Source: Reticulascus tulasneorum
Taxonomy: Eukaryota > Ascomycota > Sordariomycetes > Glomerellales > Reticulascaceae
DNA length: 64,000 nt
NCBI GenBank assembly: GCA_001557505.1
Contig: LSAX01000001.1
Location: 496,001-560,000 of the forward strand
Direction: 5' to 3'
The first letter of the stretch is position 1. Each line of letters begins with the position of its first letter. Below the pieces are notes generated by a model. That model was not told the DNA's origin, searched no databases, and saw only the letters and a program-made list of their open reading frames with translations. A program made the position numbers and the translations under genes. Below, piece after piece: positions 1 through 64,000 of this stretch.

Positions 1-1243
1 AGGTCAAGAGCAGATTGCCATTGCCGACCGGCTGATGAGGCTGTCGCGGAGGGACAATTGCCCAGGCGACGGACGCGACGGCGGCGACACTGACGATGGT
101 GGTGTGGCACTTCATTCTCGGTCTTGGAGCGCCTCAAAATCAACTGCAGCCGGGATCGTAGAGAGCTCCCATCTATCTAGGTATCTATATTAACAAACCG
201 GGACGAGCACTGGTATAAGTAGGAACCGGCGTGGGCGAACAGGGCCACAGGGCCACAGCGGCCAGGCCGCCAGATAGCCATCCCATGTTGATCGCGTCAC
301 CCATTTTACCCAGCTATCCGGGGAACGAAAGCTCTTGTTCTAACAACCTTCCCTTTCCGAACTGTTGGAGTTCACTTGGAAGCACACGGCAGCGTCTTTT
401 AAGATCGCAGGGCCCATAAGCATGCATGGCGACATTGTTTAATGTGCAAGCAGGATGATTGCAATTAGCATCCTGATCGGTGAAGCAGGGCCGATTGGCT
501 GCTCCGTGGCAGGTCATTGCTCAATCTGGAAGGTTTAAGATCTCTAGCTCTTCGCCCTGACTCTGGAATGCCATCCAAAGGCTGGGCATTGCCGGGATAA
601 TCTCTCGGCGGCATCAAAAAGTGCCAACAGAAATAGAGGGACCCCGTCGCTGGGTGTCTTCCCGATGCGGGCAGCTGCCGCGCCAGTCCCACGCAAGAAC
701 TGAGTGTTACGTGCTGTATTTATCTGCCACCCTCATTCTTATTCTTATGCTGTAAGAGCGGACTTTTCCCGCCTCACCCACCTGACTGAATATTTGCTAG
801 TTGGTGAGCATCAGAATGAATGACTCTCCAGACTCGGACATTTATATTGCTGTGAATTAATTCCGAGAACCTACTGCTGAGGGACAGACATCCTCCTAGC
901 AAACAGAACATATACCCTCCAACAGCATTAATCAAATATCATGTTTATCTTTGGGTTGGTGACACGAATATGCACTCTTGTTCTCACCTGTCACCTTATT
1001 AAGAGTGGTTCAGTACAGTGTAAATAAGATCACACTGTCTTGCACGTGCAGGGCCCACTAAATGCTGCTTTCTGCCTAGCTCCATCCATTGGATGCGTTT
1101 CGACGCGAATTCTGGAGGTTTGAATTGCTTGTCGTGGATTTTGCCTAGTCTCGTCAGAAGCAAGACTTACTCACTCTACCTACCATACGATCAGAGGCAC
1201 CTGCCCACGCTGCACTTGCCTTTTAGGCCGCGAACATAATACA
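1..1243. other. Left-edge intergenic region
   Basis: No coding sequence could be supported here. The ORFs present are short (under 80 codons) and have no recognisable domain. The last few hundred bases presumably hold the promoter and 5' leader of the Rsc7-like gene. Confidence 0.5.
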
Positions 1244-2983
1244 ATGAGCATGGGACGTCGATCTGGTCGCGCAGCTGCTAGGCGCGCTGCTGCCGCCCTT
1301 GGTAAGCCTTCAACCTCTGAACCCCCGTCGCGATGCGGTTTTGTAGACCCTTTCGCGCACCTCTCTAACCTTGATGGTCCATCTCGCCCTTAGGAACTCT
1401 TACTAACAGAGAAATTATACAGAGAGCACCCCGAGAGGCTTCGAACTAATCGACGATGACGAGCCAATGCCTGATGCGAGCTCCGAGCCGGAAGCGCAAC
1501 CCGAACCGGAGGAGGCCAAAGCAGAGGCATCTGGAGATGAAGAGGAAGAAGAAGAAGAGGAAGAGGAAGAAGCCGCGAATGAAGAGGCCGAGGAGTCGGA
1601 GCCATCCGTGAAAGAGCCAACACCCCCGCCAGTACCCGTTATCCGGAGAAAGCGACTTGGCCGCCCGCCCAAGAACAGACCGCCAGATTGGGACAACATG
1701 ATCGAGGTTCCAGCTGACAGCGACAACACCCCTCGCCGAAGAGGTCGCGGCGGTTGGCGGGGAAGAGGTGGCCGGAAACCGGGACCAGGACAGGTCGCGA
1801 TCAAGCAGCAGCAGAGCATCGACAAGGAGGGAACTGTCGTCGACATCGTGAACGATGAGTGCGTACTTCCAGAGGATCCCGTCGGCGAGACCAAAGTCGA
1901 CAAGAACGGAAACCTGCAAGGAGACCGCGAGTATCGATGTCGAACATTCACCGTCTTGGGGCGAGGCAACAGACTTTACATGCTCTCAACGGAGCCCGCG
2001 CGATGCGTGGGCTTCAGGGATAGTTATCTCTTCTTCACCAAGCATCTCAAGCTCTACAAGATCATTGTGGACGACGAGGAGAAGCGGGACATGATCGAGA
2101 GGGAAATCATCCCTCATTCTTACAAAGGCCGCGCTATAGGAATTGTCACCGCCCGATCAGTCTTCCGCGAGTTTGGAGCCAGGATGGTCGTGGGAGGCAA
2201 GCGCGTCACCGACGACTATGCCGTCGCCGAGGCTCGCGCCGAAGGCGTTGTCGAGGGAGAACTTGCCGATCCCAACGATATCTTCAACCCGAATGAGCCC
2301 TACAACAAGAACCAGTACGTGGCGTGGCATGGCGCCAGTGCAGTCTACCACACCAACGTGCCCTCCGTCCCAGATCCTACTGGCAAGCCCGAGATGAAGA
2401 AGCGCCGAGTCAACGTCAACAACACCAACTGGATGTTGGAGCATGCTCGCGAAGCAAGGTAAGTTACATCAATGCTGGAAGGTCTGCGTGATCTCACTCT
2501 AACCTGTGCACCAGCAATTACAATGCTTCCATCAACTCCTTCCGGCGATTGAACCTGCATGGCGTCTACGATATCCATACGAACATGATGCAGTACCCGG
2601 AATCCATGCAGCCCACGCATGCTCGGATTGAGCAAGCCGGACTTGACGAACCAGACAGCGCGTCCACGACGTTCCCCAAGCTCCAGCCCAAGCTTGCGCG
2701 CAACTTCATGGTCACAGATACCTACTACGAAACGCCCCCGTCTGGCCTGTCTGCGGCTGTCTACGCAAAGACCGACCCCGCGGACTTTTTGGCTTCGTTC
2801 AGCGGCCTCAGCGCTGTCTCTGATGATATCAAGAACCTCTTGCCACCGGAGTGCCGGCAGGCATTCGACACTGCTGTGACTGACGAGCAGCAGTGGAAGG
2901 GCAGATGGGGCAGTGAGAAAGACACAATGAGTCGCCGCCAGCCGATCATTGACAAGGCGGTCGTGCCATACAGCAAGGGTTAA
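1244..2983 (+). CDS. RSC/SWI-SNF chromatin remodelling complex subunit Rsc7/Swp82 homologue
   Basis: Three exons (1244-1301, 1423-2458, 2515-2983) give 520 residues. Intron 1 carries a perfect TACTAAC branch site at 1401-1407 and both introns are GT-AG. The N-terminus is Arg/Ala-rich. It is followed by an acidic run of Glu codons near 1540-1575 and an AT-hook-like GRPPK patch with an RGRGG-type basic stretch. The conserved core (ECVLPEDPVGETKVDKNG, then EYRCRTFTVLGRGNRLYML, CVGFRDSYLFF, IIPHSYKGRAIGIVTARSVF) is the hallmark of the Rsc7/Swp82 family. Members are nuclear subunits of RSC or SWI/SNF, the ATP-dependent nucleosome remodellers. The start was chosen because exon 1 joins exon 2 in frame just ahead of the acidic region. 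Length and layout fit the family. The downstream neighbour is a long gene-free stretch, so context adds nothing. Confidence 0.93.
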
Positions 2984-5900
2984 GTCTATGGCTCCAGGAG
3001 GATAGTGTTGGAGTTGGGTTCGCTGTAAAGTTAACATGAAGAATTCATGATTCCTGAGTGATTCTGCTTGGAGCCGGCTTGGGACACAGATATCCTACAG
3101 GATCCAGGTATGCCCTTCGGGATGGGGTGGATAGAGCAAGGATGGAGTCTAGGGTCTTCTGTAGCTTCGACTTCAATGTCTACCAAGTGTAATCGATACT
3201 GTGCTTTTTGTTCTACAAGTTGTCTGGGTGTATATATCCAAAGAAATGTATTTTGTGGTCTCGCTCCGGATCGGTCCCTCCCTTCAAGATCACTTCGACA
3301 TGCACATTCCTAGCCTTCAAACGTCATCATAATTCAAACTTCCAACTGTCGTCAGCAGTCTTATTGTTGCCCACTTCATGTCAGCCTCACGCCAATATCT
3401 GCACCAACAGCTCACTACGTCCATCATGATCGATGTATCTCACGGGCAACGTCGTGCAAACAACGATTTACAGGCACATGATTTCCCATGTGACACGTCA
3501 CGGCTCTGCCGCATCTCTTAGCTTGAAGGGCTGAGCACTTTCACGATCGAGATCTCCCCAATCGAAGATCGAATACGAAATCCCGATTAGGCAACCGAAC
3601 GGGAATCAATAAACCCCCAAAAACTATGAATCACTCCGCCCAATCGGTACCAAGGCTCGAGAAAAATCCTGACGTACGAGAACTCCCACACAATCCGAAC
3701 AGCAAACTGGGGAAAACCGGTCCGCCCGCCACACCCCTCGAGTCACCATCACGTTCCCAGAGAGAAAGTATTACACCACCTCGCATTGGGGGGGGGCGTG
3801 TGTCATCACCCTACCGATTAGGCGTCGAACAGTCCCACAGCATTGGCTGCCGAGGACCAGGCAGAGGGGAGCTAGGTCCGGCGCAATCCAGTTTAACACG
3901 TCCTGCAGGCTGCCGTTTTCGGGTGAAGGGGCGTTTCGTTTGGGTAGAAAGTTGCGGATGTGGTTCGTGACTGGGCTGGGCTGGGTTTTGGGGCTGGGCG
4001 AGTAGAAAGGTTCATGACGCTGTGGGATGGAAGCTGGGTGAGTAGTATCGGGGATCCTAGGCTGTAGGAATGAATGGGATGGTTGGATGCAACGATGGGG
4101 CGGAGAGGCACAGGCAGCGGGAAAAGAATAATTATTGGGACAAGCAAAGACAGGTGCATGTGTCATGTGTATAGGTGACTCTCTTGAGCGAAGAGTCAAG
4201 AATAGTCCAACCTTCACTGGCTGGCGATACCGACCCTCCACGTCCCCGCTTGCTGCTCGACCCGACACTAGTCTGCTGCAAGCACTTTAACACCCACCTG
4301 GCTTTTTTTGGTGAGTTCCTAATCCATCCCGAGGGTAGCCAGTGGAGGTGGGGACGGATTTAGCAGGACAGCCAGTCTTCCGAGTCTTTTTCTCTTGTTT
4401 AGCTGTTTAGCCAGAGATGGACAATTCGGAGACGTAATGACAAAGAGGATGAGAATTATCGGATGATTGATTCGGTCTTGGCTCCGTGGCGTAAAGTGGA
4501 CTGTTCGCCTGCTTCTTCCTTCTCTACGGGTCAAGTGGCATGGTGGATGGCCAAACTCTCCCAGGGTTCATTCTATCGGGCGAGCCACGGTGCTAGAGTC
4601 AGAACCGCAGTGTCCGTCTGACTGATGGGCTGTGGCAAACTACGTCAAAGCCCCTCTGCCCCTTCGCCCATCGCAGAACGGACGGAGCGGGCGTACGAAC
4701 CCCCCGATTTGCATCGCGTTGCTTGACGGCCGGCTGCGATCCATCTGTGTGGTCCAACACCGCAAACAGGTTCATGGTTCTCCCACTCAGAGCCACAGGA
4801 GCTGACCCTCACAAGAGCGGGATTTGTGACCCCCATACGCAGCTGCATCATTCTTGCCAGTCGAACCTACGTAGCACAGTTGGATATGCAGCTGTTGACG
4901 GGGCCAGGTCTCCATCCAGGCAGGTCCACGCCGGCGGGGGATGCGAGATATTCCTCCGAAGAAGCAGGTGCCTGCAGAGTGTTACTGTATGACCGCTGGA
5001 AGCAGCGGTTACCCACGTCGTCGTAGGTGAGAGCCCTCGTGTACGCGCATTTGAGGGAGGGCATGAGAAGGCACAGATAGGCTGGCGATTCTAGATCTAA
5101 GTGGCCGGCTTTCCCTTAGGGCAGGCGGCAATATGAGGAGAATACCCCGGCCGGCGCACTGGTGCCCATCGTGATCAGGAATCTGTGCTTCACCGCCCTG
5201 CCCGGTCGTCCCAGGCTGCAGCTGGAATCTCCCTTAGCCGGGTTGGGGTTAATAAGCCTCGGCAAACGTGGCAACTGGGGAACTGATTCTGCGCGAACAA
5301 TTTGTGTAGAGCGCAAAAAGCTGTTACACGCCCACGGAAGTGTCGGGGTTAGCTGCAAGGTTTGCTGCAGACATCCCGCCAGTTTCAACGAGTAGGCAGA
5401 ATAGATTACCAAATCGTAGAGGAACGACGACGCCCGCCTCCACGTTGAGATCCCCGACCGCAACGAGTCGAGTGGAGGATATGGTGACTCTAGTGTCGAT
5501 CTAGAAGAAGCGTGGCCGGTGTTGGGCGAAGTAGGAGTTGGTAGGTACAGTACGTACTGTGAATGGGAACTCGCCGTCACGATTTATTGGCTGGACAGAC
5601 TCCCAAGAAAAGGTCATGGGCCGAGAACTCTCTAGCGGACTTTTATCGGATTCTTAGCAATCTTCATGACGGGATGATCGACAACCTCTCTCTGAACCTT
5701 GAAAATTTTGTTCAATTTGAGGAATTAAATGTGGGCAGTTTGAGGTTCGTTTGCGGCGTGGAGACTTTACAGTCCAGGAACACTTTCAGGTTGGCAGTTG
5801 ACTCTCCGAAGAGTGCATCTGCAATTGAGGAAGCGGTCTGCTACGTGAATTGTAATATGTCCAGCCATGGAAAAGTCGGCAACTGCGGTTATCAAGACCA

Positions 5901-8900
5901 GGTGGTTTTCTTCAAGGTCGAAGAACCTGCACAGGACACAAGCGCTGCTTGGCACCACTCACAGGTACACTTTGAACAATCATCAATATCCATCGAGGTT
6001 GAGGCCTGACAGGGAGACGTAACCCTCGTGGATCCCTCGGCAAACAGTGGTAGGCCATTAAGATCGGATTGGATCTCACTTAGAGCCAGCCGGTGTTGCG
6101 GTGAAGAAAAGCCCAAGCCAGTCTGCAGGTGATCCGATCAACGGCTTGAACTTCGACCCTGCCACCTTGTGCTTCTAAAAGAGGGGAAGATGAGCGGCCT
6201 AGAAACCCCAATGACTCCCTCCTGGCCCGTGTTCAGGGCTCTCCCACAAGAGCCAAAGCCTCGATGGGGCGGTGGAGAACGGCGCCAATGGGGACCCTTG
6301 ATGGAGAATTGGGTTCTGGCGCGCTGGGTGCATATGAGGTGGATCTGGTCTCCCAGCCCAGGCAGTGGAGTTTGCTAGAACCTGTAGACTGGCGGGTGAG
6401 CGAGATGGTGACGTTGTTTAGCTTTCGTGTCTTCGTCTCGTTCAATTGGAGTCTGGAACCCTGGCTAGGGCTACTCATTGATGGGGTGAGATTCGTTTCG
6501 GGGTCCAGTTCATCTTGGGTATGGCGGAGTTAAAGATCCATGCCCCTAATAACGAGATTGAGGGATGGGATATTCATAGAACAGGCAGTGCTGTGGTTCG
6601 GTGGCTCGTGTGAGATACGGACCAGGTTCGCACCAGCTGCAGCGCGACCGTGCTCTGCTGCTTTCTCCCCCAAGTTTGCAATACCCAGTGGGATATCAGG
6701 GCGCTGGACAGCATCTACGAAGTATGTAACCTACATCTGGGCTTTCAAGAAGATCGACACTGCTGGACAGCCAAAGAGGCTATTCGTGCATCCCTAGGTG
6801 TTTGGCTGCTTGGCTTTTTTTCTTGTTCCACCTTCTCTCCCACCCTGCATTCCACCGCCTCGATGTCAGTACGACGTAGGTCACCAGCCAAGACCTGCCC
6901 AAATCGAGAGGATGGGGGATCACCAGTTAATTAAATTCCTCGCGAAGACTAGGCTTGTCAGGTGGGCTGCGTACAATTTGGACATGGCCGAACTCAAGAG
7001 GTGGTGGCCATGGACTCATAGGGTGACATGAATGTCGAACACGGAACCCCGTTGTTCTTGGTCGTTCATAAGCATTCTTTGGGTGTCCCAGCATAATTTC
7101 CAGTCGGTATTCAAGTGGATATTTACTATGTTCCAACTTGATGTTATCTGGATCTTGTAATCTGTAGATGTCGGCGAATATCCGAAAGCCTCAACCCAGT
7201 ATGTAGCAGAACGTGCGGATAGGGAACATGTCAAGGGTTCTGGACCTATACCTTGGATTGGGCCACCTGAGGGCGAAAGAAACGGGTAGGTTGAACACGA
7301 GGCACCCCCCCTGCTCCCGTCCACAGTCTCTCCCAACGATAGCGGGTATCCAAATTCAAACTGCAGTTGGGGCCCAGTCTTTTCGTCAACGGGGGTCTCG
7401 TCGTCTCGTACTGTGCTTACCTCAGACAACCCCAGGGGGCGTGTGCAGAAAAAGCCCAGCCATGGCTTTCTTGACTCTGACTGATCCAGGTGCTCCGATA
7501 GGCCGGGCGCGGGAAACTCGAAATTTGGTTACACCTTCGTCTGATGTTTCTCCTCGCCATTAACCTTACCCGGGCCCTGACTCGTGGCTTTCGAAGAAGG
7601 GCTTTGGACAGCTGGTCTTTTGACCTTGAGTGAGTGTGGTTGAGAGGCGAAGATGTTGAGCGGCGGCAATGGTGGAGATTGATGAGACGAGAGAAGGGAA
7701 GCTGAGTCTTACGGACTGGCTGGCATGATGTCAGATCACGGCGCTGAATTCGCCTCGTCGGGGTTGTGTGCGTACCTTGATATCAGGTGGATGGGAATAG
7801 CTGCTCGCTGACTGGTCGGCTTATCCAAGTCAACCTGCCTGTTGGAGGGTAATTCGCTGTCGTGAAGACTCATCGAATAGGCAGCCACCGGAAAGGGAGG
7901 ATGTGGCGATGCCATATCGAAGGTTTGATGTTCATCGAAACATGGAAAGCGTCGCCATCCATCTTCTCCTCGCCAGCGCCGTTCGTCAGTGATGAAGTGC
8001 GCTATAACACTAGACGCTTCAGGTAGGTAGTCAGCACCCGTGACTGACCATCATCACGGCGAATAGGTACTAACCAACGCCACATGCTCGTCAGCCAGTC
8101 CCCTAGGCATACCAGCTAGTTGGCGGTTACGAGGCTTCGGCTACGAGTAGGAGGTTTGTTTTCCCACCATCGTCGCGATGCCAGCCGTGCTTGGGAATCG
8201 AGGGCCACGTAGCCTCCAGCATGAACCTAATTACACTTTCAGTGCTCAACCTCATTCCTCCACGCGGCAAGCATGGATCGATGAATTAGGCAGGCAGAAA
8301 CACCGAGGCCGAGACGACGACAGTGGCCACAGTTCGGCACATGGAATATCCCTTGACGTTGTTAAGGTGCCTGATGCGGATGCCACTCTACCGGCCCCGA
8401 GCTCGCCAGGAGGCTTCGGATGTTTACTACGAATGTGATGCTGGAGGTCTGTAGGCACGGAGCGGTAGGGCCACATGCCAGGCCAAATGAAGGAACATGC
8501 TTCAGAAGTCTAAAGGGATGCTGACACTTGTTTCTTGATATGAATCAAACAACTCTCGGATACGCTGAAGGGGATGTTGGCAGCAGCCCCAAGGGAGAGG
8601 GACAGGGGTGGCAGATGCAGGTCTCGAGATATGACTGGTTCTCATGACCGTCTGAAGGAGGGTCGAGTGCTGTAACGGGAAATGCGTGGCCGCTGGTAGT
8701 GCACGCAATACAGGCCATACAGAACAAGATGATGTGCTCACATCCGCAGTACAGTACATGTGTACATGAGGAGGAGGAGGTGCTGCCATTGCGGAGTGGA
8801 ACAGAAGACGTTTGGTCGGAGAGATGCGTTTTGGCGAAGAAGGGGAAGGGCGAGGGGAACGGACAGAGGGGGGGCGATGTGTCGGCACGCACACTGTGCC

Positions 8901-11590
8901 CGCACCGTCCAAATCTGAGGCATTTCCCACATCGACCTCCGTACGAACGCTCCATTTACGCATTTACGGAGTTGGCAAGGGACCTGCCCATGTTCATGTA
9001 CCTTTTGCAACGGTCCTCCGTGTGGCTGGCTGTCTAGGCCCCGTCAAGTCGAGGCAATTCCCACCAGAATCCTTACATTTGCAATTTTACCCGAATGAGG
9101 AGTAGCACACTCTCTGGAACCAGCAGATTTGATGTTTTTTGATGAAGAAATTTGAAAGGTTGATTTTGATTGTTCATGAAGTACGTAGTACACATAATCA
9201 GGCAGGTGGTTTTTGTGGAATAGGGTACATGGCAGCCCAGACCAGACCAGACTGCAGCAAGCATGTATGTATGTACATGGAGCCAGCCCTGACAGAGATG
9301 CGCAGGTCAGGAGAGGCGCACGCTACTACGTAGTACATTCCGCATACAGTTCTGCAGCGATTGTACGAAGTACAGATTACAGGATGGTGTGTATGTATGT
9401 CTCTTGTCCCTGCCCTGGGTGAGACGATAGCTGCTGGGAACAGACCGCATTTGCTGGATCGCTGGGTGAGATGTGCATCGCCGGCGTCGACGATGATCAT
9501 GGACGGATGGGGGGTTGAACACGATGTCATGGCTTGTTAATTCTGGCTGATGACACGCTTTGGCTTGGGGCAACAAGACGGATGGGACTGGTGTTTGTAT
9601 GCACGTACAGTGAGTGTAGTGGGTAAGTTATGTACAGATTATGTTTTTCTAAATAGGTACCTTGCCTGGCATGGGTACAGTGCGGGTCCGGCGTCATTGA
9701 CTGCGGACAGCAACAGTGTATGTATAGAAATAAGCTGTCGGAGAGATCGGATGGAGGAGGAGCCACAGTCCATCTGAATATCATGGACTGTGAAGACGCA
9801 CTGTCTTAATAGTGCCAGGTATTGAAATCTCTCCCCCCCATGGGAGGAAAGTCAGGGTTGTTGCACTGTACTGGGTGTACATAAATACACGCATGCGTGG
9901 CAAGGATTTTATCCAAAGTATCGCGAGGTTTCCCGGCTTCCCTGGGCATAACTTGTACCGATATAACCCGCCTAACCTTGGGCGATATGCAAGGTACAGA
10001 GGGTACCGGCCTGAATCTCACCAGGCGGGCCCGGTACAAGGGAGTACTTGAGACATGGACCATCCCAACATGGGGAGGGGGCACGCTAGAGCCGAACCCG
10101 CCCAGATAACCCGATTTTTTTCTTCATGTTGTCTTTTTGCCTTGCAGAAGCAAAGAGAAAAATGGAAGGGGGGTACGTACCTGCCGACTTACCTCTACGT
10201 ATGAAGCAAGAGAGAGCGCCGGCTGGGTGGATGCTGGATCAAGGACCCTAGTTGCAACTCCTCCTCATCGGTGACACTACGTACATACAGTACATTCAAT
10301 TGCATGTACGTACTCCATACCGTTGCAGACTAAACACGGCTTTTTGAAGAAGGAGAGTCTGCCTGTGATTAAGAGTCACAGAGGCGGTACAATCGCACCC
10401 CCGAGATGACACTTGATGTTTGCTGGTCACCGTTAAGCAAATGTCAAATGAAGTTATGTTGTAAGGTATGGTATCCCGTATTATTGGGATACCAGTGCTT
10501 AGCTTACAGGTATCGCCATCCATGGACAGGTAAGGGGGGTTCGATTTACCACGGTACGCAATACACGCACAACGATTCGCTCGCCCAGTGATGTGTACAG
10601 TAGCTGTACGAGGCGCTTTGTAGATGTACGGCCAGGGTGTCGCCGCCTAGTAGCAGGAGGAGGTAATTATGTTCCTGGGGGGGTGGGACTCTCAGGTGGA
10701 AGGCAAAGACAAATCACGTTCCCTTTTCCATTCTTCCATAACGGTCCGGTCATTTACTTCTATTACCTATTACCACCAAAGGCACGTACGTACGTGGTGT
10801 GTTTTGTATCCCCGGCCGCATAGTCTGTATGTACCAGCAGCACCACCGTCTCTCCTCTGCATGCCATACATATGTAGCACCGCTACGGATACCTCGTCCA
10901 TACGCACATACATGTACATACCTCTTGAATCTCTTTTCACGACGCCACTCAACTGTGTCTGGTCAGGTATTCCAGCTCTCCTCCCCCATCCAACCAGAGA
11001 TGCTGTACGTATTGTGTAGTGTTTTTGTTGTGGTGAACTACCTAATTAGTGTCCCACGTGAATCTGTGCACATCATAACAAGGTACTGCGTAGTAGGTAC
11101 TGTAGCCTTTTCTCTCCGCTCACACCCGCACTCACGCCCCTTCCAGAAGAAAAAGCCCCCTAAACCCCCTATGGAACCTGGGTTGACGCACACCCCCCTG
11201 TCCATTTTTCTGCACCTCCTTCCAGTTCCCACACACACTTCTCTCTTCTTTTCTCGGGCAGTGAAGGAAGTGGGAACGAAAAAGAAAAAAAGCCACCAGG
11301 AAACTGACTGCGACTACAGTGGTTAGCCCGGAGACTGGAGACGACTGGAGACTGGGCAGAAAATGGAGACACATCACACATCCGGCAAGGCAGGTGCGAG
11401 GGAGAGAGCGAGCTCCCACCACCCCCCTTCTGGTTCCCCCGAAGCCAGAGACGACCACCGGCACACCCCCCAAGAGTGTTGAGTGGAAGAATTGAAGGGG
11501 ACAGAGAGAGAGAGCGAAGGAAAAAAATTCAGCGGAGGTGACCCTGACGTCCTCCACTAAAAAACTTTCGTCCAGTGGGATTGGCAACGG
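2984..11590. other. Very long gene-poor region upstream of the cyclin gene
   Basis: About 8.6 kb without any ORF that shows a domain, a convincing exon series or conserved-looking composition. The longest ORFs here (for example 3771-4268 minus, 5116-5580 minus, 5563-6009 plus, 8502-8963 minus) are low-complexity or patternless and lack splice partners. From about 8.75 kb onward the sequence is studded with GTAC, TACGTA and TGTATGTA motifs. The region is probably distal regulatory DNA, non-coding transcript or an old repeat. Confidence 0.5.
8750..11110. repeat. GTAC/TACGTA-rich tract
   Basis: Short palindromic motifs built on GTAC recur many times. Examples are TACATGTGTACATG near 8756, AGTACGTAGTACAC near 9180, CTACGTAGTACATT near 9326, GTACGTACCTG near 10173, ACGTACATACAGTACATT near 10279 and GCACGTACGTACGTGG near 10782. 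They are dispersed rather than in strict tandem. Their function is unknown; they could be binding sites or remnants of a simple repeat. Confidence 0.45.
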
Positions 11591-11895
11591 TGGAGCCCGT
11601 TTATTCATCCACCACCCACACCCAGAAAAAAACCCACGCCCACGCCCACACCCACACTCTCACCACAACCCAGAACCACAACCACGATTACCCACACCCA
11701 CCACCCACACCCTAGGCTGGGTTTCGCCCATCAATCATCCAACCCAGCCCAGAAACCCACGCCCGCCGCCGCCTCTCATTCTTCCACCCTCATCACTCAC
11801 ACACCCGCCGTCACATCCCATCATCATCATCTCCGTCCTCTCGCCTCTCTTTTCTTCTGTCCTTCTTCTTCCTCACTCCCTTCTCCACATCCGCC

Positions 11896-11927
<32 letters not shown>

Positions 11928-13211
11928 CTCAGAACGAGATCCCAAACCGAGTCCGACCGTTACTTCGACAACCACATCCTCGACTCTTCTGTTCTCCTCG
12001 AGTCGTCGACCTCAGGATCCCCGGTCTGCTCTCGTCCTCTCTCCTCAGAATTCAGAAGCACCGCCCGAAGAAATCAGCTCTAGCGCATAGCCGGTTGCTG
12101 TGCACTGCGGATTCCCCCCCCTTGGTTTTTTTCGGTTGCAGTGTGGTGGCCACATTCGACCCTTCTCACCACCACCACCACACCACGGAACACAGCCTGT
12201 CGGCCTCAGCAAACCGCCATCGTATCCTTCTAAAAGGTGAGTTTGATTTACTATTGCTCGTCTGCGTGAAACCGGGTCTGTTCGCAACCTTCGCTCTTCG
12301 AGTCGGATCGATTCTCGACAGAAATACGCGCCACCGAATGATTTGTTTTGGTTGGTGTCGGGACCCTCTGGACCACCAAACTCGATAACATTTACCGCCG
12401 CCACCACATCACGACTCGATCAGCACTTTCTCAGAATCGATTCATCAAAACAGAGAGATCCTTCGAAATTGGACACACACTGTCTCGAACGTGCTGGATC
12501 AACCCGGGAATGGCCCATCGTACATCCCCGAATTCTCGGTACAACTTGTCGCTGCCAATTTTCCTCGACGCCTCCAACATTCTCCAAGTCGGGCTACCCC
12601 AGTAACGGCCAAAGTTCCCAGACTTCAATACCGGGCCGCCGTTGCTCGACGCACCTTTCTGCGAAGCTTGTGTATCAGACCCAGGCACACAGACTACAGG
12701 CTTTAATTCGTCTCCCAGGACACCCTCGCTGACTTAATCCAAACAAGGCAGTGCTTAGACCCTTCGTTCTCCATCTCGGTTTCTCAATTCTTTCCGTCGT
12801 CACACGGTCCAGACGAATCCGAGCGACTCCAAACCTCAACACCACAACAGTCCCTTTCGGATCGAGCATCACTTTCGAGTCATACATCATCTCAACATTT
12901 GGGAAGAAGATATTTACTTATCTTTCTTCGCCTCTCAAGCAGTCGTCTAAAACGACCACCCTCCCCCTTTCTCGTCAACCTTCCTATACGAAAGTCGGCA
13001 TCACACATCTTATGGCTCAACAAGGTCGATAGGGTTCAGTGTTACCTTCACGCTCGACACTCCCGCACCTCTCCGGCCTTGGACGACACTGTCCAGCACG
13101 TTGGATACTTTTCCACGCTGCTAAGTGCCCCCCCAAGCGCCCCGAGCAAATCCTCGATCCGACAAAGGTCATCTCACGATCTTCGTCGGTTCTCCTCTCC
13201 AAACCGCCATC
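11591..13211 (+). promoter_or_regulatory. Presumed promoter and long 5' leader of the Pcl-type cyclin gene
   Basis: The segment starts with a CA/CCCA-rich low-complexity stretch (about 11590-11800). A pyrimidine run of roughly fourteen CT units follows at 11895-11930, a layout often seen at fungal core promoters. A donor-like GGTGAGTTTG at about 12237 suggests a leader intron. Many short upstream ATGs lie between 12095 and 13200. The true transcription start cannot be read from sequence. Confidence 0.4.
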
Positions 13212-14225
13212 ATGCCTGGAGGCGTATGTGCCGTCCTCGATTATGAGGTCGACCAAATGGCAGAGTTTGTGGCTGAGATGGCCACACGTGTCGTCATTCC
13301 CAACGCACCAGTCACCGCACCATTCCGGAAATTCGTTTCCCAGATCCTCACCTCTACCCGACTGCCCAAGAGTACCATCCTCCTTGGCATGAACTACCTT
13401 GCCAAGCGTGTCAACACAATTAAGCAGAAGGACCCGTACAAGGCCACCACCGAGGGCCAGGTCTGGCGTATGCTCACCGTCGCTCTGCTACTGGGCAGCA
13501 AATTCCTCGATGACAACACCTTCCAGAACCGATCTTGGTCGGAGGTCAGCGGTATCGCCGTTGCAGAGCTGAACAGCCTGGAGCACGAGTGGCTGCTGGA
13601 GTCCAACTGGGGCCTCTACGTCAACGTCGACTACAGTGAGGATTACAAGGCGTGGTTGAAGAGCTGGGACGACTGGAAGATCCTCAAGGAGAGAGCCGCT
13701 GCCCAGGCAAACCGCGAGAGACTTTCCTCGCTTGTTCCTGCCATCGACACCGAACTTGCCAGACTTGGCGGTCGAACTTCGTACTCCAGTTGGGTTCAGC
13801 AGCAGACTGCCGAATACGAGCGGTACCAAACGCTCAAGCGCAACGAGATGGCTCAGCAACAGCCATACGGTATGCGGCGCGTCGACTGGTCCCACGACCC
13901 GTGGCGAAACGCACCTCTCACGCCTCCCGATTCGGGATACGGTACACCCGAGTACCTCAACTCGGCAACCTCGGCCAACTCCCGATACGACGAGTGGTTC
14001 TCTTCAGCGCAGTGGAACGGCCAGTACGGCCAGCCCACCCCAGCTCAACACGCCTTCTACCCGTATCGCCCGCACGGCAATTATTCTGCTCACTACGCGT
14101 CTGGACAGGGCACGTGGGAGAACGGTATTGCCGAGTGCAGTTGTTCAAGCTGCCTTGCTGCCATCGCTGCCAAGCAGCAGCCATACTTTGGCGGCCACAG
14201 CTTTGGTCAGCCTGTCATGGGCTAA
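13212..14225 (+). CDS. Pcl/Pho80-type cyclin (cyclin N-terminal domain protein)
   Basis: A single exon of 337 residues. The cyclin box covers roughly residues 15-145 and contains the Pcl signature around WRMLTVALLLGSKFLDDN, followed by the motif SWSEVSGIAVAELNSLE and WLLESNWGLYV. Proteins of this type bind a Pho85-like cyclin-dependent kinase and direct it to cell-cycle or developmental substrates. The C-terminal half is Gln/Tyr/Pro/Ser-rich and looks disordered. The ORF is open 29 codons further upstream, but the ATG at 13212 sits in a good context (gccatcATGc) and begins the conserved part, so it was preferred. The very long leader and gene-free upstream region suggest layered control, as for developmental regulators. 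Which Pcl subgroup it belongs to is unresolved. Confidence 0.85.
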   Translation: MPGGVCAVLDYEVDQMAEFVAEMATRVVIPNAPVTAPFRKFVSQILTSTRLPKSTILLGMNYLAKRVNTIKQKDPYKATTEGQVWRMLTVALLLGSKFLDDNTFQNRSWSEVSGIAVAELNSLEHEWLLESNWGLYVNVDYSEDYKAWLKSWDDWKILKERAAAQANRERLSSLVPAIDTELARLGGRTSYSSWVQQQTAEYERYQTLKRNEMAQQQPYGMRRVDWSHDPWRNAPLTPPDSGYGTPEYLNSATSANSRYDEWFSSAQWNGQYGQPTPAQHAFYPYRPHGNYSAHYASGQGTWENGIAECSCSSCLAAIAAKQQPYFGGHSFGQPVMG

Positions 14226-16142
14226 CCTGTTCAACAGCTGTCTCGCAAAGAGACTGTTGTGCCTCCCTAGCAGCAGGGCCTCATTCATCGGAAAAGTTAA
14301 AAGGGTGCTTAGCGTTATTTGAACGCGGACTTTGTTATTCAGACATGGACGATACACTTGCATTCTTCAGATACCCTCACGAGATACCGAAAAAGACAGT
14401 GCTCGGCCAACCGACCCTGGATGGAACCATACTTCGGCGTTCAACCATTACGATCCGGGCTGCGAGCCTCCGAACTGACGTTTCTGGAACTGTTGCTCGT
14501 GGCCACATCTTTCGACAAGTGCACCTTGTCGATGGAATAAGTTGGCCTCTACGGGCGCAGAGAGAGTTCGTCTTTGGAGCGGTGGCTCACAATCCCTTAA
14601 TGACATCTTTTTCTTTTTTTAAACTTCCTTTCAAATTGGTATACGGATTACCTTCATCATCGGCGTTTTCCGGATTTTTGTGCGATCATCCTCTGCCCTT
14701 GGGACACGGCGTCCTCGAATAGACTTGTGTGGTATTTTTTGGTGATTATCATGTTGGTGGTTAGGCGGCATCCATGACAATACCGTGCTATTTGGTTTCT
14801 TTTTCCTGTTCAATCGCATTCGCGACACTCGTCCTCGATCATTAGACGGCACCGACGAACGACACGTGGTCGTCAAACCCGCTCCTTTCCCATCGGCCGG
14901 CATTCCAATCCATCAGCAGCTCACCGCATTCTCAACAGATAGACTTTTGAGTTACCGCAATTGGGCGATAGACATGGCGAGTGGGGTGCAAATTTGTGGA
15001 CACTGCCTCATCCATTCACTTAACGATTTTCTTTTGTGTGCCCGGACGAGAACGATACCTTTTATTGTAATTACACCATCCGCGGTCGACGACCGATTCG
15101 ATTCGTTTATTTTGGAGACGGTACTCCATCTTTGCCCTCGAGGGTTTTGCTGCTGGTCAAGTCGTGGCCTTTATCAAGTTTCAGAAGACTGTTGTAACGT
15201 TCCGAACCGAACGATGCTGCGATCATTCTGGTCAAAAAAGTTTTACGAGGTGGCGGAAACATATGGCACTATGTTTGTGGTTTTCGTGAGGATTGTTGGC
15301 TTGGGCCCGAGACAGAAAATTGGGATTACATTGGGGGTTTCATGCATCGCGTTCACTGGCAAAATTGGGGAAGGTGGATGTCACTACGGATTGGGTTTCA
15401 TTCACTGTTATTTCACGCCTTTTTTGTTCTGCACCCAGCCTCGGCGGACTAGTGCCACGACGCGCTCGGGCTCGATCGAGCTCGATGGCTGGTGGTCACT
15501 CGGTCTGCCGACGGCTTTTGTTTACCATGGGATGTTAGACAGTTTCTTTTCACGGCTTTGCATCCAGTAGAACACGGGGATAGCACTGGGGTCTAAGGTG
15601 TTTGTCTGAGAGTTGGCTTTTAATGCGGATTGTACTCTTCAAAGATGGCAACCGACCACGAAGGCGGTGTCATTACTTCTATTACGACTGGAAATGATGA
15701 AATCATTGGACTGGCATGCAGAGAACTGAGTTTGAGAATGGGTACATGTGTGCGTGGCGATCACAATCCCGACCGCCCTTGAACAAACTTGTGGCCATTG
15801 CAACAGATCTATGAACTAGTCACGGACATGGAGCTTGTTGAGCCTCGAAGATACTAGAACATAAAATGAATAGTACCTATTTCTGGCGATTTACAAATGA
15901 CTACGTCGTCTTATCCCTACAGAAATACCTGGATTGGCTTGATCTTCAATTTCCTTTAAACAACTGCCAGGCATGATAAGGTTATTATAGTGTAGTAGCT
16001 AGACCAGGACTTGGCAGGCTAAATTCTACAGACTCAAGAGCACGGGAGGGAGAATTGCTGATTCATTGTCGACTCGAGAATACAAGAAACGACCAGGACC
16101 CTACAACCTGCTTCCTCGAACATAATCAGTTGGCCTAGGCAC
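14226..16142. other. 3' flank of the cyclin gene; no supported gene
   Basis: T-rich sequence that probably begins with the cyclin 3' untranslated region. A 261-codon ORF (14785-15570, plus) has no recognisable domain and a Phe/Cys-rich composition that follows from T-richness, so it was not called. The remainder up to 16142 shows nothing. Confidence 0.45.
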
Positions 16143-18064
16143 CTAAGCTACGCAAAGCACCTGCCCTATGCTAAGATCGCAGTTCGCGTTGAGCGACGGA
16201 TTCAACGCCCGGAATCGAGCTTCCGTGAGATTGTTCTCGGTCCAGACCTTGTAGCAGTAGTCCCCGCTGACCACTGTGTACGTACGGCCGCAGCTGCTGC
16301 TGCCAGGAGTTGTTGTTGTTGCTGCCCTCGTCGACGTCGACGTTGATGTCTGTCGTGCAGTCGTCGATGCCTGTCGCGCAGTCGTCGAAGACACGATCGG
16401 AATGGTGGCGGACTCTTCCGGGGCGGGTACAGCGCCCTGAACGCAGTAGGCAACGCCGGTCATCAAGTTGTAGCAGTTCTCGTCTAACGCCGGGTTCCAG
16501 AAGCACATCGCGGCGAAGTTGATGCCGTATGAGCTGCTGATGATCGCACACGTCTCGCCGGTGTTGGGGATGTGCCACGTGTAGCACTGGTCCGTCGTGC
16601 CCGGTGTCGTGGGTGCAGGAGCCGCGACTATGGTCTTGTTGGGTGCCATCTCGAACTCCGGATCCCAGTCCACCTGCGGCTGAACACAGTATGCCAGCTC
16701 CGACAGCAGATTGGTGCAATCGACATTGACCGAAGGATTCATCTCTCTGAAGACATCCAGCTTGAGGTTGTACTACAGCGAGATACGCGCGTAGTCGTCG
16801 CCTGGTGGACAGACATGCTAGGTGCTATAGAACTTGGTCGTTCCGAAGGCCGTCGGTGCTAACGCCGGAGATGTCGAGATAGCCCACTCGGCCGTCTTGG
16901 TCGGCGTGACGCCGGCGATGACGTTTTGGTTCCATTGCTTGTAAAGCGACAATACGTATATAACTTGAACGGAGCCGTTTGATCTCGGGCCGGCGCAGGC
17001 CGAGCTTATGGATGGGTTCTATGCGATAAAGGCGGCGTAGTCGACGTTGTTGCTGAAAGCAGTGGTGAAACACGTCGAGTCGGAGGCCATGTCCACCACG
17101 GCGCACGTCCTAGGCAGACAGAGCTCGTCACCTATTTCAAGCCAGCTGCAGTCTAGGAGAAGGTTATTAATAGTCTAGAGAGAGCCCTGAGATACCTTCT
17201 GAGCCTGAGCAATGCTATAGCAGGTATCTCCTGTCTTGACCGTGTACATACGACCGCTCTCGCATAGAGCCGTTTCGTTAGAGCTGACTGTCTAAGGTAT
17301 AAGATCCGCGATTGTCATATTTGTTAAGAACGATTTACCGCATTCTAGTCGGGCGCTAGCGGTTAGCAGATAACTTGCTTAGTGGTACTCATCTGCACTT
17401 ACTCTGTTGAATTGCTGTCCAGGCTGCTACTATTTCGTTAACGTAAGCATTATATAGAGAGGCCTGGATGGCACGGAAGACGCCCAGGTTACTTTCGGAG
17501 CAGAGCACGGCGTTAGGCATATTAAGCAAATCAAGACCGCGATTGGCGCTGAATAGGTCCTCTCGAACCTCTAGAAGCCATCAATTGTAGTTAGTCGCAA
17601 AGCGAGATAGTTTCGTAGGCTGATAAGAGCTATCTAGAGCCCATCGGGACAACGTACCTACCTATACAGTACTTCCCCGAGCTTGGCTCGGTCAAACACA
17701 TAACATTAAGGTAATCTCGGATCTGATCTCCCCGCCACGAGCTTGCCAGTCCATAGAATAAGTCTGCGGTGCCACACGCGGTGCGCACTCGAGTGCTATA
17801 GCTCTCGAGTGATGCTCGGCAGGTCTGAGAGCAGAACTACGCAGAGGCCTGCACGTCTCTCCAGGGCGCGAACGCGCCTTACATGTACTGTAGACGGGAT
17901 TCGCAAGTGATGGTAGCGTTCAGCGCGGACGTACATCTGATCAATATGGCTGTGGAGTTTCTAAAGCTGTTATCAATATCGACGATTTCCCCGCTCATAT
18001 AAGGGAAGGGAACAAAATCGGCGATAGCCGCGGCAACGAAAAGAGATGTGAGAAGTAAAGACAT
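16143..18064 (-). pseudogene. Multi-LysM secreted protein, killed by six in-frame stop codons
   Basis: The gene reads from an ATG at 18064 with a hydrophobic signal peptide (MSLLLTSLFVAAAIA). An N-terminal Cys-rich region follows, then several LysM-like units ending at 16143. Matches to the LysM pattern include YTVKTGDTCYSIA (about 17240), CYTWHIPNTGETCAII (about 16590) and YTVVSGDYCYKVW (about 16270), each followed by an N-P-x-hydrophobic plus C segment. Introns are still visible, for example 17338-17292. The frame is broken by stops at 17881-17879, 17839-17837, 17177-17175, 17021-17019, 16820-16818 and 16775-16773, while the reading frame around them stays intact. Five are TAG and one TAA, as expected from CAG or TGG hit by CpA-to-TpA change. 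Intact relatives bind chitin or chitin oligomers outside the cell. The gene is divergent from a dead GH18 chitinase, a pairing common in fungi. Confidence 0.85.
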
Positions 18065-18427
18065 GATCACGGAGAACACGACGTTTGTAAAGAAAAGAGG
18101 CGATCGAGCAAGTACCATTACAAGCAAAGGATAATGCTCCAGCAAAGACGAGTCTAGAGATCGAGGGGGGCTTCAGTATAATGAACTTGGAACTGGGCAA
18201 CTCGTTGTAGTTTATTGTACGCCGAGCAATGCCCAGACTTGTCCCTATACAGCGATTGGCAATAAAGGGGCAGTACGGTGTATGTCAGCACATCGCATGG
18301 TCCCAGTCTAATTATACTTGGATATCGTAAATGCGAGGATTTATGGGGAGTAAACCCCCCAACCTGTTTGGAGCTAACAAGAAACCAGCTCAAAAGCTCA
18401 AGATCTGACATTGTGCCCAGGATCTTG

Positions 18428-18760
18428 TATTGTGAATGTAATATGACTAGTGTTTTCCACGGAGCCTGTGAGATGTTGTATTCCACATCAAGACTGGCAA
18501 AGCTAATTTGCCCTACAAGATGACATCAGCCGCGTTTCTTGTCCTGCAACAGATTGATATTAGGATCTTTGTGGAGTCTTTCCGATAGTTCCTTTGACGC
18601 GAATAAGACCGGTCGGCTAATTAACCCTCCAGGATTATATCAGCTGCTGTTCTTGTCTTGCTATTGTATTGTGATTAGGATCTCCATGGAGCCTTTGCCA
18701 GATTGTTTTCGACGCTAACAATACTGGCACAGCTAATTTTCCCAACAGGGTTTATTAACA
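18428..18760. repeat. Three degenerate tandem units of about 110-115 bp
   Basis: Units begin near 18428, 18552 and 18665. Each shows, in order, an ATTGTGAATG/ATTGATATTAGGATC/ATTGTGATTAGGATC-like head, a TGGAGCCTTT-like segment, a gaccgg/actggc element and GCTAATTnnCCC. The first two end in cttgtc(c/t)tgc. They lie between the divergent LysM and chitinase pseudogenes, and the third unit runs up to where chitinase homology starts. They may be old promoter repeats or the scar that removed the 5' end of the chitinase gene. Confidence 0.6.
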
Positions 18761-19950
18761 TAGGAACAATCTAGGTCCGACCTATAAAACCTACTCAGAG
18801 CTTGCGGCCTTAACCACAAACTAATAACGTTTTTTTAAGTCGTTGGTTATATTTATAAATTAGTACGGATTTGATGGTGTAGATATTAATTAGGAGGTAG
18901 GATGTTGTTTGTTCTTTGTTTTAGGTACTTTTCCTATTATGGTAATTAATACCGGATTGATCTGTAGTATCCTAGGGTAGAGGAGCGTGGTGGTCAGCCT
19001 GGGGACTTCGCTAATTTCCTTATACTGCTCTATAATCTTCGAAAGATATTCTTAGACTTAGGTCGTAACTAGGGTATTATAATAACGTTCCCGGCAAGCT
19101 TTTGGTACCTATAGTATTTCGACGTTAAAGCCATCGAGTAGGCTACGGACTGGCTTAACATTATAATGTGAGCCTAATCTTAAATCAGCCTTAACTACGT
19201 CCTTTTTCTATATCATCAGTTGAAACTGACCTTTAGCCTAGTTACGATATCTATGGTATATAGGATATTATTAATAGGTGGGAAGGGCTATTTGTCAAAC
19301 TGTATACTGATATCCAAGAGATTGAGGCTGGCCTTAAGCTGTTTTGGCGTAATAATATCGATCTGGCTAAGGTTATGTTAGGCTTAGGCTTCTACGGCCG
19401 TAGCTTTAAGCTCGTGGATCTATCGTGTATAATAGTCGGATGCAGGTTTACCGTTAGTAGCGATGCTGGGCCGTATACCAAAAGCGAAGGCATTTTAGGC
19501 TATGTTGAGATTGTGCAGTTGGTAGTAGAAGGTAACACGCCGACCCTCGACCGAGACGTAGCCGTGTAGATCCTTATATACGGTGATGATAACTAAGTAT
19601 TATACGATGACGTAACGACATTTAAGATGAAGGTGGACTGGGCCAACCAGAACTGTTTGGGAGGAACCATGATATGGGCAGCCTCTCTCGATGATAAGGC
19701 CGGCTCCGCTGCTTCTGCACTTTCCGGGGCGACTGGCCAGCTCGATAAGTTCCGAACAGGTATCGTCGTCGACGACGGGCTAGGCCAGTGCACCTGGACA
19801 GGCTGCTCGCAACCCTGCCCGCTTGGGACAACTATGGCCGAAGGTTACTGGCCGAAGGTTACTGGCCGAAGGTTACTGGCCGGCGAGCCCTCTAGTCAAT
19901 GGTTGTTGATTATTGGCAAGACGCTTTGGAGCTGCGCTATTAGTTGATAG
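18755..19950 (+). pseudogene. GH18 chitinase (LysM-associated, subgroup C-like), 5'-truncated and mutation-killed
   Basis: Stretches of the GH18 barrel can be followed across the whole segment. A YSELAALT-type region lies near 18790. The catalytic DGxDxDxE segment follows at 18873-18896, but reads D-G-V-D-I-N-stop-E. Then come GGQPGDFANF (about 18995), ITFPASFWYL (about 19085), IEAGLKLFWRNN (about 19320), MLGLGFYGRSF (19375) and CLGGTMIWAASLDD (about 19650). Stops interrupt it at 18861, 18891, 19070, 19112, 19139, 19261 and 19567, and an intron can still be traced at about 18897-18967. The Asp-to-Asn change and TGG-to-TAG stop in the active site rule out activity. The N-terminal part with signal and chitin-binding modules is missing. 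Family members hydrolyse chitin outside the cell and often sit beside LysM genes, as here. The change pattern suggests RIP-like mutation. Confidence 0.85.
19836..19877 (+). repeat. Three perfect tandem copies of a 14-bp unit
   Basis: The unit ggccgaaggttact is repeated exactly three times, followed by ggcc. It lies near the 3' end of the chitinase relic. Because 14 is not a multiple of three, each added copy shifts the frame. Confidence 0.9.
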
Positions 19951-20410
19951 CTAGATCGTATCTTCTGACGCCATCCGTCTGGTCGAAATGTGGACTAGAT
20001 AGAGCCGGTTCTACAAGGTATCAGGGGAACTGGGACACTTGAAGTGCATAATATTGCCGGGTGTATGACGGGTCATGCAAAAGTCTTTGCTGACAAGAGC
20101 CTCGAGACGACTCTTAACGACAAGCATGTCGGCCCTCCCATATCAATGCATAGTGTCTCTCAACTCAAGCCGCATTTTTACGCACAAGATCCAAGCACAT
20201 GACGGGCGCCACACGACAGAACACCCATATCATGCGATAAGAAGCTGATACGAAGATGGTATGATAAAATAGGAGTTCTCTAACAGCGTAGAGAACAGAT
20301 CTAACCCTCGACGTAAAATAGTTGTCCTCAAAGAACGACTACGCCCCATGCGCCCAACCGCGACACTGCTTGGGTCATGCTGGAACAAACTAAAACCCCG
20401 CAGATTTGCA
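19951..20410. other. Intergenic stretch with a decayed copy of the neighbouring gene's 3' end
   Basis: The part near 20300-20412 resembles 20413-20527 with an offset of 115 bp. It is a duplicated, out-of-use copy of the last coding part of the adjacent minus-strand gene. The rest, 19951-20290, shows nothing. Confidence 0.5.
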
Positions 20411-21765
20411 TTATGCTCCCCGCTCTTGATAATATCTTTCTTCCATGAATAGCCGCCATGCCCTGGTCCCAACCGCGTCACTATTCGGGTCATACTGGAA
20501 CAAACTAAAACCCCGTTGATTTGTATTGGCCTGGGCCATCTCTGCGGGATCATTGTAGTCCAAGGCTTTATATGCCACCCCGTACTGCCTGGGTGCTGGG
20601 CCACCAATATGGTTGACGATGGCCGTAATCATCTCCTGAGTACGGACTGGTCTCCTGATTATCCTCGAGCCGGGTTGTTCACCGTGTTGGAGAGGCGTCA
20701 AGACAAACATCTGTGTGTTATCGTCGGCGCGGTTAAAGAGATTCGCATTGATGCCTGGTCCCTGGGGATCAATATATGGCCTGTAATTACTGGGAGCCGG
20801 GTTAAGTATAGGTATTCCGCGAATGTGGCTTATAACTCTGTCGGTATATGCAGGATCGTTGGGACTGTCGGCTGCTAGCAAGCCTTCAGGGATATTCCCG
20901 TGCGAGTAAGATTCCCAATAATGTACCTTACCATAGCGTGATGTTAGTGAGGATTACGAATGTAATTTTAGGGAGCAGAAAATTTAGGGAGAGCGGTAAC
21001 AAGGCCCTATTTGCCGAACGGTCAAGACGTACCATCCAGACTGCTCTGTTCGAAACAACCACAACCTGCAGCATGTCAGATACGGGTTGTTCACATAAAG
21101 CAATGCATACTTACTACTGTGCAACCGTGCAAGCCGCCCGTCATAATTTGGAAAGGCTCGGTGCCAAACTCTATTTGATGGCTGACAGCTCGCTCATCAC
21201 CCGCTGTAAATCATACCTTAGCATTGCGATATTTGCATTGAACCCGTCACACCAATAACAAAGAGTACCGGATATGCAAACTTACTCGCAGAAACCAACG
21301 ACTTTGCTTGGCCAAAGTATTCATTGTCGCCCCCTGCGAAGACTGTGGGAAGATAATGAACCACCTCCGCAAAACGCGGCGGTCGGTTCACCCATACACT
21401 CGAGGTAACGTCATACCGGAACAGCCTCCTCCTGAGAGTGTTGTGGCTAGTGTTGTCGGAGGCATTTTCTGGTTTCGGGTATGCGAGAAAGCCCTCATCT
21501 GTAGGTTCGCGTGGCCTGAGGAAGGGCCTGGCAGGGCAGAACCCCGATCCGCAGGTATTTATGTTACAGGCTGGAATGCAGAGATTTGGGTTATCTATAA
21601 TACCGTCCTGGCGAGCACTGAGTACGGACACATCTCCGTGCACATCACTATGCGCGAGTAAACGAAAGGGTTTCCTGAGAGCATGGGAGGTTGCAAGTCT
21701 TACCTTCCACGCAGAACAAACGCCGCTCCGAGGCTGACGAGCAGAAGGAGTGATTTCAACTGCAT
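20411..21765 (-). CDS. Secreted protein of unknown function beside the LysM/chitinase relics
   Basis: Five exons (21765-21704, 21647-21286, 21203-21115, 21065-21033, 20926-20411) join in frame to 353 residues. Four GT-AG introns of 49-106 bp separate them. The N-terminus MQLKSLLLLVSLGAAFVL is a signal peptide. Visible motifs include PTVFAGGDNEYFG, a short VVVVSNRAVWM exon, HYWESYSHGNIPEG and, near the C-terminus, RGFSLFQYDPNSDAV. I believe proteins of this kind accompany LysM/chitinase clusters in other moulds, but I know of no assigned activity. Unlike its two neighbours it has no stop codons, so it escaped or postdates the mutation. A 115-bp tandem duplication covers its last exon and the DNA just after the stop. 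The start was set by the signal peptide and by phase agreement of exon 1 with exon 2. Confidence 0.72.
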
Positions 21766-22410
21766 TTTGGCTTTTTGAACCAAGTAAAACCACCTACTTA
21801 GCACGTAAGTATATTCCTAGCGGGTATCTGTTATTTAATGGATTGCCGTGATGCTCGGGCATTGACTGTCAATAACACGCTAATTGAATGACTTCCACTT
21901 TGGGACGAATCGTTCCTTTGCCGACATATGGTTAGCCAATTCCACGCAGAGAAGCCGAAAGGATTTCACTATTAAAGGCTTGAAAGGATCATGCGGGCAC
22001 TAAAATTAGCGCCAATCGTCCGTTTGTGGTGGTAAGTTGTGTGCAATAAGTCGTTTGTGGTCAGCCGAGTGGCCCCCCCCAACCCCTGACGAGCAGAGCT
22101 CGTCCAAAAATTACAGTCCAGGCATGTCTATTTGGTGGCAATGGTACCATCGCGTGGGTGCCATAGGGGCATGTTTGACTACTGCTGATGGATATTTCAT
22201 CCAACAATATGTTCTGCAAGATAATTATAATCCGACCCACGCTACATACAATTCTCCTGCACACCCCCTCGCAGTCCCGCCGGGGATCCCACCGCCATAA
22301 GATTAGACAATAGTTTCCACGGCTTATAGTTCCTTCTTTGGTCGCTTCCCTCACCGCGAATTGACGAAACATTTTATAAAAATACGCCCCATTCGGTACA
22401 GCAGTTCATT
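21766..22410. other. Divergent promoter region
   Basis: Separates the minus-strand secreted-protein gene from the plus-strand F-box-like gene. No ORF with support is present; it presumably holds both promoters. Confidence 0.4.
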
Positions 22411-24384
22411 ATGGCAATCGCAACAGCGACACCATCTCTAGAAGATGTGCCGTTGCTAGTGCTTGAGACGATATGCGAATATCTTGCTGACTGCGATTTC
22501 AAACGACCCAACAGTCTTTTCGCCTTCTCGTTGGCGAGCCAGACCTGCTGTGCTGCATCAGCAAGGCAGCGTTTCAAGTACATCCGTCTCACGGTGCGTG
22601 ATGCGAAGAAATTACGGCGCGACCTGGAGCACTGGGGTCGCATACTCGCAGTCGGCCACCGCATGAGCTATGTGCGCCAGGTGAAGCTTGTAGGTAGAAT
22701 GCGATTGGATAGTTTGGATCAGGAGGATGACCAAGTAGACGAGATCAAACACGAAGAAGATGACGAAGACGATGAGGAGAGTGACAGTGATGTCAGACAG
22801 TTTCGCAAGCTACCTAGATATCCTATCGGTGCGGGACCGGGCTTAAGTCTAACGGAGAGGCAACGACAAGACGAAATCTGGCTGCCGCTGGCTCATTTCA
22901 TCGGCCGCCTAAGTGGCTTGACGGACCTAGTCTACGCCTGTGTTGAGAGCATGCCTCGATGTATGCTCTCAATGTTACACCAAAACCACCCAAACGCTCG
23001 CCTTCATTTGCATAACCTCAGCCTTCGTGGTGTATTCCAGCCGGGCATTAGCACTCGGCGAGTTGAATTAGATGGATTTGCGCTTGCAAAATCGCCTTGC
23101 TTGCATACTATCGTTGTGGGGTATCCTCCTTATGGCGTCGGCGGGAGGGAGAGCCATGTCGCAGAAGCAGTGCTGTGCATGACGGCCGGGTTGGCGCCCA
23201 AACTAACATCCGTGATCGCGTGGGTGAGCAGTTCCGCTGGGTCTATGACGGGGGAAGCTGCTCCTAGTATACCGAGTCTACCATGGCTGGAGTGCTTCCC
23301 GGGCAAAGACACATCGAGAAAGGGTGATGAGTTATCGAAGCTGGGCCGCCTCCAAAGCCTCGTTCTGGCCGGTGATGGTCCAACGTATTCCGACACCCTC
23401 AAGAAATGGGGCCATCACACGCAATTTAACCTACTACTTTCCTTTGAGATACGAAATATGATCACGCTCGCGACGCTTCGGGATCTAACCCAAATGGCAC
23501 ATGATGGCAGATTCTATTCGCTCCGAAGGCTTGCATTACATGTGCGTACCAACAACTACGATGACGAAAAGCATTTGGACGAGGCTACCTGTCTGCTCCT
23601 ACAGGCTTTACCGCCTCTCAACAAGCTTAGCTTACTCGGTTCTGTTGCTGACAGCACATTCAACACGATCTTATATCGCCACGGCAAAACTCTCCATAAC
23701 CTCCAGCTTAGACCCGCTCGTCAATGGAACATGGCAATGAAAGAATTCGTCATTTCTCACCCGCGTGTCCAAGACCTTGAACGTCAGTGTCCCAATCTCC
23801 GACAGCTGGATTTACTTGTCCCTCGAACTCGAGGTGACGAGCAAGAGGCGGCCATCTATCGAGCGTTGGGAAAACTACCGCGGTTGACGCATCTCTCGTT
23901 GGTGCTCGATTGCTCGCAGCTGAATGCTTGGGAACAGGACCAAGATGAACCCGTAGAAGATATCTGTGGCACCTACATATCTCTTTCAACAATCAGTACC
24001 ACCCTCGTCAATGCGGCTGTCGATGACGCTCTTGCTGGTTCAATTTTTCGCGTCATATCCACGGCTACTGATAATTCCCCGCTCGAATCTCTCAGATTGC
24101 AGGTGCAGGGGGCCGGGGACTTTGGTAATGGAACGATAGATATGGAGTTTGAAGCTCTCACGCAATGGATCGGACGGGCCTGGGTATGTAAGCGGGATCC
24201 AAGGGACACTCATAAAGGGGGGCATATCGTGAGGGAGAGACGGAAGAATGCAAGAGCGAGAGCCGGTGCTCTGCTCAACACTAAGTTGGAGGGTTCATGG
24301 TATGAAAGGCTTTGGACGGATGTTTGGCCTAGGCGGTCGGAGGATTGGAGGGCAGATTGGTCGAGTTTTCCTCTTGCTGGATAA
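22411..24384 (+). CDS. F-box/leucine-rich-repeat-type protein
   Basis: A single exon of 657 residues starting at an ATG. Residues about 9-60 (LEDVPLLVLETICEYLADCDF, then a Cys/Ala-rich helix ending KYIRLTV) match the F-box pattern, which docks to Skp1 in SCF ubiquitin ligases. An acidic low-complexity run of Asp/Glu lies at about residues 108-130. The rest has repeated leucine-patterned segments such as LRRLALHVR, LHNLQLRPARQ, LRQLDLLVPRTRG and LTHLSLVLDC, which look like irregular leucine-rich repeats used for substrate capture. No substrate can be inferred. Such genes are numerous and variable in Pezizomycotina. It is distinct from its cell-wall neighbours and its presence there is probably chance. 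Confidence 0.7.
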   Translation: MAIATATPSLEDVPLLVLETICEYLADCDFKRPNSLFAFSLASQTCCAASARQRFKYIRLTVRDAKKLRRDLEHWGRILAVGHRMSYVRQVKLVGRMRLDSLDQEDDQVDEIKHEEDDEDDEESDSDVRQFRKLPRYPIGAGPGLSLTERQRQDEIWLPLAHFIGRLSGLTDLVYACVESMPRCMLSMLHQNHPNARLHLHNLSLRGVFQPGISTRRVELDGFALAKSPCLHTIVVGYPPYGVGGRESHVAEAVLCMTAGLAPKLTSVIAWVSSSAGSMTGEAAPSIPSLPWLECFPGKDTSRKGDELSKLGRLQSLVLAGDGPTYSDTLKKWGHHTQFNLLLSFEIRNMITLATLRDLTQMAHDGRFYSLRRLALHVRTNNYDDEKHLDEATCLLLQALPPLNKLSLLGSVADSTFNTILYRHGKTLHNLQLRPARQWNMAMKEFVISHPRVQDLERQCPNLRQLDLLVPRTRGDEQEAAIYRALGKLPRLTHLSLVLDCSQLNAWEQDQDEPVEDICGTYISLSTISTTLVNAAVDDALAGSIFRVISTATDNSPLESLRLQVQGAGDFGNGTIDMEFEALTQWIGRAWVCKRDPRDTHKGGHIVRERRKNARARAGALLNTKLEGSWYERLWTDVWPRRSEDWRADWSSFPLAG

Positions 24385-25620
24385 TTCATTAGATATGATA
24401 ATCGCTGCGTTCATAATGCTCTACAAAATCTTGGAAATTGGGTAGACAATCCTTGATTCGTCGTTGCAAGATACAGAAGATGACACTTCTCTTCGAATCG
24501 GCCGGATACATATCTTTGTACATCGCTATATCCGAATGAATCGGTCGATATACTCCTGAGATTCATACTAGGACTAGGAAACTAGACCAGTGAATATAAA
24601 ATAATACTGGAGATAGACTCCTGAGATTGGAACCCTAAGCCCGGCCGTCGATACACAACGAATGCTGGCCCAAGATTGACGAGAGAAGAGGTAAAGTGAA
24701 CTGCACCACGTGCGAGTTTAACACTATTTCCCCCTCTGAGCCATGACAGGACTATGAACTCGAATTTAATTGCACTTTCGAGCGGGCATCTCTTCATTAC
24801 TTAGGTAGATTCTATCAATGACCTGGCATTGACTATCAGCAACCCGCTGATGGAATGGATTTTACTCCACGATCAATCATTTCGACCAACTATATTTACA
24901 TTACACTTTTAGCAGGCTCGATGAAGAGAATAAAAGGCTTAATGCTATCAAGTGAATACAAAAGAATAACTGACCGCCGTCGAGGACCAGGCATACCGAG
25001 ACAGTAATCCCCAGGGAGTCCGTCTATCAAACTGTCAAAAAAGATCTTTTGTTAAAGGGCAACCCCTACGAAGAGACTCCGTTTTCGTGCTGCCGTCCAA
25101 CGGTCCTTTTTATAGGGCAAGGTAGCATTAAGGAGGATCACTTAGCTCGGAGCTCAGAGCTCAAGCCTCGGCCTCAACCACATCCACCAATCCCTCAAGT
25201 GTGGTAAGCGAAGTGGTCCAGATCGTTCCACGCTCCGATTTGGGCGATTCTTGAAGAAAACGGCCCCTCTTTCCCATTTCAGACTCGATTTTACGATGTT
25301 CCCTACATCACATAACATGAAAAGGATTCAGGGGAAAACTGTAAGCGGCTTGTAATCGATGAAGTTAAACCTAACTGGGGTGATTGGGCCTGTCGGGTGA
25401 CACGAGGGTTTAAAAGTGCATTTACATACATCTCTGGTACGAATTAGCCCGGGCATAGAACGACCTGATATATAATGTACGGCAGTGCAGATAGCATAGG
25501 TAGCTGGATATCAATTGTCCTTCAAGATCCCCCTTCCCCATTCTTGTGCCTTTGATTATTCCCAATGTCCTCAGAAGTCAATTTTTCTTCCTAGCTAAAT
25601 TCGCAGACTGGAAAGTGTTC
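24385..25620. other. Intergenic region upstream of the GH71 gene
   Basis: AT-rich and without supported ORFs. It should contain the promoter of the double-GH71 gene. No specific site could be identified with confidence. Confidence 0.4.
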
Positions 25621-28600
25621 ATGATGCGAACGTTGTGGTTTCGATACATGGTTGCGGCCCTGCTGTTTACGACGTGCCCTGTAGTTTGCCTTGAAAGCGG
25701 CTCGGATCCTGAAAATGCAGCGTCGGTAATAGCGGGAGACCAGGTTCCTGCTACACAAGCTGAGAAGGAGCTTGCTGCTCGAATTGCTCCAGCTCCCCCG
25801 GGGAAAACCATCGACAGAGCTGTCTTTGCGCATTACATGGTAGGCTGAACTTTCTTCCCTTCCTAGCCGGCCATGATTCCGTTTCAAGAGTCTGTTAACT
25901 TGTTTAAAAGGTTGGCAACCTTGATGCGGTTCATGCACATCAAGACATAGACAGTGCAGCTGCAATTGGCCTCAAGGGATTTGCTCTGAACATCGGAGAT
26001 CCCTCGCAGCCGTTCGTTCGGCAGACACTTGATGCCATGTTTGATTACACCCGTGACAATCATCCCACTGTTAAACATTTCATTAGCATGGATACTTGGG
26101 CGACGAAGGTCGGCGGCAACAGTTTGATCGCTTTCAAGGAGATTCTGCAGATTTACAAGGGCCATGATGCTTATTACAAAGGGCCCAACGGCCACAGCTT
26201 CGTCAGTACATTCAGTGATGGTGGGTTCACGCATGACGAGTGGAACGGCTTTTGGGACAAGGAGTTTGCAGGAGAGGTGTATTTTCTGCCCAATTTTGAG
26301 GGCACGGCAGGCTACTGGACTGGGCATCCAGGATGGCAAGTAACCTTTCGCTGCGGAGAAGGATGCTTGCTTCACTAACAGTGGTTAAGGTACGACTATT
26401 GGAACAGCTCTTTGCATGGTCTCTTCAGCTGGGATTCCTGTTGGCCAGGTCGGTATAACACCGATGCGGGAAGTGTCGCTAGGGATCAAGTTGTAATCAA
26501 TGAAGCGTATAAGAACCACAAGAGTTATATGGTTGGTAAGTCTGGTCTCTCTGCTGTCGCTATTTCTGCCACTGCTCCAGAAGAACCAAATAATGACTTA
26601 ACAAATAGGAATGAGCCCTTTGCAGTACAAAAACTCGGTAAGTCATGATGAAGTGCGCGCCTGACGGTTCCGGGACAACTCTAACCTTCTGCTCAGTACG
26701 ACACAAACTACTATCGAGAGGGCGAGCTCAATCTTCCTCAGCGGATGAAGAACATTTTGGAGATGAACCCAAAACCCAATCTCACTCAGATCATTTCTTG
26801 GGTCAGTATACTCAGGCGTGGCCTTTTTTTCGTCTTTTCTCCCCCCTTCCGCTCTGACATCCTTCATTTCTAGAACGACGGACCCGAGAGCCACTACATT
26901 GGCTATTTATGGCTTGAACAAAACAATGACACGCAGCCGTACCTCTACGCAAACCAGATTGACTGGTCTCATCTTGGATGGCAGCCGTTGATTACATCGT
27001 TTATCGATGCGTTTAAGCTCGGGAATCCTGCTTCGGGCATGCTGCCGGAATCTGGCAAGGAAGCCGTAGGAGCGTTATGGTACAAGACCATCTTGTCGAG
27101 TTCGGTCTGCCCAGCTTCTACTTCCAACCTGTACTCAAATCCAGGGGTACCAAAGTATCAGGATAAACCTGATGGCATGGTTTCAGCTTTCGATAGGCTT
27201 AACTGGGCTGTCGTTTTGCCGAATGATGGCATGATAATCCGGGTTGTTTCTGGCGGGAGGGAGATTGATCGAGTTGCTGGCAAGAAAGGCCTGAATTTTG
27301 GTGCATCATCTGGTATCCGTAAGTTGGCGCACCAGGCCCCTTCCTCGTTTTCTAACAAGCCGCACAATGAGTTTTCCGAGACTGCATCTCAACCTCGTAA
27401 ATTGGCATTTACAGAGAAAACCGCTAACTCGGCTACACAGAGGCTGGTGCCCAACGACTGGAGCTTTGGGACGCCGGATTCTCGCAGATCAAGTTTACTG
27501 CGGCGGGCGGTAGATGCATATCAGCTGGATGTCCCGATTGCATTTACAACATGAATTATCAGGTTGTCGAGCTTACTCCCGGAGCCAATTCAAACCAAGG
27601 CAAGTGCCCGTACCGCGTGTGCCAGAAAAAAGTCTTTGCCCACTATATGGTTGGGACTGTCGAACCTGCACACGCCCAAAAAGACATCGCCGATGCTGCA
27701 AACATGGGATTTGATGGATTTGCGTTAAATGTCGCCGACCCGTCCGAACCTTTTGTTTTGAACACCTTCAATGCCATGTTCGACTACGCGCGAGATAACT
27801 TTCCCAACTTCAAGCTATATATCAGCATGGATTTATGGGCTCTCGGAAACGCGCTTGGAGGTCGTCCTGTCTTGAGCGAATACGACACCATACTCACCAA
27901 CTTCAAAGGACACCCAGCATGGTTCAAAGGGCCTAATGGGGCGTCATTCATCAGTACGTACAGTTCCGGAGGTCTTGAAGACTTCGAATGGGCGGCTTTC
28001 AGAAACCGCTGGGGGGGCGAGTTATACTTTGTCCCAGACTTCGATGACACTCGTGGTTATAATACGAGCGACCCTGGCTGGTGGGCTTACTGGGGTGACC
28101 TTGTTGACGGAATAATGAGCTGGGAAACCGCATGGTCAAGCCCGGGAGTGGAAAACACCGGCACAGTTGGTGTTGACAAAGTGGTTCTTGCTGGCGCTGT
28201 CAACCATCTCAAGTCGTATATGATGCGTAAGTTCCTCATGTGGCGAGAATAAAGAAGCCCCTCGTACTGATTTATACCAGCGTTGAGTCCTCTCCAGTAC
28301 AAGAACTCGGTAGGTTATCGCCATACTCCCAGTTGTCTAGCCATCTCACTGACTCTCCTTTTCCAAAGTACGATACAAATTATTATCGGCAGTGCGATCT
28401 GGGCTGGATCAAAAGGATGGAAAACATTCTTAACATGAAAAACCAGCCTGATTACATCGAGTATCTTACCTGGGTATGTCAATGAATTGACGGGGTTGCT
28501 TCTTTCAGAACAACTAGCTGACAGTCTACATCAGAACGACGGCCCGGAGAGTCACTATATTGGAAACCTATGGTACGAACAAAACCACGACGCGCAGCCT

Positions 28601-30967
28601 GCACTCTATGCGAACGAATTCTATGATCATAAGGGCTGGCAACCTATCCTCACTTCGTTCATGGCTGCTTTCAAGGCAGGGCTCCCACCGTCTTCAATGG
28701 CTCCTCCATCTGGATCACCAGGTGTAGGCGCTATGTGGTATAAGACTATTTTGCAAAGCTCGACCTGCCCTTTCCCCGATGCCAATAAGTACACAGCTAA
28801 ACCGAGAGGCTTCGAAGCCGGGCGAGACCAGTTGAATTGGGCTATTATCTTACCACCAACCTCATCGGGCTGGATAGTCCGTGCTATCAGCAATGGCGTG
28901 GTTTCTGCACCTGTGCAACTCCATGCCGGTCTCAACTATGGGTCCTTCCCTGCCTCGGCTGGCCAGCAAAGATTGGAGGTCCTGTCGTCTTCTGGTTCCA
29001 TCCAGATGGCCGCTGCCGGTGGAAGATGTATTTCACCCGATTGCCCCGATTGCATTTATAACATGAATCCGCAGGTCGTCCCATTCTTGCAGGATACAAG
29101 CGCCCGGCAAGGACCCTGCCCCATTCAAAATTGTGCAGATCCCAATGGGCACTTAAGCGACGGCTCCGGAGACCAGCCGCCACAGGTCATCGTGGACCCG
29201 GCCATCTGGAACAGCCCTAATCCAATCGTTGAGTGCATCCCGCCTTGTTACCTTGTCCTGCCGCCTTATCAACTGGGGGCACCCTCCGTGATCACTTGGC
29301 CGAATTTCAGAACCTGGATCCTCTCCAAAGGAGCAGACGGGTCCACTCGTACAGTAGAAACTGTCATCAGCGTGCCGCCTTTCCAGCAGACTGAGATCCC
29401 TTTCTGGGCAGTTGTTGTCAAGTCGAATGACCCGACATATGCGGTCTTCACGCCTGTGCAAAGCGTGATGCCGCCAACTCAAATCATGACTCTTGGTCCA
29501 AACGAAGCTTTGATGACTCCAACACCATACCCGGGTTTCTCGAGGTCCCCCAATGCCACATCGACAATAATACACTGGGTTACTGTCACCCAGGTGGTCA
29601 TAATACAACCAATGCCCACCTTCTCAATCACAGCACCGCCGCCGGTTGTGCCAGTCGTTACTTATCGCCGCGGCAGTCACACGACCACCACCTCGACAGG
29701 TTCGCCATCTCGGCACACCGGCCATCACGACTGCGGCAATTTCGGCTGCCCTCCTGGGTGTGGACGCTATGCCTGCGATGGTGGTTGCGGATGGTTTTGG
29801 TGTGGCGGCGACTGTGGTCTTTTTGGTTGTGGTGCCGGCTTCGGTTGGGGTTGGGTTGGAGGTGGCGGGGGTGGAGGTGGTGGTGGAGGCGGTGGAGGCG
29901 GCGGTGGAGATCCTCCATCCAGTTGTCAATCTAGCACCACCGTCTCAGACTGCTCTGTCGACTGCTCCGTTTATGTCTACCCGCAATCGCGGTCGACTAC
30001 CTGCAGGGACCCAGAGTGCTCCAAGACAATCACCGCCTGTACGGCTACTGGAAGCACCTCAACCGACACGACCACGTTGCGGTATGCGAATACCCCTCCC
30101 CCCGATTCACCCTGATATAACTACTGTATACTAACTATGTGCCAACGCAGTTGTCCCACGCCGGTCCCCGACATCCCACGGAATCCAAATGACCAAGTAC
30201 CCATCATAGGCGACGGCGGACTTGGCGGCTGGCTCATTCACCCTGGAGGCTACACTTCAGCCCCCGAACCTCCCTCCACAACATTGCCGCCGTTGCCACC
30301 GTTGCCAGGGAAAACCACATCCACGAATACAAGACAGTGCTTATCGACGACTACATGGTCAAGCTGCATTGGCAGCGGCGGTCAAGTTGCCTGCCAGACT
30401 TTGTCCTCGTGCGCATCTTACGCGGAGCCAACATTGCCACCGTTATCAACGCGAACAACAACCTCGAATACAAGACAGTGCATATCGACGACTACGTGGT
30501 CAAGCTGCGCTGGTAGCGGCGGGCATGTTGCCTGCCAGACATTGTCCTCGTGCGCAGCTTACGCGGAACCAACACCGGACCCCCCGACACCTGACCCAAC
30601 ACCGGACCCCCCAACACCACGTAACTGCCTCGTCATTGTGGTGAGTAGCAACAGCATGTTTGAAACAGTGTGGTGGGTTGATATGTATCTTGACGGCGTG
30701 CGAGTGTGTCATAACTTTGTTCAATGCGATTGTAACGACGGTGCAATCCCGTGTCCCGACGGCTATACGCTGCGTTACGCGTATCTCCGCAAGAATAATG
30801 ATGAGTACACCAGGATTTGGGTCAATGGCCCGAACTTTGACAAGGAGGAAACCTGGGACCTCGAACAAACAGATGTTGAGAAAACGCAATGCGGTACCCT
30901 CAGTGTACCTTTACAGTGTTACCTAAAGACGTACGAGGGCCATTCCCAGCAATGCGATAGACCTTAG
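25621..30967 (+). CDS. Secreted alpha-1,3-glucanase with two tandem GH71 domains and a Cys/Gly-rich C-terminal region
   Basis: Eleven exons (25621-25839, 25911-26335, 26390-26535, 26608-26636, 26697-26801, 26874-27318, 27441-28226, 28281-28309, 28369-28473, 28535-30081, 30151-30967) sum to 1550 residues in one frame. A signal peptide (residues 1-23) precedes GH71 domain A, from FAHYMVG near residue 70 to about 490. Domain B follows, from a second FAHYMVG near 520 to about 940. Both carry AMFDY-RDN, an ISMD-WA motif, YKGPNG/FKGPNG, and the active-site region W-NDGPESHYIG (about residues 309 and 764). Each ends with the same CISxxCPDCIYNMN cap. Then come a Pro/Thr region, a CGxFGC-type Cys/Gly segment with poly-Gly (about 1205-1222), two repeated RQC-STTTWSSC units and a C-terminal module of about 110 residues. 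GH71 enzymes cut alpha-1,3-glucan of fungal walls outside the cell. ATG 25621/25624 was preferred because the longer ORF starts with GTG. Confidence 0.88.
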
Positions 30968-32443
30968 ACAGATAATAAGCGCATTATTCAAGATTTCAAA
31001 CAACTATACACTTATGGCTTGAAGAGAGAGAGAAAAGAAAATAAAGGGGGCAAGTGAAGCGCTATGTGCATGATACTGAAGATGCCTGTTTGTATGTAGT
31101 TGTTTTCTTCTTTCTTCATAAGTAATAAGAGAAAGAACCAATGAGCCATTCTTTCACGCACATGGGGGAAGGAAGAAACTACGTTTGAAGATATAGACAA
31201 CCCTTCAGGCCAACTGAATCATCGAAGTCAAAATAAGGCTGGATATAAGATCAAATTCTGCGGTACGTCGTTGGCTAAAGATGGTTTACGCTATTTTTGG
31301 GTGGGCAGTTGATGTATTGACAAATCGATTAAGGCGGAACTTCAACATGCCATATCAACTATGTTTAATTGGTACGAGCGCGCCGCAGAACGGTGCAGAT
31401 TTATGGATTACTCCACAGAAATGGGCGAGGGGGGACCCTTAATGTGGTAACGTTCTTCGGTATTGTAGCGTGGTATTGGGTATACAGACCCTAAATGTCT
31501 TGGAAATAGTTCCTTACGTGCTTATGCGCTTCTCGTGATTTGTCATTCTGGGAAGCACATGACTAATCTCGAACTATCCAACTATCGTGATAATAACTAA
31601 CATGAAGTCAACGCTTGCCGCTTATTGCCAATGCGCTTGGGAGGTGCGCTAATAATGGCTAAATTGTGGCCGCAGATCTCACGGCATCAATGCGGACACT
31701 TATGCGCACCAGACCGGCTTCTGCTCAAACGGTTGAACCCGTGCCCAGCGTAGTATTTGAAAGAACAGTGATAGTTATTATCCTTCTTGTAAAGCATCTG
31801 ATCTTGTCTCGGAGTGGGGTGGCGGACGCAGACGCGGAGAGTTGCTTGATCCTTAAATCACCGAGGTAGACCGAGAGGTTGTATACAAGGTACTAAGAAG
31901 CGTGTGACGGTTAGGCGTTGCGTCCCTCCATTTGATTGCGAGGCTTTGGTATCTCCTGAATAATGAATGCCGTGTCTGGGGGACTAGCACTAATTGCCTG
32001 GTCGTTATGTGGTAGCGCGCAACATGATATACAACACTTGGCAAGTCCCTTGGACTGCGTAGAGCGTACCATATCGTAGCAGATTCCAAGAATCATGAGC
32101 AATGGATATCCGAGCACGGCCAGGTGGAGTGAAAGCAAAAGAAGGAGTTGGGTTGAACCGTTATCCCGAAACCAACCCCCCGTTTCCGTACCACCCGTGC
32201 TTGTCACCAACGCGAAACTTCCTGCATCAAATAATCCGGGATTTATGGGGCGTACGGTACTGAATCAGGACACCGGCGTGTTGATGAATTTATTGTACAA
32301 AGTTTTGCCCTAACTCAATACGCGGGCGTACAATGATCTTCAGTCTTCGACCGTGGATCCTTCCAAATTTGACAATTAGGACAATAATCAAGGCTCCGCG
32401 GTAGTCCCCCATCATTACAGTAGAACTATCCGGGTCAGCAATG
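30968..32443. other. Intergenic region; no supported gene
   Basis: Contains only short ORFs. One minus-strand ORF (31911-32210) has a hydrophobic leucine run and could be a fragment of a membrane protein, but no partner exons were found. Confidence 0.4.
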
Positions 32444-34655
32444 TCACAAACAACGAGAGACGAAGAATCGTACACAGTACCAAAAGATGGCGGCTTTATT
32501 CGGCCTTTCAGTGATCGGCTGCTCTGAATGATGATCCCGAGTATTGTCCCTACTCGACTCACAGGGCACTACCCCCTTATGAGAGCCTGAGCCCAACGGC
32601 GACTTGTGCTGTTTGATACATCTTGAATGAAGAGAATTTTCTGCATCGTCACATGAAAAAATAGCCACGCTCGGCCTTACTAGCACTCCTGGTTCAACTA
32701 TCCCATCACCGACGTCGTGAAAACTTAGGAACTCCGCGAATTCGTCCCAAGGGTCTGGTTGAACATCATGTAGTGATATGTCTGCAAGAGAAGACCCGGT
32801 TGTCGACTCAGGGGAACTGTGCTTGTGTACCTCAAACTTCTCTGACATCATTCCATACCCGTGAAGCTCGCTGTAGAGCTTGTTGTTCAGGGCCGGGGCT
32901 AGATCGTCCCCGGAGATGAGGCCGATGGACATCAAACCCCTATGCTTAGGTATTGTCTCCCAAACCAGCATGGGCATTCTTACTAGCCACATGATGGACG
33001 TGCTTTGCCAAGCTCCGACGACTTTGATCCGCAGGAAATCAGGTATATCTGATAGAGACTGCGCAATTGCTTTAAAGTCACTGTCGCAAGCAAACTTGAT
33101 CCGAACCAACACATCCATACCGCCCGTGGTCTCTTTCGTGGCAGGCTTCTGAACAGAATCTGGGCTTGGGCTATCAACCAGCGGCAACGGTGCTAGGCGG
33201 ACGTGTCTCGGAAGTTTTCCTGCGGGAAGCTGGGAAAGTGTGCGCATGACCGGATTTCTTCTCTTGGGCGTCTCAAAAATCGGACGGCTGCAAAAGTCCA
33301 AGTCATAGTCGCCATTCTCTTTTAGTTTCGGTCCAGATTTCTCGTCCTGAAGTTGATGGATAATTTCAGAATACAGTTCACTATCGAAAAATGGTCTTGT
33401 CCGCCAGGAGAACGCTGAAAGAACCTTAATTAGAGCGTTTGTGAAAGAATCTGGGCCAGGTTCGGCAGCGATGGCATCGGAGCCGAAACCCGTTGCCGTG
33501 ATTGCTACTATAACGCCGCTTCCTCCAGATTGCACAGTAGAAGGCCACGCGTGGCAACAATCCAGAAGTAGCAGAACATCCCCGTCCAGATCTTCCAACT
33601 CCGCAAGGAGAATGGACGGCGCCAGACTTACGCCAAGGGATCTTGAACTAGGAGTGACGTGTCAGACTAGGTATTGGGAAAGTGTGGAAAGCTTACGATG
33701 TCCATTCGCAAGGGCCCCAGAACTGCTGGTTTCCGTGTCCAGCGTAATACACGATGTGTAGTGTTTCATCGTCATCGGTTTGAACGAAATCCTGGATTCT
33801 TTTCTTGAATTTGCGCTTTCTATCCTTCTTGGTACAAGTTGTGGGGATCCGCCATCTCTGGACATTATACCTATAGGTATTACTCAAGACCTTGTGCAAC
33901 TGCGTTACCTCTCCTTCCACATTTAGGTCATCGTCTTCCCAGCTCAGCAAGAGGGCTTGCACTTTAGTGTATGGATGCTCCTCGCCATCCTGGCATCGTT
34001 CGACGGCCGTTTTGAGGTCGTTGACAAAGGCCTCGGCATTTGGGAAAGGAACACTGGCTCTGAGCTCCTGTAATGACTCTTCGACAAACTGCTCATGCGA
34101 GGAGAAATAGGCGATGTTGTCTCGCTCTGAATCTAACGTGATGAACGGCGCTGAAGTCAGGGGCAGAGTGCCCTTGATGTAAACGGACTCCAAAGGTTCA
34201 GCTCCTGGCCATGGGCTTTCCCTTGCGGCATCTGCTATCTCTTTCTCAAAGGAGATTAAGACACTGGTCTCGTCTTCCGTCGGGAGGAACACGCTTGGAG
34301 ATGGTGGACTTATGGTGCCCGAATAATATTCGGGTTCCAATTGCTCTATAATGTAGCTAGGAGCAGATTCTTGCACATTCTCGATGACGGTGGTGTCGGC
34401 AGTGTCGGCGAGCATTACACTACCGGGAAAACAAAGCGAGTCGCATTTGGCTACCTTTCGTCGTTGCTCATTTGGAGAAACGAGGCTGTCAGAGCCTGCT
34501 GGAGAATCGGGTACGACAACAGGTCGAACGGCCGACGTAGAGAATACTTCCGGACTCGCAAGCTTCTTTCTCTTCAATGTTCCTCGGCGGAGAAAAACAA
34601 GTTCATCTTGGACGAGTTTCTGATGTAGCAGCCCGTCGGTTTGCTGATTTTCCAT
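32444..34655 (-). CDS. Caspase-like (peptidase C14/metacaspase-type) protein
   Basis: Two exons (34655-33697 and 33647-32444) join in frame to 720 residues. Residues 1-200 look disordered. The caspase-like core follows, with beta-strand plus histidine motif IVYYAGHG (His307), then GPCEW and, 44 residues later, DVLLLLDCCHAW. There Cys351, ahead of His, aligns with the catalytic Cys of the metacaspase DxCHS motif and Cys350 is an extra neighbour. The intron falls between the two catalytic motifs. The last 300 residues contain a ferredoxin-like-looking segment (VRIKFACDSDFKAIAQSL) and a Ser-rich tail. This is the stand-alone layout of the caspase-like domains that fungi also fuse to NLR-type receptors. 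Its substrate is unknown, and no gasdermin-like or NLR gene is visible next to it. It may take part in regulated cell death or incompatibility, but that is inference. Confidence 0.78.
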
Positions 34656-36067
34656 TGCATGCAGTTATCAAGAGCCTCCACTGCAGCGTATACATATATT
34701 ACAACGGAATGGTAACATCGAGAGTCCAGTATGCCATTATCCGAAGATATAATACCCCAAGCAGCTGACTCTCTCATCCAGCAAGCGGACTGAGGTTCGC
34801 CAGAGTGCAACCCATCGCTTGCCTGACAATGCAGAAGGCCAGAATCACAACGTGGCCGCCTGCCAAACGCACGAACATCAACCACATTGGTTCCAGTTGC
34901 TCAAATCTCGGCAAGAGTTTCAAAAAAGTCGACCCTCCAGCACCGAGGGTCTCTACCGAGGGACCAAAGCAGTCTTACCGACGCCGACGTCTGCAGAGCC
35001 GACGAATCATTCTCAATGAACACTTGTCCTAGCAACGCGAGTGGCTCAAGCTCACAGGAAGGCAATGGCCGCCTCGTGCTAGTCATGCCGCAGATGGTCT
35101 TCCGATTAGCGGTGAACTGACGATACCTCCTCACTGTCAGGAAAGCCTGCACGAAGATGGATAACCCCGAAGCTGACTTAGGCAGCTTGGTAAAGATGGC
35201 AACACTCTGTAGATAGTAACAAGAGTAAATCTGGCAAACCCCAATGCCATGGACTCACACTTGTGTCCTGATGCAAGCATGGTCTAGAACTAACTGGACG
35301 CTGATTCTTGACATCCGTCGCCGTTGAGAGTGGGGGTGGAGGTTGGGCAGCAGCACCAAAGACAGAGCCTAACGAAATGGATCTTGGCATTGGCCACTCA
35401 GGATCTACGACATATGCCGGAATCCTAAAACTCACCACTTACACATCAGCTGGGCGTCCATTGCCGCATGTTCTTACTATTCGCAGTATGTCGAGCGGCT
35501 TGGTAGCACGAACTACTGGTGAAGCAACCAAATGTCGATTTGACTTAACACATCTGTCTCTCATTATGGCACTTGTCACAGCCGAGATCAAAGGTGCCTT
35601 ACCGTTCCGAGAGGAGCTGGTGAGATAGCTGGTAGATGCGCTCATTGGACATGGATGCGATGATCACATCTCACAGTAGCACGAGACAGACCCTTGGTTG
35701 CAATTTCTGCAATTCTGTCTAGTGTTTAACTGACGTCTGACTAGAGGATTCAACCCTCAAGTGCGCTGTGTCCGTGCCAAATCATGCCAATGCTGCAGCA
35801 AAACCCAAACCAAACCAAACCAACTCTCAAGGTATTAAGCGTTCTGCGTCATGAACTCGAACTCTGGTCTCAAGAGCCGAGGATCTCACCATCTGTCAGG
35901 CAATAATGTGATCCCGTCCACTAGATGTTGATCGAAACTGTTTGCCACATTCAAGCAGGTAGCGCTGCTTCCCAATTCTTCCCATTCTCTTGGGCCGAGA
36001 CAACTTAGTGAAGGACTTTGTGAGTGCAATGCTTCCAGGGGCATCTGAAACGACAGCCGGAGGTCTT
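34656..36067. other. Intergenic region; no supported gene
   Basis: Short ORFs on both strands without domains. It was searched for a small partner gene to the caspase-like protein and none was seen. Confidence 0.4.
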
Positions 36068-37123
36068 CTAGTTCACCGGAAGATTATCAACAGCCTTTTG
36101 GTCCGTGCCCCACTCCAACTCGATCAGTCTTTCTCGAGCCTGATACAAGAATCGGTAGGCAGTCTTGATGGTCCCGTCACTAACGCCGGCGACAGCGGCA
36201 ATGTCCTTCGACGTGCGCGGTTCACCCATGAGATGGGAAGCCATATAGATGCAGGCTGCAGCAACAGACAGGGGTGATCGACCAGCGAGCTCGGAAACAC
36301 TGGCCGTCTTTCGCGCTAGAGCTCGCGAGACGTTCTCGATCTTCTGAGAATTGCGGAAATTGAGATTCGAGCAGAATCGTGTGCAAAGATCTTCCGCACT
36401 AGTAGAAGCAGATGCTTTGTACCCATCGAGATTCTGCAGAACACCACCGGCTCGGGGGTTGTCATTCTTAATCTTTTGAAGGAAGGATTCCAGTTGCTTG
36501 AAGACCCGTCCAATCTCCTTTTTTGTCACGTGTGTGACCTGGAAAATCTCGCGGAATGTACGTCCAACACCTGTTTGTCGGCAGGCGATGAAGATGCAGC
36601 CTGCAATAACTGCTTCTTGCGGCTTGCCTTTCATGAAGTTGTGGTCCCATGTCAACTTGAAAATGTGCTTGGCTGCATCTGCAACGTTCTTGCCCAGATT
36701 GATGCTGTCACAGAATGCACCAATCTCTTTGTAAGCCTGCATAAGCGACTTGGTAGCCTTGTCTTGTTGGGACTTGTTCTGGATGCGGGCCAGGTTCTTG
36801 TGATCTTTGGTCTCGGAGAACGCGATACTGGTTTCGAGTTGAGATCCGTTGAGAAGAGGATTCGCGGAATCACCCACACGAGACGGGTCATCGTTACCCT
36901 GATCGTCATTGGCAAAGGTACGCCACTCGGAACGGGTATCAATGATACGCTCTCCAACGACAAGGCCGCAGGAGGTGCAAACCATGTCGCCAGAAGAGAA
37001 TTCCTCCGTCAGATTGGGAGGGTATTCCTTGCAGTCAGGGCAGGTGAGAACCATATTCAAATCTTCCTGAAATTCGGCGGGATTGCCATTTTCATCATGA
37101 CCGGGGGCGGTCGGACCAAGCAT
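36068..37123 (-). CDS. sua7: Transcription initiation factor IIB (TFIIB)
   Basis: A single exon of 351 residues, the usual TFIIB size. An N-terminal zinc ribbon has Cys28-x2-Cys31 and Cys49-x2-Cys52. Next comes the B-finger region with DTRSEWRTFANDDQGNDDPSRVG, which reaches toward the RNA polymerase II active site. Two cyclin-like repeats follow (about residues 125-215, with GCIFIACRQTGVGRTFREI, and 245-335, with SPLSVAAACIYMASHL). TFIIB bridges TBP on promoter DNA and Pol II and sets the start site. The frame stays open for 67 codons upstream, but it lacks any ATG before 37123, so this ATG was chosen. A 5' intron or upstream exon cannot be excluded. The protein is conserved and essential; nothing in its neighbourhood modifies the call. 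Confidence 0.95.
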   Translation of the reverse strand: MLGPTAPGHDENGNPAEFQEDLNMVLTCPDCKEYPPNLTEEFSSGDMVCTSCGLVVGERIIDTRSEWRTFANDDQGNDDPSRVGDSANPLLNGSQLETSIAFSETKDHKNLARIQNKSQQDKATKSLMQAYKEIGAFCDSINLGKNVADAAKHIFKLTWDHNFMKGKPQEAVIAGCIFIACRQTGVGRTFREIFQVTHVTKKEIGRVFKQLESFLQKIKNDNPRAGGVLQNLDGYKASASTSAEDLCTRFCSNLNFRNSQKIENVSRALARKTASVSELAGRSPLSVAAACIYMASHLMGEPRTSKDIAAVAGVSDGTIKTAYRFLYQARERLIELEWGTDQKAVDNLPVN

Positions 37124-38559
37124 CTTCGGTTCGTACGCCTTCGGCGTGTAGATGTTATTTATTTCGTCGAAAACCTTTCGATGTCTCTTAACCTCCTTCT
37201 TTCTTCGCCGGAGTTGGTGGCGCTTGCTAATCACAGCCTTGAAGGTTGTAGGATCTCGGGTAGGTGATGCTGTTTGGACCCAGAGACGGTCAGTTGCAAG
37301 TTGAACGAAGAGTGGCGAATGCACTTTGGCGGTGGTGGAGGAATGTGATTAATATTCCGATTAGATCGCCTAAAGTGACGATCTGGAAGGACTTCGACGA
37401 GCCTGTAGAGAAAGGTGGACTCGATGACGAGAGGCTTTATACTCGACGAACTCAGCGATGATTTGATTGTTTATTGTCTATATAAGGGGTTGGTCGCGAA
37501 AGCGGACACAGAATGCGCTCGGTGAATTGCCTAAGGACAAGGAAACGTGAGTGGGAGGTTCTGACTTTCGACAGAAAGTTCTCTCACTGATGCAGCGACG
37601 ATGACGGAGCCGCGGACTGATGGTGAAGCGAAGGTGAAAAGGAAAAACTCTGCCAGCCGATCAATTTCTACCAGTGAAGGCGTCTGGAGGAGTCGAGCAA
37701 CTCCAGATCAACGAAAAGTCGGCGTCGAAGTCGTTTGTGCTATCGCTCGAGGAAGTAAACCGGCAACTTTGAAGAGCTTTACGGCGAGTGCGGACGATCT
37801 TCTGGCGGCGAGAGAGTGACAGGAGTGGGATGAGAGGGGGATGGTTGAGGTTGTCTCGGATGTCGAGGTGACGAGAATCTTATCGCAGGCAGGAGGCGAA
37901 GGTTTGGGGTTGAGTCAGCTGACCCACTTTTCTGGAAAGTGCGGTACTCACGTGCCGGATCCGTAATTCCTGTTTGCATCAGCCAAGGAATCTGGCGGAA
38001 GTTTCCAGCCTTATTAGTACGGAGGCCCCCGAATTTGTAAGATCCTTGCACGTAGGAGTCTCGTGTAAGTTAAGGCAGCGCAGGTTATCTAGCCATTGAG
38101 GCATACAGTACAGCAGTATTCTCGTATCAAGGATATTGCAGATCATAGATTGATAAGATGGTACGCTAAAATAGACTCTGGCTTCCACCAGTTCGCCCCG
38201 CAAAGCCTCTCTTTCGCTAATTAATACCGACTGCAACATTGAAGAGCCAGCCCTATGGCTTGGCTTGATCTGACTGTCGGCTCCGAGGGCAAGGCCATCT
38301 CTCGGGAAGGATAGCGAACTTCAGTCAGACGAGTATATCAATATGTATACTTCAATTACACTCTTTGGGTATCAATACATGAAGTGCATAAAGCCATCAT
38401 TGCCTCGGCCCTGGATTTTGTCCAGTTGACCGAATCCCTAAACTCCCAAATTTCCAATACGAATCACCCGGGTTATGTACTGGGCGATCGTTCTCCACCG
38501 TTTTCGCCTGCAACAAACGCCGGGTCTATCATGTAAACTTTCCAGAGCTTGATCTCTGC
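37124..38559. other. Intergenic region; TFIIB promoter side
   Basis: No gene could be supported. A 72-codon ORF at 37601-37819 (plus) and an 86-codon ORF at 37979-38239 (minus) lack domains and context. Confidence 0.4.
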
Positions 38560-39210
38560 TCAGGACAAGTGGGCTGGCTGCAAGTCCGAAGGCGCGGGGT
38601 GCAGCACTTCAGACCAGTCATCGTTGCTGTGTTCGAACATCGGGAGCCTTGGCAGCGGTGACGAGGGTCGAGGTTGCAGAAGAGGGCTCCGACTTGGAGA
38701 TACAGTTCTTGACCGGGGTGGAGGCGGAAGGTCTCGCTCCTCCCATCGAGGTTGAGTGGATGCAATACTGGGAACTGAGTTGGACCTATCTCGCCCTCTG
38801 CTGACCACCGAATCTTGCGAGTAGTTCCTCGAGTGTGAATTCTGTCGCATTTCTGGAATGTCGAAAATGTCGCTGACTTGGCTGTTTGTTCTCGAGCTTC
38901 GAATCGCTAGCGACTTGCGGATCATGATGCTTCGTTGGAGTTCCTCTTCTTGAAGCCGTTCCAGGGAGCTCATTTTCCTCCTCCGCGCGAACTCCTTGCG
39001 GCTCAGGTACGGATCCTTCTTGCATGCTTCTTGGTATTGTTGACCTCGTTTCCGGTCGACGAGGAGGAAGATGCCAATCGCCACGACTGCCGCCCCGCTG
39101 ATGGCGGCTATGATGATCAGAACAGTTGTGGTGTTGGCGGATGGTGCCGGTGCATTCACATCAGGCGTCCCCCCTACCATATCCTCGCGAACTGCGATGA
39201 ATGGTGCCAT
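38560..39210 (-). CDS. Single-pass membrane protein of unknown function
   Basis: A single exon of 216 residues from an ATG. One strongly hydrophobic segment (TTVLIIIAAISGAAVVAIGIF, about residues 27-50) is followed by a basic stop-transfer patch (DRKRGQQ). The short N-terminal part before it would lie outside or in the lumen. The cytosolic part has a charged helix (ARRRKMSSLERLQEEELQ) and a long Ser/Arg/Pro-rich disordered tail with many possible phosphorylation sites. No enzymatic domain is visible. The layout is common among fungal membrane-anchored adaptor-like proteins. Supporting evidence is the long ORF with a membrane segment placed where an anchor should be; no family was recognised. 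Confidence 0.6.
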   Translation of the reverse strand: MAPFIAVREDMVGGTPDVNAPAPSANTTTVLIIIAAISGAAVVAIGIFLLVDRKRGQQYQEACKKDPYLSRKEFARRRKMSSLERLQEEELQRSIMIRKSLAIRSSRTNSQVSDIFDIPEMRQNSHSRNYSQDSVVSRGRDRSNSVPSIASTQPRWEERDLPPPPRSRTVSPSRSPLLQPRPSSPLPRLPMFEHSNDDWSEVLHPAPSDLQPAHLS

Positions 39211-41588
39211 AGTGCAGAGTCCGGATACGTGTGTTGACGTTGAGTAATCTGAGGATGAGGTGCATTCGGGATACCAAGCGAGGGCATCACCATTTCAACC
39301 ACCATGCATGCAAGTCAGATCTCTCTGACTGGACAACCCCCGGGGCGCGGCGGATGTATTTATCAAATCTCTGCCCCCCAGATCCCAATACAAAACTAAT
39401 GAGACAGAAGCACAGGGCAATGCTCCTAGTGGGTGGACGATTTGCAATAGTGCCCTACTTTCGTTATGCATCGGGGGGAGGGTGAGTGGGTGCTATTATT
39501 GGCCGCATTTCATTACGAGCAGGCTCCCTACACCATGTTTCGCAGCAATAAGGAAACACTCCGCCCATCCACTAGTGCGTCCCGACCGCGAAACCTTCTC
39601 CCCCCGTCCGATAACTGTGCCTGTGAGCATTGCAGGGGGAGGATTGTGGCGCTGACGGGACTGATCTACAGCCTCCACCACATTACCACCTGGGGGTCGC
39701 CAGTCTGCCCAATGGTATTGAATCTTGGTCCACTGATCTAAAAGGACCCGCGAGGCGAAGCCCGCCTGCCTCATGCACGCACTTTAGACGATGTTTCCCA
39801 AACTTTTCGTAACAGAGCGGGAGTGTCTTTGTACTTCGGCTTATTTATTCTTCCCTGCTTTTTTTGCCTGAAGTTTCGACTTCCAAAAATGTCACATTGC
39901 CGGGATCAGGTCTAGGGATACACTTCCACGCATTGTTCGGCCACGTATTTCCCACGGTTGTGTAATTATCGGCTGGGATCCCGTCCAAAGCTGCCTTCAT
40001 CTTGTGCGGACGCCATGGCTACCCCCCTCGTGCCCCTTCACTTTTCAGCGGGTGACTCTAATACGGACAGTTCTGCGAGGCACTGTCTGGCACAGGCTGG
40101 CGCATCCAAATGCTTTCTCATGCACGCGCTATTCCTTACTAGGCAATCCCCGACGAGTGTATGCTGTGTCGAACTGCTCTCTAAAATTGATGGCTGTAGG
40201 TGACGATCATCCCCTCTAGCTGCGGCTGAGGCGACCTTGGTCTTGTGTGGAACGCAATTGTCATGGGCAGGGCAGTTGGATCCCTTCTGCATAACCTTTG
40301 GATAGTCGAACGCCCTTATTGAGGAGACGGCCATGAAAATGTCAAAGTTGTCTTACACACCCATGATTGCTGACAGCCCGCACTCTTCACCCTGTAAGGG
40401 ATAGCGGACGCCCTCACAGCCGCTATTGGGCTGAATCTGTGGCACCTGAGAGGGAGCGCTCTCGACCGAGGAGGAGGCACACAGAGATGAAGGGAGACAA
40501 GTCCAGTGAGCAAATCGGGCAACTCGTTCCACACTTGTTTAGACGCGGTTCACGCCCCCTTGCGATCGTCATAAAGATGCAAAGTTTAATGCAGTCAGCT
40601 TCATATCTCGCTGACCAAGAATCCTTCTTTAAGTCGCCCGCGGTCTGTAACTACCGTACGCTGTGTCCGCGGTAGTCGCGAGTACATCGCTTGGCAACCG
40701 AATCTCAAGCCTGAATAACAAAAGACGGGAGGGGTCATATGGAAGGATGCCCGCGGCAGTGCGGGATTCATCCAGGCGCTGGGCTCCTCTGGCCGCGTTA
40801 GAACTGGCGCTGGCTAGCGGGACGAAACTTCTACATGTTGGTCTTGTCGGTGCTGACCAGCTTGGTGCCAAATCATTGTTAGGAAACGTCCGCCTTGGTT
40901 TCTTATGTCCCTTGCCATAGTAAGCAGTGAAGATGTTGGCGGTACCAAGATCGTTGAGTTCATAGAGTGAGCCCACGCCAGCCCCATGAACTTCGCGGGG
41001 TCGAATACGACCGTGGGAGAGGCACAGAAATGCGATCATGTGGGTAATTTAGCAAGCAGACACTGCCACTGGTTTGGAGGGTGCATTCATTGCCAATGCG
41101 ATATTGGGATAGTCAGCCCTGCTGGTCAAGGCAGCTTCGCGTATCACATTATATCCATCCTTCGCCCCGTTGCCATCCAAGGGTCGCCATTCTCGATTGG
41201 ATATGATCCAACATCCCTATCGACAACCCTCATATCTTGAACAGGATGCACAAACCCTCTCTCTCCGGTGACTTACGGAGGGAAGGCGAAGATTTGCCGG
41301 GTCCTTGCCGGTAAGGTGAAGGAGTCTGGGGAATTGATCCTTCTGGTGCGCTGTCGGGAATCCTTAGGTAGTGGGGTCTAGTAACTTATCAGTGAGCGCT
41401 AGTGCCGAGGTCCACTGTGTACGGACTACCGTAATTAAACTGTACCAAGATGAAATAATGCTACGCCATCACTGCGACTAACCCCAGGTTTTCTCGTAAG
41501 CCGAGGCTGGGGATTTCGGCTTCCATGACACCAATGCTGTCATCTGTACTAGTAGTCTGACTTTTACCTGGATCCAACCAGAGCAGCA
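39211..41588. other. Intergenic region; no supported gene
   Basis: About 2.4 kb with only short patternless ORFs on both strands. The right end should include the promoter of the CoA-transferase gene. Confidence 0.4.
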
Positions 41589-43152
41589 ATGTACATCACC
41601 GGGTTCAGACTTCCATTCCGAATAGCTCGGTGTTTCCGAGCGCCGGAGGGCCGGGCACAACAATGGCGACCAACAACTTGGCAGCGGTATTCGACGGTTT
41701 CTGGTAGCAAACTGCCGTTGGACGGCTATCGCGTGCTGGACATGACGAGAGTCTTGGCTGGGGTAAGAGTTATCGATAAAAGATCCCTCCGTCGTCCTAC
41801 GCAGGCCTGCTGATTGGCAGTACAGCCATATTGCACGCAGATTCTGGGAGACCTTGGGTGAGCCGGCTATCGTGGTCCAATAGCTATCATTCGAGGCACT
41901 GATGATGGTGGCAGTGCCGAAGTGATTAAGGTTGAGCACCCCACAAGAGGAGACGATACTCGAGCATGGGGGCCACCTTATGCCACGTACAAACCAGGCT
42001 CGAGCCATGAAGGTCCTGGTGAATCCGCGTATTTCCTGGCTGTGTGCCACCCTCCACCCGGAGTGTACAGGGTTATGGACTGATAGCCCAATAGGTGAAC
42101 CGGAATAAGAAATCCCTCGGTCTAAACTTCCAACATCCGGAAGGTGTGAAAATCCTCCACAGACTGGTGTCCGAGTGCGATATTCTTGTGGAAAATTACC
42201 TGCCTGGCACACTAAAGAAGTACCAGCTCGACTATGAAACTATCCGTGCCATTAACCCGCGTCTCATATATGCCTCTATCACGGGATATGGCCAAACAGG
42301 ACCATACTCCCAGCGGGCGGGTTACGATGTGATGGTCGAGGCAGAGTTCGGTCTCATGCATATCACCGGTAGCCGGGATGGACCGCCGGTCAAGGTCGGA
42401 GTTGCAGTGACGGACCTGACCACGGGATTGTACACTAGCAACAGCATTCTGGCTGCCATAATTGCGAGGGCAAAGCATGGGAAGGGTCAGCACATTGATG
42501 TTGCGCTCAGCGACTGCCAGACTGCCACGTTGGCGAACATTGCTAGCAGTTGCTTGGTCAGTGGGGAGAGGGATTCTGGGAGATGGGGCACCGCACATCG
42601 TGAGTAGCATCAAATCACGCGCAAGGCGGTATCTAACATTCAGCAGCATCAATAGTCCCATATCGATCTTTCAAGACCAAGGACGGAGACGTCCTCTTCG
42701 GTGGAGGGAACGACCGCCTTTATGGGATTCTCTGTGATGGCCTGGGCCGACCAGAGTGGAGAGAAGATGCAAGATTCGTCACCAATGCCCAGAGAGTCGC
42801 CAACAGGGATGAACTAGAGGAGATGATCGAGAATATCACCACGACGAAATCGACAGCAGAGTGGCTAGCAGTCTTCGAAGGTAGGGGTATGCCATACGCA
42901 GCGATCAACGATGTCCAAGAAACACTTAACCACGAGCATACGAAGGCTCGAGGGATGGTGGTGGAAATGGAGCACGACCAGTGCGGACCACTGAAAATGG
43001 TCAATACTCCGGTGAAGTACTCAGAAAGCGAGCCGAGCATTCGGACCGCACCACCAACGTTGGGCCAGCACACTGTCGAGGTTTTATCGGAGCATCTAGG
43101 TATGTCGGAGACTACGATTCAAATGCTTCAACAAAAGGGGATAGTCAATTGA
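41589..43152 (+). CDS. Mitochondrial CaiB/BaiF-type (family III) CoA-transferase, SUGCT-like
   Basis: Five exons (41589-41762, 41826-41857, 41915-42041, 42095-42599, 42647-43152) sum to 447 residues. The N-terminal 40 residues are Arg-rich and free of acidic clusters ([19 protein letters not shown]), a mitochondrial presequence. The family III fold follows: [20 protein letters not shown], the Asp-Leu-Gly segment encoded by a 32-nt exon, [26 protein letters not shown] and [17 protein letters not shown], then [17 protein letters not shown] near the C-terminal domain. The enzymes move CoA between carboxylic acids through an aspartyl-CoA thioester. The closest functional match by motif is succinyl-CoA:glutarate CoA-transferase (human SUGCT), which acts in lysine and tryptophan breakdown in mitochondria. 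A formyl-CoA-type specificity is also possible. No neighbouring gene belongs to the same pathway. Confidence 0.88.
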
Positions 43153-43719
43153 GGCTCAGATGCACAATTTTCTGAGTAGGGAGTGCATTCTATCGAAGTC
43201 GAAAAGCAGCTCATGCATGACAATGTTGTTGCACTGTAGATTTGGGTCACATATAGATTAAATCCAACGCCTTGCTGAGAACGAGAAGGACGGACGCCTA
43301 AATTGTTTGGGCGACAATACCTACTGCAATGACCCTTGAATGAACTCTGTTTCAATAGGTTCAAGATATGTTGACTCGTGGGACTTCAGGAGCTGCCTCT
43401 ACTGAGGTACCTAACTACGGGGAGGTGCACGGCCAGAGAGTCACGTGCTCTTCACGTGGTTTCGCGCGGTGTCTTCAAGCACCTTGAGTTTCCTTAGGTG
43501 AAATCTTTCGCGTCCGCGATTCTCCTTTCCATCATTATTTTGCTCGTGTATTTATTGGCGAGGTTCAATTGCTCTGCCAGGATTGTGTATCTATTCCCTC
43601 TCAAGTGAGTATCTTGTCTTGGAAAGACTTTGTTGAATGATGTCTCTAACGAAACTCTTCAAGATCCCGATGGTGGCCTGCCATGAAACTTGATCAGTCG
43701 CATTTGTAAAGGAGCCAAA
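43153..43719. promoter_or_regulatory. Intergenic and promoter region of the PHD-finger gene
   Basis: A gene-free stretch of about 570 bp between two plus-strand genes. TCACGTG at 43441 and another CACGTGG at about 43455 are E-box-like CACGTG elements, the type bound by bHLH factors such as Cbf1. Their use here is untested. Confidence 0.45.
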
Positions 43720-45242
43720 ATGTCAAATTTCAGGTCCATCAATCAATTTGGCACTGTAATTAGGCCAGAGGAGGAGATCGCGGCTTTCCGAACGCAATTA
43801 GGCTCTCAAAATGGAGCCGACGACACTTCAGGCCTGCCCCCAGGCATGCCAACACCAAAGGAGGAAGCTCCCAGCACTCCAACCTCAATACCGCCATATC
43901 TCCTTCAGTTTTCTGCATCCACTGAGATGATTTTGAACCGCATGAAAGAAAATAGCGCAAGCCCGAGTGTGCTTTCTTCAGGACGACTTGCATCCGCTGT
44001 CCAGCCAGTCACGGTCACCTACGAGGATGTCAAGCGACGGCTGGTGCAAAACCTCAACACGTCTCTTACTATGCCCATGCCATCGCCGCCCGCCACCGCA
44101 CCTTATCTTGCGAACCACACAGCGGGCTCTGCTGGACCCGAAATCGTCGCGGGGACGAAGAGGAAACGACCGGAGGAAGGCAGAAATGGTATGCAGGGCG
44201 GCCAGACATCTGCTTTTACCGGGCCCAGCGTTTCACAGATCCCTATGAAGCCCATTTCCAGACCTCTGGTCCGGAAAAAGAAAGCACGAGATGATGGTAT
44301 ACGGCGATGTGCCAAGTGCGAACGGCTGACGTGGACGGCCAACAACGTTCTGGTCACATGCCCCGCCTGCGAAGACTGCTGGCATCAAAAGTGCCACGAA
44401 CCGGAGATCAATGACGAGGTCTTGAATAACAATTTGCGCTTTAAATGTACCACTTGTATTACGGAGGAGCAGGAGATGGCAAAGTATCGGGAGGCGAAGA
44501 TGGAACAGGCAGGTTGGAAGCGGCAGCATGAGATTTCCAAGTTACGTGAGAAGCGCCTAGCCTCTTTGCCAGTATTCAACAAGCCAGAGATGATCGGTTT
44601 CGGAGCAGGAAACGCTGGTTATGAAGCCGTATGGGATACTACCCATGATATCACGTTTTAGGTCTTGGCTGACGATTATCAGAGAGCGGAATACTTCTCG
44701 TCGCTGCGAAAGACTGACTTGTTGAATCTTTTATCTTTCTGCGATCAGCTCCAGCCCGACTTGCTGGTCGACATCCTTGTCTCGGTGTCCAAGAAGCACC
44801 CGGACTTTCCAATATTCAACTCCCCAGATTGGGCACAGCATAAGACGGTGAGCACTGCCATTGTTCGAGAACAGAAAAGGGAACTAATTGGCAGCAGGCT
44901 GGTTCAAACAGCCCCATGACCCAACCGCGGAGCCACGGTGCTAGTTCGGCCAACGGGCACCTCACTGCGCCAACGGTGAAGGCGCCAAAGCAGCGACCGA
45001 AGAGCAGCGCTATCAAGAAGATCCTCAAGCATGTCCCAATCGTGGAAGCAGTCGACGCCATCTTGGACGATGACGACATCCTACCAGCCTCATGGCCAAA
45101 GCCCGGCCACGGCCTTTACGCACGGCTTCCACCTGAAAGAGAAGATGTGATGCATCTTGTGGATGAGAATGACGAGGAAGCGTTCAGCCATTTCATGGTT
45201 GACAAGTTCGGGAAGCAGATTATGGAGCCGGTGCAAGGATAG
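43720..45242 (+). CDS. PHD-finger protein
   Basis: Three exons (43720-44628, 44683-44847, 44898-45242) sum to 472 residues. The N-terminal 190 residues are Pro/Ser/Thr-rich with a KRKR-type basic patch. The PHD finger at about residues 198-255 shows the C4HC3 order: CAKC, CPAC, WHQKC (His then Cys) and CTTC. PHD fingers read histone tail methylation state. A helical, Lys/Glu-rich segment and the motif AEYFSSLRKTDLLNLLSFC follow. After that come a basic linker and an acidic, helical end. The in-frame TAG at 44659-44661 lies inside a good intron (GTATGG donor, GGCTGAC branch, TATCAG acceptor), so the two ORFs are one gene. The frame and the leucine-patterned continuity support this. A specific complex cannot be named. 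Confidence 0.8.
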
Positions 45243-45792
45243 AATCTCGCAAGCTCGAGCGATACACCTGGTTGAGCTAGGACGAAAGGACATGCAAGTG
45301 CAGCTGGGATCTGTCCAGTCCCAAAGGAAGGACATCCGGCTCACGTAGGGCCGAAAGACTCGAGCCGCTGTGGTTCTGAAGATGGGGCACACTCTCAGTG
45401 TTGTAATATCCTTAGCGAGAAGATAGTGTAATGGTGGACGATACCCATAGCTTCGCTGCATGAAATGGACTTCTAATGTCATATCTCCAGGACCCTAGCA
45501 TCATACTCTGGGACTGATCGAGTCCATCAACTCGCGTTTAGCGACCGATTGCAAGGTTCAATAGTGCGCAGTCATTCTTTAGGATGAAGCGAATGCTTTG
45601 TGGCACACCATGACAACCGCGATTACTTCTTGATATAACGTGTTCACTGCATGAATCGTCAGTAGATGGTCAGGTGGGTCAGTTTACTTGTGGCGACATC
45701 CTACGCATTTCCAACCAGTCAAGATAAACAAGCCCATCTAGTAGATTTCTTACAAGTTTGCATTATCATTAAGTATATATAAAAAGCTATCA
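45243..45792. other. Convergent 3' intergenic region
   Basis: Lies between the 3' ends of the PHD-finger gene (+) and the four-span membrane protein gene (-). Nothing else was seen. Confidence 0.4.
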
Positions 45793-46736
45793 TCATCGCG
45801 CAGTGACGGCGGGTGCTCGGCCAACGCTCGACTTGTCCTGCGTCGATGATACGCTGCTAGCCTTGTTATGTGCGCGGCTTTGGCCGAGTGAGATGGCATT
45901 CCCAGCTTCCTGTCGGTGGAGTCCCGCCTCAAGATCTGTCTGTCTCCGATCCTGGCCGCTTCCCCGTCTGGTGCTGGCGCTCCCACGCCTACGGCCCCTC
46001 CCGCAACATGTTGCGATTGCCATCGCGTATCGAACGAGCTCGGCGCCGAACTGGGCTCTGTAGGCGACAATGACGGCGAGATTCCAGACCCTGTTGGAGT
46101 TATGGTTAGTCCATTTCTCACAGAGGTGGGACGACGCGACTTACCCCAGTAGCCACAGGAAAAGATACACCATGTGCCAGGTCCATGGCTCGGAGAGACC
46201 CCAATATGTATAGCCGGCGGGGAATGCCCTTCCAACTGCTATATACAACATGAAGATGGCAAGGTATCCAATTCCCAGCCCTAGCCTCAGGAACAACGCC
46301 CAACCCATCCACTGTTGGTTGTAGTACGCCAGAGATGTGAAGTCGAGCATGGTATCGAAGCTGAGGAGGACAATCAATGCAATGGCTTCGGGTCTGCACC
46401 ATACAGTTAGCAGGGATCGGTGTCATACAGGTCCTAGAGTTCTTACCCAGTCGCGACCAGTAGCGCATTCGTCGTATTGTTCACGAAGAAAGCCATGATC
46501 AAGAGAAGGAACATGCTCGCCACGATATGGAGCAAGTCGTTCGTTATCCGCACGGCGAGCAGGAAGACAGAATGCCGCTCCTCCATCTCTTCCGAGACTA
46601 TGGAGTTCCGCGGGGTGTACTCTTGCATTGGGCTCGGCTCTCGATGCCCTGCCATCCGCGACTGCCGTATTATCGTGGTCCTGCCTGTGGGAAGAGGAGA
46701 AAGGTTCAGCGGGGGTGGTCGATGGCCCCGTGCCAT
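45793..46736 (-). CDS. Four-span membrane protein of unknown function
   Basis: Three exons (46736-46447, 46393-46145, 46090-45793) join in frame to 278 residues. After a Pro/Arg-rich N-terminal tail of about 55 residues come four hydrophobic segments: LHIVASMFLLLIMAFFV, ALIVLLSFDTMLDFTSLAY, LGIGYLAIFMLYIAVG and WHMVYLFLWLLGVWNLAVIV. The C-terminal 70 residues are polar and basic. The start at 46736 is the first ATG; the frame is open upstream only from a TTG. The spacing of the helices resembles small tetraspan or MARVEL-like proteins of fungal membranes, but no diagnostic motif is present. It overlaps no other gene and is convergent with the PHD-finger gene. Confidence 0.65.
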
Positions 46737-48203
46737 GATGCTCGGTCCTGCGAGGGTGAAGGGCAGAATGCTAGTCGAAGGAAGCTCCTGAGCTCGGCGT
46801 AGCCTCCCAGCCAGTGGGAAGATCGAAGACGGATATGTCGTGTGAAGATGCAAGACTCCTCGCTAATCTTGCAGGTCTCACGGCACCGTCATCCTCTACT
46901 GGGTCGCATGCGATGGTGGGAGTTTATAGTCGTACAGAGGCGTCAATTCGGCGAGTGGCAGTCAATGGCACTCTCCTCCTGCCGACGTGGTTCTGAAAGC
47001 CCAGATATACAAGACACGTCCGATCGTCAAGAGGTCTCGGATCTCACGAAACGAAAGAGGGCGCGCGGACCACCCGCTATTTCAGTCTTTCTGAATCAAA
47101 GATCACTGTGACCCGCGCGTTCGCATGGCCGAACCAAAGAAAAAAGAAACAAGAAACGAACTCCAAATCATCATTGTAAACCAACAAACTGGTTCGCCGG
47201 AGAGTTTAAGGAACAAGAGAGAGAGTAAAAAAACATGACAGAATATGACGGTTTCCTGGAGCGTGGGTCGTTGAAGATGTAACTTTTGAGATTCATGGGA
47301 CGATGCCCATTCGATGGGTAAAATGGGATGAATTTGGTGATCTACCAGGGCGTTCTCTAACCGGCTGCAAGGGGGGCTCTAGTGGGGTAGGTGGTCCAGG
47401 GTGCTTTGGGCACTGGGGGTTTGGGAACTGGCAGGCCCGTGTCCCACCTGGCACCGAATCACAGGCGCTAACCCCCCATCATCCACCTGAAGTCGCCTAA
47501 CCTACCCCAGCAATTATCGTGTCCGATAGCACACTTCGTCGTTGGGGGACGAGCCCATGCGGCGAACATGGAGTAAAGATGAGGCCAAACCTGCGGGGGT
47601 TGGAGACCGCTGCGACTCTCTCGGACGCGTTGGAGGATTGGATGGACGGCCCCTGATTTCACAACAAATTCTGGATCGAACAGCAATGTGACGTTGCGGC
47701 GTAGCTATATTTGACATGCTATGCGGGATTGACTGATCGGATGGCTAGGCTCGCTTGAGTGATCTGCCATTCTGTAACACCAGGAACCCTACGCCGTATC
47801 TATAACTACCCTGTTCCCTGCTCCTCACCACCTTGTCGGCTGGTTGTTGGCTCGATGAACTTCGGGCATTGTGCAAATCCTACCTACGCACCGCGAACTG
47901 GATTCCAACTTGATGGCGTCCGGCTGTGGGCGCATTGAACCGCCGTCCTCGACACCCACTGGATGTAACAAACAATCTACACCCCAAAACCAGGCTCAAA
48001 GTTGCCTTTGCGGCGTCATGGCCAGTGGTTCATTTATGATGGACATATCGTCCCGGCAAAGGGTTAACTGCAAATACAGAAACGCGCAGTTGCCGACACA
48101 AAAATGGTCCAATCGACCACCGACTCGGAAGTATCTGGGTATCATCATCGCCCGGTTGGTGTAGATTGCTTTGTGTGTGAGATATGCACTTGCAGACGAC
48201 CAC
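46737..48203. other. Intergenic region; no supported gene
   Basis: Only short ORFs without domains. It includes the promoter side of the tetraspan gene and the 3' flank of the ASNSD1-like gene. Confidence 0.4.
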
Positions 48204-50031
48204 TCATGGCACAATCACGGCAGTCCCCTTGACTCGCCCACTGTCCATCTTTGCTGTTCTGGACCCGAATTGGATCTGTTTGTTTGAGTTAACGTTCTGG
48301 TGCTCTAATTGCTGGGATGCCGCGCGACTTACTGCCCGTTTCTTCTCCCGTGCCACGGAACGCATGCCCAGTTCCTCAGCAAGCAGACGTAGGATCCTTT
48401 TGCCAGGCTCGATTTGCGACTCTTCCTCAGCACTGCCAAAGTCGCACTTATCCCAGACCGGGCATTCGATTGCCCATTTGACAAGCTGCTCATCAAGATA
48501 TGGAAACCGTACTTCGCGGCCCCAGTGAGCCATGACTCTGTCGTCTCGTCCTAGGTTTCGTTTGCCCAGCCGGCTAACATCCAGCTTGAGTTCGCTGGAC
48601 AAGCCGGCGTAGCCTTGGCGTGAAAATGCAGTGGCATGCCGGACATAGCCACCGAAAAGCTCGTCTGCACCAAGCCCGGAAAGTAAGACTCTAGCTGGAG
48701 TAGTATATAGCACGGTTTCACTTGTTGGGTAGCTCTGGGCGGTCCCTCGCCCACGTGCTGCAAAGTAGAGAGCATATGCTATCGAAAGGTCCATCTCGGT
48801 GTTGTGAGGGTGCATGAGGGTTATGACATCGGTTCTGCACTCGAGAACCTCATTGTAGGGCACGTCTACCTGAAACCACATTAGCAATGCCTTCAGTGGC
48901 AGGTCAAGTGCCGGCATACTGCAATGAACTTCCATTGCCGTTCAGGGCATCCTGCGACTAGCTCCTCATAGGACTTTCGGCCAGTGATGCGGTCGGGGCA
49001 AGCTTCATAGAGACTTTCCCCACCATTCCCGTTCGCTTCGGCTAGGGAAGCAAGCCTGGGGTTCTCAAATGCTACGTTGATAAGATCTATGCCTTGCTCC
49101 GGAGGCATCAGATCGCTAGCCATTCGTGCCAGTACCGTGCAGTCAAGTCCGCCGGAGAAAAGAACAGCGATCCTCGTGGTGCGGGATTCTGCAGAGAGAA
49201 CTGGGGATGGCACGTTCAGGACCCGAAGTTCCAACGATCGCGTTAACTGACTTTGTAGTGCTTGAACGGACGGGGAGTTTGGTCGAAGAGGTGGTGCCTC
49301 GGACGGTAGGGTCATATTGAAGACTCCGAGGTTTGATACCTGCATTCGTAAGTAGCAGGACAAATCCCAATACTTGGATAATTCTGGGATCTACTCACAT
49401 AGTTCTCACCGTCAGGCATCCAGTCTCGTCGCGCCACTGTACTCGTGCCGGCTCTGTCATTCCAGGATTGGAGATCCAGTACATAGATACCATCGGCTTC
49501 GACCTCTGCCCATGCCTGAGAGGGCGAAGCAGCGACGCTTGATAACACTAGCCCATTCTCCTCACTGATCAAAAGAGATCGCCGTCCTAGGCGGTCTCGG
49601 GCGAAGAAGACGCGCCTCGAAGGCACGTCACAGAAGACGAAGGCGAAAGGGCCTTCGATACTTCTAAAGACATCGAGAATCGCGTTCTCACTATCATTGC
49701 GGCGACTTGCCGCGACAAGCAGTGAAAACAGCTCTTCCCCATCATTGCCCTGGATCTGCGCACCGTTGATCTTCCAAGCCTCACCATTCCAGCAGAGGAC
49801 CGACTCGGTTGCTGGGTCAGCAAACGGCTGCTTGGTGAGATGATCCCCGCGCAGTGCCAGTACGGTGGTATTGAACGACAGAAATGTAGATCCAACCACA
49901 CCGTCACCGGAGGAGAGTCGCAAATCTGCCTGGCCCAGGTGGTCTGGACCCCGATTGCAGAGACGACGTCTCAACTCTTGGGAAAGTGGCGGGGCTGCAT
50001 CCCTAGATATGGCTGCATGGATGCCGCACAT
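48204..50031 (-). CDS. Asparagine-synthetase-domain protein (ASNSD1-like, class II glutamine amidotransferase plus synthetase fold)
   Basis: Three exons (50031-49399, 49339-48920, 48869-48204) sum to 572 residues. The protein starts MCGIHAA, with the Cys2 nucleophile of class II glutamine amidotransferases, then RGPDHLG and WNGEAW of the glutaminase site. The synthetase half (from about residue 212) has the ATP PP-loop as LFSGGLDC, where true asparagine synthetases usually have SGGLDS. It also has ISGxGADE-like LSGLGADELFGGY and HWGREVRFPYLD. The order and size fit the eukaryotic ASNSD1 group rather than classical Asn synthetase. The presumed reaction is glutamine-driven amidation of an acyl group after adenylation, but the substrate of this subgroup is unknown. 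Both introns lie at phase 0 positions. Confidence 0.87.
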
Positions 50032-50876
50032 TTCAAGCCCATTAGCTGTCCAGGCGAAGCTGTGTTTCAGTTGGCCTGGATGGTAGCTGCGAATGACTGT
50101 GGGAAATCCCTTTTTGAGCCCTTTGTCGGTTTGGTTGAAGAACGGAGTGTCTAATTAATTATGACCTGGAGGGATCTGGCATGGGATGCAGGAAAACGCA
50201 GGGCGCCACTCAGAGAGTAGCGACAAGGAGTGGGGCCATCAAGAGCTAACCCATGTACACCTTCGTGTGGACCAGCGGCTCAGCAGAATTACAGATTGTT
50301 ACAGTAGGTACATAGCCGGGTAGGTAGTCTGTAAATAAGACAGTGCCGCTTGACTCTCCAGCATTAAAAGATGGTGAAGTGTTTGGTGGTTGCAGACGAC
50401 TCGGGTCGAGAAAGTGTGAAATTTAGAGCATGAACATAATTGATATTCTACTGCATTTCCTGTGAATGGCTCCTTAAATATCCGGTGCATCGTGTATTTT
50501 TTTTTTCAGTTTCCTTTGTGCACCGGGACTAGCAACATGCCCCGTTCCGCCCAAATGCGTACTTGGACAATGGACTGGGCACCGAATTTTCAGCGACAGC
50601 CTAGGGCACCACATCCACTAGCAATCCCCCCATGCAGGAGTGATTTAGCTGTAGTTGAAGTTGTAGCGGACCTTTGCTCTGAGAGTGGCTGTGAGATAAC
50701 ATGGGTAATTATTCATAATCAGCTCAGTACTTCGTACCACACTCAGGACAAGAGACCCGCATTTTGGTGCATCCACACATCCACACACGCTGTCACACCC
50801 TCCATGCCGAACCACGCATATTCCCCTGTCCAGTCGTATTATTTATATTTTCAAATAAGAGGGGCATTTATAACAA
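50032..50876. other. Intergenic region
   Basis: No supported gene. A 143-codon ORF at 50462-50893 (plus) has no domain and runs into the tRNA-like repeat, so it was not called. Confidence 0.4.
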
Positions 50877-50935
50877 CATCCGGCATGGTGTAGTGGCTAA
50901 CATTTATCGCTCTCATTAATGAGTTCCCCGATAGG
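50877..50935 (+). repeat. 59-bp repeat, copy 1: 5' half of a tRNA-Glu-like sequence
   Basis: Matches 55262-55320 at 58 of 59 positions in the same orientation. It contains a perfect pol III A box (tggtgtagtgg, 50886-50896). It also has a D-arm-like fold and a CTC anticodon-like loop (ctctca), with the stem bases tatcg paired to a later cgata across a short intron-like insert. No B box or 3' acceptor half follows, so it cannot make a tRNA. Confidence 0.75.
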
Positions 50936-51428
50936 GCCTCAACAATCGGAACCGCTGATTTCTCATTTTGGATGTCTCTAGATCAAAAGAGAGAACCGTG
51001 TCAGGAATACCAAAGACATTTGATGAAACAGCAAAGGGCCAGAAACTGTAAATGCGGGGTTCTCGGGCCGAGAAAGAACATCAGAGTAAGACAAGTGGTA
51101 ATTGAAATCGGTAGGACCTTTGATGGACTGCCTGCTTGGATTCAAGAACCCGGCTTTTGTGTGTACCGCAGCGTTCCTTTTGACATCAGGTCATCTGGAA
51201 ATTGCTGGAAGATGGGCTCCAATTGTGTAGCCTTGGAGAAATAACACCCATCAGTTTAATGCAATTTGGGTAAGTAAATCTAGATAATCGCCCATATGAA
51301 TATGCCTTCATAGCTTGTGTTCACCCTGCCAAATAGGTCCCAAGTCCATCTAGATGAGATGGCACAATCACATCAGACCCAATAACGAATGATATATGTT
51401 GGAGAACCAGGTGGCGACTCCCATGCTT
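50936..51428. other. Stretch between repeat copy 1 and the chromodomain gene
   Basis: Holds a 90-codon ORF with an ATG (50972-51244, plus) that contains several Cys residues but no signal peptide and no recognised domain. It is not supported enough to call. Confidence 0.4.
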
Positions 51429-54400
51429 TCATTCATCCATCGTGTGAAACGATTCGAGAAGTTCTCGGCAGTTTGTCAAGTTCTCCCTAGGTTCCCAAGT
51501 GTTCTCGGTCGCAGAGAACCCCTTCCACTTGATTTCGTAGAGACGCTCATTGTAGTCTTCGTCAAAGTACGAGCTGACGATGTGTTCAACCTCGTACTCT
51601 TCGTCGCTGTCCATACCAACATCGTTCATAGATACATCGCTGTCATCATCGGCACCAGTCTCCTGTTCGTAATGCACAACTTCGTTACTTACATCGTCCT
51701 CATTAGCATCATCGCCAACTTCGTATTCACTGGAAATATCACTAGCATCGTCTCCACTGGCGTCATTGCCAACGCCGTCTTCACTGGTATCATCGCTAAC
51801 GTCGTCTTGACAGAGGTCATCGTCAACGACGAAGCTCCTTTGGGATCCGTGGCCTCTGACACGGCCACTTCGCCCGCTGGCTTGATACTCTGTCGAGGGT
51901 TCGCTCTCGAGATGTGCTTCGATCTGGTATCCGATGAGCATATCCTCAGGAACATCTCCGTAACCATGAGCCAAATCATCAATCTGCTCTTTGTGAACTA
52001 GTCTGGGCCCCATCCCAAGCTTTCGAGCTTGACGAACATCTACGTAGGGTGCCTCCCAGAAGCTAGGATCGACGGCCCAATACTTTCCGTCTTTGCGGAG
52101 CCGGTCGAGCTGCTTGAAAATGTCTGGCCAGTAGTGGGGGTGCCATGTATATGCAGCAAAATTAACGCTGACAGTATCCATCCTGATGTTACAAGCATCT
52201 GGATCGAACTCGGTGGCGGCATTGCCGATGGGAAACTTTGAATATCCACAGAACATTGCCTGGCCGTGAATCTTTTTGCAAATCGATCCACTTATCGCGG
52301 TATTATGCAAGGGAATAGGCTCGAGACCGCCGACATCGCGAGCTTGAAGCTCCCTAGTTCCCTGATATGTTGTTCAGCAATTCAGGAACGTAATAAAGAC
52401 TGTTTATCTGTACCTTGAGTGTGTTTTTGTCTTGCCGCAGCTTTTCCATCCGGTCGTGCATGACAACATACATCAATGTTTCAGAGTCGAGGCCATGTTC
52501 CTGGGGAAACTTGATATTGCAAAAAACACGGAGTCTCTTGACCCGGCTGGCAAACCACTCCTCGCATATGCGCTCGGTCCAGATGCCTGAGAGAAGGGGC
52601 TTTGCGAGGAAGGAGAAGGGAAAGTAAATAGGGTCACCATGTTCGTCCTTGATCGTCCAAAGATGAGCGTCCTTATCCGCAAATCCATACAAGTGTGCGA
52701 TATGAAGGAATTGAAGATGTCGGACCTCACGACGTGGATGTCTCCACTTTGACTTCCTGTGCTTACTGCATATAATCACCGATCTGCAATGGTTACAGTG
52801 CTGGAACTGTTGAGGGGTAAAATAGAACCCGCGTCTGGGAGCATCAAGGAGATGAGAAGCTTTGACGGGAAGCTTGCCAGTCCGAAATGTTTCTTCCAGC
52901 CATTGCACTTGTTCCGGTGACTGCTGTGACCAGTACTCCATGCGATCCTTGAAAGATAGAAATGAAGGTGAGAGCGCTGACTCGATGATACTTACGTTTA
53001 ATATTCCATTAAAACCAGCTGCTGCTTCGGCGGCTGTCGTTGCTCGACGACATGCAGCCAGAGCAGGTAGTACGATAACGGGACGATGGGCCTTCATCTT
53101 GTTGAGAGATACAGTGGTAATCACCACATTCTCTACGCAATGGTAATCCACTGCATGACGGCTGTCTGGCCGAGCCACCGAGGTTACAGGGTTGACACCA
53201 TCGATACTGGCCTGATACGGCGAAAGGCATGCGGTAGACACATTATTCGAAAATTCTTGAGCTATTGTTAAGACCGTTAGAGCATTCACACTTTAGATGG
53301 TCAGGGGTCAACTTATGGTACCATCTGAGGGAGAGCGCTCGACTTCTTGATCGCAGTACGCATCCTGAAACCTGGCGTCGTCCAGGTTCACAGATTTATC
53401 TGTTTGGAACTTATCGATCAGGGCTGCGACTATTTTCTCTGTTTTCTCCAACCTTTCCTGAGGAGCAATGCTAATCCAACGGGAACTATCCCGTAGCACT
53501 TGTTCTCCAGCCAAGTAGAAAAGAAAGCCTTTTCGTTCGCCTGTCTTTCGCTGGGTTTCCGTCTCTGATATGCGAACATTCTTGGAGAAACAGGCTCCGC
53601 AGACTTCGCGGTCTAAAGACTTGCTGTACTTAATACTGGAGCATTTCGCCGGTCCCAAGCAGTTGCCACAGACATGGTATCCGCTGGAATGAGGGTCACA
53701 AGGACTCGGCTTCGGAGCCTGTAAGCCGTTTCTGGTGGCCTCGTTGACTTTAATGGCCATAGTCTTTCCCTGCGCCCATGCTGTTCTGACCGTTTGGCCA
53801 TGAAGATATGGTTGCAGGATTGCATCAAGAATCGGAAGAGCACGGCTATGCTCGAATGTGTGGACCCGAATGGTAGGAAGATCCGGAAAGTCTCCCCAGG
53901 TAAGACTTAATAGTATATTAGAATCGCTGTAAGTTGTGTGGTAGCGACAGAGAGAAAATTGTGGCTTACAATTGCGGGTAAATCCATCTTACTCCTTTGT
54001 TCCCAACACGAAGCCGTTTCTTACCCTCCTGCTTGAAGGATATCCAAAGTGAGTTGTTGTGATAAAGTCGTGCCCCATACTCTTTTTGGTGAAATGACCC
54101 GAGAAAAGGTTCGCGATCTTGAAAGATGCTATTGTGGATAGACCTAAGGTCAGGCCCAACATGATGTGCCCACTTTGACATCAGACCTTTGACAATGTCC
54201 TTGGCAAGGTTGTGGCTTTGAGTCCTCCCAGGCGCTGGTTCTTGTCCGGACGTTGCGTTACTCGGTATCCAACTGATGTCGGGACGAATACCTAAAGCCT
54301 TGACGTTTGTAATGAGTCTGTCTGGCCAAATACGGATCTCAATCTGGTGTGGGAGCGGGCCATGGTCGGTTTGCGTGAACACTGTTACACGCCCTTCGTA

Positions 54401-54496
54401 ATAGCCAAACATCTTCCTTAGATGAGATCGCTGATGCTTGTCATAGTAGCGAGGCTCCTGGAGTTTCAGTGTTGTTGAAATTGGTATAAGGTCCAT
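51429..54496 (-). CDS. Chromodomain protein with CxxC zinc-binding-like region; otherwise unknown
   Basis: Five exons (54496-53970, 53905-53322, 53261-52996, 52947-52414, 52361-51429) join in frame to 947 residues. The region near residues 270-310 holds paired Cys motifs (CGNC, AKC, CGAC), which look like a zinc site. A second Cys/His cluster is CNHCRSVIICSKH. A long acidic Asp/Ser/Glu-rich stretch precedes the C-terminal chromodomain (YEVEHIVSSYF, YEIKWKGF, ENTWEP). It has the aromatic residues that grip methyl-lysine in family members. Chromodomains of this kind occur in heterochromatin proteins and in retroelement integrases, but no integrase or reverse transcriptase motif is seen. The ATG at 54496 was preferred because the frame upstream opens only from TTG. 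The gene is bracketed by two 59-bp direct repeats and is divergent from a His-Me-finger gene. Confidence 0.75.
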
Positions 54497-55261
54497 TGCG
54501 ACGCTTAGTGTGTAGGTCGGAGATATCGCGTTCAAGTTGAGCTGGGCAGTTGGGATGCAGATTGATACAAGAACTAAGCTGGGTCATTTGCTCAGATATA
54601 TATATGGCTAATGCGGAAGCAGTCTGCCCTGGTGAAAGAAGTCGATGTGATCAATATCAGACTTAGAGCCCCGAATTTTAGCACCCACAGCACCCAACTG
54701 GTCACTAATAGGTGTTGGATGATTGCTGACCATAATGATACGGAAATATAGTAGGCAAATTTAGTGAATCAGAATTAATAAATGGTAAAGGTCAAATATG
54801 GCACCGTGTATTGGAAACTGCTTCGGACAGGAGTAGATCGCATATTCTTTCCTAGTACCAATTTTGCATTCATTATTTGTGTTTGGACGGAGTACTCTCA
54901 GAGAGGCTTGACTCTTCAGGTAGTATGTGACTCGTCAACATTGACTGACATGAAGAGTAGAGAAATGGCTCTGGATCGTATTAGGATTGTCTTCATCATC
55001 AAACTCATATTTCACAAAAATTACTTCGATTACTTATGTATTTACTATCTAATACGATTCCAAAGCAGCTGGTCAGGTGAGCTACAAACACTCCACTGAC
55101 CACTGTCAGATAGTTACACATTCTAAAGGAGCGATTTATCGCGACCCCACCCCCTGGCCCCACCATAATAAGAACTACGTTGTTCTATTGGGTCTGCAGG
55201 TGCCCCACCGAGGCACTGATAAAGAGGTTATGGTATATTATAACAGTGGCTTCTTCAACAG

Positions 55262-55320
55262 CATCCGGCATGGTGTAGTGGCTAACATTTATCGCTCTCA
55301 TTAATGAGTTTCCCGATAGG
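55262..55320 (+). repeat. 59-bp repeat, copy 2: 5' half of a tRNA-Glu-like sequence
   Basis: One mismatch to copy 1 at 50877-50935. The A box is at 55271-55281. Unlike copy 1, it is followed about 55 bp later by a near-perfect B box (ggttcgattcg, 55377-55387). The flanks of that B box do not form a T stem, and no matching 3' acceptor (tgccgga) was found. It is either a decayed intron-containing tRNA gene or the head of a tRNA-derived element. Confidence 0.75.
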
Positions 55321-55458
55321 CGTAAGTTACAACGTATCCCACAACCCACTACAAATTTCTGACATCAAACAGCCGGGGTTCGATTCGTATGTGCATCCAA
55401 ATTCGCAGATTCCCAATCAAAGGCTAATTATAAAACAGCCCGTACCGGAACAAAATAA

Positions 55459-55520
55459 TTTTTTTTTGCCTTTTCCCTCTTCTTTTTTTTTCTCTTTTTC
55501 CGGGGGGTTTTTTTTTTCGG
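55459..55520. repeat. Poly-T / CT / poly-G / poly-T homopolymer tract
   Basis: Runs of eight to ten T separated by C-rich bits and a GGGGGG block. Oligo-T could serve as a pol III terminator for the upstream A/B-box element or be the tail of an inserted retrosequence. Confidence 0.55.
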
Positions 55521-56037
55521 CCCTTAATTATTTACTCCCTAACTGGTGACATCTGGTCCGCCTGAAGATTCGGTGGGGGAAATGGTCATGGTAATCCTTT
55601 GTCACATATTGAGCCTCTTCTTAACCCTGCTGTCATTGTTCTTTGCTAAGTTCTCACCATGAAACGTGAGCAGGTTACCTTTATATGTAAGTTTTGAAGA
55701 CCTTTATCACTATGAATCAAGTGAGATGTAATGGCTTTGTAAACCTGAGATGCAGGTAATAACAACAAAGAGTATAGATCAAGACCATGTCTGATTTACG
55801 TCTGGCAAATAATACTGGCACAATAACAAGCACTTTCCAATGAGACAATTATGATATGGTCAAATAGCTAGCTTCGACCGACCAAGCCATGAAGTATCTG
55901 GCTGATTTTAGTGCTTTCGATATCAGTTTCAAGATATCATGAAACATCAAGAATGCTGTTCTGCCCTTCTGACATACGAGTAAACCGAGAACCAATTGAC
56001 AGTTTCTACAATATTCCGTGTTGGTTTACGAGCTTCA

Positions 56038-57904
56038 ATGGATCGCCACAGCCAGGATTCTCAAAGGGATTTCTGTTGCCCAGAGAAAATATTCGATGGC
56101 AATGTCTGTGGCAAATCTTTCAACCGCAAAGGAAACCTCACTCGCCATATCAAAACGCAACACCATACAGGAACACCAGCACGAGGTCATACCTTTGTCC
56201 ATCTCAATATCGACAGGGTTGTTACCGGAGCTTTCGAGGGAAGTGCAGATCCAATGGTAAACTATGTGCAAGGTTTTCAAACGTCATTTCGAACACTTCC
56301 CGAAACCATCAAGTCACCGGCACTTCCATCATCTCGTAAGTCAGGAAAGCGATTGAAATATGACTTGTATATTGTTTTTCTGATGCTTGATGTGGCCGAC
56401 TTAGATCACTTCTCAAGTCCTATTCCGACTGTTCAGACCAACACCTCTTGTGGCAAAGCTCTTGACAAAACACCGTCGAGGGAAGCCAGACCTGAAACGG
56501 GTGCATCACCGCACAGTAACACACCTGGATATCTCACACATGCAGATCGACCATGTCAAACGTCCAAAGCATCAGGAAATGTCCCCGAACTCGAAAGACT
56601 TTGCTCCAAACGGGCGAGAGCGATGCCATTATCACAATCCCGGATAACTCCTTTATCAGAAACCAGTGAGACCGCAGAGCAGTCACCAAGCGACATCGTT
56701 CTTACTACACCTCACATGACATCCCATAGTCAGGTAGTCATGATTGACGACGACTCTGGGAAGCGAAAATGGATGAGTCGAGACAGATTTGAGGAAGCAA
56801 TGCCGATGTACGAGGTCAAAAGATCTCGCAAGTTCTCTCAACAGCAACAAAAGGCAGTCGATTGGCTGACAAAGATAGCTAAGGACGCATTTAACAAAGT
56901 GGCAGGTGAGATTATGTACTCCTGGGGTGTCAAAATGACACACGCAGGCACTTGCATTATTGTCCCTGCCGCATGGGCATCCCTCCAACCGACAACACTG
57001 ATGGAGAAGCTCAGCTATGAGTCATGTGCTACATTGGATTGGGAACGTTTGCAGTTCAAACACTCGGATCATATTACAACATTTGGAAGAAGTGCTGCCT
57101 GGTTTGACGATAGGACTTGGCCCAGAACAGGCATCCAACTCGATAATTTCATGGAGTGCGGTCCTTTTGGGCGAATGGACGGCTCTCATTTGTGCCACAG
57201 TTCGCTTTGTGTGAACAAGAACCATCTCGTATACGAGTACTGTAGGACAAATCAGGATCGAGCCGGTTGTCTCGAGACGGCAAAGCGCTGGAGAAGCGAG
57301 GATCGTGATATCCCCCCAACTTGCACAATTCATGACCCCCCCTGTCTTTTACAGGTAAGCAAAACCAAGGCACAACTTCATCATTTCCAGGAACTTATTA
57401 TTGCAGCATGCCGTCCTCACCACGTATGAGCGTTGTTTGCTCCAGACATCTGTCCTCAGCAACGCTCTGAAACTACCGCGGCCTACGGCCCCCCTTAGGC
57501 CGCGACGCCATCCCTATAGCACTTTAGAGTACGAGTTGCCAATCCGCTTTAGCACCAAGGGGGGTGTGGAGGTTAAGTGCTTGCCCGAAGACTTGTGGAA
57601 TCCCTTGACATTTGAGACTGGGGTACAAAAGCCAGATCTGCTCTGTTCATTGTGCATTCGGATAAAGGCCTTTGGCACAGTGTGCGGGCTGTGGAGCCAT
57701 GTGGTTCATGACCACCGAGAGACTAAACCGGAGACAAAGCTGGACGAGATTCGTCGTGCGGCGGATCTGTGGAGGGAGTACTGGGACAAACTCAGGGCGC
57801 GAGGTTCTCTTCCGAAAGGAGACGCACTGACAGTTGAGAGGCTGAGACAGGCCAGCCGGGCAGACTTCTGCTGGCTGGATGTCTTGGAGTGGAATTTGCG
57901 ATGA
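56038..57904 (+). CDS. C2H2 zinc-finger plus His-Me-finger (homing-endonuclease-type zinc loop) protein
   Basis: Probable exons 56038-56335, 56405-57354 and 57407-57904 give 581 residues. The first intron (69 bp, GTAAGT donor, GACTTAG acceptor) keeps frame either way, so a 604-residue unspliced form is possible. Near the N-terminus is a C2H2-like finger, CGKSFNRKGNLTRHIKTQH. Its first Cys is displaced, with ten residues between the Cys pair instead of two to four. A Ser/Thr-rich middle follows. Near residues 380-420 is the segment SHLCHSSLCVNKNHLVYE, then N-x2-R-x2-C, the pattern of the zinc-binding His-Me-finger loop known from I-PpoI-type homing endonucleases. The last exon carries another Cys/His pair (CSLCIRI, HVVHDH). 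A DNA-binding or nuclease role is likely by family, but activity is unproven. It is divergent from the chromodomain gene. Confidence 0.72.
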
Positions 57905-59532
57905 TGGCTTTGTAATTAGTGAGGTTCTGAGACTGATACGATCGAATCAAAAAGAGTTGTGGATTGAACTTCGTGTTTAATTTCAAGACAGGCCAGGTAT
58001 CCCGTTGACCCTGAAACATGAGCTTTAACGAATATGTGCTCACAATCTTGGAAGCGGGCGACAGTTCGAGAATGTTCGTAGAAGCAAACTGATTGAATGA
58101 TGAGCTTCGACTGAGATCCCATATCATATTTAACATAGGAGGAAGCATGGCTTGCACAATCTATCGCATTTTCTGGCGAAAACACTGTCAATCAGAACCG
58201 CTTCTCTCCGGCCCCAGTCCATACATCACACTTTGTGACAACATTCGGTAAAATCCAAGCAGAATTCTCAACAACTGAGAACCTTAGCCAAGCTTGCAGA
58301 CCTACGACAATGGTGTAGTCCCCCCTCTTGCTTAGGTCCTGCAAGCTTCAAAGTCGTGATCAATTACTGTCACCATCAAGTACTTTGACCGTGGTCAATA
58401 CACATTCAACCATGCTCCGACCGTGCCATGAGAGTCTGAAAGACGCCGAAAGAGGGCAAGAAACTCTCCACTTCAACTAAATAGTGAAGCACATCAAACT
58501 ACTCAGGAGCACGGTGATCAACCTGAGACCTTACAACAGCCTCTGCAACTTTCCGTTCCTGGGCTTGCACAGAACCCACCAGCTAGAAGCCTCTACTTAG
58601 GAGCTAGCCTACACCTTCACATACATCCCGTTTGCATTGCACTATCGATGTGTAATCATCAAGATGATACACGAAGACACGAAGTCATTCCATTTTCCCC
58701 ATCTGCAACCACCTTACCACCACGGCGCTTGTCAGCCTAACATGGAGACAACGCGGACTCTGACTGAGGATAATGAAGATTTGGCGGAGAGTGCAGCTAC
58801 ATCATCTACCATGTGCAAAGGAGGATTGCAATCATATGTCACAGGGCATGCATGGGAGTGCTTGGTTGTCGATTCAGCCTGGCCAGCTGTATTGACTGTC
58901 ATACTCTCCCTGAAAGTCAAACTGTGGACCATCCAAAAAAAAGAAGAAAAAAAAAGGGAAAAGGAGAAACTAAAGAAAAACCGAGAATTTGGAAATGAAG
59001 GGTTATGTCTGATGATGAAAGTCAGATATACTGTCTGCCGAGGATCCAAAGCCTCGAGGGGCGATTGTTTGCAGTCAGTGTGAAGGGAGATGAGCTCTAG
59101 ACCAAAAGGAATCTGAGCTGGGGAATCTGGGGCATGTTGTGATACTGTAGCTGAAATATTGCCATTCATTGCATGTGGAAGTGTCCAGTTTTCCAGTCCA
59201 GTTTGGCTCGCCGGATTGAAGACTGGGCCGTTCTGGATAGTCAAGTCAGCCTGGCCAGCTGGCTTGACTGCAGGACTACGCTGAGGTATATACAGATCTC
59301 AATGCAAAGTTATGAAAGGTCGCGAATGTCTGTGATTTACAAGCTTGGCGATATGATTTCGTATTCATCTCCTATCGTGAATCCAAAATCCAAAGATCAT
59401 ATTACTAGACTGTCAAGATCTAAATACTTGACTGCTAGGATCCTTGCAGGCGTGGCCCACATGGCCGATTAAACCTTGGCGACCAAAACCAACAGCCTTC
59501 TCCCCCAGTCCTTTACCATACTTCGGTGCCAA
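57905..59532. other. Intergenic region; no supported gene
   Basis: ORFs at 58637-59083 (plus) and 58732-59244 (minus) overlap each other across an A-rich (Lys/Phe) run and show no domain. A short motif, cagcctggccagct, occurs twice (about 58876 and 59246). Confidence 0.4.
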
Positions 59533-60101
59533 TTACGGTGCCGATTTTGAACCAAATGGTAGTATCCGAGGAAGTGGAAGGCTGAGATCGCAGGGGTTGG
59601 AAGGGTTGTCATGTTTGATTCTCGGTGACTCGGTAACTTGCTGATGTCTGTCTGTTGGAGCACTTTCACGAGAGCAGTTCTGATTGCTGTTGATGTTGAT
59701 ATTGCGCAAAATATCTTGGCCCTTTCTAATTTGAGATTCTCGAAGCTGCATCTTTTGTCGGAGTTTCTCTAGCTTGGCTTCCTGCTTCCGGATGAGACAC
59801 TTAATTTGCAAGATATCCATGTCCCATAACTTGATCTTGGAACGAAGGACTTGCTCGCGAGCCTCGTCGGATCCTAGATGAGAGATTGCTGGAAAAATAT
59901 CAGGTGATACTTGTCGCCGCTTTGGGGGAGCCGTGAGGATCCCATCGCTATCCTCATCCCATTCAACTTTGACTTCGTCTGCTTCAACGGTCGACGGGCT
60001 CTTCCGTTTGCAAGGCGTTACCTGCTGATTCTATCATGTGTGTCAGATCAACTTTGTTACTTCAGGGCAAGCGAATTGGGAGGCAGTGTTACCCCAGCCA
60101 T
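59533..60101 (-). CDS. Small coiled-coil protein of unknown function
   Basis: Two exons: 60101-60093 encodes only Met-Ala-Gly, and 60024-59533 the rest, for 166 residues. The acceptor could also be 3 bp further on, which removes one Gln. The N-terminal part has a KRKSP basic motif and an acidic patch (WDEDSDG), then PPKRRQ, which together look like a nuclear protein. A charged helix (ILQIKCLIRKQEAKLEKLRQK) with heptad-like hydrophobic spacing probably forms a coiled coil. The C-terminus is Ser/Pro/Asn-rich. The intron after three codons was inferred from GTAAC, a TGACAC-like branch and a TCAG acceptor, and because the downstream frame has no earlier ATG before the coil. No family was recognised. 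Confidence 0.5.
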
Positions 60102-60801
60102 GGCATAGAATACTGACAAACGTTGTCAGTTTCCAAGTGCTCTCAAGCTTGTATCTGCGCAGATTTGGAAGAGGGATTGCTCATCTCCCTACAGGAAAAA
60201 CGGAGGTTCCTTCACGTTGCAATCCTTGCAAATGCTTATCTCGGAATCTTAGAACAAAGAAGTCCATCCATGGCGCCTGCGAGCATGTAGTTACTAATTC
60301 TATTATGCAGTCAGCCCTATAGGATATCATCAGCATGCTGGCCGCTATTTTGAGACACCTAAATTTACATCAGGTTTGGTTGGCCAGCACAAGCGTGACT
60401 GATATCAGGTCTGATTTGTCTGGAGCATTGCGGGAGGAAATGATTTCGACAGAGATCCCATGTCCCCTTTGTTCAAGACAACTCCAATGGTGGAGGCTTG
60501 AAACACCTGCAGATTGCCTCCCACTTTGAATGCCACATCGATCAAACGATTTTAACGGCAACCCACTGGAAAACAGGGCAAAGATCCTCGTGTACTTTCT
60601 AGAGTTCGCTTTGCTCAGATTGATTTGTGACAGAAATTTCCTTTGATTCAAGCAACAACAAGAAGCTCATAATTGAGTTGGCAGAAGAAACATGGTATGG
60701 CAGATCAATTTTCTTTTTGGCGTATTTTGCAAAGACTGAAGAGCTGGTCATTATCCTCGCGCCTCATGCAAAGAACTAGGTACGTGTCACTTTCTGGTCC
60801 C
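60102..60801. other. Intergenic region
   Basis: Nothing supported; short ORFs only. Confidence 0.4.
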
Positions 60802-61347
60802 TCATTTTTCATACCAGGCGCTTGGTTCGTGATATTCTGACTCGTCGCTGAATTCAATGTTGTCACAGTCCACATAGACTGCACTGCCGGGGTTCTCGTC
60901 CGGCATGAAGTTTGCCTGCTTCATCTCAAGACCCTCGGGATCATCATCTTGGTTTTCTCTGAAGTTGGTGTTTTTGCTACACATCTTCAAGATACCACCA
61001 GTATCCCGTGTTTTCTTGGAATCAGGCATAGCCATGGAATTTTTCAACTCGTCGATGTCGATCTCATGGGCGAAGGCAGCCTCGTGGAAGAAGGAGATCA
61101 TCTCCCACAGACGCCGTTGGGTGGCAATAGTCTTATGGAGAAGAACTCTGAGCCTGCCAACTTCTTATTAGCCAGATTGGATCGTATATTGCTTGGTAGG
61201 ATACTCGTACTCCCTGAGCTCATCTTTGACTGCCTTGATATCCTCCGCGTGTGAGGAACAGGCGGGAACTGTGAAGTCTTGGAGTTTATGCTTCGTCTCC
61301 TCGAACTTTCTTTCGAATGAGTTAGGGGGGGGTACTGGGACCGACAT
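60802..61347 (-). CDS. Small protein of unknown function
   Basis: Two exons (61347-61205 and 61153-60802) join across a 51-bp intron (GTATCC donor, GGCTAATAA branch, TTGGCAG acceptor) to give 164 residues. The N-terminal half is helical and charged (FERKFEETKHKLQDF, then AEDIKAVKDELREYELRVLLHK), probably a coiled coil. The C-terminal half is acidic with several Asn/Asp runs. The ATG at 61347 is preceded by an acceptor-like CGCAG and a possible leader intron with donor GTAAG near 61407. No domain was recognised. Its size and composition resemble the neighbouring small genes, suggesting a set of fast-evolving, lineage-restricted genes. Confidence 0.5.
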
Positions 61348-62042
61348 CTGCGTGATATTAACAACCACGTCCAAAATATGTTCGTAGAAGGAAGGACAAT
61401 CTTACATCCCAAGTGTTATTTAAGTGAAAGAGGGAAGAAAACTCTGCCAAAGTCAAGAGATATGACAGGTGGTCTACAGGTGGTCTTTCAAGGTTCTGTC
61501 TTGCATTCTAGGCGTAGCGAGTTCAAAGCGAACAAGTCAGCTGTATTCCATCTCCGTTGCCTATACGGCACTTCGGCGGGAGGGTGTTATCTATACGGCC
61601 CTCATCACTGGGGTTTCCTTGTGCCCCTTGTATCGAAATATTGGCAGATGAAACGTAGCACATGCGGAAATGACTGAATAAAGGCTGGATTCCCATTTGA
61701 AGCGCTCAACGTTGCTTCCGCTTGCGAAACCTTATGATAGTCATTTTCCGTCTTTTGTTGCTCTTCGCTAATGCAGATGTCAGGCTTTTCAGCTGCTGGT
61801 CTCTCTGTAAGCTTCTGGCGAAACGGTTGGAATTAGCAGATGATGCCAACGGAGTTTCCTCACGGAATCGTCCTAATCCCGGGAACGATGTTTATTGGCA
61901 ATTTCTGACTAGGGTTATCTGATTCTGCGAACACAAGCCATCGAACTTCAACCCCATCCACACATCCGCATATCATATAGAAGATTTCGCACTTCGCGCC
62001 AAGAGCAATTTCAGATAATTATCGAATCAAGAAGTCTTACAA
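61348..62042. other. Intergenic region
   Basis: No supported gene. It probably includes the leader of the 60.8-61.3 kb gene and the 3' flank of the next one. Confidence 0.4.
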
Positions 62043-63155
62043 TCAGTTGCTCAATCTCGCAGCAATCTTCAAATCTCCCATGGCACCAACAACATTCTTG
62101 ATTGCAGCATCCAAGTCATGAAGGGCTTCCTCGAAGTCGTCCATCGCTTTCTGTGCCCGATAGTCACGGAACTGACGAACTCCGAGGCTAGACATAACGG
62201 CCGGACTGGTGCTCTGGAGCTGGTGGAGGGCACCCGCCAACCAGTCTGTGACAACGCGCTCAGAACCGGGGGGCTGGGCGATTGGGATGGCACGCTTATC
62301 CCGCGGATGTAATCGGCCTGTATTGGAAAGGGGTGAGTCTTGATCAGTTGAGGTGGCTCTTTGCTGCTCGATTGGCACACTGAATTGACCGGGGGGCTGG
62401 GTGGTTGGGACGGCGCGCTTATCACGCGGATGTAATCGACCTGTATTCGAAAGGGGCGAGTCTTGATCAGTCGAGGTGGTTCTTTGCTGCTCGATTGGCA
62501 TACTGAATTGACTGGGGGGCGGATTGGGGGGCATGAAGGAAGTAGTGTATGGATTGTATTGTGGTGTCGTAAAGCTTGGTGTTGCCATGCTTTGTGGATA
62601 ATGCGGGCCATAAGGAACAAACTGCGGCTGCCGTGGATCAAATTGCCAGGCGCTGGTACCCTCAGGAACAGTCTTTGTATGGACGAAGCTGATGGGGGCG
62701 TATCGGGAGGTGGGTTGGGACGCAGGATATGCGTCCGTTTGTGAGGTCTGGCCGATCGTTGTCGGCGCAGTCTCATTGTCAATGTCGGCACTAGTCGATG
62801 ACTTGATCCATGCGGTAGGGATTTTGCCTCCTCGAACTTTCTGAAGTACAACTGCGGCAGTCTCGGCCTTTGAGGTAGGCGTCGGGGTCAAAGAGAAGAG
62901 GCTCACGGCCTCGGTGATCATCGGCTGCAATTGCAACTTCAGAAGTTCGGAGTACGAGTCAAAAATATCATTCTGCGACTGCTGGCTTATACTCATCTCC
63001 CACATAAAAATGAGGGCTATTAGAGCTGCATTAGTGGCGCCATCATTATAAGAAATTTTACGTTCATCGCACATGACCTTCAGGTCATCTTTCTTGACAC
63101 TGAAGATGTTTGTGCATCGGCCTGACGGCTTTGGAGACTTGCTGTTGGGAGCCAT
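62043..63155 (-). CDS. Pro/Gln-rich protein with an N-terminal SAP-like motif and a 41-residue internal duplication
   Basis: A single exon of 370 residues from an ATG. Near residues 20-50 the pattern KKDDLKVMCDERKISYNDGA followed by a hydrophobic helix resembles a SAP motif, a short helix-turn-helix that binds AT-rich DNA in nuclear proteins. The middle is Pro/Gln/Tyr/Ser-rich and looks disordered. A 41-residue unit, with SPLSNTGRLHPRDKRA at its core, occurs twice in direct succession, encoded by a 123-bp tandem duplication at 62268-62513. The C-terminus is a charged amphipathic helix (FEEALHDLDAAIKNVVGAM), which could mediate assembly. No enzyme domain is visible. The SAP assignment is tentative. 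Confidence 0.58.
   Translation of the reverse strand: MAPNSKSPKPSGRCTNIFSVKKDDLKVMCDERKISYNDGATNAALIALIFMWEMSISQQSQNDIFDSYSELLKLQLQPMITEAVSLFSLTPTPTSKAETAAVVLQKVRGGKIPTAWIKSSTSADIDNETAPTTIGQTSQTDAYPASQPTSRYAPISFVHTKTVPEGTSAWQFDPRQPQFVPYGPHYPQSMATPSFTTPQYNPYTTSFMPPNPPPSQFSMPIEQQRTTSTDQDSPLSNTGRLHPRDKRAVPTTQPPGQFSVPIEQQRATSTDQDSPLSNTGRLHPRDKRAIPIAQPPGSERVVTDWLAGALHQLQSTSPAVMSSLGVRQFRDYRAQKAMDDFEEALHDLDAAIKNVVGAMGDLKIAARLSN
62268..62513 (-). repeat. In-frame 123-bp tandem duplication
   Basis: Copies at 62268-62390 and 62391-62513 differ at only a few positions. The unit is 41 codons, so the reading frame is kept. The two protein copies differ at about four residues (for example Met/Val, Thr/Ala and VPTT/IPIA). 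Confidence 0.9.
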
Positions 63156-64000
63156 TTCACTGAGAGTTTATCTTGGTCCTCAAGTCCTGAGAGAAGAATG
63201 GAAGTGAAATGTAATGTTGAGGTAGTTGTAAAGAGGACGCTGGGTGTAAGATGAAGTTGCTTCTGGTATTCACTTCCATGTAGCTGTAAGATGAGAGCTG
63301 TTGAGATAATTTTGAGTTTCAGGTTCTCCCATCATCACCCCCAACGCTCTGCCCATCCTCGCTAGGTGTAGGATCTAGAGAGCAGACCTGTTCATCCTAT
63401 ATTCGGCAAGTGGCATTAAATGTCTTAGTATGGAAGATGTAGTGAGTGGTTCAATTGGAGTCTGAAGGCTGCCACCTAGCACTGAATCCTCATCATAGAA
63501 ATGACTTACAAACGCTCCGGCACACTTATCGGGTGTATGCTTGACCGGAAAGTATTGCTCAAATCAGATTAAACTACCATAGGATCATGCGGCAGGGCGA
63601 CGTCAGCGTCTTAGCCAGTAACCTGCGCTGGTGAGGAAGGAGGCTTGGGACATAAACTGCGACAAGAATAAGTCAAAAGGCAGACTCACTGGCAGAGTCA
63701 AAGTCTCTTAGCTGGCGCTGAAGATGAGACTTGCTTTCTTTGTAACGGCGTTCACCGATAACCTCCCCATGCAACTATCCGGCCGGATGATGTCAATCTA
63801 CTAAACAAACACGACAAGCTGCGCGGAATTTGCAGCCAGCACTGACGTATGTCTGTCTGCAGTCTTAGTAAATATCGAGGTTACTCTGATACAAAGATCA
63901 AGAGCCTTACTCTAGGAGGCTCGTAGAGGGTGCTGAATTGTGAAGCCCGACCTCGGCGGTTCTTAGCACTTCTTTTGTCGACCGCCATAGAAGAAAGAGA
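63156..64000. other. Right-edge region; no supported gene
   Basis: No ORF of note. It probably contains the promoter of the SAP-like gene. Confidence 0.4.

What the first reader, a model, noticed from the sequence alone, without database searches (positions are those of the whole stretch)
25621..30967. One secreted protein carries two complete GH71 domains with duplicated exon structure
Domain A and domain B each keep the same intron pattern: a 29-nt exon followed by a 105-nt exon (26608-26636 and 26697-26801; 28281-28309 and 28369-28473), then an exon starting AAC-GAC at the NDGPESHY motif. Both end in the same CPDCIYNMN cap. This is an intragenic duplication of a whole catalytic unit. As far as I know GH71 enzymes usually have one catalytic domain, so a two-headed alpha-1,3-glucanase may work processively or on cross-linked chains.
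Basis: partly seen in the sequence, partly recalled or inferred. Interest (0 to 1): 0.85.

Follow-up and report, generated by a model that had tools for sequence, protein, structure and literature searches.

The report
Two-headed fungal alpha-1,3-glucanase (tandem GH71)
This fungal gene appears to make one secreted enzyme with two complete copies of an alpha-1,3-glucan-cutting unit, a rare layout that a few other fungi also carry and that seems little studied; it does not look like a recent copy-and-paste inside the gene.

Summary
Window 25621-30967(+) reads as one 11-exon gene for a 1550-aa protein with two full GH71 units (51% identical, E 8e-156), both with an intact DGPE catalytic dyad, then a Cys/Pro/Thr-rich tail. 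One uninterrupted exon (27441-28226) runs from the end of unit A into unit B.

The interpretation needs correcting. (1) The layout is rare, not unique: 7 of 173 fetched GH71 relatives (fragments included) carry the same junction CPY..C..VFAHYM, and a 2017 table prints the label "GH71-GH71". My searches found no study of it. (2) The shared exon pattern does not prove internal duplication: three single-unit gene models lack exactly the 105-nt exon's 35 residues, so its borders are older than the tandem. Unit A has six introns, unit B three. (3) Third codon positions of A and B look saturated. Rear units of tandem proteins form one clade; the window's front unit pairs with one close relative's, not with its own rear unit or the other six front units. 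AU tests against A+B sisterhood are weak and disagree (p 0.036, 0.29, 0.047). (4) Processivity has no support; two-point attack on insoluble alpha-1,3-glucan is likelier, untested.

New variant of a known kind; moderate interest.

The parts
25621..30967 (+). whole gene model, 11 exons, 1550 aa plus stop
   Evidence: splice-consistent model made by hand; Pfam GH71 x2; own-genome matches
25621..25824 (+). N-terminal secretion signal candidate and pro-region (aa 1-68)
   Evidence: hydrophobic start read from the model by eye; no signal-peptide program was run
25825..27604 (+). GH71 unit A (front), exons 1-7, barrel plus beta-sandwich, aa 69-511
26877..26888 (+). catalytic dyad of unit A, D310 (26877-26879) and E313 (26886-26888) in NDGPESHY
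   Evidence: aligned to the WNDYGESHYIG segment of 9FNF, which holds the DxxE dyad (dyad); positions
26336..26389 (+). GC-AG intron in unit A
27319..27440 (+). intron 6 (122 nt), in the beta-sandwich of unit A; no counterpart in B; retention would shift the frame and end the protein within unit A
27441..28226 (+). exon 7: end of unit A sandwich, linker and start of unit B barrel in one open frame
27605..27634 (+). linker CPYRVCQKKV between the units; the CPY..C..VFAHYM junction is found in 7 other records
27635..29134 (+). GH71 unit B (rear), exons 7-10, aa 522-963
28538..28549 (+). catalytic dyad of unit B, D765 (28538-28540) and E768 (28547-28549)
29135..30967 (+). C-terminal tail (587 aa): IPPC..LPP module, Gly run, Cys-rich repeats, last 115 aa without another match in the own genome
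   Evidence: no Pfam match over cut-off

Best explanation
A single gene encodes one secreted fungal alpha-1,3-glucan hydrolase with two GH71 units in line and a Cys/Pro/Thr-rich tail. Each unit should cut alpha-1,3-glucosidic bonds by inversion, with Asp as base and Glu as acid. Two clefts on one chain, with about 25 residues between the end of A's sandwich and the start of B's barrel, probably give tighter residence and two-point attack on insoluble alpha-1,3-glucan of fungal walls (own remodelling or other fungi). The two units are old and diverged. They more likely came together from already separate GH71 lineages, or by a very old duplication, than by a recent internal copy. Shown: gene anatomy, homology, intact dyads, conserved junction, near-random third codon positions. 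Inferred: secretion, activity of both units, avidity, substrate, and the order of events.
For: Gene model and A/B alignment; Pfam x2. Both units match the solved AnGH71C and Agn1 by sequence and carry the DxxE dyad whose substitution cut activity 210- to 15,427-fold in AnGH71B and AnGH71C (PMC12394665). Junction CPY..C..VFAHYM in 7 of 173 fetched relatives, and every CPY..C match in that set runs into a second unit start. The rear units that could be read (window, P0037, P0001, P0002, P0003, with P0034 and in one set P0113) form one clade: 98/99, 100/99, 98/97 (fewer rows). Third codon positions 35% identical between A and B, NG86 dS not computable, dN 0.42. The two-unit relative P0001 was modelled with pTM 0.70; best solved match AnGH71C, TM 0.85-0.87 by target length for one unit. 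The genome also has two PF08323 matches, the domain of alpha-glucan synthases (recalled).
Against: No transcript, protein or activity evidence. P0002 (Chlorociboria) has NNGPE in its front unit and no dyad in its rear unit model, so two live sites are not universal unless that gene model is wrong. AnGH71B and AnGH71C were only minimally active on insoluble glucan (PMC12394665 abstract). In the P0001 model the stretch from the rear dyad on (753-784) has pLDDT under 50, so the rear active site is not well modelled. AU tests on origin disagree among row sets. In one search the rear group was not one clade while the fragment P0143 was in.
Confidence: 0.72

Rival explanations
1. Two adjacent GH71 genes wrongly joined in the model.
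For: Retention of intron 6 would end unit A early; no RNA data.
Against: Exon 7 is open across the junction; no signal-peptide-like start is seen before B; the same junction is found in 7 other records, and Pfam sees two GH71 stretches in one predicted protein in P0001, P0002 and P0003 (P0151 and P0037, whose models break off, gave one stretch each).
Confidence: 0.03
2. An internal duplication of one unit in this gene's ancestor made A and B.
For: A and B share three intron positions and phases and fall in the same large part of the tree. With 59 rows, window-lineage A+B as sisters is not rejected (p 0.29); with 55 rows, window-lineage A plus the rear units as one clade is not rejected (p 0.318).
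Against: Exon borders are shared with single-unit genes. Sisterhood is weakly rejected with 55 rows (p 0.036) and 53 longer rows (p 0.047). A is about as close to several single-unit proteins as to B. Near-random third codon positions exclude a recent event. The p values are not corrected for the 11 tests made, and the groups of window-lineage rows were named after the first tree.
Confidence: 0.3
3. Only one unit is a working catalyst and the other has become a substrate-holding module.
For: Chlorociboria P0002 shows altered dyads, and a few other relatives do too (for example NNGPESHY 2, NDGPGSHY 1, NDGPKSHY 1).
Against: Both window units keep NDGPESHYIG and other GH71 motifs.
Confidence: 0.2
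4. Processive two-headed enzyme.
For: Two clefts in one chain.
Against: The AnGH71C cleft is described as less deep than that of GH99, with -4 to +3 subsites; no tunnel is described in the sections read. Nothing here shows channelling.
Confidence: 0.07

Closest known systems
AnGH71C / MutA of Aspergillus nidulans (PDB 9FNF-9FNH, PMC12394665)
   Same: GH71 barrel plus C-terminal beta-sandwich, DxxE dyad
   Different: one unit (430-residue chain); matched at E 9e-23 (B) and 6e-13 (A)
Truncatella angustata hypothetical protein TruAng_012222 (P0001)
   Same: two GH71 units, same linker, rear unit in the same clade
   Different: front unit in another clade; 51% identity over 99% of the two-unit region; no long tail in the model
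JGI proteins P0037 and P0113 (each on a 5402-base contig)
   Same: closest relatives: P0037 A 77% and B 77%, P0113 B 84-85% identical; same linker in P0037; similar tail in P0113
   Different: incomplete gene models; that both come from one contig is inferred from the equal contig length
MalCi_670.57 of Malbranchea cinnamomea, labelled GH71-GH71 (PMC5683368 Table 2)
   Same: printed label of two GH71 domains; among the 40 most expressed putatively secreted CAZyme genes of that paper
   Different: label from dbCAN 5.0; the same table has GH55-GH55, so the label may be a split hit (that GH55 is one catalytic unit is recalled); sequence not seen
Single-unit long GH71 proteins such as Macrophomina P0008
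   Same: GH71 plus a CIPPC..LPP Cys-rich tail
   Different: one GH71 unit

Membership tests
GH71 (PF03659) | profile match over the curated cut-off | tested here: met
   498 bits against cut-off 34, two stretches
GH71 (PF03659) | DxxE catalytic dyad | tested here: met
   DGPE in both units, aligned with the AnGH71C WNDYGESHYIG segment
GH71 (PF03659) | C-terminal beta-sandwich packed on the barrel | tested here: inconclusive
   by sequence B aligns to AnGH71C through the sandwich (query 2-423); for A the PDB match stops at 292 but A aligns to B throughout. The window protein was not folded; the P0001 model has strands there in both units, packing not examined
GH71 (PF03659) | inverting alpha-1,3-glucanase activity | not testable with these tools
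   needs purified protein
Tandem GH71 group (named here) | two GH71 units joined by CPY..C..VFAHYM | tested here: met
   window plus 7 of 173 relatives
Tandem GH71 group (named here) | rear unit in one clade | tested here: met
   98/99, 100/99 and 98/97; not so, where the fragment P0143 was counted as a rear unit
Tandem GH71 group (named here) | front unit in one clade | tested here: inconclusive
   AU p 0.0165, 0.118, 0.032 in three row sets

The most novel reading that the evidence does not exclude
The tandem group keeps one constant rear unit while its front unit was exchanged: in the window's lineage (window and P0037) the front unit comes from a different GH71 lineage than in the other six tandem records, joined through the same CPY..C linker. 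Such a swap would mean that the front position is selected for a different specificity.
Probability: 0.3. Interest if true: 0.5.

Novelty: new variant of a known kind. Interest (0 to 1): 0.36.

Why it matters
GH71 is described as poorly understood (PMC12394665 abstract), and the two enzymes studied there were only minimally active on insoluble alpha-1,3-glucan. A natural two-unit GH71 protein offers a direct test of whether doubling the catalytic unit helps on solid substrate such as fungal walls. The linker signature lets the group be found in databases, where the precomputed Pfam column lists the family but not the doubling.

Tried and rejected
Two separate genes: rejected on exon 7 and the conserved junction. 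Recent duplication: rejected on third codon positions. Shared introns as proof of internal duplication: rejected, because the single-unit models P0045, P0100 and P0104 jump from LQYENS or LQYKNA straight to NDGPESHY, so the 35 residues of the 105-nt exon are missing between exactly the same borders, and P0042 and P0064 show an intron-like insert between W and ND. Paralogues in the same genome have introns near, not at, these sites: L018 near both, L019 near the first only, L020 near neither but probably one before YMM (placed by eye). Mosaic of unit A: per-segment identities gave no clear break. Neighbouring glucan cluster: no carbohydrate enzyme by Pfam among 20 of the 61 long frames of the window (one of the 20 is this gene's own tail). 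Literature: no hit for 'two GH71 domains' or GH71 with 'two catalytic domains' and fungi; 'GH71-GH71' in one paper. Searches (13 of 13 listed; 20 of 65; 10 of 42) were read as listings only, apart from the three papers read further (PMC12394665, PMC5683368, PMC11025385). Supplementary files could not be opened and most subscription papers are not held. Rows dropped: one search listed 120 of 149 hits; 135 domain rows (window's two included) came from 150 proteins, short matches left out; 80 of the 135, long branches and near copies, were left out of the 55-row tree. Organism: not determined.
Full report
Gene. The region 25621-30967(+) reads as 11 exons with ten AG acceptors, nine GT donors and one GC donor, giving 1550 aa. 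Pfam finds only GH71, in two stretches, with no other family listed at E up to 1. Unit A (aa 69-511) and unit B (aa 522-963) align over 452 columns at 51% identity, E 8e-156.

One gene or two. Exon 7 (27441-28226) is open from the last strand of A's sandwich (CPDCIYNMN) through the linker GKCPYRVCQKK into B's first strand VFAHYMVG. The same junction is found in P0001, P0002, P0003, P0037, P0122, P0140 and P0151: 7 of the 173 proteins fetched. Every CPY..C match in that set runs into FAHYM. The 173 include fragments that could not show the junction, so 7 of 173 is not a frequency. Of the first 150 proteins, 4 (P0001, P0002, P0003, P0037) hold regions matching both units. Pfam gives two stretches in P0001, P0002 and P0003 and one each in P0151 and P0037, whose models break off. 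Two records are named, Truncatella and Chlorociboria, of different fungal classes (recalled). Of the 30 proteins of 859-1488 aa found with the full-length query, 3 show matches to two units and 27 to one.

Catalysis. Both units keep NDGPESHYIG, aligned with the WNDYGESHYIG segment of AnGH71C. Its D265 and E268 are the dyad; substitution cut activity 6142- and 15,427-fold (PMC12394665). Of that paper I read the abstract, sections 6, 10 and 11, and passages. PMC11025385 (passages) names the DYGE motif as the candidate active site. An Agn1p D237N entry is among the fold matches. An AlphaFold2 model of the two-unit relative P0001 gave mean pLDDT 75.4 and pTM 0.70: high for the front unit, moderate for the rear, under 50 at 753-784 from the rear dyad on, about 67 in the linker. 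The alignment is thin over the rear unit. The Foldseek match covers one unit. No relative orientation can be claimed. The window protein itself was not folded.

Introns. A has six introns and B three, matching A's introns 3, 4 and 5 in position and phase. In the single-unit models P0045, P0100 and P0104 the 35 residues of the 105-nt exon are missing between exactly the same borders, as a skipped exon would look, and P0042 and P0064 carry an insert between W and ND, as an unspliced intron would look. P0003 and P0037 run out at SYMM-RK in their rear unit, as if reading through the donor of intron 3; P0003, P0151, P0122 and P0140 run on at FAHYMV of the rear unit, the place of A's intron 1. Paralogues in the own genome have introns near but not at these bases (by eye). 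All this is inferred from protein models. It indicates that introns 4 and 5 are older than the tandem and that the window's rear unit has lost intron 1. Hence the exon pattern does not by itself show an internal duplication.

Origin. Between A and B the third codon positions are 35% identical, against 62% and 72% at positions 1 and 2, and NG86 dS is not computable: the split is old and both units have been kept by selection on protein. In the careful trees the readable rear units form one clade, with P0034 inside (98/99; 100/99; 98/97). Front units of six other records form one clade (99/98; 99/96; four of them 96/95). The window's front unit groups with P0037's (100/100) and then, with modest support, near the rear units and a few single-unit proteins (84/94; 93/93); a 28-row set that holds these but none of the other six front units has 98/85. 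In one search the fragment P0143, counted as a rear unit, kept the rear group from being one clade; without it the clade returned. AU tests, in the order all front units together / window-lineage A with B / all units: 0.0165 / 0.036 / 0.035 with 55 rows; 0.118 / 0.29 / 0.08 with 59 rows including more fragments; 0.032 / 0.047 / 0.032 with 53 rows without the shortest fragments. In one search three other-record front units with the rear units were rejected (p 0.026), and the window-lineage front units with the rear units were not (p 0.318). These are 11 uncorrected tests, and the window-lineage groups were named after the first tree. The evidence leans against a lineage-internal duplication but does not settle it; long branches may mislead.

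Tail. 587 aa follow unit B. Its IW..PNP...CIPPC..LPP stretch weakly resembles the tail of a GH18 chitinase on contig 35 (33% over 63 aa, E 2e-4; GH18 and chitin-binding by Pfam) and tails of single-unit GH71 proteins such as P0008 (by eye). The last 115 aa match nothing else in the own genome. Its role is unknown; wall anchoring or spacing is a guess.

Context. The genome has at least three other GH71 genes and two PF08323 matches, the domain of alpha-glucan synthases (recalled), so its own wall alpha-glucan may be a substrate. Neighbouring frames scanned are unrelated.

Literature. The 2025 GH71 study reports that about half of GH71 members are multidomain and names CBM24, CBM96, GH18 and GT4 partners; a second GH71 is not mentioned in that section, and its one 'two GH71' passage speaks of two S. 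pombe enzymes. PMC5683368 lists MalCi_670.57 as GH71-GH71, by dbCAN 5.0, among its most expressed putatively secreted CAZymes (passages only). I found no experimental work on tandem GH71 in the searches; the library lacks most subscription papers.

Verdict. A two-unit GH71 protein in a small group that I found no characterisation of; ordinary chemistry per unit, unusual layout, uncertain origin. Processivity is not supported.

Noticed in passing
26336-26389: A GC-AG intron in unit A.
   Followed up: partly
29858-29908: A run of 17 glycines beside a Cys-rich stretch in the tail.
   Followed up: no
30326-30571: A Cys-rich segment (NTRQC..TTTWSSC..GSGG.VACQTLSSCA.YAEP) present twice in the tail.
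   Followed up: no
L024 (contig 35): A GH18 chitinase with a chitin-binding domain whose tail weakly resembles this protein's tail, suggesting a shared tail module of secreted wall enzymes.
   Followed up: partly
33696-34664: A minus-strand frame with a weak caspase-domain match just below the Pfam cut-off.
   Followed up: no
55984-57426: A frame with a homing-endonuclease zinc-binding loop match (39.9 bits) and a weak C2H2 finger match.
   Followed up: no
P0002 (database protein): Chlorociboria's two-unit protein has NNGPE in the front unit and no dyad in the rear unit model.
   Followed up: partly
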